A stretch of DNA of 64,000 bases from Sipunculus nudus (lineage: Eukaryota > Annelida > Sipuncula > Golfingiida > Sipunculidae): assembly GCA_026874595.1 (NCBI GenBank), contig CM049313.1:58857159-58921158 (forward strand), read 5' to 3'. A program made the position numbers and the translations under genes. Each line of letters opens with the position of its first letter. The stretch's first letter is position 1. Below are positions 1 through 64,000 of this stretch, piece after piece. Under the pieces are notes generated by a model. It worked only from the letters and a program-made list of their open reading frames with translations, did not search any database and had not been told where the DNA came from.

Positions 1-523
1 CGCACCAGTACAACACAGCTACACTATAACACCAAACAGCAAATTTCCTGATTTCTTTACCCTAGAAGAGTGAACAGTCTCTTGTCTTATTTACATGAAT
101 CCCACTTCCTGCGGAAGTCCCACTTAAACACTTTTTAATCTTATGAATTCTCTCTGCCCTATTATGCAACTTTTTTTTCTTTGTGTTGTGAATGCCATAC
201 AACTGAATATCCCTCAACATGCATGTGACTCTTCCTTCCCTGATTAACAAATCATCCCTCCAATTTTTCTTAAACTCTTTATATGAAACTTCATTCCATG
301 GTGTATGAATTATATTAATAGAAATCCTGCTTTGATTCAATGACCGTCACTACTAGCATGAATCCTATCTATGTTCTGCCAATGGTGGCATGTGATGATA
401 TGGTACTGAATGCTATATATACCCGACATTGTACATTAGTGTGGCCAAGAATACATTTTAAGTAGGATATTGCTGAATGCAACTTCAGCAAACATAATTA
501 ACTATTAACATTTTATAATACAA
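1..523. other. Left edge, no recognisable gene
   Basis: AT-rich non-coding sequence up to the 5' head of the first repeat element. Short open frames are present, but none has domain character or matching splice sites. I see nothing else here. Confidence 0.6.
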
Positions 524-3500
524 GTGACCCATGGGTCATGACGCTCAGCTGACTGGGAAGAGATTCGCAAAAGGAAATTTTATCATCAGAATGGTAGTAT
601 ATACCCATTCAACTGAAGCATCAAACAGATTTACCAACAGGCCAAGATTTAGTCTGTATTTATATATCTCAAAAATAGAGAAAAATGTGTAAACTTTTAA
701 AACTAGAATATGGGTAACCGACAAGTGACTACATGTATCTGCCAAAATCGGATAGTGAGGCATGGATTGAGTGGCAAGGGGAAATAGAGTGAGGTATGTT
801 GCATATTAGCATGGATGTCTGCAGCCTAAATGTGTATGTAGGTTGTGCCACCTACCACAAATCCAGAAAGCTGTCCAAGTTGTATACACCTGCAAAATTT
901 TAGGCAGAAAAGTCAAACCACTACATGTATATGAGCGATTTTTGCCCATGGCAGACAAACAGACAAACACTGTGCAAAAATCTTTGCAGGTAACCCCTCC
1001 AGTTTTGTGTATGATAAAGACCTATGTGAGATCTAAACACATGCACAATTTTGGCCCAATCGGTCAAATGGTTCCTGAGATATGAGCTTGGATGTGTGCA
1101 GCGTTAACTAGAATGTAGGTGGCGCCACCTGTCATAAAATCAAGAAAGCTGTCCACGATGTATAAACCTGCAAAATTTTAGGCAGTTATGTCGAACCACT
1201 ACAGAGAAATGAGTGATTTTAGGCCACGGCAGACTAACAGACAGACGCTGTGCAAACATTGTTACAGGTGGCGCCACCATTTTTTGTGTATGTTACAGAG
1301 CTATCAAAGGGCTACATTTGTATAAATTTTATTTCCTGATCGGTCAAACGGTTCCCAAGATATAAGCTTGGATGTCATCAGCGTGAACGTGAACGTAGGT
1401 GGCGCCACCTGTCATAAAATCAAGAAAGCTATCCTGGATGTATACGCATGACGAATTTCAGGTAAATTAGTCAATTCACTGCAGAGATATGAGTGATTTT
1501 AACCCAAGGCAGATGAACAGATGGACACTGTGCAAACATGGTTACAGGTGGCGCCACCATTTTTTGTGTATGTTATAAAGCAATCCAAGGGCTACATTTG
1601 TATCAATTTTATTTCCTGATCGGTCAAACGGTTCCCGAGATATGAGGGTTTATGAGTGGAAACAGACCCACAAATGGACACTGGATAGAGAGGAAAGGTC
1701 AGAGGTCAACGCAAATTGGTTAGGCACCAGTTCACATGTGACCCGATAACAGGTGTAAGTTTGGGAAAAATCGGTCCATTAGTCTCCGAGGAGCTCTCTG
1801 GAAACGAACGCCGCCGCAGTGGAGGAACTCGGTCAAAAACATAGTATCCGCAAAACTTCGTTTTGGCGGATACAAAAATACAGGTGGCTCCACCAGTCTG
1901 CAGAAACTAATAAAAACACTTAATGGTCAATATCCATGCAAAAAATCATGGTGATCTCTGCATTAGTTGTTCAGATTCTTCAGTTTTTGTATCAAATTGT
2001 CCATTATTCTGAGGGATACTTCGGAGTCCTGTAGCTTGAAGGATATGGGTAACAGAGACCTAATTTCAAGTTTCCACAGGCACCTTTCATGGGCCTCCTT
2101 GCATGACAAGAATGAAGATTCTAGGTCCAGTTGTTGCGATTTGTACCCTGTTGACAGATAACCACATCTTTAAAGGTCTCAAAAAAAAGCAAAAAAATTC
2201 GTAAAAATTTGAAAAAAAATAGAGGTGGCACACCCAGTCTGCAGAAACTGATGGAACAGCTCATGATCAATATGTATGCCGAAAATCATGACCATCAGTG
2301 TTGTAGTTATTGAAATACTGCAGTTTTTGTATCAAATTTTCCATTATTCTGGGGGGGGGGGGGTATTTTGGACCTATACAGCTTAAAGAATATGGGTAAC
2401 AGAGACCTAATTTCAAGTTTCCATGGAGACTTTTCATGGGTCTCCCTGTGTGTCAAGAATGAAGATTCTTGGTCCAGTTTTTATGATTTGTGCCCTGTTA
2501 ACAGATGTTCATATCTTTAAAGGTGTCAAAAATACAGAAAAATTTCGTAAAAAAAACCGAACAAATACAGGTGGTGCCACCAGTCTGCAGAAACTTATGA
2601 AACACTCCATGATCAATATCCATGCAAACAATTATGGTTATCTCTGCATTAGTTGTTCAGATACTTTAGCTTTTGTATCAAATTTTCCATTATTCTGAGC
2701 TGTACTTTGGAGTGCCATAGCTCAAAGGATATGGGTAACAGAGACCAAATTTCAGGTTTCCATGGAGACTTATCATGGGTCTCCCTGTGTGTCAAGAACG
2801 AAGATTGTAGGTCCAGTCGTTACGATTTGTACCCTGTTGACAGATAACTACATCCTTAAAGGTCTCAAAAATGGAGAAAATTCGTGAACATTGAAAAATA
2901 CAGGTGGCGCCACCAGTCTGCACAAACTGATGAAACATCTCATGATCAATATGTATGTCGAAAATCATGACCATCAGTGATGTAGTTAATGAGATATTGA
3001 AGTTTTTGTATGAAATTTTTGACTATTCTGGGGGGTAATTTTGGGCCCCATAGCTCGAAGGATATGGGAAACAGAGACCTAATTTCTGGTTTCCATGGAG
3101 ACTTTTCATAGGTCTCTCAGTGTGTCGAAAATGAAGATTCTAGGTCCAGTCGTTACGATTTGTGCCACGCTAACAGATGACAGCATCCTCAAAGGTCTCA
3201 AAAATAGAGGAAAAATCGTAAAAAATTAAACAGTACAGGTGGCGCCACCAGTCTGCAGGAACTGATCGAACATCTCATGATCAATATGTATGGCAAAAAT
3301 GAAGACCATCAGTGATGTAGTTATTGAAATATTGAAGTTTTTGTATGAAATTTTTTACTATTCTGGGGGGTACTTTGGGGCCCCATAGCTCGAAGGATAT
3401 GGGTAACAGAGACCTAATTTCTGGTTTCCAAGGAGATTTTTCATGGACCTCTCAGTGTGTCAAGAATTAAGATTCTAAGTCCAGTCTTTATGATTTGTGC

Positions 3501-3927
3501 CTTGTTAACAGATGTTCACATTTTTAAAGGTCTCAAAAATAGAGAAAAAAATTCGTAAAAAATCGAAAAATACAGGTGGCGCCACCAGTCTGCAGGAAGT
3601 GATGTAACATCTCATGATCAATATGTATGCCAAAAATCATGACCATCAGTCAAGTAGTTAATGAGATATTGAAGTTTTTGTATGAAATTTTTGACTTTTC
3701 TGGGGGGTACTTTGGGGCCACATAGCTCGAAGGATATGGGTAACAGAGACCTAATTTCTGGTTTCCAAGGAGATTTTTTATGGACCTCTCAGAATCCCAA
3801 GTTACAAGGTTCTAGGTCCAGCGGTTACGATTTGTGCCTGGTTAACGGACGGACAGACGGACAGACGGACGACGGACAAAGAGTGATCGCTATAGCTCAG
3901 ATGACTTTCAGTCAGCTGAGCTAAAAA
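524..3927 (+). mobile_element. Family B non-autonomous element (copy B1), with nested C1
   Basis: The 5' head is a palindromic GACCCATGGGTC followed by GCTCAGCTGACTG. The 3' end (about 3893-3925) is a near-perfect hairpin, TAGCTCAG-A-TGACT-ttc-AGTCA-G-CTGAGCTA, followed by AAAA. Its outer arm is the inverse of the 5' GCTCAGCTGA. The core is about six tandem modules of 331-346 bp, starting near 1880, 2221, 2567, 2898, 3234 and 3571. Most open with AGGTGGCGCCACCAGTCTGC and contain a stretch reading GTAACAGAGACCTAATTTC. A GACG-rich tract (3845-3880) precedes the hairpin. No protein is encoded. The layout suggests a Helentron/HINE-like non-autonomous transposon; the class is inference. Confidence 0.75.
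700..1876 (+). mobile_element. Family C element copy C1, nested in B1
   Basis: It begins AACTAGAATATGGG, then a small hairpin region and TATCTGCCAAAATC (left inverted repeat). It ends with the hairpin GTATCCGC-AAAAC ... GTTTT-GGCGGATAC. The core has modules with the palindrome GGTGGCGCCACC near 1120, 1268, 1400 and 1546. The flanks at 660-700 and 1877 onward both belong to a family B module, so C1 inserted into B1. Confidence 0.75.
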
Positions 3928-5320
3928 TTGTGTTACAATTTTTTAACCTAAGATTCTGAGACCTTTCTGTTGATATTTTTTTAAAGAAAACTCAACACTA
4001 ATATTTTCTTGGAACTTTCTACATGCTAATTACCTAAAAAAAGGAATCAAATATCCTCTAATGAAACTTTGCTACATCATATACCTTGGGCACTTATTTT
4101 CCTTTAACTCGAATTTCAAATCCCATCCAAAAATATTATAGTAAATACCCATTTTACATGAGTTTTGGTTTACATTGGTTTACTTTCTCACAAAAGTAAA
4201 TATTAAATTTAGTAAGTAGGATGTACCACAGAGCTAAGGTTTTCATAGCACAGATCTCTGGTTCAAACCCTGCAGACAGGTAAAGTTGGTGAAATCTGGA
4301 CAAAATCTCAAAGATTTGCTCCCAAGTCTTAAAAGATCATTCTAAACTTGTAGTGAGAATTAAACATACCTATCAAGGGAGTCTTATTTTATTTAACTCT
4401 GCAAGAAAACCATGTATCTGACATATTTGTTGTGACTTTGCAACCTGTGCGCTAAAAATGGAAACGGGTGTAAGACAGGATTATTGGCATTTACCATAAA
4501 CTCTGCTATTTTGAACGGCTATTTTGTCATTTCCAAACCAGGTTAGTATGTGTTTGGGAAACAACAAGCCGTGTAGACAAAACAGGCATTTTTGACCACC
4601 TATTATTCAGCCAGTTTACAATTTTCATACAATTAGGACAGGTAGATATGATGTCCCCATGGATCTTTCACTTTTTGTGAGTACAGAACACTAGGTTATA
4701 TTTGTGTTGCAAGCGCAAAGCCCTCGATAGAGCCTCTTAATCAAAAGGGTTTTAAATTCTGGATTATTCCTATGTGCACATAAAATGTGAAATCCAGAAT
4801 ATCTAAATAATAACAAAAAACTCTTATCATATGGTTAATTTCATCCTTAACCAACAGCAAGCGCCACCTACAGGCTACACATCTATCCTTTAAAAAATAT
4901 TTAACAGCTCATCTATACCACACAAACATGACAATTTGAAAATAAAAATTTAGAATTTCATGTGAAAGACTTAAGAATGGAAGCTGAAAGATAAACGCAA
5001 AAAAGCATAATGCAAAAGAACGTTTAAACAGTTTGACAAAAAATCTAAAGAAATCCAAAGAAAATATAACGAGTGATTGACCAGGCTCCATCAGGCAGAT
5101 CTGGCAGTCCTGATTCAGATAAACAAGGTGTAAAACATTATGACCATTTAGAACACTATGGTGCCGCTTACTAAACATGCATTCCATCATCTATGGTGCA
5201 ACTAACTAGACACACTTTCCTTCGTCTACATGGGAGATCTCCCATAAACATTAAACAGGTCATGAAATTTCATTCAAATTCATTGTGCTGTCATAAACAT
5301 ATACTTTAAATTGGAAACAA
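3928..5320. other. Non-coding, nothing recognised
   Basis: AT-rich sequence between two repeat elements. It lies downstream of the SMG5 stop codon and beyond the likely 3' UTR. I see no coding exon, RNA gene or clear repeat. Confidence 0.5.
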
Positions 5321-7204
5321 GGGACCTATGGGCCTCGACGCTCAGCTGATGTTAACCTTGAAGGTAAAAATCTAAAATAATATCAAATGGAGATAAAGTG
5401 TAAGAGGAAGAGGTAATAAAGGCCATGGCTGGTTTATATGATTGGTTTGTATTGATGAGCAGGAAATTGTCGCAAAAAATATTTTGTGACCTGACCATGT
5501 GTTTCCTAATGTTGAAACTAAAGCATGTGAGCAGTTTGTGAACAAATGATCTGTACTATTACCATGATCATTAGTTGGTTTTTTGATTAACTGTTGACAT
5601 TTCAGTAGTTTACACATTTGTTCAATCGAATCTATTTTTTTGTATAATATATATTATTAAGTATATATGTATTTTTTTTTATGAAATGTATACAGTTGAA
5701 ATAGAGCTAATAAACAACATAAAACAGGGCAAACAAAGCCTGATCTCAAATTCTGCTGAGGCAGGAAAATAATGAACAAATGTTTGTATTAAATCCTCAT
5801 TTTTTTATCACATCAATTATTTTCTAATTTAAGTTTATATTTCTATACATTTCCAATTTAACATATATATCTGAATATAAAAGTTGATTCATAATTCTCA
5901 ATTGCATCATCATAAATCTCAATCTTGTCAGATAACACCACATCATGCATACAAATGTTTATTTATTTTTTACCACAAATGTATATCTTTTAAATCTGCA
6001 AAACAATAAATATCTAAAAATAATACTTGATTTAGATTTCACAATTTTTAATTGTGTCTTTAATTATCCATAATGTGCTTCATATTTTATAATAATTTAA
6101 GCATACTGATGGGTTCAATTATATTTGTTAAAATCATTTAAAAGAAATTTGATTTCTTTAAAAATGTTACATTACACAACATTGCATCTTTTTGATTACA
6201 CCTTGAATTATTTTTTCAAGGAAAGTTTTTGCATATCGGAGTGGAAACAGCATTACAATTAAGGAGATACAGTGAAAACAATAACCATTAGTGCATAACA
6301 CTTGGTGGGTTGGGTTTGCGAGGGGGGGGGGGGTGATTGGGGTGGTGATATGAGAATAACTGTACACCTGTCACAGCAGGGGATCTCCCCCAGTGACTGT
6401 AACAAATCAGAAACCCTGGCATAGCTGACTTCCAGTGACCTGGAGTGGGACCCTGCATCTGTAATCAAAGCAAGTGACTACAGAAAAAAAATCAATAACT
6501 AGCTTAATTTTCAAGCTTTTATTTTCAAATTTCAGATTTAGACAAACTAAATATTTATGTTTACATGCTGTGAAAATTAAATCAATGGTGCTTACAGGAA
6601 AAAAACGTGCCATGGTCAAAGTTGGGCAAAATTTAAGGTACTGATTTTTTTTATGCTAATAACTTAAAAAATTTACAAAATTCAGATCTTATTTTCGGTA
6701 AACAATTGAATCTTAATTAAACATAGTTATATACTTGAGAAAATAGACTCTAGTTTCAAAATTTTTCATGTTAAGTGAGTTATTATTTTTCCTGATTTTT
6801 TACAAAGTCCATTATGTTTGGGCCCATAACTTAAAGAATTTATAGTTTACAGACTTAATTTCCTGCATGTACATAGGAACAATATAGAGGAATATTTATG
6901 GTAAATATGAGGAAAAACAGATGAGTGGTTTTGATATTAGGCAGTCCTGAAGTGTGAAAATAGGATTTTAATAAAAAATTGAGGTTTTTCCTTAATTTCT
7001 CAAAGGAACGAAGTCGCAAAGACCCAGTTTTCGGCTTGGTAGGAGATCTTGGGGACATCTAACATTATGCTGAATTTTGGATTCCTAGGTCTTACGGTTT
7101 CAAAACGTGCCACATCTACGGACGGACGGACGGACAGACGGACGGACGACGGACAATGGACCACGACTATAGCTCAGATGACTTATAGTCAGCTGAGCTA
7201 AAAA
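5321..7204 (+). mobile_element. Family A element copy A1
   Basis: The 5' head GGGACCTATGGG...GACGCTCAGCTGATG and the 3' hairpin TAGCTCAGATGACTTATAGTC... (7170-7200) are the same termini as family B. The body differs: it carries a module with CGTGCCATGGTCAAAGTTGG (about 6606) and a tail with a GACG/GACA tract (7120-7150). It is non-coding. It shares termini with B but not core, so the two are probably sister families moved by the same machinery. Confidence 0.7.
6324..6334. repeat. Poly-G run in A1
   Basis: A run of about eleven G residues lies inside element A1 and is flanked by T/C-rich text on the complementary strand. It is a simple mononucleotide repeat. Confidence 0.6.
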
Positions 7205-7661
7205 TGCTTCTGAAAGAACAAGGGGGAGAAGCATAAGAATATGTGTGTATAGAAGGGAATCTTTTCTTAGGTGGAAAAATGAGCAGGGAACCAGACTATA
7301 TATATATACATATACATATGTGCTAATATGAGACCAGATTATGAAAAGGTTAGGAAGGGAACCAGTTTATATTAGCAAACACTCAGGCACAGAACCAGTC
7401 TGTTTAAGGGAGTACCTGAGAACCAGTCTCTATGTATGTACACAAACTGAATCAAAGAGAAATTGATGTAGCAATACATGCGTAGCAGGTGACGATATGA
7501 CAAAGTTGATAAATATCTGGCCAGGAGTAGGAAGACTGGCAGGAAGGGGAGATGATATAACTGCTGGTGTCATGTCACCATGGGATACAGGGTTGTCATG
7601 AGATACTGGGTTGCCATGGTATTCTTGGTTGCCATAGGATACCCTCTGTTGGCATGCTTGT
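7205..7661 (-). other. SMG5 3' UTR and 3' flank
   Basis: Sequence downstream of the SMG5 stop codon. No canonical AATAAA is evident on the minus strand here. A variant containing AATATAAA occurs near 7370. The transcript end cannot be fixed from sequence. Confidence 0.4.
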
Positions 7662-7735
7662 TTAGCCTGTGTTACTGTTTGAACAGCGTTCTTTCCATTT
7701 GTTGTAGAACTCCTGGATGTTGTGCACAACAATGC
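7662..7735 (-). CDS. SMG5: SMG5 exon 27 (last coding exon, stop TAA)
   Basis: Residues 1081-1104, IVVHNIQEFYNKWKERCSNS then NTG and TAA at 7664-7662. It matches the vertebrate C-terminus VDIKNVLDFYKQWKE, which settles this exon over the intron-retained alternative. Acceptor TTTTCCAG|G. Confidence 0.93.
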
Positions 7736-10405
7736 CTGGAAAATGGAAAAAATACAATGTAAACAAACTCTTATGTAAAGTTTCATAATGACCATAGATA
7801 ATAGAGAATGATCCATGCCTTCAGATGTACCAAAAGCAAAAGTTCAAAACACAGCATAATACAGTTAAAATGTAGTCAACAGTCATGTCAGTGGGGTAAT
7901 ACTGTAGTCAACAGTCATGTCAGTGGGGTATAACTGTAGTCAACAGTCATGTCAGTGGGGTATTACTGTAGTCAACAATCATGTCAGTGGGGTATTACTG
8001 TAGTCAACAGTCATATCAGCAGGGCTTCACAGTGAGCAACAGTCATGATAGCAGAGCTTCACAGTAATCTTCAGGCAGCAGTGTTTCACTGAAGTTAACA
8101 ATCATGTCAGTAAGGCTTTACAGTGGTAAACAGTCATGTCAGCAGGGATTTACTGTAGTCAAACTAAGTTACCTGGTTTACAAAGCAATTTTTGCAAGGT
8201 TTCACTGAAGGTTTGGATTTCACTACTGTTAAATTTTTTGGTTTTGTGAGTCAGCCTTGACTGTACCTTCTTGCTCAGCTGCTGCCACAGCCTGCTGTAC
8301 CCTTGCTGAGGCTGGCATCATCTTCCCTGTCCTCTGAGTCAGTATTGCTACCATCCCGCTGGCATTAGACGCTGTCTGCTGGCACAGGTACTTACAACAG
8401 TCTACAGTCTGGAAGAACCTCCTGTGAAAACACAACAATCACATCATCAACAACACATAGCCGTTGTCTTACTGATGGCCTGATTTCAAAATTAGGTACA
8501 TATGAACAGTAGATAATTAATCTTAACTTAGATTCTTAAAGAAGTGATGCAACTGTTGGTACAGTACAAGTTTCCTTTTATAGACAGCTGCAGTAATCCC
8601 ACTGGTCAAAGATCAAATCACAAGCTAAAAACAGGTTTGTTTAGTGTGTTTGCTTGGAGTTGATATCCCCTTGATAGCGTTTCCACTTACATTTACAACT
8701 GATAAAGTGATTAATTAAGACTGATTCAGATTTAGGAAAAAAGTTATATATTTCAGTCTCACCAGGCTTCAATGTCTTTCTTTTTCAAGTTCCTCTGAGG
8801 GGCAGTGGAAGCTTTCTCATGATGTTTCTGTGCACGGATGTATCTGAAATGATAAATGTAATGCTGAACAATGAGGCAGAGGTTATATATTTGCAACTAA
8901 CCATCACTGCAGGGTATGTTTTATTACTATCGAATCAAAGCTACCAAATTAACAAGTAGAATTAAATTCAACTAAACAATCTACACCCAATGGTGAACCA
9001 AGATAAAAGTAAATTGGTAAAATGTGAGGTTGTATGTTGTTAACACACCATCAGGGTATGTTTTATTATTTTTAAATCAAAACCACTACAGCTAAAAGAA
9101 GATTATTATTCTATTCAATCATATATTTTAAATGGTGAACCAATAAAAGAAAATGTGTATAAAGTAGGTAGCACGACATAAACAGTAAAGTGTATGTTTG
9201 CCAAGAAACTAAGATATCAATAAACAGATATGTGTAAACCAAACATTAAACCTAACCCAGTTAAAAATCAAATTTATTTCAGCAGAGAACAAAATTCTGA
9301 TATAGTAACAATGTCACAAGCTCTGTTAGAATGATCCTCACAACATTTTACAGAAATAAAGATATAAAAAAAATGCGGTAATAATAATAAGTAAAAATAA
9401 GATAAGAATTAGCATTTTATCAACAGGGCCAGTTTGTGAAATAATCTTTGAAATTTAATAGATGTCCTTTGATAAAAGTGTCAGGTTGTATCAGTCAGCT
9501 AAAAAATATAGTATATATACAATAACTCAGATACTATAACAATATATATGGAGAATATCAGGTAGAGGACAGGTTGATGAACAGTCAAGTCCACATACCT
9601 GTTACCTCTATGAAACTCCCCCTCCAGCCACCTGATTGCCTCTCTTGCTCCGGGACTCTCCTTCTTTAGGTGGTCAAGATGATCAATCACTGAAAAACAA
9701 GTCAACTTTTATTGAAGTCCCAGCAACATCGTAACAAGATTCTATGCATCCTAACTTGAACTGATTGGCTTTTGCTTGCAGTTCCTCATGATGGCCTTTT
9801 ACAGAAACACTGGACCCCACTGGAAAGAGCAATAAATACTTGTTTTTTTTTCTAAATTATGATCATTACAAATTCATGATACAACATATGCCCATTGATC
9901 TTTTAGCCCTGTTCATATTAATATCATATATTTAAACACCAAACACATAGGAATACACACAGACAGACATACAAACATGGAATCTTTCAAATAAGACACT
10001 AGCAGACATTGTTTTCTGCCAGTAAAACTGGAACAATCATTTTTGGAGAATTTACAAGCCTTTGAAAATACATAACACAGAACCACCTCAAATAGAAATA
10101 CATGGAGGTTCTCCTATATAAATACCTCTGCTGCTGTTTGTGTGTGTGTGTGTTTATGCTTGAATCCCTCGTTACCTGCCAGAGGGATGATGATGATGAA
10201 GCGAGAGCTGACGACCAGCTGCCGCAGCTGATGGAGAGCATGGCAGAGTGTTGTGGCATCAGGGACGAGATACGGAGGCAGGGACAGCTGCTGGGAGGCC
10301 TGTAACGATCCCTCTAGCTGATTCACCTCCGCCTGAAGACGAAGCTGGGCCATGTCTCGCATAAGCTGGTTCCTACGAGCTTCTGTGTCCGCCTGGATAT
10401 AAAAA

Positions 10406-10500
<95 letters not shown>

Positions 10501-10714
10501 TAATATATATATATATCAACTTACTACATTAAAGTTCAATACATTACAGTCAAAGTGTGCTCTACAGTGCAGGGGAGCATAAATACTATACCATAGTTAG
10601 CTTGATGTCATAATATTGTACAACAGAACTGTTTCAGAAGCTGTGCTAACTTGTCAGGTACACACTATAATGTGTCAAGATACAATAATTTGACATCAAG
10701 CTAACTATATATGG

Positions 10715-10774
<60 letters not shown>

Positions 10775-13700
10775 CATACATGTACACAGATTCTGGTCTG
10801 TAGCTATCCAAAAACACTAAGTACAATATGATAATGGATAGGGGTGACTAGCGATAAAAACACAGTGTAAATATTCAATAAAACTTTTAACAATCAAATA
10901 CCAGCAAGTAACAGTTTTTCATTTTAATTTCTACATGTAGAATTTGTTTAATAAGACACAAATCAATATATAATGCCACAGGACCTTTCTGACCATTTTT
11001 TCCTGAGCCTCATTTATGACCTGATCAACCATTTTTTTCCTGAGCCTCATTTATAACCTGACCAACCATTTTTTCTTGAGCCTCATTTATAACTTGACTG
11101 ACCATTTTTTCTGTGCCTCATTTATAACTTGACCAACCATTTTTTCCTGAGCCTCATTTATAACCTGACTGACCATTTTTTCCTGAGCCTCATTTATGAC
11201 CTGACCAACCATTTTTTCCTGAGCCTCATTTATAACCTGACCAACCATTTTTTCTTGAGCCTCATTTATAACCTGACCAACCATTTTTTCTGTGCCTCAT
11301 TTATAACTTGACCAACCATTTTTTCCTGAGCCTCATTCATAACCTGACTGACCATTTTTTTCCTGAGCCTCATTTTCTAACCTGACCAACCATTTTTTTT
11401 CTGTGCCTCATTTATAACCTGACCAACCATTTTTTCTTGAGCCTCATTTATAACTTGACCAACCATTTTTTTTTTGAGCCTCATTTATAACCTGACTAAC
11501 CATTTTTTCTGTGCCTCATTTATAACTTGACCAACCATTTTTTCCTGAGCCTCATTTATAACCTGACTGACCATTTTTTTCCTGAGCCTCATTTATAACC
11601 TGACCAACCATTTTTTTCTGTGCCTCATTTATAACTTGACTGACCATTTTTTCTGTGCCTCATTTATAACCTGACCAACCATTTTTTCCTGAGCCTCATT
11701 TATAACCTGACTGACCATTTTTTCCTGAGCCTCATTTATGACCTGACCAACCATTTTTTCCTGAGCCTCATTTATAACCTGACAAACCATTTTTTCTTGA
11801 GCCTCATTTATAACCTGACCAACCATTTTTTCTGTGCCTCATTTATAACTTGACCAACCATTTTTTCCTGAGCCTCATTCATAACCTGACTGACCATTTT
11901 TTTCCTGAGCCTCATTTTCTAACCTGACCAACCATTTTTTTTCTGTGCCTCATTTATAACCTGACCAACCATTTTTTTCTGTGCCTCATTTATAACCTGA
12001 CCAACCATTTTTTCTTGGGCCTCATTTATAACTTGACCAACCATTTTTTCTTGAGCCTCATTTATAACCTGACTAACCATTTTTTCTGTGCCTCATTTAT
12101 AACTTGACCAACCATTTTTTCCTGAGCCTCATTTATAACCTGACTGACCATTTTTTTCCTGAGCCTCATTTATAACCTGACCAACCATTTTTTTCTGTGC
12201 CTCATTTATAACCTGACCAACCATTTTTTTCTGTGCCTCATTTATAACATGACCAACCATTTTTTCTTGAGCTTCATTTATAACTTGACCAACCATTTTT
12301 TCCTGAGCCTCATTTATAACCTGACTGACCATTTTGTTCCTGAGCCTCATTTATAACCTGACCAACCATTTTTTCTGTGCCTCATTTATAACCTGACCAA
12401 CCATTTTTTCCTGAGCCTCATTTATAACCTGACCAACCATTTTTTCTTGAGCTTCATTTATAACTTGACCAACCATTTTTTCCTTAGCCTCATTTATAAC
12501 TTGACTGACATTTTTTTCCTGAGCCTCATTTATAACCTGACCAACCATTTTTTTCTGTGCCTCATTTATAACCTGACCAACCATTTTTTTCTGTGCCTCA
12601 TTTATAACCTGACCAACCATTTTTTTCTGTGCCTCATTTATAACCTGACCAACCATTTTTTTCTGTGCCTCATTTATAACCTGACCAACCATTTTTTTCT
12701 GTGCCTCATTTATAACCTGACTGACCATTTTTTTCTGTGCTTCCTGGACTTCTTGGTTCTGCTGGTTGTCCAGGGGACTGTAGAACATGCCTTTCTCTGC
12801 ATCAAACATGAAGTTGATTTCTCGCATGGAGCTGAGAAAATATCCAAACTTACGCAAAGAACACACTCGTATCACAGCCTGCAACAGAAAGTAACCATAG
12901 TCAAATTTTACTAAAAATTTTAGTTCCACCCATTCTGCCTAATTTAGTACAAATTTTTGCATATTTTCCCTCTGAATAATCAAACTGTTATATGTTGCAC
13001 CTGAAATTGATTTTCAATCAAACTATAGAGTAACTGAGCCTGCCTACAAAAGATTCAAAATTCTACCAAAACTGTAGCAATCAGGAATCTATCTTTTGAT
13101 AAATTTCTAATCCTTTTTATATTTCCTGTCTAAAAACTATAAAGCTTCAACAGAAACCTTTAACTAAATTTATTAACAAAGTCGCAAAAAAAATAGTCAG
13201 ACTTTTTTACTCACAACATCTGTTACACAAATAATACAGCAATTTGAGGTTTCCCACATGGATCTTACTATATCATTATTAAACGATACCTGTTGTTGTT
13301 TGTCCAACTTGTGTCTATTTAAACTGGTGAATTCTAGTGTTTTGTAGACATCATTCAAGGGCAGGAAATGCTGCAGGTGCCAATCTTCCTGGAGGGGCGG
13401 AGCTTTGAGTGGGCTGTTGTCTTGACTGCAACAGCTCTGAACAATCTCAAGGACCTCCTGGTCACGGCAATACTCTGATGAAAAAGAGAATTCATGGAGT
13501 CTTAACAGAGGTATGGTTTACAATATATAAAGAGAACCAGACACAAACAAGGGGATAATTTATTTAACTTGCATTAATGGATAAAAAGAAGTTTATTTTT
13601 TATGTAATCCTGAAATATAGATTTTTATATGAAAATATGAAAAACAAAGAACATTTACCACATTAACAATTTTAAAATATTATCATAAGATAATATATTA

Positions 13701-16700
13701 ATGTCTATTAATCAAACAGTACACACATAAAAACTTTGCAAACTAAGGTTAATTAAAATATAAATAAATACAGCAAATGAGCAAAACAATTATGCCAAAA
13801 ACCTTTATTTGATGTATTTGACACCAAACTGAATTGATAAAAAATATTTCTTATGTTCTCTAATTATCAAAAATAAGCTGACCAAATGCCTGCCTTAAAT
13901 GAGATCATCTCTTTTTCACATACCTTCATTTGCGAGATCATTTTCTGCTGGCAGGAGGTTCAACAATACTGACAAACGTGACCACAGGGACTGAGAACTC
14001 TGAAACATAAACAAAAGAAACTGTGTAATAATAGTATGAAAAGACAACAGTAATTCTTAGGAACCATGACTTGTAAACAATAAATCAATAAAGGTTACGC
14101 CAGTATTTTTTTTTAAACAAGGCCATCTTTCCAAATATTATGTTATATAATATAATCTCGCAGTGTCTGATTTATCCTTAACATGTATCTGATTTTTAAA
14201 TCACAATCAAACACATTATCATTTACTTAGGTGTTGTGTATACAAGTGTCCCCCTTCGAGTATCAATGGCATTAAATTATGATTTGCTGACTAAACAAGT
14301 GCAACAATTTTTTAATCTGAGATAAGTCACTGGATCAACACCTGCACACTCCAAATCACAATACTCAAATCAATAAAATAACAGTTCAATAATAGTATTT
14401 ATGAAATATATACATATATAAAAGTGGAATACAGTATGTTTAGTAAATAAGTGAATAAAATCATCTATTTATTAGACAGCTAATAATTTACCTGGGCACA
14501 TGTTGCGATGATCTGTTGATGACATCTCATCCAATCACAGAATACTTTGATGGTTGCTAGGAAACCTTCACGGTTGACGACCTGAATCAGATGTTCCATT
14601 CTTCGGGCTTCCAATTCAGCTCTGTGTACATATGTGTAAAACATTTATGTATTTTATTCATCACTAACCTCACACTTTGTATGAATGCATTCATTCTGGA
14701 AATGAAGGTATCAGGGACATAGATAAAACATATAAATATACATAATACAAAAGAAATAGTAAAAAATGAATAAACACTGTTTGAAGAAAATTATACAGTT
14801 GCTTTGTGTACATGTGAAATGTACAAGTATGGCTCTCTGCGCAACCAACAAATATATATTTTTGTTATATTATGCTTTTCCAGAGACTAATACACACTGG
14901 AAAATGTTGACAGAGCATCTTTGAAATAGTTATATAAAGCAACGATTAAATGTATAATAATACTTGTATGGTATGCAAGCCATGTATGGTATCTTGTCTA
15001 ATTAAATTTGACAAAAAAAATTCACTGCCAAAATCCAAAAGTTCAAGAAACTCACTTGTCTATCACACTGTCTGCATCATTTTCTATCTCACTCTCTGTG
15101 GGAACACTGGAATTGTCTGAAATAAAAAGATAAAGTAGTACAGAAAATTACCACACTTTTTCCCCGTCAATCCATCATTTATATTGAAACACTATAATAA
15201 TAAAGAACAATTATTCATCATTAAGTGCAAGAATATACTGATCCGGCCATTGATTTGATCTTAACAATGAACCAAACACTGACCTGTCAATGCTGGCCTT
15301 TATTATAATTACAGGTTATGATGGACCCTTACTGAAGTGTTATATCCAGAGATCTGTGTATTTTTCAGATAAAAACCATGGTCTGTAGCTGACACTGCAT
15401 GCTGGGGGAAGATGAAGACGCAATATGGATCTATATTTAAAAGGCAGTCTCAATACCTGGTGTTCACAATGCTGGATGGACTACAGAAGTAAGGAAGAGC
15501 ATCACTTTTTTATTTATTTATTATCCTTTTTTTCAATTTATTATTATAATTTCAAATAGTTCAATGCCATAGGGTCATGAGATCTGCTGTAAAGGAAGAG
15601 TCAGATTAATGAAGATCATAATCACAAGCAGGGTCCATATTGTCAATACTTGGGGCTGAAACCTCAATATACACCAGGACACCATGGGTTTGACCAACTA
15701 TTGTGTCTCGCTCACCTGTATCAGTTGGGAAGTTACTTGTGTCTGTGTCTGTTTCTATCACAAAATTGGCCAATTTCTCTGTTATCTCCTTCACATGTTG
15801 GGCTTCACTAGCCTTTTCAAATCCTACAAGAATACTTGCTCATGTGTAACACTGATAAACACTGATCAATATAATCCTGGCAGAAACTCTTGTTTATTTA
15901 TACAAAAGATATCAAAGCAACGTGTATTAATATTTCTAGCAATGCGTGAGAACTCTGTATCTATAATAATAGGCATCATAATTTACATTATTTATATATA
16001 ACTTTGTCATGTTACCTAGAACACTGTGTGTCTCTTATATGGTATAATATTTTCAAAAATGCATTGAAATCTAACTTGATGCAAATCTAAGTAAGTTATA
16101 GTAAAATCACTTAGAGACAATCAGTTAAATGTTTACTCTGTCCACATCATTATACAAATCTAAATTTGCATGATTTATGTAAGTTTATGCAGTTATATTA
16201 CCTGGAGGAACTCTGCCATCTCGTTTAACCTGCCCCATACTTTTCATATCACAATTAAATTTCCATTTTTATGTAATTTTATGCAGTGATATATGACACT
16301 TACTTTCCCATTTTTCATTTTTCACATATCTGTACAGATGAAAGTTTGCATAATTTATGTAAATTTATGCAGTAATGTTACCTGGAGGCACTCTGACATC
16401 TCTTTTTCCCTGTACAACATCCTTATACACATCATAGTCAGCATCTGTTTCCTTGTTATTGCTGAATGGCAGTCCAAAGCGCAGGAAGCTGCTGGAATCT
16501 GATAAGCTGTCGGCAGAGAAGTGCTGGAAGTACTCATTTAATGTGCTGCCCTCTAATGACTGCTGGTTCAGATTGTTCAGGTTTTGAGTAAGGTGGCTGC
16601 AAAATAACATAAGTGGTTTTTTGACAGAGTTTTGAGTTATGATCTGTGGTGTGGCTATTATAGCTGTGCATTACCACCAGTGCATTAATACATTATGATA

Positions 16701-19700
16701 CAAAGTTAAATATCATACCAGAATCATCAGATGTCTCTCTATCTATACACTGACAATAAAAGACTGTATAACAGAAAGTCTGATAGTTTACTAGAAACCT
16801 CTAGCACTTAAAATAGTCAGCCGCCCATTCCATGTAACATGAAAGATAATTGGCCAGAAATCAGTTAACTGGCATATGATTGGCTAAATACTGCATGATC
16901 AAACCAATGGGAGGGGCTTAATTAAAGTTTCATTAATGATTTCTGAAGCCTGGAGGTAATGGCATGATGTAACTAAACTTACCAATTCTCCATAAATTGT
17001 AGTTTCAATAATGGATGGAGTAGGTCACCAATGACCATGCCATATTGAGGAAACCCAGTGGTGAAAGGATATAGCACAGTCACTGGTAACCTACTTTTAG
17101 TCAACGTGTTGAAACATGATAGAACTCCAGAAAGAGAGAACAGCAATGATTTGGAATCTGAATTATAATTATACTCATATGTATGGTATCAAGTACTACT
17201 CTACCTGTTAAGTGGGTTCAAAAGAACATCTCTGGCCTGGTAACCATTGGTTGTTCTTTGTGAGCCATCTTCATTCCTGTCTTGTGCACCACCAAGTGAA
17301 AATCCTGAAAATAATATCATAAATTTTCCATACTGAACTGCTGTTCAGATATTCTACCAGTTGATAATTCATTCAGAGAGCGACAATTCATTTTTTGAGC
17401 TATACAGTTAGTGTATACAAGTGGAGGCAGACATGTGATTTTGTGCATGTGCATCTGAACATGTGAGTTTTTTGGCTGACCAGGAGATTGTTCTCACGGT
17501 CACACTTGCTAAATGCTGACTTGCAGTGTGTGTGTATGAATATATGCCTTTACGTGTGTGTATATACTTGGCCTTAGTTCCTGACTGACCCTGAGGTTGT
17601 GCTCACTGTCACTTTCACTAAATTCTGACAAGTTGCATGTGTGTGTTCATGCCTGTATATGTGTGTGTGTTTACCTGGCCTGAGTTCTTGGTTGACCATG
17701 AAGTTGTTCTCATTGTAATTCTCGCTAAATTATTACTTGCTGTGTGTGTGTGTTTATGCTGTGTGTGTGTGTTTATGCCTCTATATGTGTGTGTTTATGC
17801 CTGTATATGCATGTGTTTACCTGGCCTGAGTTCCTGACTGACCATGAGGTTGCCCTCAGTGTCATTTTTACTTGATTCTGACGTGTGTGTGTGTTCATGC
17901 CTGTATATGTATGTGTGTTAACCTGGCCCGAGTTCCTGGCTGACCATGAGGTTGCCCTCAGTGTCATTTTCACTGGATTCTGACTTGTGTGTGTGTGTGT
18001 GTGTGTGTGTTCATGCCTGTATATGTGTGTGTGTTTACCTGGCCTGAGTTCCTGAATGACCATGAGGTTGCCCTCAGTGTCATTTTTACTTGATTCTGAC
18101 GTGTGTGTGTGTTCATGCCTGTATATGTGTGTGTGTTTACCTGGCCCGAGTTCATGACTGACCATGAGGTTGCCCTCAGTGTGTTTTTCACTGGATTCTG
18201 ACGTGTGTGTGTGTTCATGCCTGTATATGTGTGTGTTTACCTGGCCTGAGTTCCTGAATGACCATGAGGTTGCCCTCAGTGTCATTTTCACTGGATTCTG
18301 ACGTGTGTGTGTGTTCATGCTTGTATATGTGTGTGTGTTTACCTGGCCTGAGTTCCTGGCTGACCATGAGGTTGTCTTCGCTGTCACTCTCGCTGGATTC
18401 TGATTCGTTCAGGTAATGTGCCACATCTTCATCTGAGTCACTCTCTGATATGTCCACGTGATCCTCACCTGGGAATACATGGCACTGTAGCAGTTAACAA
18501 AGAATTTAGTAAATAACTAAGTAAATTGGATAGTTCCAGAATATACTAGAAACCAGAATGGCTTTGTTTATGCAGATATATGTCTCCCCCTTAAGGGGCG
18601 ATCCCAAAAAATTAGAGGTGAAATATACACTATATCAAATAATGATTCTATATTTCAGCAGATTTGACTTAAAGGGTCTAGGTCTTCCCTTTTCGAACTC
18701 CAATGAGATTTTGGCAGAAAGAACTGGTGCGTCAAATTCGAAGAAATAACCTTCAGTACTTCCAAACATGGGGGGGGGTCACAATAATCCTAGAATTGCA
18801 TAAATTTGACCTTAAAGATCAAGGTCAAGGTCACTGGATAATGAACTCTTTTGAGATTTTGTTAGGAACAATGAGCATTTACAATTTTGGAGGAAATATG
18901 CAGCCCTTCAAAATTTAAAGCTTTCACAAGACGATAACTATAATTGGGCCGGTTCGACCTTGAAGATTCTGGTCAAGAACACAGGGTTTCGAACTCTGCA
19001 GAGAACTTGGTAAGAACAGCTGGTGTACCAAAGTTGTTGGACAAAATGAAAAATACTTCAAAAGTTATGAGGTTAACAAGAATTTCACATTTCTGCAGAT
19101 TTGTCCTAGAAAATGAAGGTCAAGGTCACCGAACCTGTCCAAGATTTTGGGATGAACAATGAATATTTAAGATTTTGACAGAAAATATGCAGCCCTTCAA
19201 AAGTTACAGCTTTCACAAGATATCCTAAAGATGACAACTGACTACAGACAATGGCACCGTGACAACATTACTCCCCTGGCGGAGGGTGGTGGGGGGGCGT
19301 TGGGGGAGAGACAAAAACACTAATTGTCAGCATATTTAAACTAGAATACGGGTAGGTGACAAGCAACTACGTGTATCCGCCTAAATCAGAGTGGAACGGG
19401 TGAAGTGAGGCATGGATTGAGTGGCAAGGGGAAATAGAGTGTTGCATATTAGCATGGATGTCTGCAGCCAAATTGTGTATGTAGGTTGCCCCCCCTACCA
19501 CAAAATCCAGAAAGCCGTCCAAGTTGTATACATATGCAAAATTTAAGGCAGATAAGTCAAACCACTACATGTATATGAGTGATTTTAGCCCGTGTCAGAC
19601 AAACAGATGGACGCAAAAATGGTTGCAGGTGACGCCACCAGTTTTGCGTATGATAAAGAGCTATGTGAGAACTATACACATGCAAAACTTTGGCTCAATC

Positions 19701-22700
19701 AGTCAAACGGTTCCCAAGATATGAGCTTGGATGTCTGCTGCATAAACTAGAATGCAGGTGGCGCCACCTGTCATAAAATCAAGAGAGCTGTCGGGGATGT
19801 ATAAACCTGCAAAATTTTAGGCAGATATGTCAAGCCACTGCTGAGATATGAGTGATTTTATCCAATGGCAGACAAACAGACAGGAGCTCTGCAAAAATGG
19901 CTGCAGGTGGCGCCACCAGTTTTGCGTATGATGAAGAGCTATGTGAGATCTATACACATGCAAAATTTTGGCCCAATCGGTCAAACGGTTCCCAAGATAT
20001 GAGCTTGGACGTCTGCAGCGTAATCGTGAATGTAGGTGGCGCCACCTGTCATAAAAACAGAAAAGCTATCCAGGATGTATACGCATGTCAAATTTCAGGT
20101 GAATTAGTCAAGTCACTGCAGAGATATGAGTGATTTTAACCCAAGGCAGATGAACAGATGGACACTGTGCAAACATGGTTGCAGGTGGCGCCACCATTTT
20201 TTGTGTATGTTATAAAGCTCTCCAAGAGCTACATTTGTGCAAAAAAATTTTCCTGATTGGTCAAACGGTTCGGGAGATATGTGGGTTTTAGTGTGGAAAC
20301 AGACGCACAAACAGACGCAGAGCGCAGAGGAAAGGTCAGAGGTCAAAACAAAATCGGGGCGCAGCAGTTCACATGTGACCCGAACATAATCCCGGGTTTC
20401 GTAAAATTCCGCCCAGTGGTTACGGAGGAGTTCTCCGGACACCTACGCGGCCGGGGCGGTGGCTTGCAGCTGAAAACATAGTATCCGCAAAACTCTGTTT
20501 TGGCGGATACAATTATAGTATTATAACAGTAATATACTAAATCTAGAATACAAGGGAATCTATAAGAAACTAGATAACAAACAGTCAACAAGCAACTAAA
20601 TGTATCCTCCTAATAACAGAAGCATGGGCAAAGTAAGGCATGGAATATTCCTGACATGAAGTGACTCCATATTGTGGCTTCAGTGATGCAACATGCATGA
20701 TTTCAGGCCAATATGGCAAGCCACTCCTTAGAAAAGGTCATTAAAAGTTTTTTCAATGAAAACGGAAAAGTAGGTAGTATCACCTGTCAAGTCTTTGAGA
20801 TTTACTAGCCAAGATGGATAGACATGCCATAATTCAGACCAGTACATTGAACCACTCCTGAGATATAGCCAATTTTCACACAAACCAAATGCACGGATGG
20901 ATGTCGTGCGAAAAACGATTACAGATGGCACTACCATCTGTAATCTGTTTTGAGTATGAGATGGAGGTACCCAAGATCTATGGAAATGTGAAATTTTAGG
21001 CCAATATAGCAAGCCACTCCTGAGAAAATGATATTAACGTATTTTACCAAAACGGGAGGTAGGTGGAGCCACCTTATGCAAAACTTCATAACTTCTATGC
21101 TGGGTTTCGGAAAGATCGGTCCGAGGGTCTCAGAGGAGTTCTCAGGAAACAAAGGCAGTGGAGGAACCTGAGTGAAAACAGTATCTGCAAACCTGTTTTG
21201 ATGGATACAATAAAGACAGGTCTGCTTCTGTGAACTCTTAAGATAAAGCATAAAGGAGATCACTATATGGTGATTAAGATTTCTACATAAGATCACATCC
21301 TTAATATTTCTACAAAATCAGGTGCTGTATAGCCACAACCATTCTGGAGGTATCAGGATACATAATAATTGGCACATGATGTACTCTCATAGCTCAGTCA
21401 GTGAACTGAATATCACAAGATGCAAAGAAATATTACATGTTTTCACAAAACCATGCCTGAGTCAAGAAAGTTCTTTTACATATTTGGAGAAAGAATGTGA
21501 TTAATTACCTTCACTGAGATCCGAGTCCGGGTCTGACATGACGTTACGATCAGAGTCACTGCTGTCAATGCTCCCCCTACGTCGTCTCCTTCTCTTCATC
21601 AGCCGTCTCAGCCGCTGGCGACGCTTCTCAATCTGCAAGTCAATATGTTATACATACGTGAAACAATACCACAATATCTTTGCTATGCATGAAAATTGTT
21701 TGTAAGCTATAAAAGTGCTTGAATTCAAGATTTTTAAAGCCTTTCAATTCATCTCTGCTTTAACAGTAATAACAGTTTCTGGACCTTACCAGAAATTCTT
21801 TGAGCTGAGTGTTTGTTTTACCTAACTTGAGATGGAGAACAACACAAAACATATATGAGTCAACATTCAACAAACAGACATTTCATATGCCACCTTTTCA
21901 GCAATATTTAATATTTGAATAATGCTAAGAGTTTGGTCATACTATAGTAGTTTTTCCCTGGCCACTGAAAGATGTGGTATGACTTGAACTACAAGACTCT
22001 TGTCTATCATCTCTTTTTACAATCTGCCTCAGAAAAAAACAAACATAATTTCCTGACCTTTTCATCCTCCTGGCTCCTGGTGTCAAAGATCTCCTGACTC
22101 CCGTTACTTGCTGGGGACTTACTGGGTTCAAAAACGTTAACGCACTCTCCATTCATCATCCTCACTGAAGGGCTGTTGGACACTGGTGTATTTTGCTCTG
22201 TAAGAAGACCTGAATGGTTCTAGTATTTATGTTTCATTGAAGGTACTCTTGTTGGTTCAACAAGCATGAATTTTAGAAAATTTAATAATTTGTTAACATA
22301 GTGTTGCTGACCATACCAGAGAAGCAGCTATGTTTTCATTCCCTTTCATCTGTGTGTGTGTATACCTGGGTGGTTGATATGTATGTATCTGACAGTTTAA
22401 AGTCTGCATACATATACCTGTATATAAGAAAAAGGTCTATCCATTCATTTATCATGAAATCTACATTAAAAATATATTTCACTTGATATCACATCATGCA
22501 AATTTGGAAAGAAAGCAAGTATGAGGAAAAGGCACCATATTCATCCCCTGTAAGTAATATCAAATTAAATTCAGCTTGTGTGGGTCAGTTTGATTTGGTA
22601 TGAGAACACCACCTTGGTTATGTTTATTTATAAAACATATATAAACTAGAATATGGGCAGTCAACAAGCAACTACATGTTTCCCCCAAATCAGGCATGGG

Positions 22701-25700
22701 AAAAGTAAGGCATTGAATGTTCCTGACATTACTCCAATTAAACTTCTTATATTTGTGCAAAATTTTGTCACTAAAAACAGACCTACAGATGGATACATCA
22801 TGCAAAATTTCAGGCTGAGACACTAATCCACTACTGAGAAAAGGTGTATCAATGTATTCTATAAAACCAGAACAGCAGGTGGCACTACCTGTCTGGTCTA
22901 CAACAAAGCTATTGAAGATAGATAAACATGCCAAAATGTGAGGCTGATACATCCATCTACTCCTGAGTTATGAGCAATTTTACCCAAAGCAAACGGACAG
23001 ATGGACACCATGCAAAAAACAATTGCAGATGGCTCCACCTGTCTTTGTTGGGCATAACTACATACAGCGTATAACTATGCCAGGTTTTGGATAGATTGGT
23101 CAAAGGGTCTGAGAGGAGATCTCTGGAAATGTAAATGGTGACAGTGGTGGTGGAACCTGGTAAAAAAAATATAGTATCCGCAAAACTTTAGTAGATACAA
23201 TAAGCATAATATCAAAGAATAATCTTTAAAAGATTTCGTTTTTTATTATTAGACATTATCTTACATGAGTAAAAATTGCTCATTTCTCAGGGGTGTTTCA
23301 ATGTATTTGTCTGAAATTTTGCATATAGAGGAACAATTTACACAGTCAAAAAATAAAAATGAAGAAGTTTCATCCTCACCATCCTCGTCTACCTGGAGTG
23401 GTTTCCTGGGATTTTCAAGCTCATACAGAGCCCCCTGGAGGCGGATCATGACATGATTTAAAATATGGGAGAAGAGTGCCAAGCTGAAGGCAACCACTGC
23501 TGTAACTTGCTTGTTACCTACAACAAATGAAAGTCATTTTAGAGTCAAGAGAGAAAATTTTGTATTTAAGGCTGAGACCCAGCAAACAAGTTCTGCAATA
23601 TAGTAAACAAGAAAATGCAGTTACTTTCCCCAAAAGACACCAATACAAGTTTTGTTACCTGTCATCACAAATTAATGATATTAACCCACGACTCATGATT
23701 GTAGTGAAGGCATAGCATGAATATCATATGTTGTGATATAAATGTCTTGGTCATATAATTACTTCCTAATAAGCTTTTATTTTGGCTTTGAGGTTTGAAA
23801 AAAAGGGACCTATGGGTCAAGACGCTCAGCTGTTATATATGATAAAAAAATATTATTTAGAAATGAGGCACATGCTGGTTTTGTGTGGTAATAAATATAA
23901 GCTGTAATATGAGTTGTTGTTGTTTAGCTTATGTATGATTTTGATAGTACCTTTGGAGACAGGGAAGAGGATTGATTTCATTTATTTTATTAACAAATGG
24001 AGTACTATTGTCACACAGATTTTGACTTGGCAATATAACTTATAAGCAGAATATATAAGGGTTTAACTATTAATTAAAAAAAATTACAAATATTGTCCCA
24101 AATATAATTTTTATTAAAAATAATAAGAGAATCATATGATTTTTTAAAATGAAATATAACTGAAATGATTATTAAAATAATATTAAAGAATATATTCATG
24201 AATGCATTCATGAATACATTTTGAAAGTATTTGCACTGGTATTCATATACTTTCATTTTTACCTGAATTCCCATTCTTTATGCAAGAAATTTTATAATGA
24301 AGTACATAATCATATTCGTATTTAAATACAATTACAAAGTATTCGCACCATGTCTGGTATTTATTCAGTTTTCACCAAACAATGATGTTGAGAATCCAGA
24401 ATATACAAAATTCACACATTTAAATAATGATCATAAGTACCTGGTTTTATGGCTTTTATTTATATTAAAAAATAACTGTAATAAATTCATTTTGGACTAA
24501 TTTACATCAATGTACACACTAGACACAGTAGGAATCTAGATTAATATTATCAACTGCATCTTTGTCTATCATTAATTTTTATCATATGATCCCTAATGAT
24601 TAGTAATGGATGATATGATTTACTTCTTTATCATTAAAATTGAACTGAAAAATACCATAGGCGACTGCATGGTGTTATTTGGAATACGTGACATTCTATC
24701 CATCGATACAAGATTCTTATATCATCAGTAACTGCAAGTTAATTTCCTGTTATAATAAACTAACAAATTCCTTTTCTATTTTTCATTAATTTTTTATTAA
24801 AAACCAATAAAAATTTATTTATTTATTGTTTATTGTATGTAGTTGGTTAAAACTACTAGATGAGTTGGGTTGGACACCTGGATCAACTGTGGCTGGCCAT
24901 AAGCTGCCTGGATTCCCTGTATGCCTCGCCTCAAGCATGCATAATTTGCTGAAAGTTCAACAAGGTCAACATACAGGTGACTCAAGAGGGGCTGGAGAGA
25001 GCCAAAGTCTGACAGGGTCTCATAAAAACATTAATAAAAGCTACAATTTTTGGCCAATTTCTTTCAGCTTTCTAAACTTAAAAGCTGAAATCCTTATGTG
25101 TGCATGATATGAAAATTATATCAACAGTGCTCACAGGAAACAAACGTGCCATGGTCAAAGTTGGGCAAAATTTAAGTTACTAATTTTACATTTATACTTA
25201 TAACTTATAAAATTTGAAAAATTAATAACTAATTTTGGGTATTCAATTGAATCTTGATTAAATAATGTTACATCCCTGACAAAAAATCTCTAGCTTCAGC
25301 AATCCCCTTGTTAAGGGAGTAAATATATTTCTTGATTTTTTACAAAGTGCATTATGTTTGGGCCCATAACTTAAAACAATTACGCAATACTGACATCATT
25401 CTGGCATGTGCATAGAGAATGAAAAATATGTATATTATTTATGATTAAAGTCAGATCAGTGGTTTTGATATTAGGCAGTCTTGAAGTGTAACAATGGGTT
25501 TTTAATGGAAAAATGAGGTTTTTCATTAATATCTTGAAGGTATTAAGTCCTAGTGACCAAATTCTTGGCATGGTAGGGGATTTTGGAGACATCTAGCTGT
25601 ATGCCGAATTTAAGGAACTAAGAGCTGAAGCTGGGGAGCTGAGCTCTTGCAAACTGCATAACACTAGCTTGATGTATACAATATGTTACATGGTGCTTGA

Positions 25701-28700
25701 AAACTTGAATAAAATCTACAGTTTTTGATCAACTGGTTTCAAATTTTTGGTGTTAACATATGAAAAGGTAACAAAAACATGCTGTGAAAATTAAATCCAC
25801 AGTACTTACAGGAAAAAAACGTGCCATGGTCAAAGTTGGGCAAAATTTAAGGTACCAATTTTTTATTTTTATTAATATTTTAAAAAATTTAAAAGATTTT
25901 CATCTAATTTGGGTATACAATTTAATTTTGATTAATTAAAGTTATATTACTGGAAAAAAGGTCCATAGCTTTAACATGTTTTGTGTTAAGTGATCAAATA
26001 TCTTTCCTGATTTTTTACAAAATGCATTGTTTGGGTCCATCACTTTTTAAAATTATATAATACAGACATATTTTCTTGAATGTACATAGGAACTATATAG
26101 AGGAATATTTATGGTAAATATGAGGAAAAACAGATGAGTGGTTTTGATATTAGGCAGTCCTGAAGTGTGAAAATAGGTTTTTAATAAAAAAATTGAGGTT
26201 TTTCCTTAATTTCTCAAAGGAACGAAGTCGAAAAGACCCAGTTTTTGGATTGGTAGGAGATCTTGGGGACATCTAACATTATGCCGAATTTTGGATTCCT
26301 TGGTCTTACGGTTTCAAAACGTGCCACATCTACAGACGGACGGACGGACGGCTCGACAGACGGACGGACGACGGACAATGGACCACGACTATAGCTCAGA
26401 TGACTTATAGTCAGCTGAGCTAAAAAGGAAAATGCAGGTATCTATTCAATTTTAAATCTAATTTAGTTTAAAAAAAAAAACAATTTTACTACTAAAATTC
26501 TTCATTATAAAAAACTGTAGCTTTATGGACCTAAAATGTATGACAAACAATTACAAAATAATTATGCTTTATAATGCTAAGTCATTATATGTTATTAGAC
26601 ACAGGTTGGTTTCCTTCAAACCTATACTATTACTGGTCATATGAAATCATGAAAGCTGACTGGTATCCAATGTTAAAACCCCCACAAATAACCCTTTATC
26701 AATAAGGCAAAATACGATTTTAAGGTGGAAGTGCACAAACCTTCCTTCTGCATCAGATAGACCACCATCATGCAGATAACGGAGACCTTGAACACCACTT
26801 CATTATCCAGGCTGTTGTGTCTGTCATCATGAAGATCACTGAAGGCTTCATGAGGGTTTGTGACATGCGGTGGTAGGTGAAACATGCACAGGTTGAAATC
26901 TTGTAACGCAGCCTGGCATATCTCCTGTAATTCACTGGCATCTTTACTGTAAATACAAGACATAAATCCTCTTATTAATGCAAACTTTTGACCGCTGACC
27001 TGTAATTTTTTTGGCTCTGTATAATAACCCTCTCATGTTTTTATTTATGAACTGATATCAAATCTTGAAGCTACTTTTTATATCACTATGTCATTCTACT
27101 GCTTTAAGATTCATCAGATTATCAAATTTCTAATGTATGCACCAAACCTATGTTATACTGTGGTTAGCTTCATATTCTTAAGGCTGAAATATCATGATTT
27201 TTCCATTTTGAATGTTTCACGAGGGTTTCATTTTCACAAGGGTTTCATTTTCATGATCTTACAAGAACCTATATCAAATCTTTGATAAAGCCATACCTTT
27301 GTGTATCATACAGTGAGAATAAGTCATGAGTTGGTGATATTCTTCTCATATAACGATAGGCACGTACACACAGCACAGGCAGTTTAGTTCAAATTTAAGG
27401 GAACTTTTTCCCTATACCTGCATGGATGTAATTAATTATAAAAATTTCTCACTGTTCTAACCTATTCCCATTACAAGTACTGGTTATCCTAAACAGGAAG
27501 GACATTCTCAATTGGCCAATTATTCCCGAGGGCTTCATTTTCTCAATAATTTCCAATTTGCGAATATCACAAAATTAAAACCCTCGCAAAGAAAAAGGGA
27601 ACCACAGTATTTAAACATGCATCTATCAATCTGCTGTATTTGTTGGATGCTTCTTATCAGCATCTCTGAAGTACACAGTTTACTGATGTTTTAATATGAA
27701 CATATATTCTCTGATCATTTTCCTACCTCTGCCAGGTGACAAGGAAGACTTCTAAGAAATGCATGAATCGAACCAGGAATCTTTTCACATCCTTAGATCT
27801 GAAACAACAAGTAAATTCATGGAATAAATGTCCCTGCTTTAGGCTCTTGCTGTCTTTCATGCTTGATAAGCAACTTAAATTATGATATGTGGAGAAAATC
27901 TTGTGGGTAAGTAAAAATTTAAACAGATCCACTTTGACATGTGGAGACATCTGCGGGTGAACATGAATACTATAACACATTAAGCAATAGGACCAAAATC
28001 TACTATGATATCTGGAGACATCTGCAGGCAATCATAAAAACTAAAACACATTTAGAAAACAGACCAAAAGTTGATAATTTTGTTTTTTTTTGAGCTGGAG
28101 AAAATTACTTTTCAGATAGACACTCCAAACCTCATCCCAACCAAGGTATGCATGAGAGCAATCACTGACCCAAATTTGAATGAAATCGGATAAAATTAAG
28201 GAAAGTTATCACACAGAAACGAAAAACCTGACGGACAGACAGACACAGACAGACAAACCCAGATCAATGAACAATAAATCAGGAGGGAACAATGGTCATA
28301 CATAGCTTGTAATAGGAGACTCAACTTGTTTTAGTAATCACATTATATATGTTACTGAATGTTAAATAATACAAACGGATCTAAAATTAAATGTTTATTA
28401 GAGCACCTTTTCTGAAGACCATCTGACCATTTATTCATACCGGATGAGGTCCTTAATTATAGAATCTGAAAGTAGATTAAACACGTAATTCGAAAGCTCA
28501 TAGCTTTGTATTAATGAACCAGCTGATCTGTTTTATAAATGTATTTAAAAATTAGGAAAATGTGGGATTTGAAACCTAGTGAGCCCTTCATTAGTGATTT
28601 GACATCACACTGATATATAATGCTTCCTTCACCAAATACACAAATGCCAGCAGATCACCTCTGGTGGTCCGGAGGCAGGTCACGGGGAGAAGATGCAGCG

Positions 28701-31700
28701 AGCTCTTGGTATTTCTTCTTGTTTTTCTCAAACAGCCTCCTCAGGTTATCATGGGCTCCTTCAAAGCTCACCACACTCACTAAGCTGGTGATGAAAAAAA
28801 AAATGTCAGGGCAGATGTATAAACAGTATGTGTTAAGAAATAGGTTCAAACTTCTTTAAAAGGCTTCTGTAACAATCAACAATGCCCCTGCAATCTCCAT
28901 AAACAAATAAAATCTTTTTAAAATTTACTGACCCTTCTTTCATCTTATTATTCTGAGTGCATGTAAGGTCCTGGTGCACTATATTTACCATACTCTGTCA
29001 CTGTGTGTGTTTCAGTTTTTCTGTATATTATAGCATTAATTCAATCCTCTTATGATAATGAAAACTTACCATCGGAGATAATGGTAGGCTGCATCAACAT
29101 TATAGTGCCGACTGCCACTCAGTGTACCCAGCTGGTTGTGGGGCATTCCTGAAAAAATCAATTTCTAACTAAGATAACTTGAACAAACTTTATACAATAC
29201 AGGATAGGATGGACCACACAATGTTGACTAATTTATTATAAACATTAAATTCAACTCAAGATTTCAGTCTTTGTCTGTATCAAACTCTATATGAAATAGT
29301 ATTTGATTCTCATGAAGCAAACAGTGACACTTGATGACATGCCCATAATTATAAACAGAAACATAAGAAACACTACTCACTTGGTGAGTCCAAATTTTAC
29401 AATTACTGACCAAGGTCTATAAATAATACACTTGCATGCGCACAAAAATTTCAGTTGAAAAGTTACAAACAAAACTACACCAACTGTATAAACATATTGT
29501 ATTCCACAGTGGCCTCTTATAATGACTAACCTATGTCTGGACACAGAGCAACGGCCTGCCAGTAATACCGCTCAGCTACTGCAGTGCTCCTTCCTTCATC
29601 ATAATCTTGTTGGTAACGAGCTGCAACACAATGCAAAAAGCATTCTAAAATAATGTAATTACTGTACAAATTTGAACATTTCCATATCTGAGTAAACTAT
29701 TGTAATATCTGTGTGGTGTACCTTTAAATTGAAAACTATCACAAAATCAATTTCATGGCTTTGTTATTTTTTATGACCTCTGATTGTTTTTATTTATTTC
29801 ATGACATTTTAATATCTCATTAAATTTTTAGAAACCTGCAACCTTTTAAATCATGACTTGTAAGGGCTTATTCTTTAAACCTGCTCTCTTGGATTGGCTT
29901 GCATATCCTTAATAACAATAAAGAATAAACAGCATGTCTAAAAACATTTCTGTTGTTTGTGTATCACTGAGTAATGTACTCAAACACTGTAAAACAATCT
30001 GGTCACTCTTAATGCACTAAACTACTTAAGGCCACTGTACACTGGATGTTCATCAGTTGTAAAAAAATCTGTTGTGTGATTAATAGGTAATAACACTTGC
30101 ATCAGTATGACCACCTGGAAAAAGAATCTTGTAATGGTTGGTCCTGGGTGGTTGATAATTCTTTACATATGATAGCATAGTGAAATTGTATATCTTGTTT
30201 CCTTAGTATATACACTTTACATTATAACAAACGATTGCTTCACAAAACTGACTACCAAAATATTTTTTGACTATCACTATTTTGGTCTCCTACCTAGATC
30301 CCCAAGACATACAAGGCAGCGATGACAAGCCTTTGTAGCCCAGTCCTGAATGCGATGGTCGACTGTTTTCTTTGACGGCCCAGCTTTCTTGTCTAAAATT
30401 TGAAAACAAAAAAGAATTTCCAAATTGTCAATGTAAATTATCATAATCACAGCTACTTAACAAGAGCACTGCAAATGGTACATAATATGCCCCCTGCACA
30501 TTTTGTGACTTCTTATCTCATCAAATATAAGTGATTTGCTGAGAATGTTATTCAGGTTAGAATCTATATTGGTTAATACTCATCATGAGTTATATGAAAA
30601 TGCATCAGATGTCTGGGTAGTGCCACCAAAGTGTGGTGACCTCTGACCTAATTAATTATGCATGAATTTTGCTGAGAATTTGTTGGGGTGAGAAACTCTA
30701 TTGGTAAATATGTATAGTAAGTTTCATAAAAAAATCTATAATATTTTTGGTGAGTCACCACAGTGTCTCCAAAGTGCAGTGACCTCTGAAATGATTACAT
30801 ATGTGTGGATTCTGCTGGAAATCAAACCGAGGTATAATGAGAGGTAAAACTGAAAGATATTTTATTGATTACCATTACTGTTGAGTTTCATCAAAACCCA
30901 TCATATTCCTCGTAAGTTATCACGTTGACACACAGAAAGTAGCCTAGTGACCTCTGACCTTATTAAACATATGCAGATTTTGCCAATAACCGAACTCAGG
31001 CAAGATATTCTATTGGTAATTAGTTAAAGTCCTGGTAAGTTATCATCACAACATTAAAAGTTAAGGGATTGACAGATGAACAGTGGGAATACCATAATAC
31101 ATTCCGTCATAGACGGACATACAAAAAACATTCTGACCTCATTCACAAAACAATCATGTGGTCATTTATAATTAGTTTCCAATATAATTTGGATTGCAAA
31201 GATTAAGTTGTTAACATTACTTTATAATATTAAATATTAAATATTTACATTTATTAACTAGACATTTCTTGGCACCGCAGGTGCTAGAGTATCCCCAGAC
31301 ATAGAACGCCCCCCCCCCCCCTTTAAGAATAGGCCCCCATTTTTAGCAGCATATACTGACACTTGGCAAGCAATTATTGTTTCTTCCATCTATCAATCCA
31401 CAATCTTTCTGAAGATGTTGGTCCTGTGACCTTGACCTTTTGGCACATCACAAGGCTATCCAAGATCTTCTGTCGCCTTGATTTTGGGACCAATCCATGC
31501 AAACGATCTTTTCAGCAGAAATGGACCTATTCAAGGTCAAGGTCACTCTCTTAGCCTCCTGTGACCTTGACCTTTGACCTCATGACCCCAAAATCAATTC
31601 TGGTCTTGCTTTTCCAATGGGACACATACATGTCAAGTTTGAAATCCATACATCAATAAAAGCAGGTATTATCACCCAGAAACTAATTTTTGGACAGATG

Positions 31701-34700
31701 GCTCCTGTGACCTTTACCTCTGACCTTGTGACCTCAAAATTGATAATGGTCTTCCCCTCTTGGCAGGTGAACTATATGTGCAAGATGAAAGATATGAGAT
31801 GAATTGTTTGGCTGAAAATGCATCCACAATCTTTTTAAGGTTGTGTCCTGTGACCTTGACTTTTGACCTCATGACCCCAAAATCAATTTGGGTCTTGCTT
31901 TTCCAATGGGTCATATACAAGTCAAGTTTGAAATCCATATATCAATAAAAGCAGGAATTATCACCCAGAAATTTATTTTTGAACAGATGGCTCCTTTGAC
32001 CTTCTCCTTTGAACTTGTGACCTCAAAACTGATAGGGGTCTTCCTCTATTGGCAGATGAACTATATGTGCAAAATGAAAGGTCTGAGATGAAATGTTTGG
32101 CTGAAAATGCATCCACAATCTTTTTAAAGATGTGTCCTCTGACCTTGACCTTTGACCTCATGACCCCAAAATCAATTGGAGTCTTGCTTTTTCAAGTCAA
32201 GTTTGAAATCAATACATCAATAAAAGCAGGAATTATCATCCAGAAACTAATTTTTGACAGATAGCTCCTGTGGCCTTGACCTTTGACCTCGTGACCCCAA
32301 AATTGATATGGATCATCCAGTTTTGGCAAGTAAGCTATATATTCAAGATGGAAGACCTGGGATGAAAGTTTGGCTTAAAAAGCATCCACAGTATCTTTTA
32401 AGATGCGAGTCCAGTGACCTTGACCTTTGACCTCATGACCCTAGAACCTATAGGGTTCTTACTTTAGTGGTGGGCCATACATAAGTCACATTTGAAATCT
32501 ATATGGCTATCAACACTGGAGATATCATAAGAGGTGTGTGATTTTCACCAAATATGGACACATTAACGGTCAAGGCCACTCTCATGGTAAAGGTCATGAC
32601 CCAAATGTAAATAGACCTCATCCCATAACCCATCTCTCTACATGTGCATAATATGAAAGAAATCTGTCCATTAGTTTTTTACTTATAATGCTTACAGTAC
32701 TGTCGAGTGGCAATTGTGGGGGTATTTAAAGGCGTAAAAACAAGAAAAGGATAATAGGTGGCCCCACCAGTTTCCGGTATATCACAAGGCTTTCCAAGAT
32801 CTTCGGTCACCTTGATTTTTGGACCAGTCCATGCAAGCTTACTTGAGATATTTAAGAATTTGTGTTATTTTCAGCAAAAATGGACCTATTAAAGGTCATG
32901 GTCACTCTCCTAGCATAGGTCATGACCCCATTTTAAATAGGCTTTGTCCCCTTACTTATATCTATACAAATGTAAAGTTTGAAAAAGATCAGTGAAATAT
33001 TTTTTGAGTTATCCCGCTCACAAGGTTTTTCTGCGGCAGCGGCGGCGCAAACGTCATGAAACATAGTATCCCGACTTTGTCTGGGGATACAATTAATTAT
33101 TCAGTATCCTGCACAAGGCGGAAGGGCCAAAAACTATTATGTTTAAGAAGGGTAAGATCAAGTTCATATAATTATGCTAATTATTGTTATAACTTACAGA
33201 ATCTGGGCTCTGATACACAGAAGAAGTCGACTGTGCTGTCCAGTCTCAAACAGAAGTCATGCTGGAGCTTAAACATGAGATGATGGTAGTATCCCATTGC
33301 TGCAGACAAGTGGGTTCTGAAGGCTGTCTCCAAGGAACTACTGGGTCTCATTTGCTGTAAAAAATGATTATATGTTTGTTTTAATATCCAAGAACTGAGC
33401 AAAAGACAGTATATAATTTAGTGTCTTCTAGTTTTAACTCAAATTTAAACACCTGAGTGGATTTATTTAACAAAGCAGATAAAAAATACTTCCACAGTCT
33501 TACCCTTGAATTCTCCTCAGGTTCAAAACATGAACTAACTAGATGTGTTGGAATGACACGAATGCCCCCGCCTTGGGCAAATTAGAAACATTTGTTAAAT
33601 TTTGAAAAAATTTTTAAGTTCAGGAGGTGTTGTATGGTCAAAAGTAGGTCAACAAGGTCAAAATGCAAACTTGATCTGTAAAGGGTGATGATCAAGCAAC
33701 ACACCAAAAATCAGGCCAGTATCTGCAGGCATTGTGAAAAAAAAAATCCATAAATGTGCATTTTCCATAAAAATTTCTGTCTTTCATGAAATTTTCTATG
33801 TTCAGGAGCAGTCAAATGGTCAAAAGTAGGTCAACTGGGACAAAACAAGAACTCGATGTGTAACTGGTCATAATCTGCCTACACACCATAAATCAGGCCC
33901 ATATCTGCAGGCACTGCGAAAAAAAGCCCGTACATGTGCACTTATTTATGAAATTTTCTTTGTTTAAGAGCCGTAAAACAATCAAAAGTAGGTCAACCTG
34001 GATAAAACACGAACTCGATCTAAAACTGTCATTATCTGCCCACACATAAAAAATCAGGGTGGTATCTGCAGGCATTGAGGAAAAAAAGTCCTACATATGC
34101 ATTTGTTATGAAAATTTCTATTTTTCATGTATTTTCTAAGTTTAGGAGCCGTAAAACGGTCAAAAATAGGTCAACTGGGACTAAACGCGAACTAGATCTG
34201 TAACTGGTCATTATCTGCCTACACACCAAAAATCAGGCCAATATCTGCAGGCATTGTGAAAAAAAGTCTGTACATGTGTATTTGTCGTGAAAATTTCTAT
34301 TTTTCATGAAATTTTCTAAGTTTAGGAGCCGTAAAACGGTCAAAATTAGGTCAACCAGGACGAAACGCGAACTCGATCTGTAACTGGTCATTATCTGCCC
34401 ACACACCGAAAATCAGGCCAATATCTGCAGGCATTGCGAAAAAAATTCCGTACAACTGTTTGATTTCGGAATGACGGAATGACGGAATAACGGACATGGG
34501 TAAAACTAAATGCCCCGGCCACTTTGTGGCGGGGGCATAATAATTCCACTGTCCAGAAAATCACATAAATTGTCGTTTCTATGACAATGCTTGAATGGGA
34601 GCCTTTTAACATTAAATAGAATGTACCCAGTGCTCTTCAGAAGTTAAATAGAGTAAATACTTATTAGAAAAAGACATTGAAAAAAGTATTGAAAAAGATG

Positions 34701-37700
34701 AGTCAAATGGCAAAGATAAGAGGGCTGTTGAAAGGGTAGTGTGATTTATTCACATGATTATAACATCAAACAGACAAGACAAATCTGAGACATGGAAACG
34801 GTCAAGTTATAAAGTCAATTTGATGGATCACCTTTCTGTTGTGTTTCATGAGCTGGATGACATCATAATAAACCTTCCTCCACAGAAGTTCCTCTGCTTT
34901 CTTGCCATATTCCAGAGGATCGTAAAACATGATTCTTTCACAGTAATCCTGGAGTCTGCAAATGCAATCGTAAATATACTGGTAACAATGTATTAACAAA
35001 ATCCTGAAAAAAAAAATCAACATTTCACCCGGCATATATAATATACAATAGGCATAGAGTAAAATATGTCTCGAATATGAGTCTCTGTGATGGCTTTTGT
35101 AAACATATCTAAAGATAATTATATAAATAAATAATAAAACTTTATACTGCATATTTTTTAAACCTTGCATTTATATTTACTTCTGTAAGGTATCCAAACT
35201 TTTGACTACTATAGATGATGAACTATCAAGTAAGGACCTGTGCCAAAAAACTTGCATGGAGTCTTGTCATAACCAGACTGCTTTTATGAACAAAATATGT
35301 GAACAACTTAATTATTTAACCCTGAAAACAATCTTATGGAACAAGTAGTCTGAATTGCTGCTCTTCTTTGGCTGCACCAAGTCATATTGATATTATCCAA
35401 ATATATAGACTCAAATGGACCTATTTTGGATCTAGAAATAGTTACACCAAAATCGTCCTCACTGAGATTAATATACTGCCTTTTTCACACAGCATGAGAC
35501 TGGGGCTCTCATGAGACATGCAGATGTCAGGGCACTCAAAGTCCTACACGGTACTTCTGCAATCACATGCAGTGTAGCTGTTAAGTGGCTAAATTTTGCA
35601 AAACATATACAGAATGTCAGGCAAAAATGTCATCCTGATCCACTGAGCATTGGCCAGTTGTATTGACAAGGGCTCTGCAAATAGGGCTTTACAAGTGCCA
35701 TGTTACTTGAAATTATGTTACTGGTGAGAGATTGTTAAGACCACCTGCTTCTGAGCATGACAGCCTCTGGTAAGAAGACATCTCTGTACGCTTTCTTCTG
35801 TTTCAGGATTTCATCAACCCTCTTGATTGTATCCAGGGCAACCCTGTGGGAAATTGAAAGAAAATATATAAACAGTAATCATATGTTCAAGGATCTTTCA
35901 GTATGTAATTTTCTTATCTTTCAAATTGTTGCCAATTTATTTGCAGTTACACCATATTGTTGCTTACAGACCTGGTGTCATTCCTTCAATCTAAAAGCCA
36001 GCTCAGCAAACTGATCTGACTGATACTGATAAGCTAATAATAATATCATTATTAAACTGAACAAATTACAAATGGCAAAACCCAACTGCAGCATAAAATT
36101 AAAAGCATAGCAAACCGAGAAGTAATTTTAAGAGGTATGAAATACATTATCTGTATACAATAAAGGGTTGGCAGATTTCTGAATGGTAATTACCCAGGTA
36201 ATTACTGATACGGAAAAATACTTTCTACCATGGGTAGAAATGGTGGATAGGGCAGAAACTCTCATGGGAATTAGAAAAAATATATATATATATATATATA
36301 AAATCATTTGTTTAATGGCATAAAAGATAAATAGAAGTATCACTGACATGAAGGTAACAAGTTAGTACCCTTGTAATGTTAAACCATCATCAGGGTTTGT
36401 CAAGCTTAATAGCTGGGCAAAAGGAAACCTGAATTCAGTCATGTATCACACATATCACCCTGCATGCTTCATGGTTTCTAAAACCCTCCAAGTGATATGT
36501 GTTGGTTTTTCTAATTATTCACTTGAGCACAAATTTGTGATTAAATAAATTTAAATGACATGCATCAAAACATATGGGAAACCCTGCTTAGGCTGGCATA
36601 GGTATTAGAAACCCTACTGGGGACATTTTACAAAGAGAGTTATTGTTGATTAACTTATATGTCTCAAGAGCTGTTGCATAACATTATATTTCAGAATGTT
36701 ATATATATCAATCACTAAAAGTAATAGGCATATACTGAACCATCTGTTTTTACCTAGTGCTACACCTGACTCTTCAATTTAATCTGGCTAATACAGTGAA
36801 AGTCATGTACACGGGAGGAAGACCTAAAGACCCAACATGGGAACATGTTTATGTCTATCAAGGTGGGCGGAAAAGAATATGGCAAATGTAAGCTATCTGG
36901 TAATCAACAACTTGCCAAAGCTAACAGACTTAAAATTCATCATGCCACAGCAATGTTCATAACAGATTCAACAAAGAATCAGAGAAAGAACTATACATGT
37001 TGAGTTAATACCAAGGAATTTATTTGGCATGCAGAAAACTCATGTTAAAAACTTCATTTCTTGGTTTAAATTGTAGTTTTTTTTTTAAGTTTTTAATAAC
37101 ATGTTTTTTTATCTTGTTTTCTGACTGGTTATACTTTCATTATTTCTGCATCCACTAATATGTGCCACTTAAATATATTTCAGTCAGACCAGATGAGGTT
37201 TCTAGCCTTCACACCTGTTAGAAAGGTATTTCTACCATTTTTACCCTCGTTTCTACCCATGGTAGGGTAGAAGTACCTTTCTACCGTATTTCAATATGAA
37301 AAAATTATCAATTGATAATCTACATCCACTGTGATGTGCCCGAAAATGATCTCCGTGATTTCATTCAGGATGAAGGTGTGCCAGTATCCGCCATCTGTAA
37401 GGTTTCGCATGATGAAGCGAGGATGCAGTCCTTCCGTATAACCATTAACTCAACAGATCTGGAAAAAGTGATGCAGGGCTCATTTTGGCCAGAAGGAATA
37501 AGTTGTAGAAGATATTTCAGCCGTTTCACTGGTAAACAAAAAGTCAATAATGCTAAATAATACAACTAACATTTTCATGACTTTTTTAACTGTTTGCTCT
37601 TACAATGTAACAGGATTAAAGCGAACTAATAGTCAAGACTTCATAAAGAAAATGTTAGAGAAATATTGGATTGATATTCTGTTCCTCCAGGAAACCTGTC

Positions 37701-40700
37701 TCCTGGAGACGCAGTTGGATCTACTTGGGGACCTGAGTCAGGATTTCATGTTTACTGCTAAATCAGGGGTTGACAGCCAGTTAGACGTGTTGATAGGCCG
37801 CCCCTATGGAGGAGTAGCAATAATGTGGAGTAAGCACTTATCTCATAGAGTTACTCCTGTAGAAACTGGTCAAAAGAGATTATGTGCTGTTCAAGTTATG
37901 GATTCAAACAAGAAATTCCTCATGATATGCTGCTATTTTCCGTGTGACACAAGGACAAACAGTGTGGATGCAGAATTTTTAGAGTGTAAATGCAATCGAG
38001 TCGCTCATGCTAGAAAATACATATGATGCATTTATAATAGGGGGAGACCTTAATATTGTCACAGAAAGACTGAGGGGTAACTGCAAATATCTTAAATTAT
38101 TTGCTGAAAATAATGACTTAGTGTTTGCATGGGACCTCCGACAAACGGTGGCCGAGGATACATATGAGAGCTATGGTGGTTCAGCGAGCTCCATTATTGA
38201 CCATTTCTTAGTTTCTAGTTCTCTAACGGACCACATTGTACATGGATGCGTCGTGCATGAAATAACAAATTTCTCTGATCATAATCCTATTATTTTAAAA
38301 TGGAAAATGATGGATGAAAGATACACGCACAGTGATGACAGGCATTATCATAACAAGATAAGCTGGAGTCGTGCCAAGGATATTGATATAACAAAATATA
38401 AAAGCATTGTGAATACACAAATGAATGAGATCTGTGTTCCTGTTTCTGCAGTATATTGTAGGGATACAATGTGTCATTCAAAAGTTCATAGACAATACTT
38501 GGACAAGTTTTATGATGATATCTGTAATATACTGATTCATTCGACAGAAGCAAGTATCCCTAAGTGCCAGCCTAAACGTCACTGTAAACCATACTGGGAT
38601 AGACATGCACAAAAAGACAAAAATATGGCCCTGTTTTGGCATCGTCTCTGGTTGGAGAATGGCCGTCCAACTGAAGGTGTGGTCGCCGACATCAGGAAAC
38701 GTACGCGTGCAAACTATCACAAATCAGTACAAAAACTGATAAAACATGAGGAAAATCTTCGTTACAAACGGATGGCTGATAAGATATTGGAAAACAAATC
38801 CCGACATCTATGGACAGAGGTAAATAAACTGAAACTAAGAGCTCGATCAGGGGCACCTGTGATTGACAATGCAAATACGGCCTACGACATTGCAGACGTC
38901 TTTAAAAATAAATTTGAGACAATTTATAACTGTAACCCCACAGATAAATCCAAACTTGATGCTACTGAAATGGAGATCATTCGAAGAATAAGGTTTGGTA
39001 TATGCGATTCATCCGCTATCATTACGGCGAAAATGGTACATGAAGCTATAGACATGCTGAAACATGGCAAATCGGATGGCGATATCGGCATGGACACCGA
39101 TAACATCAAACATTCTCCTCCAGTTTGCGCAGTTATGTTATCTTTATTATTTTCAGGAATGCTTACGCATGGTCACATGCCAGAGAATATGTTAGTCTAC
39201 AATTGTGCCAATTCCAAAAAATAAAAATGGTAATCAGTGTTCTAGTAACAATTATAGAGGAATATCGCTTTGTAGTGCAATAACAAAACTGTTTGAAATG
39301 ATAATCTATAATAGGTTTCATGACTATATGAAAACGAGTGATCTGCAGTTCGCCTTTAAAGCAGGGCATTCGACAACTATGTGTGCAACTGTTTTGAAGG
39401 AAGTGGCTATGTATTGCAACTCTAAGGGTAGCGATGTTTATTGTTGTATGGTGGATGCCACAAAAGCTTTTGATCGATTACAAATTGGTAAACTATTCAA
39501 AGTTATATTGAAAAGAGAATTTCCTCCTTGTGTCATTCGAATTTTGTATGAAATGTATAGCAAACAAAGAATAAGCGTGAAGTGGATGAACTGCCATTTG
39601 GTCAGTTTTTCAGCCACAAACGGAGTGCGACAGGGAGGAGTGGTAAGCCCACTCTTATTTAATATGTATCTTGATATTCTTGTCAATGAGCTTAAAAAAG
39701 ATGGAACAGGTTGCCATATTGGACACTTATTCTCTGGATGTCTGGCCTATGCGGACGATCTCACGTAAATAATGAGCCCTTCGGTAAATGGTCTACAGCG
39801 CATGCTAGACAGGTGTGAAATTTTTGGAAAAGAATATGGCGTCAAATACAATGCTGCAAAGACTGTTTGTATAAAATTTACGAGTAAATCTAGTCGCCGT
39901 GATAACACTGAGCGTGAACCAGACCTCACATTGTGCGGAACAAAACTCGAATGGCAGAATAGTGTAAGCTACCTGGGGATAGTCATCAGTGGCGAGATGG
40001 ACGACAAACATGATATTGAGACCAAATGTTGTGACTTCTATAGAAGAGTTGCCTTATGCGCCAATTTTGGAAAACTCCCATGTGAAGTCTTAGGTACATT
40101 ATTTAATGCTTACTGCACCTCGTTTTACGGGTCTCAGTGCTGGGATCTAAATTGTAAAGCCAATGACCAAATTTCAGTAGCGTACAATAAAGGACTGAGG
40201 AGGATATGGCAGCTACTGAGGACTACTCATAGATATGTGGTGTATGGTATAAGTAAGAAGCCAGATCTAAGAACTCAGTTAGAGAATCGTTTTATTAACA
40301 TGTTAAAAAACATGTTGAAATCTAATAACAATTTATTGAAGTTTGCATCTACTCGTGCACTGTCGGATTTGTCGAGTAGTATTGGTAACAATTGTGCATA
40401 TCTAATGGACAAATATAACGTTAGGAAATGTAATATTTGTAGCATAGATAATAGAAATATAAAACATATACTGACAACAACACAGATGTGCATCGCTGAC
40501 GTCGTCCATGAAGCCATTTCTGTGCGCGATGGCTTGGCTGATATACAGACACTAGACTATGCTATGATAACAGCTCTAATTGAAGAGCTGTCAACTGGAA
40601 ATTAACTTTACAGCTGTCCAATAGCCTTTCGCACTGTATTCTTTTCTGTTATTTATTCACTTTATTGCACATTACTTATGTCTGTACATGTAAATGTATG

Positions 40701-43058
40701 AAATAAATATTATTACAATATAACTACCGTACTAGATAATATTAAAGAGTGAAAACAGTTGTTGTTTAGATATATACATAAAACAGATATTCAAAAGTGG
40801 GAATTGACACCAAATTTAAACGCAAAGAGCTGAAAAAGTTTATTAGAATTTCGTATATATACAATATAAAAACGAGATTCAATCTTTCTCTAATTCAACC
40901 TTTCATTCATTTTGTCTGTCTTTCATCAATTTTTTTTTTCATTCAAACTGTCTATTATTCAACCTCTCTTACTTTCATTCATTCTTTCCTTCCTTCATTC
41001 AATCTTTCATTTATTTTGTCTGTTTATCATTCAATATTTCTTTCATTTATTCATTCAATCTTTCGTTCATTAAATCTCTTTTCATTCATTGTTTCTTTCA
41101 TTCATTCATTCATTTAATCTCATTAAAACTTTCATTCATTTTGCCTATCATTCAATATTTCTTTATTTAATCTGTCTATCATTCATTCGTTCCATCCTTC
41201 ATTACTTCAATCTTTCTTTCATTATTTTTTCCATTGTTCTTTCTTACATTCATTCTTTCCTTCCTTCATTTAATCTGTCATTTATTTTATCTGTCTATCA
41301 TCCATTTTTTCATTCATTCATTCATTCAATCTTTCTTTCATTAATTTTTTTTTCATTAATTCTTTCATTCATTCATTCATTCATTCAACCTTTCATTCAT
41401 TTGTTCTGTCTATCATTCAGTCTGTTTTTCATTCAATCTGTCTATCATTCAACCTTTCTTTTATTCATTCTTTCCTTCCATATCATTCAATCTTTCATTT
41501 ATTTGTCTGTCTGTCACTCAATCTTTCTTTTATTTATTCATTTAATCTTTCTTTCATTAAATCTTCCTTTTCATTCATTCTTTCATTCATTCAATCTTTC
41601 TCTCATTAAATCTTTCATTCATTTTGTCTGTCTTTCATTCAATCTTTCTTTCATTCAATCTTTCTATCATTCAACCTTTCTTTCATTCATTCTTTAATTC
41701 ATTTAATCATACATTCATTCTGTCTTTCTTCCATTCTTTATCACACACACTTGTATACTTTTATACACGATCAAATGCAAAAACTTTAGAATTATTTATA
41801 AATTAATATTAAGACAATATGTAGCGAATGATTAATGATGAAGAGAATGATATAGAGAGAAAGGCAACAGTTATGCGTGGAGTAATAATGTTTTAATAAT
41901 AATTAGCTTTAACATTGTTTGAAGACGGAACATACACATGTGACAACGACATCATGAGTCTGATCGAGGTCTGAATGGGTCCGATATAGTGGTCCGAGAT
42001 GGTACGGATTGTGGTCCGAGATCATCTACCATGTGGTCCGAGAATGTACTAATTGGTCTGACCACAGGCGCTTGAATCGCTATTTGTGTTGATCTTGATT
42101 TAAATAGTGTTCAGTTTACCTTAACAACAATCCCCTACCGTTTAATGAACTGTAAACCATGTTATATCGCTTGGCGGTACTTGTTTATATAATAGATACA
42201 CAAGGCCGGCATCCAAGTCTGCGGAGGAGTCTATATCCATTAAGCGACGAACAGACAGATTTATCCCAGATTACTATTTCCATCATTATCAACCAATCAG
42301 GTGTTAGGTTCCAGGGGGGAATCCTTACTGCTGACCAAGATACATGGGGATTTCCTTGTTTGGAGTAACAGCTGCTTAATGGATGCAGACTAGTTACAAA
42401 TAAGAGCTCATTATTGATGCTTTTATAGAAAGAAGAACTGGCCATTTAACCACTGTAAGTTTCTTCCCTCGAAAATCTTTGAAATATTTGGGAATTTCAA
42501 TTGATTTCTTGTATTATCGCCTACCCGTCCGCAGACTTCGTGTGGGCCGAGAGGAAAAAGGTCCGAGATCTCCAGAAAGCAGAAAATCCAGGGTCAGCAC
42601 CCCCCCCTTTTTTCTGCTGAAGCAACCTTTTTAAAGGGTTTCAGACCAATTCTGCAGCGTGTTCCCCCCCCTTTCCAGACCTGACAACCTTTTTTTTAGG
42701 TGGTATCATAGTCCTCCTGGGTTGGACACCCCCTCCCCCCCCCCCCTTTTCCTAAATCCTCTAAATCCTGGATCCGCCCCTGTAGTACAGGCTGTACTCT
42801 TCAGTGGCTAGTTTGTATTGCCAAAGTAGAGAGCAAGATATCGAATGAAAATAAGTATTAGCTTTTAAATCTTATCCTGGGCTTATAAAAAAAATCTGGA
42901 AGCTCGAGACAGGGCATGACTCATGGACATTCCAACTTAGCAAAATTGTCCCAAAAAAACTTGCGTGAACTTGCACACCTGTAGACCCGTTTCACTTTGT
43001 CTGTGGTCTTCTCGCTCTCGCCTCGAGAGTCAGACACTTTGGTCGAACCTTTCTTCAT
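7662..43058 (-). CDS. SMG5: SMG5 nonsense-mediated mRNA decay factor (whole gene, 27 coding exons)
   Basis: SMG5 partners SMG7. It binds phosphorylated UPF1 in the cytoplasm and promotes its dephosphorylation and mRNA decay. The hand-built model joins 27 exons with consistent phases into 3315 nt (1104 residues plus stop), slightly longer than the ~1016-residue human protein. Residues about 25-190 are 14-3-3-like (AEELLWRKVYYDVIQLMK, DWATKACHRCLVCLGDL, GMPHNQLGTL). Residues 190-425 are the helical EST1 part. Residues 425-715 are a low-complexity linker with a polybasic stretch, then Ser/Asp/Glu-rich sequence. Residues 715-900 match the region before PIN (SSQSLWSRLSVLLNLLPAEN). Residues 900-1104 are PIN-type (RNQLMRDMAQLRLQ, PYLVPDA, RFIIIIPLA). 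The SMG5 PIN is known to be catalytically degenerate. Intron 1 is about 7.1 kb and hosts a LINE. Exons 14, 16 and 22 have duplicated 3' junctions. Identity is very secure; the exact start codon and the splice end of exon 22 are less so. Confidence 0.95.
7871..8163. repeat. 32-bp minisatellite in SMG5 intron 26
   Basis: Nine units of 32 bp (one of 27), plus-strand consensus TGTAGTCAACAGTCATGTCA followed by GTGGGGTATTAC. The first four copies (7871-7998) are almost identical; later ones diverge. In the transcript sense each unit contains several CTGAC/TTGAC branch-point-like motifs. It lies about 140-430 nt before the acceptor of exon 27. Confidence 0.92.
8267..8421 (-). CDS. SMG5: SMG5 exon 26
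   Basis: Residues 1029-1081, RFFQTVDCCKYLCQQTASNA, SGMVAILTQRT, ending AAAEQEG. Acceptor TTTTCACAG|G, donor GAAG|GTACAG. If the intron is retained, the frame runs about a dozen more residues to a stop at 8229. Confidence 0.94.
8763..8843 (-). CDS. SMG5: SMG5 exon 25
   Basis: Residues 1002-1029, YIRAQKHHEKASTAPQRNLK then KKDIEA. Acceptor CATTTCAG|A, donor GCCTG|GTGAGA. Confidence 0.95.
9599..9689 (-). CDS. SMG5: SMG5 exon 24
   Basis: Residues 972-1002, VIDHLDHLKKESPGAREAIR then LEGEFHRGN. The VID aspartate is the PIN-family position retained in SMG5. Acceptor GTTTTTCAG|T, donor AACAG|GTATGT. Confidence 0.96.
10176..10392 (-). CDS. SMG5: SMG5 exon 23 (start of PIN region)
   Basis: Residues 900-972, containing RRNQLMRDMAQLRLQAEVNQ, SLPPYLVPDA and SSRFIIIIPLA. 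Acceptor TATATCCAG|G, donor GGCAG|GTAACG. Begins the PIN-type domain. Confidence 0.96.
10408..10516. repeat. (TA)n microsatellite, intron 22
   Basis: Long, nearly pure TA dinucleotide run immediately upstream (transcript sense) of the exon 23 acceptor. Interrupted only near its right end (AAATATAAT). Confidence 0.95.
10588..10717. mobile_element. MITE-like inverted repeat between two (TA)n tracts
   Basis: The left arm 10588-10620 contains GTTAGCTTGATGTCA. The right arm 10681-10717 is its reverse complement with a 4-bp TATA insertion, giving roughly 33-37 bp arms around a ~60-bp loop. It is flanked on both sides by (TA)n, which fits TA-targeting elements. No coding capacity. Class is inference. 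Confidence 0.75.
10719..10772. repeat. (AT)n microsatellite, intron 22
   Basis: Pure AT dinucleotide run on the right side of the MITE-like inverted repeat. Confidence 0.95.
10988..12742 (-). repeat. 36-bp minisatellite carrying repeated SMG5 splice donors
   Basis: About 49 tandem units of 35-37 bp. In SMG5 sense each reads roughly GTTATAAATGAGGC then ACAGAAAAAAATGGTTGGTCAG, encoding VINEAQKKMVGQ and ending in a phase-0 CAG|GTTATA. The first ten or so units after exon 22 (12717 down to about 12380) stay in frame. A 35-bp unit (T6 followed by CTGTGCC on the plus strand) then shifts the frame so that AGG TTA TAA gives a stop. Many 35/36/37-bp length variants follow, caused by T6/T7/T8 runs. 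The array appears to have grown from the exon 22 end and the first bases of its intron. Confidence 0.9.
12717..12878 (-). CDS. SMG5: SMG5 exon 22 (shortest form; precedes donor array)
   Basis: Residues 846-899, VIRVCSLRKFGYFLSSMREI to VQEAQKKMVSQ. Acceptor CTGTTGCAG|G. The first usable phase-0 donor is AGTCAG|GTTATA at 12717/12716. The same CAG|GTTATA recurs in every 36-bp unit downstream, so the real exon may run on by up to ten in-frame units. Ending here gives MVSQ joined to ADTEARRNQLMRDM, which aligns well with vertebrate RMAQ-EEARRNRLMRDM. Confidence 0.88.
13290..13474 (-). CDS. SMG5: SMG5 exon 21
   Basis: Residues 784-845, containing APPLQEDWHLQHFLPLNDVY. Acceptor TTTTCATCAG|A, donor CAACAG|GTATCG, phase 0 end. 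Confidence 0.93.
13924..13999 (-). CDS. SMG5: SMG5 exon 20
   Basis: Residues 759-784, SSQSLWSRLSVLLNLLPAEN, nearly identical to the vertebrate segment SSQSLWNRLSVLLNLLP. Acceptor ATGTTTCAG|A, donor TGAAG|GTATGT. Confidence 0.96.
14492..14621 (-). CDS. SMG5: SMG5 exon 19
   Basis: Residues 715-758, containing VVNREGFLATIKVFCDWM and IIATCAQ, matching vertebrate LLPAVKVFLDWL...IIVCAQ. Acceptor TGTACACAG|A, donor GCCCAG|GTAAAT. Confidence 0.95.
15056..15116 (-). CDS. SMG5: SMG5 exon 18
   Basis: Residues 695-715, NSSVPTESEIENDADSVID. A small 61-nt exon. Acceptor TTTATTTCAG|A, donor GACAA|GTGAGT. Its phases fit exactly between exons 17 and 19. Confidence 0.85.
15716..15823 (-). CDS. SMG5: SMG5 exon 17
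   Basis: Residues 659-695, GFEKASEAQHVKEITEKLAN through the TDT-rich end. Acceptor TTCTTGTAG|G, donor TACAG|GTGAGC. Confidence 0.86.
16160..16420 (-). repeat. Partial tandem duplication of SMG5 exon 16 end and donor
   Basis: The plus-strand text TTTATGTAA(G/A)TTTATGCAGT recurs near 16176, 16268 and 16357. At 16200 and again at 16380 it is followed by ACCTGGAGG(A/C)ACTCTG. The 16200 copy would encode KRDGRVPP followed by G|GTAATA, mirroring the real exon end KRDVRVPP and its donor. It is a decayed second copy. Confidence 0.75.
16382..16596 (-). CDS. SMG5: SMG5 exon 16 (duplicated 3' end)
   Basis: Residues 587-659, containing LNEYFQHFSADSLS and FLRFGLPFSNNKET, ending KRDVRVPP. Acceptor TTATTTTGCAG|C, donor CTCCAG|GTAACA. 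A second copy of the exon end and donor lies at about 16200-16230. Confidence 0.88.
17205..17304 (-). CDS. SMG5: SMG5 exon 15
   Basis: Residues 554-587, GFSLGGAQDRNEDGSQ through RDVLLNPLN. Acceptor TTATTTTCAG|G, donor AACAG|GTAGAG. Linker exon supported by splice sites and phase. Confidence 0.85.
17468..18403 (-). repeat. ~100-bp minisatellite carrying repeated exon 14 donors
   Basis: Roughly nine units of 100-146 bp. Each holds a copy of the exon 14 end (encoding variants of TEGNLMVSQELRPG), a donor CCAG|GTAAAC or close variant (plus-strand ACCTGG near 17676, 17820, 17922, 18038, 18140 and 18240, plus the real one at 18341), and a (GT)n stretch. Unit lengths differ, so the frame changes after the second unit. 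Left-hand units are the most diverged. Confidence 0.88.
18343..18468 (-). CDS. SMG5: SMG5 exon 14 (acidic linker; duplicated donor)
   Basis: Residues 512-554, EDHVDISESDSDEDVAHYLN then Ser/Glu-rich sequence ending NLMVSQELRP. Acceptor TATTCCCAG|G, donor CCAG|GTAAAC. The 3' half of this exon plus the start of its intron is repeated down to about 17468. Using the next donor (at about 18240) would add 34 residues in frame. Confidence 0.88.
18544..19312 (+). mobile_element. Family E element (SMG5 intron 13)
   Basis: Begins ACTAGAAACCAG, with a left GTCTCCCCCTT (about 18581). The right end near 19271-19312 is a C/G hairpin, ACTCCCCTGGCGGAGG...TTGGGGGAGAG. The core contains repeated TCAAGGTCA-type modules. 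Boundaries are approximate. Same overall plan as families C, D and F. Confidence 0.55.
19338..20514 (+). mobile_element. Family C element copy C2 (SMG5 intron 13)
   Basis: Head AAACTAGAATACGGGTAG, left repeat TATCCGCCTAAATCAGAG, right hairpin GTATCCGC-AAAAC-tct-GTTTTGGCGGATAC then AATT. The palindrome GGTGGCGCCACC occurs near 19758, 19906, 20035 and 20184, with two types of following sequence (TGTCATAAAA and ATTTTTTGTG/AGTTTTGCGT), so each ~280-bp module carries two. Confidence 0.85.
20540..21212 (+). mobile_element. Family C-like diverged copy C3 (SMG5 intron 13)
   Basis: Head ATCTAGAATACAAGGG, left TGTATCCTCC, right GTATCTGCAAACCTGTTTTG then ATGGATACAAT. Diverged modules have GGTGGAGCCACC in place of the usual palindrome. 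It directly follows C2. Confidence 0.7.
21509..21632 (-). CDS. SMG5: SMG5 exon 13 (polybasic/acidic linker)
   Basis: Residues 471-512. KRRQRLRRLMKRRRRRRG is followed by Ser/Asp-rich sequence, comparable to the SCLRRRRH plus acidic tract of vertebrate SMG5. It is a possible nuclear localisation signal. Acceptor ACTTGCAG|A, donor GTGAAG|GTAATT. Confidence 0.9.
22058..22197 (-). CDS. SMG5: SMG5 exon 12
   Basis: Residues 424-470, start of the variable linker: QNTPVSNSPSVRMMNGE to SQEDEK. Acceptor CTTCTTACAG|A, donor GAAAAG|GTCAGG. Supported by splice sites and frame continuity rather than strong similarity. Confidence 0.85.
22643..23202 (+). mobile_element. Family C-like diverged copy C4 (SMG5 intron 11)
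   Basis: Head AAACTAGAATATGGGCAG, then TCAACAAGCAACTACATG. The end GTATCCGCAAAACTTTAG then TAGATACAAT is a degenerate hairpin. Modules match C3 more closely than C2, giving two subfamilies. Confidence 0.7.
23380..23517 (-). CDS. SMG5: SMG5 exon 11
   Basis: Residues 378-424, containing AVVAFSLALFSHILNHVMIR. Acceptor TTTGTTGTAG|G. Two donors are possible, CCAG|GTAGAC and GGATG|GTGAGG. Only the second (used here) keeps the frame into exon 12. Confidence 0.92.
23805..26426 (+). mobile_element. Family A element copy A2 (SMG5 intron 10)
   Basis: Head GGGACCTATGGGTC...GACGCTCAGCTG. End hairpin TAGCTCAGATGACTTATAGTC then AGCTGAGCTAAAAA (26392-26426) preceded by a GACG tract. Two body modules carry CGTGCCATGGTCAAAGTTGG (about 25147 and 25826), against one in A1. 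The AT-rich left third (about 23850-24850) has no module similarity and could be an older insertion. Confidence 0.7.
26741..26946 (-). CDS. SMG5: SMG5 exon 10
   Basis: Residues 309-378, containing QAALQDFNLCMFHLPP and SVICMMVVYLMQKE. It matches the EST1 helical domain segment LEDFNLCLFYLP. Acceptor TATTTACAG|T, donor GGAAG|GTTTGT. Confidence 0.95.
27727..27798 (-). CDS. SMG5: SMG5 exon 9
   Basis: Residues 285-309, SKDVKRFLVRFMHFLEVFLV then TWQR, matching vertebrate KDIKRLLVNFMYLQ. Acceptor TTGTTTCAG|A, donor CAGAG|GTAGGA. Confidence 0.94.
28190..28262. repeat. GACA-rich repeat remnant in SMG5 intron 8
   Basis: The text AACCTGACGGACAGACAGAC then ACAGACAGACAAACCCAG resembles the GACG/GACA tails of families A and B, but no terminal hairpin follows. 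It is a likely fragment of another interspersed element spanning roughly 28080-28320. Confidence 0.45.
28659..28784 (-). CDS. SMG5: SMG5 exon 8
   Basis: Residues 243-285, containing VSFEGAHDNLRRLFEKNKKK. Acceptor ATCACCAG|C, donor CAGAG|GTGATC. Confidence 0.95.
29070..29148 (-). CDS. SMG5: SMG5 exon 7
   Basis: Residues 217-243, GMPHNQLGTLSGSRHYNVDA then AYHYLR, a strongly conserved EST1-family helix-turn. Acceptor TTTTTTCAG|G, donor CGATG|GTAAGT. Confidence 0.96.
29531..29620 (-). CDS. SMG5: SMG5 exon 6
   Basis: Residues 187-217, ARYQQDYDEGRSTAVAERYY followed by WQAVALCPDI. Acceptor GTGTTGCAG|C, donor ACATAG|GTTAGT. Confidence 0.95.
30294..30392 (-). CDS. SMG5: SMG5 exon 5
   Basis: Residues 154-187, containing QDWATKACHRCLVCLGDL, part of the 14-3-3-like phosphoprotein-binding surface. 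Acceptor AATTTTAG|A, donor TCTAG|GTAGGA. Confidence 0.96.
   Translation of the reverse strand, partial: TRKLGRQRKQSTIAFRTGLQRLVIAALYVLGI
30459..31100. repeat. Diverged tandem-module repeat in SMG5 intron 4
   Basis: Imperfect modules with AGTGACCTCTGACCT-like text near 30640, 30776 and 30948, each followed by a GATTNTGCTGAGAAT-like stretch. An old interspersed element with an unclear right end. No coding potential. Confidence 0.45.
31256..33094 (+). mobile_element. Family D element (SMG5 intron 4)
   Basis: Head AACTAGACATTTCTT, hairpin GCACC-GCA-GGTGC (31272-31284), left repeat GTATCCCCAGACA. The right end GTATCCCGACTTTGTCTGGG then GATAC is a hairpin, with AATT after it. The core has about eight ~140-bp modules containing GTGACCTTGACCTTTGACCT. 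A poly-C run is at 31310-31321. Confidence 0.8.
33198..33354 (-). CDS. SMG5: SMG5 exon 4
   Basis: Residues 102-154, containing LETAFRTHLSAAMGYYHHLM, matching the vertebrate YRTHLVAGIGFYQHLL segment. Acceptor TTTTTTACAG|C, donor TTCT|GTAAGT. Confidence 0.95.
33537..34544 (+). mobile_element. Family F element (SMG5 intron 3)
   Basis: Head AACTAGATGTGTTGGAATGA with GTGT/ACAC pairing, left repeat ATGCCCCCGCC. The right hairpin ATGCCCCGGCCAC-TTT-GTGG then CGGGGGCAT lies at 34510-34538. Five modules of about 160-185 bp contain GTAGGTCAAC and AATCAGGCC(A/C)(G/A)TATCTGC. A GACGGAATGACGGAAT tract precedes the hairpin. Confidence 0.8.
34832..34955 (-). CDS. SMG5: SMG5 exon 3
   Basis: Residues 60-101, containing YGKKAEELLWRKVYYDVIQL, the most recognisable SMG5 signature. 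Acceptor TTTGCAG|A, donor GAAAG|GTGATC, phase 0 end. Confidence 0.96.
35745..35843 (-). CDS. SMG5: SMG5 exon 2
   Basis: Residues 27-60, VALDTIKRVDEILKQKKAYR followed by DVFLPEAVMLRSR. Acceptor TTTCCCACAG|G, donor AGCAG|GTGGTC. It matches the start of the 14-3-3-like fold. Confidence 0.93.
36278..36302. repeat. Short (TA)n tract
   Basis: TA dinucleotide run in SMG5 intron 1. Confidence 0.85.
37312..37560 (+). pseudogene. LINE ORF1 C-terminal fragment
   Basis: About 82 codons ending at TAA, with DLEKVMQGSFWPEGISCRRY, a pattern seen at the ORF1 end of CR1-like elements. ORF2 overlaps its stop by a few bases. The N-terminal part is absent, consistent with 5' truncation on insertion. Confidence 0.7.
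37550..40605 (+). pseudogene. LINE ORF2 (endonuclease plus reverse transcriptase), broken
   Basis: Spans three reading frames. The first piece, 37550-38026, covers most of the endonuclease. The second, 38007-39224, covers its end and the RT N-terminal part. The third, 39205-40605, covers RT fingers, palm and thumb, interrupted by one in-frame TAA at 39766. The YADD catalytic box is intact, but the lesions preclude a full-length product. Confidence 0.88.
40885..41745. repeat. TTCA/TTTC low-complexity satellite block
   Basis: About 850 bp of imperfect TTCATTCATTC and TCTTTCATT repeats with Y-rich composition, starting shortly after the LINE 3' end. Long open frames in it are artefacts of low complexity. 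In SMG5 transcript sense it is purine-rich (GAATGAAAG). Confidence 0.9.
41746..42978. other. SMG5 intron 1, 5' part
   Basis: Non-coding. The text GTGGTCCGAGA occurs three times near 41991-42043. Poly-C/poly-T rich text at 42598-42780 ends GGATCCGCCCCTG and may be the end of another interspersed element. I see no exon. Confidence 0.5.
42979..43058 (-). CDS. SMG5: SMG5 exon 1 (start codon)
   Basis: Encodes residues 1-27, from MKKGSTKVSDSRGESEK to KRVYR, comparable to the KRLYR of vertebrate SMG5. ATG at 43058-43056 is the first in-frame ATG of the open stretch. The donor is CTACAG|GTGTGC at phase 2, and its AG joins the first G of exon 2 to give AGG (Arg). The weak point is the start context, AGAATGA. 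Confidence 0.8.
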
Positions 43059-44080
43059 TCTGCAATGTGTTCTCCTGAAGAGAATTCTGCGTTTGTTGCT
43101 CACATTTTTGTTAAATATCACAACTTTTCCGCTAAACTGTCAGAAATCAACAGAATTTGTATGGTAGTCGCCATGATGATTCCCAAGTCTCGATCATGTG
43201 ACTTTTTCGAGATGTAGACTGGTTCTAATGCATCATGAACACTATTTCAATAATGTCTTTTTATCCATTTATCAATAACTGGTTGAAGCCCACGGCTGCA
43301 TCTCTAATACCAAGAATGTTGTTCCAAAAGAAAAAACACACCGGTATGATTTTTTTTTCATTTTGAACTCCATAGTTTCCAAAATAATATGCATGTATGG
43401 GCATGAAGGGTATTTAATTTCTTGTCTGTTGACTTTACATAAATATCGAATTTGTATGTACCTTTTCCTCGTAAACAGTGCTGATATCACGAACAGTTAA
43501 ACTACAATATTTAATTTATAAACTGCGGTAACAGGCAAGAGGCAGCCGCTTTTGGTAAATTGGCCGTTTTGAACCATGAGCGATATGGTCATTGCCCTTT
43601 GAACTATGACCTGTCCTGAGTTCATGTTTACATCCTTGAAGTCATGGTAGAAACAACCACGTGACTGAAAATGTACCCGTGTAGGTACATTTGCCAGGGA
43701 GACAGCAGCTCAGGCACCAAGACCTAATTCTTGGATAAATTATCAGCTTGTACACATTTTTACCGAACATTGCATTGAGTGTTCCCGTTCTACGAAAGAC
43801 CGTAAAATAAGTGTGGGAAGTCCATTAATAAGTGGTTGGCACCTTCACTCCAAAGGCATTGCTATTAATTATTGATTTTTTTGCATGCAAGGCCACGCCA
43901 TGGTCAACTCATAGACAGATGCGGCGCTGGGATCAAATGTCCTTGGCTGAGTACAACTGGTGCTTTATAAAACCAGAGCCCGTTCTGAAGAGTTCATATC
44001 GCATCGATCGGTGGAGGTGGACGCACGCAGTTTGAGTGGAAAGTGTAATATAGAGACATAAAGAAGACGATAAAATAAAA
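43059..44080. promoter_or_regulatory. Intergenic bidirectional promoter region, SMG5 / CH25H-like
   Basis: About 1.0 kb separates the divergent start codons. TCATGTGA at 43194-43201 and CACGTGAC at 43658-43665 are E-box/M-box-like sites that could bind bHLH-ZIP factors. The TATA box at 43966 serves the rightward gene. No TATA was seen on the SMG5 side. Assigning both promoters here is inference from geometry. Confidence 0.6.
43966..43972 (+). promoter_or_regulatory. TATA box of the CH25H-like gene
   Basis: TATAAAA in the context TGCTTTATAAAACCAG, 109 bp before the ATG. It predicts a start site near 43995 and a ~85-nt unspliced 5' leader. Confidence 0.7.
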
Positions 44081-45010
44081 ATGGCACAAAACGACACTTC
44101 GCTATTTGGGCAAGGAGAGAACTGGAGGGCTTTGAAGCCGTTATGGGACTTGAGACTGGGCTACGAACGTTATTTGAGTTCGCCGCTTTTCCCGATTCTG
44201 TTGTCAGTGACCTATTATTTCGCGAGCATGATTCCTTTTATGATCATAGATCTTTATGGTAAACACTGGAAATGGATCCAACGTTACAAGATCCAGCCGA
44301 AGAAAGACGTCACGTGGGCGCAGGTGAAAAACGCGATCTTGCTTACGGTGTGGAATCATCTTGTGTATATTTTGCCTATATCCATTGCTCAGTGGATCTG
44401 GACACCGCCAACGCATATAGACTTGATAGCCCCGACATTAGCAGAATTTTTTGGACACATGTTTGGGGCGCTTGCGGTGTTTGATTTTGAGTATTGGGTT
44501 TGGCACGCGCTCCATCACAAAATACGGTTCCTGTACCGCCACTGTCACGCGGTTCACCATGAGTACATGAGTCCGAGCAGCTGGGTTACTCAGTACCTTC
44601 ACCCGTGGGAACTCATCTCCGTGGGCGTTTTCACGACGACCAGCCCGTGGATCTTCAATGCTCACCCTCTCACGCAGTGGGCGTTCATGATCTTCAGTAT
44701 CACCATCAGTGTTGAAGCTCACATCGGGTTTGATCTACCCGGATTCCCCCACCATTGGTTACCTTTCTGGGGCGGCGCGCCTAAACACGATATGCATCAC
44801 CAGAGACCGCTTTCGAACTTCGAGCCATTCTTCCGCTGGTGGGACTACTTGTTCGGCTGGGACTGTCCTGGGCAGCTAGCTGGAGGATACAGGCCAAAAT
44901 CACTGGAAGAATATGATAGAAAAGTAAAGCAGCAGAGAGAGGCAGCCAGGGAACGCCGACTCAAAGCCAAGGCCATCCGCGAGGCGAAAGAACAGGCGAA
45001 ACAAGATTAG
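44081..45010 (+). CDS. Cholesterol 25-hydroxylase-like membrane sterol/fatty-acid hydroxylase
   Basis: Intact, intronless, 309 residues (human CH25H is 272). Member of the fatty-acid-hydroxylase superfamily: di-iron ER membrane enzymes that hydroxylate sterols or lipids. The histidine clusters are H142-A-L-H-H146, H156-A-V-H-H160 and H236-D-M-H-H240, with H214 as a further candidate ligand. Hydrophobic segments lie at about 35-58, 84-107, 121-141 and 178-212. The C-terminus (about 275-309) is an extra Lys/Arg/Glu/Ala-rich helix. The start has a good context (AAAATGG). It is more GC-rich than its surroundings and diverges from SMG5. Vertebrate CH25H is likewise single-exon. Substrate is not determinable; it could act on another sterol or alkylglycerol. 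Confidence 0.9.
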   Translation: MAQNDTSLFGQGENWRALKPLWDLRLGYERYLSSPLFPILLSVTYYFASMIPFMIIDLYGKHWKWIQRYKIQPKKDVTWAQVKNAILLTVWNHLVYILPISIAQWIWTPPTHIDLIAPTLAEFFGHMFGALAVFDFEYWVWHALHHKIRFLYRHCHAVHHEYMSPSSWVTQYLHPWELISVGVFTTTSPWIFNAHPLTQWAFMIFSITISVEAHIGFDLPGFPHHWLPFWGGAPKHDMHHQRPLSNFEPFFRWWDYLFGWDCPGQLAGGYRPKSLEEYDRKVKQQREAARERRLKAKAIREAKEQAKQD

Positions 45011-45180
45011 AACTATAAGGATAGGTCGGTTTTGTACTGTTTACTAAATTAATGAACACTTTTTTGAGTATATTTTAATGCTTTGATTATTTATTTAGAT
45101 TTTCTTTGAAGAACCAAAAATGGATCAAATATTTTATTGTTTACAAGCTTTATAGATAAAATCTGTATAAACTAACCGCT

Positions 45181-45186
45181 AATAAA
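45181..45186 (+). terminator. Poly(A) signal of the CH25H-like gene
   Basis: AATAAA 170 nt after the stop codon TAG (45008-45010), the first canonical signal downstream. Confidence 0.7.
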
Positions 45187-45862
45187 ATGACAGAGAAACA
45201 AAATACAGAATGACTTTACCTTCCAAAAGTTGCACAGTGAAAAATAATCCAGTACATAACGTTTCATTGTATGTGAATTATTACTGGTGCCGTAATCACA
45301 CTTTTGCTACTACAGTCTTACCCATCAAACCTTGCTCACTGGACATTTGTTTTGGTGAAAATATTAGATAAATGTCCATCTACAACCAAATTTAAGGGTT
45401 GTATTAATGTATATTTTATATTTTGCAATCGCCTTAAAGAATATGATTTGGAGAAGCAATCTGAACTTCAGAGAGAACGTTCTGTATCGAAAGCTTCACT
45501 TCTGTACATGTATCTTCATATTCATACAAATCAGGTCGGATTCGGTGGTGCATGCATGGTACCATACCAATTTATTGCAATCATAAAATTGTCGAAGATA
45601 TTAATTGTTTGTACATGTATAATCTGAGTTAGGAAAAGATTCATATGACTGCATGTATATGTTTTTTTTTAGTAAATTAATTTAATTCGCGGATTTCGGG
45701 GCTTTCATGAAATAATGCACAATCCAGGCATATTGCCGGTAGTGTGTAATTGTATACAGATGATAAACCATGATGTATCGCTGGACATTGTGCAAACAAT
45801 TCTGTGTATATAACAAGGTCGATTGTCGCCATGTAATGACACCTGTTTGAATGAAACCACTC
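45187..45862. other. Intergenic, nothing recognised
   Basis: AT-rich sequence downstream of the CH25H-like gene. A 107-codon open frame at 45304-45627 has no recognisable domain and I do not call it. Confidence 0.5.
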
Positions 45863-45951
45863 AGACTGGTACCCCCGCTCTATTGTGGCCTTCAGCCGAT
45901 CATAGATAGATATGGTTGGAAAAGAACCATAAACGAGCGGGGTACCAGACT
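45863..45951. mobile_element. Small foldback element (MITE-like)
   Basis: The left end AGACTGGTACCCCCGCTC is the inverse of the right end GAGCGGGGTACCAGACT (one base difference), enclosing about 54 bp. Total length is about 89 bp. It could be a solo hairpin or a MITE. Confidence 0.75.
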
Positions 45952-46702
45952 AGAAAACACTAAGATCTAACCCTTTACAGTGGTACAACGTGTTCGGCAT
46001 TGACATATATGGCGTAATGACAGTGTTGCCATGGACGACGTGACACGCATATCCGACCTACATGGATTATCGAGTTTGTAAACTTGGTTATCGTGTCGGG
46101 TGCGTGACCGATATATCCATGGTCGAGGTCCCTTACCTTAGCCTATTTTTTTTCTCTGTACTCTATTCCCCAATACATAAACGCATGCATGATTCACCAG
46201 ATCCAGAGTCGCACACGTCAGACACTAAACTCAAGCCTCAAAGAGCACAAAATTGAACCGCTCTTATTAAATAATTAGCCTATTTAGAAGCATCCAACGA
46301 CTGTGGTCAAATCTGTACATAATAAAAGGTCTTCGCAGGTGAAGAGCTCTGCACATTGTCACTTTAGACATTCACAAATTTACTCCACAACCCCAAAAAT
46401 AGTTTGTTTTCATGCTAGGTCTAACAAATAGCTTAACGCTCAGTGTATCACTACAGATGTTATATATAGGGGAATATTATGTTTCATTATCTTTCATTTC
46501 ATTCCCACTTATAAGTTGTACAAACAAATTGTCACGGAGATTCATGCAATACTTGAACCCTGAAGTCAATGCCAGCATTTATCTTATAATTTTCTTAGCA
46601 ACTAGTTCTGGTTTCATTGTCTCGGTTCGTGTTTGTGTGACACTTTGTATATTAGTTATACAAATGTTTCCTGATTGTGAAATAATAGACATGGGACGGT
46701 TC

Positions 46703-46705
<3 letters not shown>
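45952..46705. other. Intergenic, nothing recognised
   Basis: No domain-bearing frame and no repeat detected. A 124-codon frame (46412-46786) runs into the AT microsatellite and is not supported. Confidence 0.45.

Positions 46706-46772
<67 letters not shown>
46706..46772. repeat. (AT)n microsatellite
   Basis: Pure AT dinucleotide run of about 66 bp. Confidence 0.95.
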
Positions 46773-46775
<3 letters not shown>

Positions 46776-47143
46776 AAACAATATAACAATATATGCATCT
46801 CTTTTATCGTAAGCAAACAAAACTATCTTCATGTAGCACGCTGTATCATGCTATTGTTATTATATTTGTTTTTTAAATTAAGTTTTCCGCGAGACAGAAA
46901 ATGATAATAGTGAAGTAATCGTCAGAAAAATGACGATGTGTCAATCTTACAGATGTATTTCACATGCTTCTATTACTAAAATGACTCCTCATTTGATCCA
47001 AAGACTGCATATATATAAACATCTATAAACTCGTGTGTCTTGTTGAAGGAATCCCTGACAATGGCAAATTGATCGAATGACAGAGATAATCTTGAAGATC
47101 ACAAATTGCTGTGTATATAGGAGATTACTGCTCAGGTCAAAGG

Positions 47144-47405
47144 TTAAAGGTCGATGTTAGTAAAAGAAGTCCGTTCACTGAGACGAGACCTACTCGCGGG
47201 GGGTGAGGTTGTGTTTTGCTCAGATGGTTTTGTTGCATTTTGCTTTATGTGTTTCACAATCTCGTTCAGCCAAAGTACGTGTTGTGTAATAAACTTTATT
47301 ATAAAATAAGACACGTCTTTTGTTATAAATAAACTTGTTCCGTCCTGATCATCATAAATTAGACAACGGTCCCAATCGTCTTCCAAATGCAAGCAAGACC
47401 TGCCT
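47144..47405 (-). CDS. Weak candidate terminal exon, unknown product
   Basis: The open frame encodes about 85 residues, beginning near GRSCLHLEDDWDRCLIYDDQ and ending with a Ser/Thr/Arg-rich tail and stop. A plausible acceptor, CACTGCTTAG|A, precedes it. There is a hydrophobic stretch (YFIIKFITQHVLWL). Composition looks more protein-like than neighbouring frames, but I recognise no family and cannot identify upstream exons, so this may be chance. Confidence 0.2.
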
Positions 47406-47624
47406 GTCTAAGCAGTGAAAAGTTCATCCACTAGAAGTCGCCACCTGCGAATCCTTGTTGAGAGGCAGATGCAAGACTGAAAAGAGTATGGATCCAGCTG
47501 AACTACAAATGTAAAAAAAAAAATATCCTTTATCCAAAGCCCTGTACAATGTCCTGCATCTAAAAAAAATATAAACGTGATTTAATTTACATTTTTCATA
47601 ATATATAATAAATTTATTACTGGA

Positions 47625-47828
47625 GGCACTAGGCATGCCGGGCTCGGATGGAGGCGTAGCGAAGTCTGCATTGGGTCGGATTTAACCAGAGAAAACCACC
47701 GACACTGTAGTGGACAGGCAACTACAGCCTGCCCTCATGGCCATGCATGTATGCCCGGGACTGAACCCAGGACGCCTGCGGAGAGAGCTGAACGGTTTAC
47801 CACTCAACAGTCCAGGCCTCTCCCCTCT
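47625..47828 (-). mobile_element. tRNA-derived SINE
   Basis: In minus sense, the A-box-like TGTTGAGTGGTAAACC and the B box GGGTTCAGTCCC are about 40 nt apart, as in a tRNA-related RNA polymerase III promoter. A central region with GGTGGTTTTCTCTGG follows, resembling conserved central domains of invertebrate SINEs. The 3' end runs into AATAAATTTATTAT. It does not fold as a full tRNA, so it is not a tRNA gene. Confidence 0.7.
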
Positions 47829-48219
47829 TCTCACCCTGTCTACAGTGGTAAAGTCCTTGTATTACATGTAGCAGTCATTGGAGAACAGAAAAAAAATATA
47901 CTTGTGGTGGTAACCAGTAAATGAATAAATGTGGTGCAAGAAAACATCAAACTTGATTTAAATGAATATTGGATACAGTTATCAGTATACGTATATTAGT
48001 TATTGGGTGGTAAAATACAAGAACACAGCAAGTTAAATTACAGTCTGCACGCACATTAATACAGGATATGAAATACAAATAAAAATATTCTAGATAGAAT
48101 ATAGTTGATGAAAAACAGAAATCGTAATGGTATTTGAACACCTATTAACCACACGTTAACCAGTGCGTGCACAGATAAATGTAATTACTAAACCTGTAAA
48201 AAACTGCAAAAACACGAAC

Positions 48220-48600
48220 AACTAGAAATCTGCATTCAAAGGAATGCAAGCCTCTACCATGTTGGGGGGTCCCTTTCGTGGGATGCTCCCAAAACCATGT
48301 TTGCATGCACTTATTCGGCCCATATTCCTTCGTCCATAAGTCAATGTACGTTTGTTAATATTCCTTGATGACGTTCCTTAATAAGGATCATGTATGGGGT
48401 CCGCACCCCTATCTAGTCGAGTGCTCATTGGCCTATTCCCGACATTCCCTGAAAATTTCATGAAATTTCGTTCATAATTGCCCCCACCAATGCTCGATAG
48501 AGCGTCGGCGGATAAACAAAGGGTTGGTTTCTTGCGCTCACGGATGTACAAACAACGGCCTGAATGATATTTGAATGCACATGTCCTGCATAAAGGATAA
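48220..48600 (+). mobile_element. Family H element (5' head plus body)
   Basis: Head AACTAGAAATC, hairpin TGCATTC-AAAG-GAATGCA (48231-48248), then GCCTCTACCATG. The body has short T-rich and C-rich segments. A right terminus was not identified; the fragment is assigned by its head, which matches the AACTAGA-hairpin plan of C, D and F. Confidence 0.45.
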
Positions 48601-49880
48601 CAAATTGTAAAAAAAAATATTGTGAGAGATTCATAGGACAGTTAGAGACGAGGAGAACGGATGGGAGTACAAGGACGCTATATAAAGGTAGCAGAGAAAA
48701 TCAAGAGTCAGGGTCCATAATCATGAACTTGAGAGGCACTCAATGTATTGCGCATATACTTCCGCCATGACAAAACAAACCATACTGGATACAGGACCCG
48801 TCTCTAAAGGTCATTAAGATCAGCAACCAACTACAGTAGTGTCTGACTGGCCAATGCATTTTTCTCCCATTATATAAATAGTTTCATCAGTTTTGTGCAA
48901 TGCTGCTGACAGACAAACCAACCAAGGAGCAAACCAGAAAACATTCAGTTAACCAAGCAGACACGAATAGAAACCTGAGCTCCTTGGCACAGGTCCTTAA
49001 TATAGCGTCCAGTTGCTTCCTCCATGAATTCAATATCTTGTAGAAACACTTTCTGTTCCTTAAGTGAAGATAGTATCGAAATTTTTCATTAGCTCAAGTG
49101 AATGTATCTTCACCGATTTTTTATTTAGGTAATAAAGGATATCCTGGAACCTACAAACTGCTTTTGCTTTCATTCGTTAAACGGACATTAAATTCACTTT
49201 CCATTTTACATTCACTGTGGTTTGATGTGTTTGTATCCATAATTTTCCTGTCAGTAGATGTATTTAGGAGAGAATGTTAAAGGGGCCTTATCACATATAG
49301 AGCAAGTTTTATTAATATAAAAAATAGCATATTCTCTTTTAAATGAGATGGTACCTGCATAAATATTGCCCTGAAACCTATTGCTTACTCCTAGATTCTG
49401 TATACGAGGTTTGAAAAAGAAGTGACAACATAAACAAAGCGCGAACGTCACCTGCGTTGTCTATTTTTATTTCAGGCTAATAACCAGTATTTCACAGCCG
49501 TGCACGTACATGTTTGGGCCTCAGCACCGGTCAATCAGGAGATACCCTGACTCTGACTGTTGCCCCAAAAATGAAATACATGTTCCCCCTGGCTGAAACG
49601 TCGCGTGTTGCGGTGTCTCGGGGACACGATACACCGTGTCTTACTGTGATGCGTGGCATTTCAGTTGTGAATTTATTGCACACATCTATTGCGATAGGTT
49701 CCACAATGAATTTAAATTCGACCGATGGACCGTAATGTACATCCAGCAGAGATATATCAGAGGACATGACGGGCCATGTATGAACTAGATTTGACTACTC
49801 TTTGTTTGGGATCTGTCGCGCATGCTTTAAATCGGACCTCCGGTCGCGCGGCCTTGTTATGGAATACAGACACATTCTTA
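48601..49880. other. Intergenic, nothing firm
   Basis: Open frames on both strands at 49514-49767 overlap each other and show no domain. They could be flank of the adjacent Penelope-like element. No other feature seen. Confidence 0.4.
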
Positions 49881-51535
49881 TTCATTATTCCGTGAAAAAA
49901 ACCGAGCCAAACCAATGGAGAAGCACCGACGAGGTTCTCAAATGTTTTTCCGGACTCAGCGGTAAGAAACAATTAACATTCATCATGTTTGATATTATAT
50001 CCGTCTATAAATGAGAGCCTCCTAACCAAATCCTTAGAATGGGCTAAACAATTCACAACCATACAAAAAACGGAAATAGAAGCCATACTTCACTCCAGAA
50101 GATCTATACTTTTTGACAACCATGGAAAACCTTGGACAAAAATAGGTGCACCAAACCAGTTTTACGTCACTATGGGTGCTTTTGACGGCGCCGAAATATG
50201 TGAACTGGTGGGATTATATAACCTCACTGACCTGGGAAAATCTTGAACACCGAAAGCATTGGCCTATACCGCGACGACGGTCTAGCTGTTTTACGATCAG
50301 CATCAGGTAGTGAAGTGGACCGAACTAGGAAAAAATTGATTAAACTATTCCAGGAAAATGGCCTAAGAATCACAGCCCAAACTAATTTAAAACCAGCAAA
50401 CCTCCTGGATGTCAACCTTGACCTCTGCACTGGACAAACCAAACCATACAGAAAACACAACGATAAAACTGTCTACATAAACTGTAAATCAAACCACCCA
50501 CCATCTATTATCAAGAACTTACCGCAGGCAATCGGGAAAAGACTCGCATTATTATCATTAAACAAACAAATATTTGAAGATGCCGCTCCAATCTATAATG
50601 CAGCCTTAAAGAAAGCAGGGTACAATGAAAGCGTCCATTACAATGCGGGACACGGCAGTAATGGACAACAAAAAAAGAAAAGAAACAGAGCTAGAAAGAT
50701 AATTTGGTACAACTCACCCTACAGCAAGAATGTCAAAATAAATGTCGGCTCGCAATTCTTAAAACTGATAAAAAAACACTACCCACGGGATAGCAAACTA
50801 TACAAAATTTTTAATAAAAATACAATCAAAATTAGTTACAGTTGCATGAGAAATATGATGCAAATAATAACAGCCCACAACAAAAAAATCACTGCAAAAT
50901 ATAACCAAGAAACCAGCGAAAAAACCTGCAACTGTAGGGTGAAAAACACATGTCCCTTAGACGGGAATTGCCTTGCTGGCAATATTGTTTACAAAGCGAC
51001 GGTCAAGACCGAACACCAAACCGCTCAATACATCGATTTAGCAAGTGGCCCATTCAAAACTCGGTACAACAACCACAACAAATCATTCCGCAGTAAACGT
51101 TACGAAAAAGAAACAGAAATTTCGAAGCACATTTGGACCCTAAGAGAAAACAAAATATTCTACCACCTGGGAAATAACCAAACGCTCTAACACAATGAAA
51201 CGCACCTCGGACCAAGGTAACTTCTTCTGTATGGAGGAGAAATACAGCATACTTCACCACAAAAGCGACAAGTCGATAATCCTATTAAACAGGCGAAGTG
51301 AATTCGAAATGCCGACACCTGATACCACCGAACCGTGAAAAAAGAAAGTAACAGTCATAGCTGGGTCCCCAACAAGCGTCAGTTATCTGATGATCGCCCG
51401 GTTGCCGATACCGGCAACGGCGTGAAACTCCGAGTAATAACACGATGCTCCAGCCTGCTTAACGTTTGTTACCTGCTTTACCTAAGCTGTATCGAGCACT
51501 ATACTGCAAGCACTGGAACCTACCTATGATGATGA
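49840..51535 (+). mobile_element. Degenerate Penelope-like retroelement with GIY-YIG-type domain
   Basis: RT fragments: NQWRSTDEVLKCF and TFIMFDIISVY (49900-50010), then after a frameshift ESLLTKSLEWAKQFTTIQ and VTMGAFDGAEICELVGLYNL (to 50246), then after a second frameshift GLYRDDGLAVLR, the PLE catalytic box, and ENGLRITAQTNLKPANLLDV. The tail domain has TCPLDGNCLAGNIVYKATV, YIDLASGPFKTRYNNHNKSF and ISKHIW, the order seen in the GIY-YIG endonucleases of PLEs. The YIG position reads YID. The 5' end is truncated, so it is not autonomous. Confidence 0.88.
50243..51190 (+). pseudogene. Penelope-like polyprotein C-terminal piece (RT palm/thumb plus endonuclease)
   Basis: A 315-codon open frame, the longest intact piece of the element. 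It starts just before YRDDGLAVL and runs through a Lys/Asn-rich connector to the Cys-containing GIY-YIG-type module (CNC, CPLDGNC). It is out of frame with the upstream RT pieces and ends at TAA after NNQTL, shorter than complete relatives. Confidence 0.82.
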
Positions 51536-51537
51536 TG

Positions 51538-51539
<2 letters not shown>

Positions 51540-51602
<63 letters not shown>

Positions 51603-51620
51603 ATTATTATTATTATTATT
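51540..51620. repeat. (AT)n then (ATT)n microsatellites
   Basis: About 58 bp of AT followed by about 22 bp of ATT, directly after the Penelope-like 3' end and GATGATGATGATT. Confidence 0.93.
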
Positions 51621-52494
51621 GTATCCGCCAAAACAAAGTTTTTGACGGGTTCCGCCGCCGCGTTCGTTTCCGGAGAACTACTCTGAGAATACTGGACAGA
51701 TTTTTTCGAAACTTACACCAATTATCGGGTCACATGTGAACTGGTGCCTAACCAATTGGCGTTGACCTCTGACCTCTCCTCTCTGCCCAGCGTCCATTTG
51801 TGCGGCAGTTTCCACACATAAACTGACATATCTCGGGAGCTGTTTGACCGATCAGGAAGAAAAAAAATGTACAAATGTAGCCCTTGGATAGCTTTATAAC
51901 ATACTCAAAAAATGGTGGCGCCACCTGCAACCATAGTTGCACAGTGTCCATCTGTTCATCTGCCTTGGGATAGAATCACTCATATATTTGCAGTGGTTTG
52001 ACAAATTCACCTAAAATTCGGCATGCGTATACATCCCGGATAGCTTTCTTGATTATGACAGGTGGCGCCACCTACATTCACATTCACGCTGCAGACATCC
52101 ATGCTTATATCTCCGGACTGGTTTAACGTATATTCCTGAAAATTTGCATGTGTATAGATCTCACATAGCTCTTTATCATACGCAAAACTTTATCATACGC
52201 ACAACCATTTTTGCACAGTGTCCGTCTGTTTGTCTGCCGTGGGGAAAAATCACTCATATCTCGGCAGTGGTTTGACGTATCTGCGTAAAATTTTGCAGAT
52301 TTATACATCCTGGACAGCTTTCTTGATTTAATGACAAGCGCAACCTACATACACATTTCGGCTGCAGACATCCATGCTAATATGCAACACACCTCACTCT
52401 GTTTCCCCTTGCCACTCAATCCATGCCTCACTTCACCCGTTCCACTCTGATTTTGGCGGATACACGTAGTCGCTTGTCGACTAGCGGTATTCTA

Positions 52495-52498
<4 letters not shown>
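51619..52498 (-). mobile_element. Family C element copy C5
   Basis: Minus orientation: the terminal TTGTATCCGCCAAAAC is at the left, and the head (TAGTCGACAAGCGACTACGT in minus sense, then CTAGAATACCGC) is at the right. Palindromes GGTGGCGCCACC near 51914 and 52060. (ATT)n lies on both flanks. Confidence 0.85.

Positions 52499-52525
<27 letters not shown>
52496..52525. repeat. (ATT)n microsatellite right of C5
   Basis: ATT repeat continuing the same motif found left of C5, which suggests that C5 inserted into one (ATT)n tract. Confidence 0.85.
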
Positions 52526-52526
<1 letters not shown>

Positions 52527-54649
52527 GCGATCGACTGGCAGGGAAATACATCACCATTAAATATTGATTCAATATTTTTTTTATTTATGTATTTATTTCA
52601 ATCATCTTTTACCAGGATAGCCTATATTTAGCTCATTAGCTGGTTTTCAACAGGGTCGTGGATAAAGTTAGAACATATAAAATGAATAAAATATACATCA
52701 TACAGATACATATTAAACGCATGACATAGTGCTATAAATATTAAATACATAGTTCAATATATAGCGTGAACGATTAAAATATGTTATGCAGTAATGGAAC
52801 ATAGTCGTTACATAGAAGACAGAGAAAATAAAATAAAATAAAATGCATATCAATCTCATGAAATATTGATTTAGAATTATGGGAAATATATTATTCTCAA
52901 TTATTGATACATTTGATGATAGCCTACATGTATAGTTTCTAGTATTATCATTATCATTTTTATCTGTACACCTTGTACCGTGTTGTATTGCACCTGATAC
53001 AACCCTAAATTCCTTTGACAAGTCAAGAACCGTGACTCATGTCCGCAGGTACATGTGTACCCAACAAATCAAAACAATTGACTATTATGTGGTTACGTTA
53101 ACGGCCGAACTAAAACACATTGTGCTGTATATAACATATTCACGGTTTGTGTGCATGTTCGAGTTTCCAGAAATAATCCTTCTTTCTTCCATTCCTCTAT
53201 TAAAATAGTTCATTTGAGATATATATTTACCATATATATTAAGAAGGATTTAAATGCATATCGATAATATGAAAAAAAATAACTGAAATTCAATATAGCA
53301 AACACAATTTAATTGTATCTTTAATCTTTAAATGAATTTAACGTATAAATGAATAATCTTTGTCAATGTTTTAACGAGAATTTCTGTCTTACAATTAACT
53401 GATCCCTCTGACCATCACCTAACCGAATATACTCAGTTCACGGGGAAGGGAGTCGACTATACATTTTGCTATTGCAATATATTGCGATGTATATACGAGC
53501 GGTTATTCCGATATACGTACGTAACGCGATATTTTCATTCTATCAATTTACAGAGAATAATTGTATTTTCTGGTATATGCAACACTTTAAATATGTTATT
53601 AATCCATTATCATGAATGTTACATATATAATATGACACAATGAAAGTATTTATTCAGATCAGTTTATTTTACTCAGGATAGGCCTATAAAATATATGGCA
53701 AAATAACTCATGCAGTGTAGTACTTACTTATTGCTGACAGAACTCGAAGAAACTCCTACAACAATCGATCAGTTTCAGTCACGTTTGACAAAATCTCCAA
53801 GAATAGGCCTACCAATATATAAAAAAACATACATGCATGGCGAAATGCAATATGCGCATCACGAATCGGGATATCCCGATCGATCGATATGATATCGCAC
53901 ACCCATAGTAGTTCATGATAACAAGAAACAGAATATGCAATGCGTATAACAGAATATTCAAATTCAGCTGTATACTAAAATTAGCAATAAAATTTGCCAC
54001 ACTATAAAATTTATAGTGTAATATTTTGCAGCAGTTGCCGTTTGTAAACGCTGAAATATTCATCTCAATGCTATATGCCTATATGATATATATATATGTT
54101 TCGCTATAGAATTCTGTCTCATACCGCATGTAAACTCTCCCGGGATCTTAATCGAACTCCGATATGTAACGTACGTTATTAAGAAAAAAAAATGTGCGAC
54201 GGTTCCCCAAATATATATGGCTGGTTCAAATCTGAGCTCGAGAGACACAAATTGCTGAAGGCCTATAATACGATAAAATGATCTAGATTACCTATACAAA
54301 ATGTTATTGTTAGTTGGAACGAAACACCCCCCCCCCCCCCCGACATCAATAGTAATAAGCGCACTAACTTGTAATCAAACTAATTTCATATGTATAACTT
54401 GATCAGTATGCTTACAAATTAACAAGTAAAAGCATAGGTATAACAATGTATACTTAAAAGACTGGACTAAGTAGCATGGGCTTTTGAAATATACTCGACA
54501 TATCTTACCTTTAAAGTACGAGCACGAACCGGTTTCACCCCCCCCCCCCCCCCGATTTTTTTTCATGCTGGATAATACTCTATTATAGTTTGCTCTGAAA
54601 GTTTCTGGGTGCCGTCAGCGGGGCTTTCAGTAGAGTAGTGCATGGACAT
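52526..54649. other. Intergenic, nothing firm
   Basis: AT-rich. Text near 52610-52670 (ACCAGGATAGCC...TTTTCAACAGGGTC) looks like a fragment of an interspersed repeat. Poly-C runs occur at 54328-54342 and 54538-54553. No gene seen. Confidence 0.45.
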
Positions 54650-56340
54650 GTGACCCATGGGTCATGACGCTCAGATGACAAGGAGGAGATTAAAAATATG
54701 AATTGTATCATCTAAATGTCAAATTTTGTAGGTGGTATCCCCACTGAACTTTTCAAAATCAACAAGAAGAAAAAGTTTTATTATAGTATGTCCAGCAAAT
54801 CCCATGAAATCTAGCCTTTTTGTATGCAGTCAGCTGAGCTATACATGACCATGCATATTTTTTAAGGATATCACTGGATGTAAAAACAGATAATTCTAGG
54901 TCCAACAGTAAAGTGTTGTACCCTGTCTGTCTATGTGCTTAAAATTGTTTTGGCCAGTAATATAGGTCACTATGACCTAATTTCAGGTTTCCATGGAGAT
55001 TGCCAAAAATGTTTTGGCCTGTAGCACGCAAAATATAGGTCACCATGACCTAATTTCAGGTTTCCATGGATATTTGACAAGATTTCCCTGTTTATTTCAT
55101 TAGAATATTATAGGGCCAGCAGATACAATTTTTCCCAATTTGATTTTCAGGGTGATATAAAAATAATGTCTTTGGCCAAAAGTTCACAGAATATAGGTCA
55201 CCATGACCTTATTTAAGCTTTCCATGCAGAAAACCTGCCTGAATGTCATGTTCAATGATTCTAGGCCTAGCGGATACATTGTGTCCCTTCTGACTGACTT
55301 GGTGCTAAAAAATCATGCTTCTGGTCTATAGACAGCAGAATATAGGTCACCATGATCCAATTTCAGGTTTCAAATGAGAATTGCCAAGGACTCCCCTGAA
55401 TGTCATGTTCAGTCTGCTCAAAGGCATCTTTTCCCTATAGGTCGCAGAATATAGGCCACCATGACCTAATTTGAGATTTCCGAGGAAATTTGCTCAGGAC
55501 CTCCCTTGATGTACAGTTAAAATTTTCTAGGTCTAACGGTTACGATTTGTGCCCTGTTAAAGGCCGGACTGCCTGACAACCGGACGGACGATGGAAAAAG
55601 GGTGATAACAATGGCTCAGATGACTTACAGACAGCTGAGCTAAAAAATACGGATGGCGCAATCAGTAAGCTGGAAATGATGCAACACACAATGTTAAATC
55701 TGCATGGATAGAATCAAGGGAATCAATGCATTGGTTATTCAGATACTGGAACTTTTGTATCAATTTTTAATTATTCTTGGGGGGGGGGGGGTTGCTTTTG
55801 AGCCCAATAGATATGGGTCACTGTGACCTAATTTAAGGTTTCCTATGAGATTTTCACGGACCTCGATTGGTTTAATGTTGGTAGAATCTAGGCCTATAGA
55901 TACAAATTGTGCCTCATCTGAACGACTGGATGCTCAAAATCATTTTTTCAGCTTGTAGTTCGCAAAATATAGGTCACCGTAACCTAATTTCAGGTTTCAA
56001 AGGAGATTTGACTAGGAACTCCCTGAAAATGACAAAACACTCCATGATCAATATGTATGGAAATAAATCTTTGCAATCAATACATTAGTTATTCTGATAC
56101 TGGAGCTTTTGTATCAAATCTAGGGGTATTTTCGAGCCCCATAGCTCGGAGAATATAGGTCACAGATCTCCAATTTTATGGACCTCTATCGATTTCAATT
56201 AGAAGTTTCTAGGTCTAGTGGTTGCGATTTGTGCCCTGTTAACGGACGGAACGACAGATGGCACGATGGAAAGAGAGACGGATGACGGACAAAGAGTGAT
56301 CGCTATAGCTCAGACGACTTTCAGTAAGCTGAGCTAAAAA
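54650..56340 (+). mobile_element. Family B element copy B2 (composite)
   Basis: Head TGACCCATGGGTCATGACGC. The true end hairpin is at about 56308-56337 (TAGCTCAGACGACTTTCAGT then AAGCTGAGCTAAAAA). A second complete-looking end lies at 55612-55645 and a partial one (CAGTCAGCTGAGCTAT) at 54828-54843. Left modules repeat ATATAGGTCACCATGACC; right modules are closer to B1. Confidence 0.75.
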
Positions 56341-58359
56341 CACAGTATACACGTACAATTGTTCATGTAAAATAAATTGCATTGTCGCCAGTGTATACAG
56401 GAACTCTTCTATACGTTACTTTGTCAACATATCATGCAGAGACTTTGTAAATTTTTGTCTTTTCATGCAGACCCCTTACTCCAGTGATTTCTTTTTCTTT
56501 TTTTTTTTTTTTTTGTGTTCGTATCAAATACTTTGGTCTGAAAGGCTTAGTGACAAAAATGTACTATGGCTATTTTCCATATATTATATTTAACCTTTAA
56601 TCAGTTTGCAGATACGGACTAAGCGAGGGGACCGTACAGATACGAACTGCACACTCCCGTAGGCAATCCGCAGAGTTCGTTTTTCCATAATGTACGATAT
56701 ACACAGCCCGTGCTCCATGCATGTTGATAGGTGCTCGACAACTGAACATTTTCTATTTCTTTTGCGAGCTGTTTCGCCCTATATTTATCGTACATTTCTA
56801 TATATTTGTAACAAAAGTAGGTTTAAATAATAATTATATATTTTCAATTTCGAGATGGATCTTAGTACGGTATATTCCATTTAATACGTGGTACTGTAGT
56901 TTACGCTTCAAATATTTAGAATAGAATTATGTCGGAAATGCCCGTTACGCCAGTCGGAAACAGGAGACGTTCATACAACACAGCTTATATGGGATAAACT
57001 CCATGCTTTACCTATATTGATAAGGTCATTGGTATGCGTATATAGTGCGCAAAATCGCTCCCGGCGGCCTGCGGTAACGACTTCGCACATATACGGAATA
57101 CATGGGTGTATGCAAAGGGGGAGGGGGGGGGGGGTCGGGAGGCTCATACGAAACACCCCCACCCCCACCCCCACCCCTAAAAAATTCAAAAGGTTCACTT
57201 TTTTTTCAAAGAATTTTTTTTCGAGGCCTTTTTCACAAAGACATAAATGGTAAAGAATTTATCAGTTACCTGCAGGCAAAGACCTTGCAAAATCATATAC
57301 ACTACGAGGAGAGGTTGATGTAGAGAAAGTGTCACTGGTACGTGCATTCTTCCAAAAGCAACCTATAGTATAGATGACTGCATTTAAAGCATATCCTAAA
57401 GGACTCTGACTAGAAGAAAGACACTGAAATGTGGCATTCCTTAATGGCGTTGCGGTGTCAGATAAGGACTGGGGTTAGGTATAACTTTACCAATATTAGA
57501 GTCATATTAGTTGTTCTAAAGGCAGGCCAGTTCAAGCGATTTTGTGCACTTTATCAAATTATACATAAGACTGCTCATAGGCTCAGTGTCCATAATATTT
57601 CCACTTAAGCCCCATTCACATGTAGACATTTACTCATATAATTATTTTTGCATAAGGAGTAAATTTACGCCTGTGAGTAAAATTCTACTTGAAATAAATT
57701 TACCTTGTGTTCACAAGTCGTTAATGTTTAAGAATGCAAATTGACATTTAAAACACCATAAGAGATAAACACTGGCCCAAAAAGCCAAATAGCTATAGAC
57801 ACCATATAGCTATAGAAACAAGAAATATTCTTGTCCATGATGGAGGGACGTTTTCGGATAGGACGACAAAGATGATAGTTTCAGACAGGTCTTTTTGTAT
57901 AAAGGGCTATTGGTTTTGAACTGAATGGAAATGATTTCAAATCAAGGCCAAACAAATGCCAAATTTATCTGCGAATGTTGTTTGGAAAATGTGTGAACTT
58001 CAAATCTGCACGATGAAAGGAACATGTGTTATGATATTTTCATTTTTTTTAATTATTATTTTTAAATGTTTTTACCAAGATGAAAATATACATAACACAT
58101 TGCTAAAAATATGTACACTTTCCATACGACCCTTAGCACGCAGAAACGCACATAATACACGCTGAAGTAAACTGTGACTCACTTGATCCAAAATAAACAT
58201 TATAACATTTTTTGGCTGTATCCGTGGAACTATTGTTTATAAATGGTATTATTAGATAGACAGAACGATGGACCCAAATTTATCGCTGTATAGCTAACAG
58301 GTCAACTGAACATCATTGTGTCCTCAACATTATGAAGTATATTTAATTAAATATGGTTG
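56341..58359. other. Intergenic, nothing firm
   Basis: AT-rich with scattered short open frames. At 57810-57850 the text ATAGAAACAAGAAATATTCT then TGTCC contains an ACAAGAA/TTCTTGT hairpin like the heads of other families here. A G/C-run pair is listed separately. No gene seen. Confidence 0.4.
57116..57178. repeat. G-run / C-run pair with G-quadruplex potential
   Basis: A plus-strand G tract (57116-57133) is followed 20 bp later by CACCCCCACCCCCACCCCCA (57156-57175). The minus strand therefore has four consecutive G4-5 runs with T spacers, a canonical G-quadruplex pattern. The two tracts can also pair as a hairpin. Confidence 0.7.
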
Positions 58360-58460
58360 GCCCGGTAAGGGAAGGATGTAGCCTTGTGGACCAGGAGTTG
58401 ACTTCCGTGACGCAGGTACCTGGCTCATTCCCCATCAGTACCTCAAAACACAAATGAAGT
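58360..58460 (+). mobile_element. Possible tRNA-related SINE fragment
   Basis: TAGCCTTGTGGACC resembles an A box and GGCTCATTCCCC a weak B box, with fitting spacing. Similarity to a tRNA is limited and no 3' tail is evident. Confidence 0.35.
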
Positions 58461-59473
58461 TTGTCTTCCCTTTTACATTACCATTTCAAAAGTGTCCCTG
58501 AGTCTGTTTTAATATTGTTTCTGTTTTCCTTAATATTACTTAAACTGTTGTTCTGGGATCACCTGATACATATTCTGAAACCTAAGGATATTTAATTTAC
58601 CTTTAAAATGTTATTTCCCAACCATTTATGGCTCAAAACATTAAATGTTCTTCAGTTTGAGTTGTAAGCATATACACTAAAACGAATCAAATCTTTAACA
58701 GGAAGAATGTATATATAGGTGAAAATTTGAAAAATAATTCATGCCTATTTCAAATGCCAGTGTCCTGTAAAGTATCAATTTTGAAAGTAACTATCCCTAT
58801 TAAAAATATGTAAATATAGGATTTACCAATACATTAACATTTCTTAATTTGCACATTTAAGTTGGAACAAAATAGTCGAATACCTGAAATCTGTTAAAAT
58901 ATCTTAAAATCTAGATCAAATAAACCGTGATTAAAGAAACCCCAAAGTTTTCATATAATAACATGTAGAGTGCATTTTTAACTCTGTAACCAATATGTTT
59001 TGTTTTGATTTTGACCATGTAATATGATTTCCACTCTTGACCTAAAGGAGCGACTGAATTGTCGATTTGAATTGATAAATATGTAATAATAAGCCAATTT
59101 GTAAAAAAAATAGTGAGTTAACTTATATATGCGAATCGGAAATCTGTTCACATGACACAGTTTGTTTGCATTTGAATTGGGTTTAAGGAATGAATGTCCT
59201 CAGTCTGTGTCAGTTTGCCAGCAATTAAATTGTATCGACATTTTAATCACATCTTGCTGTTATTTCAGTGTGAAAAGGTCCGATAAAATTATGATCACGA
59301 CCCACCCAGACAAAAACTGGATACACCCCTGGAATACCCAATCGAACTATATACATACGGATTAATTTAATGACCAAGTTTAAAGATCTAGGCCTATATA
59401 GCGATTTTTAAAGACAATATATAGGCATGAGGGCTGCTCATTCGGACTACGGATGCAGACTATACGCACGTAT
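58461..59473. other. Intergenic, nothing recognised
   Basis: AT-rich, no coding or repeat signal that I can support. Confidence 0.45.
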
Positions 59474-59717
59474 GGAAAACTACGGAGCCCAGGAGAAGAC
59501 GAATAACTAATCCGTGCGCACGAATTACTAGGTGTGAATAATAAATTTCCAAGGTGGAAAAATATTTATTTCAATAGGATAACAAAGTAGCCGATAAGGC
59601 TAATGCAACTGCTCTCCTACATATATAAATTAAAAGAAAGTGAAAATTTAACATGAATGCATATATGTATATTTAAATGATCAGATTGGAAAAGTGCACA
59701 TATATTTACACACGATA

Positions 59718-59783
<66 letters not shown>

Positions 59784-59955
59784 CGTTAATACAGATTGAC
59801 ATTCCACATACACTGATACTTATACATAAGTTTATTTTTTCACACCGAGTAATTCGTGCGCACGAATTAATAATTCGTGCGCAAGGATTAGTAATTCGTG
59901 CGCACGAATTAATAAATATTTTTCACCATGTCGTCTCCCGGGCTCCGTAGAAAAC
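59474..59955. mobile_element. Foldback/MITE-like element with repeated 18-bp palindrome
   Basis: The left end GAAAACTACGGAGCCCAGGA and the right end (reverse complement GAAAACTACGGAGCCCGGGA) are inverted repeats. Inside both arms are copies of the perfect palindrome AATTCGTGCGCACGAATT or close variants: one on the left (about 59512) and three on the right (about 59850, 59872 and 59893). Both arms also share GAATTACT(A/C)GGTGTGAA and GAAAAATATTTATT in different order. The centre holds a (TA)n tract. Confidence 0.75.
59720..59778. repeat. (TA)n microsatellite inside the foldback element
   Basis: Pure TA run of about 58 bp between the two arms. Confidence 0.93.
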
Positions 59956-61002
59956 CGCTTAACACGTAGGCCTACGCATTGCCACCACAATGTTTCCCGT
60001 CACGTAGCATAGGCCCCTACGAAGTACGGGGGCGAAGAATTTATGTTATGGTTTACATATTGTTCCTGAAAAGACGACCTAATAATATACTGACATAATT
60101 AAACAGCAATACATATATATCATTATGTGAAAGCCATATCAGTACCGTCATGATTTCACAAAATCAAATTTGCCCGATATGCCATTTCCCACGTGCGTAA
60201 TAACCTTTGTCCTATATAAAGGGTTTAACGCTTACGTGTAGGTATACCTATATATAGCAAGGAATTGACGGTTCTGAGTTCTTTGGCCGATGTACCTAAA
60301 TAGGTACAAAATCTGTATACACTGCAAGCAAGGCACGCCTTGTTGGGAAGGGCTTTTCTCATTGTATACGACACGTATAACTTGTACCTGAAGAATTTGT
60401 CACGTACAGTCATTAATATATGCAATTAATATAGAGATGTGAACTCTCCCGGAATAAAAAAACATATATTGATAGAAATACGGATTAAAGTGAAATTGTG
60501 CAGAAAACATACGTGCTGTTAATCACACAAACTTAACTCCAGTGAATTTTATTCGATTTTGCAGGATTTAAAACTTATGGCTAAAATTACTTTATACAGT
60601 TAGGAGGCAGAACATGTGTGTTCGTTTGTTCAATTAATTTATTTGTGACATACACTTTGAAAAGCATTAACTTTTGCCACCACCACCATCACGAATACAT
60701 GATCTTATTTTTTCTCTGCTGGCCAGTTTGTTTATCTGCTTATCGTATATAGTTATCAATGAGTCATGTGTCAAGTTAAGTTGATTCTATGGAGAGGTTG
60801 GTCAAACAACAATGAGAGTCAGTAAAATAATTTAGGTAGCCCGCATATTGCTAATTGGTCCTTGGAAACAGTACTGTCGTCTTCTTAGGTCTCTGGGTGC
60901 GTTCTATAGGCCTGTTTAAATCCTGCTTTTGCCCTGCACTGAGTTCAGAAAGGGAGGACGGTAAATCACCTATATAGATCCAATGTGGCTCTACTGCAGT
61001 AT
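59956..61002. other. Intergenic, nothing recognised
   Basis: No gene, RNA or repeat that I can support. Confidence 0.45.
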
Positions 61003-62435
61003 AATTGTATCCGCCAAAACAGAGTTTTGCGGATACTATGTTTTCAGCTGCACGCCGCCGCCGCCGCCGCCGCGTAGGTGTCCGGAGAACTCCTCCGTAA
61101 CCGCTGGGCGGAATTTTACGAAACCCGGGATTATGTTCGGGTCACATGTGAACTGCTGCGCCCCGACTTTGTTTTGACCTCTGACCTTTCCTCTGCGCTC
61201 TGCGTCCGTTTGTGCGTCTGTTTCCACACATAAACCCACATATCTCGGGAACCGTTTGACCGATCAGGAATTTTTTTTTGCACAAATGTAGCCCTTGGAG
61301 AGCTTTATAACATACACAAAAAATGGTGGCGCCACCTGCAACCATGTTTGCACAGTGTCCATCTGTTCGTCTGCCTTGGGTTAAAATCACTCATATCTCT
61401 GCAGTGACTAGACTAATTCACCTGAAATTCGGCATGCGTAAACATCCTGGATAGCTTTTCTGATTTTATGACAGATGGCGCCACCTACATTCCCGTTTAC
61501 CCTGCAGACATCCAAGCTCATATCTCGGGAACCGTTTGACCGATCAGGAAAATTTTTTGCACAAATGTAGCCCTTGGAGAGCTTTATAACATACACAAAA
61601 AATGGTGGCGCCACCTGCAACCATGTTTGCACAGTGTCCATCTGTTCGTCTGCCTTGGGTTAAAATCACTCATATCTCTGCAGTGACTTGACTAATTCAC
61701 CTGAAATTCGGCATGCGTATACATCCTGGATAGCTTTTCTGATTTTATGACAGGTGGCGCCACCTACATTCACGTTTACGCTGCAGACATCCAAGCTCAT
61801 ATCTCGGGAACCGTTTGACCGATCAGGAAAATTTTTTTTGCACAAATGTAGCCCTTGGAGAGCTTTATAACATACACAAAAAATGGTGGCGCCACCTGCA
61901 ACCATGTTTGCACAGTGTCCATCTGTTCGTCTGCCTTGGGTTAAAATCACTCATATCTCTGCAGTGACTTGACTAATTCACCTGAAATTCGGCATGCGTA
62001 TACATCCTGGATAGCTTTTCTGATTTTATGACAGGTGGCGCCACCTACATTCACGTTTACGCTGCAGACATCCAAGCTCATATCTCGGGAACCGTTTGAC
62101 CGATTGGGCCAAAATTTTGCATGTGTATAGATCTCACGCCACCTGCAGCCATTTTTGCACAGCTCCTGTCTGTTTTTCTGCCAGGGGATAAAATCACTCA
62201 TATCTCGGCAGTGGTTTGACATATCTGCCTTAAATTTTGCATATGTATACAACTTGGACGGCTTTCTGGATTTTAGGGTGGGGGGCACCCTACATACACA
62301 ATTTGGCTGCAGTCATCCATGCTTATATGCAACACTCTATTTCCCCTTGCCACTCAATCCATGCCTCACTTCACCCGTTCCACTCTGATTTAGGCGGATA
62401 CCCGTAGTCGCTTGTCGACTACCCGTATTCTAGTT
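61003..62435 (-). mobile_element. Family C element copy C6 (longest)
   Basis: Minus orientation. Left terminal hairpin TTGTATCCGCCAAAACAGAG / TTTTGCGGATAC; right head GTAGTCGCTTGTCGACTACC then CGTATTCTAGTT. It carries three near-identical ~280-bp modules, with palindromes near 61327, 61603, 61754, 61888 and 62035 and a one-base variant (GATGGCGCCACC) near 61470. A (CCG)n run is at 61053-61073. High module identity suggests recent amplification. Confidence 0.87.
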
Positions 62436-63369
62436 CAAATTATGTAAACACAAACTTTATTGTAACCACATTTATTTCGACCAATTTACTAATTCAGCCA
62501 ACAATGTTTAGCTTGCTCCATGTATATGTATACGCGCAAGTAAAGCCATGGTAAATGGACGTGCTTTAAACAAAATGCGTTCATTTTGACATATCGTATA
62601 TTTGCCTAATTACGCACGAATTTATGACGTAAACTTACGATCCCTGAAGTGCGCCCCATCAACCAATATACAACTCAAGTTCGCCCAACTTTGTCAAAGC
62701 GCAGATTTGAATAACTGACAATCCCTGTAATGCTCCGTATAGAATCCGTCACTTATCAATGTCAAATTCAAATCATGGACCCATACTCTAAATTTTAACA
62801 AGAATATATATATATATATATGATTGATATGATCACTAATAACTGAATATATACTGTGGATTGCATGCTGGCACAATGATTTGTTTGTCATGAACCACAA
62901 AATCATGAGGGGTTTATATATTGGTCCAGGGCGCATATTATGTTAAATAATTTATTTTTAATTTTTTTTTAATTTATGCGTGTTTTAATTTCAGTTTAAT
63001 TGACAATAAACTTTTGGAGATAATACGTTGCACGTATACTATGTTGTTAATCGATATCATAACATACTATATAAGATTAACAGTGGTTTTAGTTCTTTTG
63101 TTGTGCTAGCGGCAGCCTGACACCCAAACGTCGAATTTTAATTAACTGAAGCCCTATCAGTTTATTTAAAAAAAGGCCTGAATGTCATGTTTTCATGGCT
63201 AATGTTGTGCTATCAAACCATGTAGGTCTGTTTATAGTACAAACTGAAAAAAAAATTGTACAGGGCATAGCAGCAGTATCCAGTGTCCAGGTAACCTTGA
63301 CATGGTATGTGCACAATGTGCATTCTGAGAAGAACTTCAGTTTGATAACCTCAGTTAAAGTGGTGCATA
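62436..63369. other. Intergenic, nothing recognised
   Basis: AT-rich, with a short TA run near 62804-62821. No gene seen. Confidence 0.45.
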
Positions 63370-63857
63370 AACTAGAATACGGGTAGCTAGTCGACAAGCG
63401 ACTACGTGAATCCGCCAAAATCAGAGTAGGACGGGTGAAGTGAGACATGGAATGAGTGGCAAGGGGAAATAGAGTTATATGTGTTACATATTATAGAATG
63501 GATCTCTGCCACGTTAACATGATTGTAGGTGGCGCCACCTGTTATTTGAACGAGAAACTATCCAAGATGTATACACATGCAAAATTTCAGGTGGAAAAGT
63601 CAAACCACTGCAGAGATATGAGTGATTTTATCCCACAGCAGACAAACAGATGGACGCTGTGCAAAAATGGCTACAGGTGGCGCCACCATTTTTGTGTATG
63701 TTATAAAGCTATCTAAGGGCTACATTTGTGTGGACATTTTTTTCCTGATTGGTCAAACGGTTCCCGAGATATGAGCTTGGCTGTCTGCAGCGTTTCGGAA
63801 AAATCCGTCCAGTAGTCTCAGAGGAGTTCTCTGGAAACGAACTCGGCGGATACAATT
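63370..63857 (+). mobile_element. Family C element copy C7 (short)
   Basis: Head AAACTAGAATACGGGTAGC, left repeat ATCCGCCAAAATCAGAG, palindromes near 63527 and 63675, end AACTCGGCGGATACAATTAA. It has a single module. The 5' arm of the terminal hairpin is missing, so this copy is internally deleted near its end. Confidence 0.82.
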
Positions 63858-64000
63858 AATCCACGCTACATCTTCCTGCTTATCCACAACATAGATAACC
63901 AGAATCCACGGTATAAAGTACTTTAGACCTACAGCTAGGCCTACATGGTAGGAAATTTCATAGTGGAAGGTACCGTACTATCACACATGCCCGCTATACG
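63858..64000. other. Right edge, nothing recognised
   Basis: Short non-coding remainder. Confidence 0.5.

Follow-up and report, generated by a model that had tools for sequence, protein, structure and literature searches.

The window analysed is a 64,000-nucleotide stretch of the genome of Sipunculus nudus (C8:58857159-58921158, in an assembly of 1,426,538,692 bases in 153 contigs). Its minus strand carries the gene SMG5, as a preliminary description of this DNA had claimed: the exon ADTEARRNQLMRDM...IIIIP has PDB 2hwy (Protein SMG5) as its top match (E 3.3e-07, the alignment spanning query residues 39-72), and exon-sized blocks running from 35848 to 7689 are collinear, exon by exon, with human SMG5, the query being an approximate version of the human protein. 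Plus-strand matches were dropped from this search, and a few weak minus-strand ones (E >3) lay off the gene order. The PIN-domain exon and the linker preceding it both match SMG5, and a query built from three SMG5 exons had the present locus as its sole match in the genome at E < 0.01. This three-exon query detected no SMG5 retrocopy with a spliced join in the genome itself (best E 0.054 beyond the three SMG5 exons), and a search for SMG5 in the genome-contig and viral-contig collections found no relative. When five exon ORFs were compared with Pfam, the one bearing the repeat described below matched 24 unrelated families, with MgtE_N alone above its cut-off (28.2 bits vs 25.9); these were taken as composition matches, because most of them fall on the repeat. 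Elsewhere in the window, frames on the plus strand at 37300-40602 have, by eye, the appearance of a non-LTR retroelement, with segments of both endonuclease and reverse transcriptase. A 318-aa open frame at 44054-45007, also on the plus strand, resembles by eye a fatty-acid or sterol hydroxylase.

One SMG5 intron begins with a long array of tandem repeats (array 1), whose features and flanking exons are as follows.

12726..12878, minus strand: SMG5 exon adjoining array 1, placed by homology to human SMG5
12717..12752, minus strand: exon copy of the 36-bp unit (last 27 nt unit-like, first 9 not)
12717..12728, minus strand: a pair of phase-0 sites, either of which may be the authentic donor (ATG|GTCAGT, with the intron starting at 12725, or CAG|GTTATA, with it starting at 12716)
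10988..12716, minus strand: array 1, in 48 units each about 36 bp long (consensus in the exon frame VINEAQEKMVGQ), with two kinds of donor-like site
12393..12716, minus strand: units 1-9, which continue the exon's frame (the first five are identical)
12353-12351, minus strand: first stop on reading through from the exon, after the 35-bp unit 10
11243..11977, minus strand: higher-order repeat, in which 11785-11977 (193 bp) is exactly duplicated 542 bp further on
10176..10392, minus strand: next SMG5 exon (ADTEARRNQLMRDM..., phase 0), with acceptor ATATCCAG|GCGGAC and SMG5 homology

The exon preceding the array is intact, with CTGTTGCAG|GCTGTG as its acceptor; it encodes AVIRVCS...QEAQKKM if the donor is ATG|GTCAGT, and use of CAG|GTTATA extends it to 12717. 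Two long AT dinucleotide runs (10408-10516 and 10706-10772) lie in the array-1 intron, the first of which stops about 15 bp before the next exon. A later SMG5 intron contains a 32-bp minisatellite of about nine copies (7871-8162).

The existence of array 1 is confirmed: a single diverged copy at the exon precedes 48 tandem units, each about 36 bp long, in agreement with the roughly 49 copies first proposed, and TRF reports period 36 with 48.4 copies at 10992-12737 (score 2700). The units stand head to tail and their length lies within the 10-100 bp of minisatellites (VNTRs), as seen in one assembly. The parse yielded 46 entries (29 of 36 bp, 7 of 35, 7 of 37, 2 of 74 and one cut at 33); each 74-bp entry was split into a 38-bp and a 36-bp unit, giving 48 unit starts and a final series of 31 units of 36 bp, 7 of 35, 7 of 37, 2 of 38 and a truncated unit at the end. 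Sixteen of the 48 units are thus off the 36-bp period (the cut-short last unit excluded), and the bases gained or lost are within the main A run or next to it, apart from a single additional base at another position in both 38-bp units. In the exon copy, the first 9 nt (GAAGTCCAG) are unlike those of the unit (GTTATAAAT) while the remaining 27 nt resemble the unit, so that the unit consists of the exon end plus the start of the intron. The earlier statement that the intron start had become a potential coding repeat therefore told half the story. The two higher-order copies carry matching odd-length units in matching order; length changes have thus been copied along with the array, which makes random base-call errors an improbable source of the indels. 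Genome-wide (1.43 Gb), the exact 17-mer CAGGTTATAAATGAGGC has 28 occurrences, every one in array 1. By eye, the sense strand of the array is purine-rich ahead of each CAG. Recursive splicing at the AG|GT sites was considered and set aside since the unit has, by eye, no pyrimidine tract, as was a G-quadruplex reading, the sense unit being A-rich.

Nearly every unit of array 1 contains two donor candidates, 9 nt apart. The junction CAG|GTTATA had been said to be present in each unit, which is too strong: in its exact form it starts 28 of the 48, including all of the first six, the others beginning with CAA|GTTATA (12), CAG|GTCATA (3), CAG|GTTAGA (2), CAG|GTTATG (2) or CAT|GTTATA (1). The second candidate has the form ATG|GTCAGT once at the exon and nine times in the array, and the form ATG|GTTGGT 33 times. 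Five measures bear on which site is the authentic donor of the exon. An approximate human donor matrix favours ATG|GTCAGT over CAG|GTTATA (2.43 vs -1.09), as does a matrix derived from 100 exon ends of the same genome (3.28 vs 0.57, with 1.58 for ATG|GTTGGT). The latter matrix was learned by EM, the consensus AAG|GTAAGT being reached from 12/12 random starts, and its control median, taken over the 90/100 exon ends whose best site exceeds 0, is 3.24. When the joined protein is aligned to an approximate version of human SMG5, ATG|GTCAGT scores 286 and CAG|GTTATA 280, with 285 for the ATG join of the following unit. CAG|GTTATA is favoured by U1 duplex energy (-5.6 vs -4.5) and by a matrix built from 15 donors of the gene itself (2.72 vs -0.19). 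The join to ADTEARRNQLMRDM originally put forward is thus supported, with the join 9 nt upstream aligning slightly better, and the units do contain a donor candidate, but CAG|GTTATA is not established as the authentic donor, the evidence being split three measures to two. On these scores the authentic donor would probably be the one at 12725 (ATG|GTCAGT) rather than that at 12716 (CAG|GTTATA). No RNA structure masking the donors was found in 12573-12752 (z-score -0.05).

Reading on from the exon, the frame stays open across nine whole units (about ten had been claimed) and into unit 10, which at 35 bp leads to the stop. It is not the case that every following unit supplies TAA, because the 37 bp of unit 11 bring the frame back, and there are further in-frame stretches later in the array. 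With 16 of 48 units off the period, most of array 1 nonetheless cannot be read as one coding stretch. The variable columns among the 48 units fall on third codon positions of the exon frame in 7/10 cases (hypergeometric P 0.007), unit position 5 counting as variable solely through the two 38-bp units, in each of which one base was left out by hand for the alignment. The synonymous count gives a weaker signal, with 7 of 18 distinct changes synonymous (P 0.035 to 0.10, depending on transition bias), the share being 6/10 for changes present in at least two units and 1/8 for singletons. The third-position skew may point to a past coding phase of array 1, as a hint rather than a proof. AlphaFold2, run in single-sequence mode on the exon plus nine units, predicts one unbroken helix at residues 35-160 (mean pLDDT 75.1, pTM 0.30), so added units would merely lengthen a predicted helix.

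A second array of the same character is found at another exon of SMG5.

17554..18403, minus strand: array 2, units of about 102 bp, each another exon end plus CAG|GTAAAC plus a CA-rich intron start
17305..18342, minus strand: intron mostly filled by array 2

The exon concerned ends in ...SESSESDSEDNLMVSQELRP with the donor CAG|GTAAAC, which scores 4.74 on the genome-derived matrix. Counting that of the exon, the array has eight donors, for which the intron would begin at 18342, 18240, 18140, 18038, 17922, 17820, 17674 and 17567: six CAG|GTAAAC, one CAG|GTTAAC and one CAA|GTATAT. Among the seven extra ones, six are CAG|GT and five repeat the exact 9-mer of the exon, and these copies are therefore as strong as the exon's own donor. 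The next exon starts at 17304 (TTTTCAG|GATTTTCACTTGG), its acceptor having been picked by frame, not homology. Splicing at the first extra donor would lengthen the open frame by 34 codons; at the second to the seventh it would bring in a stop. In array-2 units ACACAC...GTCAG precedes the exon-like sequence, and the 57-nt exon-like parts that follow it could in principle serve as phase 1-1 mini-exons. Array 2 is arguably a better test case than array 1 for donor competition. A 13-mer, ATGGTCAGTCAGG, is common to the exon-end parts of array 1 (12717-12728) and array 2; the two exon ends otherwise differ.

The frequency of such structures was estimated by a scan for direct repeats of an exon end across its donor. 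This identified 2/16 SMG5 donors, the 16 being those that could be placed, not every intron, at both settings used, and, at the same settings, 2/100 (45 bases each side) or 3/100 (60 bases) control exon ends, comprising 50 myosin and 50 kinesin ends from tables of 75 and 126 matches. The controls were placed by the ends of HMM matches, with a donor-like motif nearby in 67/100; duplications may therefore have been missed, and the control rate is a lower bound. One control (L055:409-478) is a genuine two-copy tandem duplication of 35 bp across a myosin donor, GAG|GTAGGG, which is likely to represent an early stage of the array-forming process. Two other controls were set aside: the repeats in L044 are intronic and 219 bp apart, and that in L023 lies inside the exon.

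Taken together, array 1 is probably a minisatellite that arose by tandem duplication across an exon-intron boundary and whose copies are nearly neutral beside a first donor that is still used. A segment comprising the exon end and the first bases of the intron would have been duplicated in tandem, seeding the array, with the original exon end and donor kept on the upstream side, such that everything past the first donor would be spliced out as intron. Later copies, lying behind an intact upstream donor, would be intronic, almost neutral and free to expand, presumably by slippage or unequal exchange. The same process would have acted at a second SMG5 donor (array 2), and a two-copy stage of it is present in the myosin gene; near-neutral growth would thus account for the coexistence in one genome of a two-copy duplication and arrays of about 8 and about 49 copies. 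The presence of an exon end, a donor and an intron start in the units of both arrays supports the duplication reading, as does the clear SMG5 homology kept in the array-1 exon and in the exon that follows; the third-position skew, with its hint of a past coding phase, speaks against it. In most SMG5 mRNA the join would be expected at 12725 or 12716, in the first unit, and in-frame donors close by would be used now and then. In humans, decoys of comparable strength are rarely found less than 150 nt from a donor in use, and decoys at 10% of donor strength can compete (PMC8964760); donors of equal strength at a distance of 36 or 102 nt are therefore not expected to be wholly silent, and some leakage to downstream donors is plausible.

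It is possible, though rather unlikely, that several of the first donors of array 1 are in use, which would yield SMG5 isoforms with 0-9 extra units of 12 residues directly before the PIN domain. The donor sites of units 1-9 are phase 0 with an open extension, the first six unit starts are all CAG|GTTATA, the predicted helix would only be lengthened, and recurrent changes are synonymous more often than singletons. Against this, both downstream sites, ATG|GTTGGT and CAG|GTTATA, are weaker on the genome matrix than the exon's ATG|GTCAGT, and extensions beyond unit 10 run into the stop.

That stop might instead be functional: use of downstream donors would introduce a premature stop and so subject SMG5 mRNA to NMD, as feedback on an NMD factor. 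Such a switch is improbable. Array-1 donors beyond 12353-12351 do include the stop, as do the second to seventh extra donors of array 2 (the first adding in-frame codons), and mRNAs of NMD factors, including SMG5, rise after UPF1 depletion in human cells, with which a stop-bearing isoform would fit as part of a feedback loop; the same report points to features such as long 3'UTRs in these transcripts (PMC3783168), and a neutral array would carry the same stops. It is still less to be expected that the donor arrays form a length-tunable splice rheostat in an NMD gene, in which the number and strength of decoys would set the share of mRNA with helical modules or stops; if true, array length would tune NMD capacity between individuals.

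Very doubtful, too, is a reading in which array 1 is a present or recent long coding repeat and the indels in its A runs are sequencing errors or recent decay. It would agree with the third-position skew and with the position of the length changes, in or beside the main A run except for one base in each 38-bp unit, but the same odd-length units recur in the higher-order copies, and the array is directly followed by a site, AAG|GTCCTG, that scores poorly as a donor (-4.18). An assembly artefact, by false expansion or collapse of a short repeat, is hardly credible: tandem arrays are error-prone and the copy number comes from one assembly, but the contigs are chromosome-scale (80.9 Mb here) and many distinct unit types occur in order.

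Several known systems share some of these properties. In a potato RdRp gene, as at SMG5, splice signals have been duplicated together with the boundary that a tandem duplication spans; there the duplication covers an exon start and gave a new intron (PMC4974935), whereas the SMG5 arrays, of about 49 and about 8 copies, are at donors and have not evidently produced a new intron. TERT VNTR6-1, a minisatellite in intron 6 that shifts splicing, resembles array 1 in unit length (38 bp) and copy number; it lies upstream of exon 7, at a distance of about 3.5 kb, and has been linked to G-quadruplexes (PMC11830802), whereas the unit of array 1 contains the donor itself and the array begins at the exon. 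GYNGYN tandem donors are likewise neighbouring alternative donors, with two of them in one six-base motif (PMC1779574), compared with many, 36 or about 102 bp apart, in SMG5. Intron 5 of dog LHX3 also contains a tandem repeat, with an effect on splicing; its unit is 7 bp, and the effect of repeat contraction is ascribed to intron shortening (PMC3223203). No donor-bearing minisatellite of the present kind and size was found in the literature searched, most subscription papers lying outside its coverage.

If the first donor is always used, array 1 constitutes a natural test of how one donor is picked among dozens of similar ones 36 bp apart. If it is not, a donor-carrying repeat can alter protein length or mRNA fate unit by unit with the frame unbroken. 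The occurrence of three stages in one genome (2 copies, about 8 and about 49) suggests a general way for introns to become filled, namely by duplication of their own exon ends.
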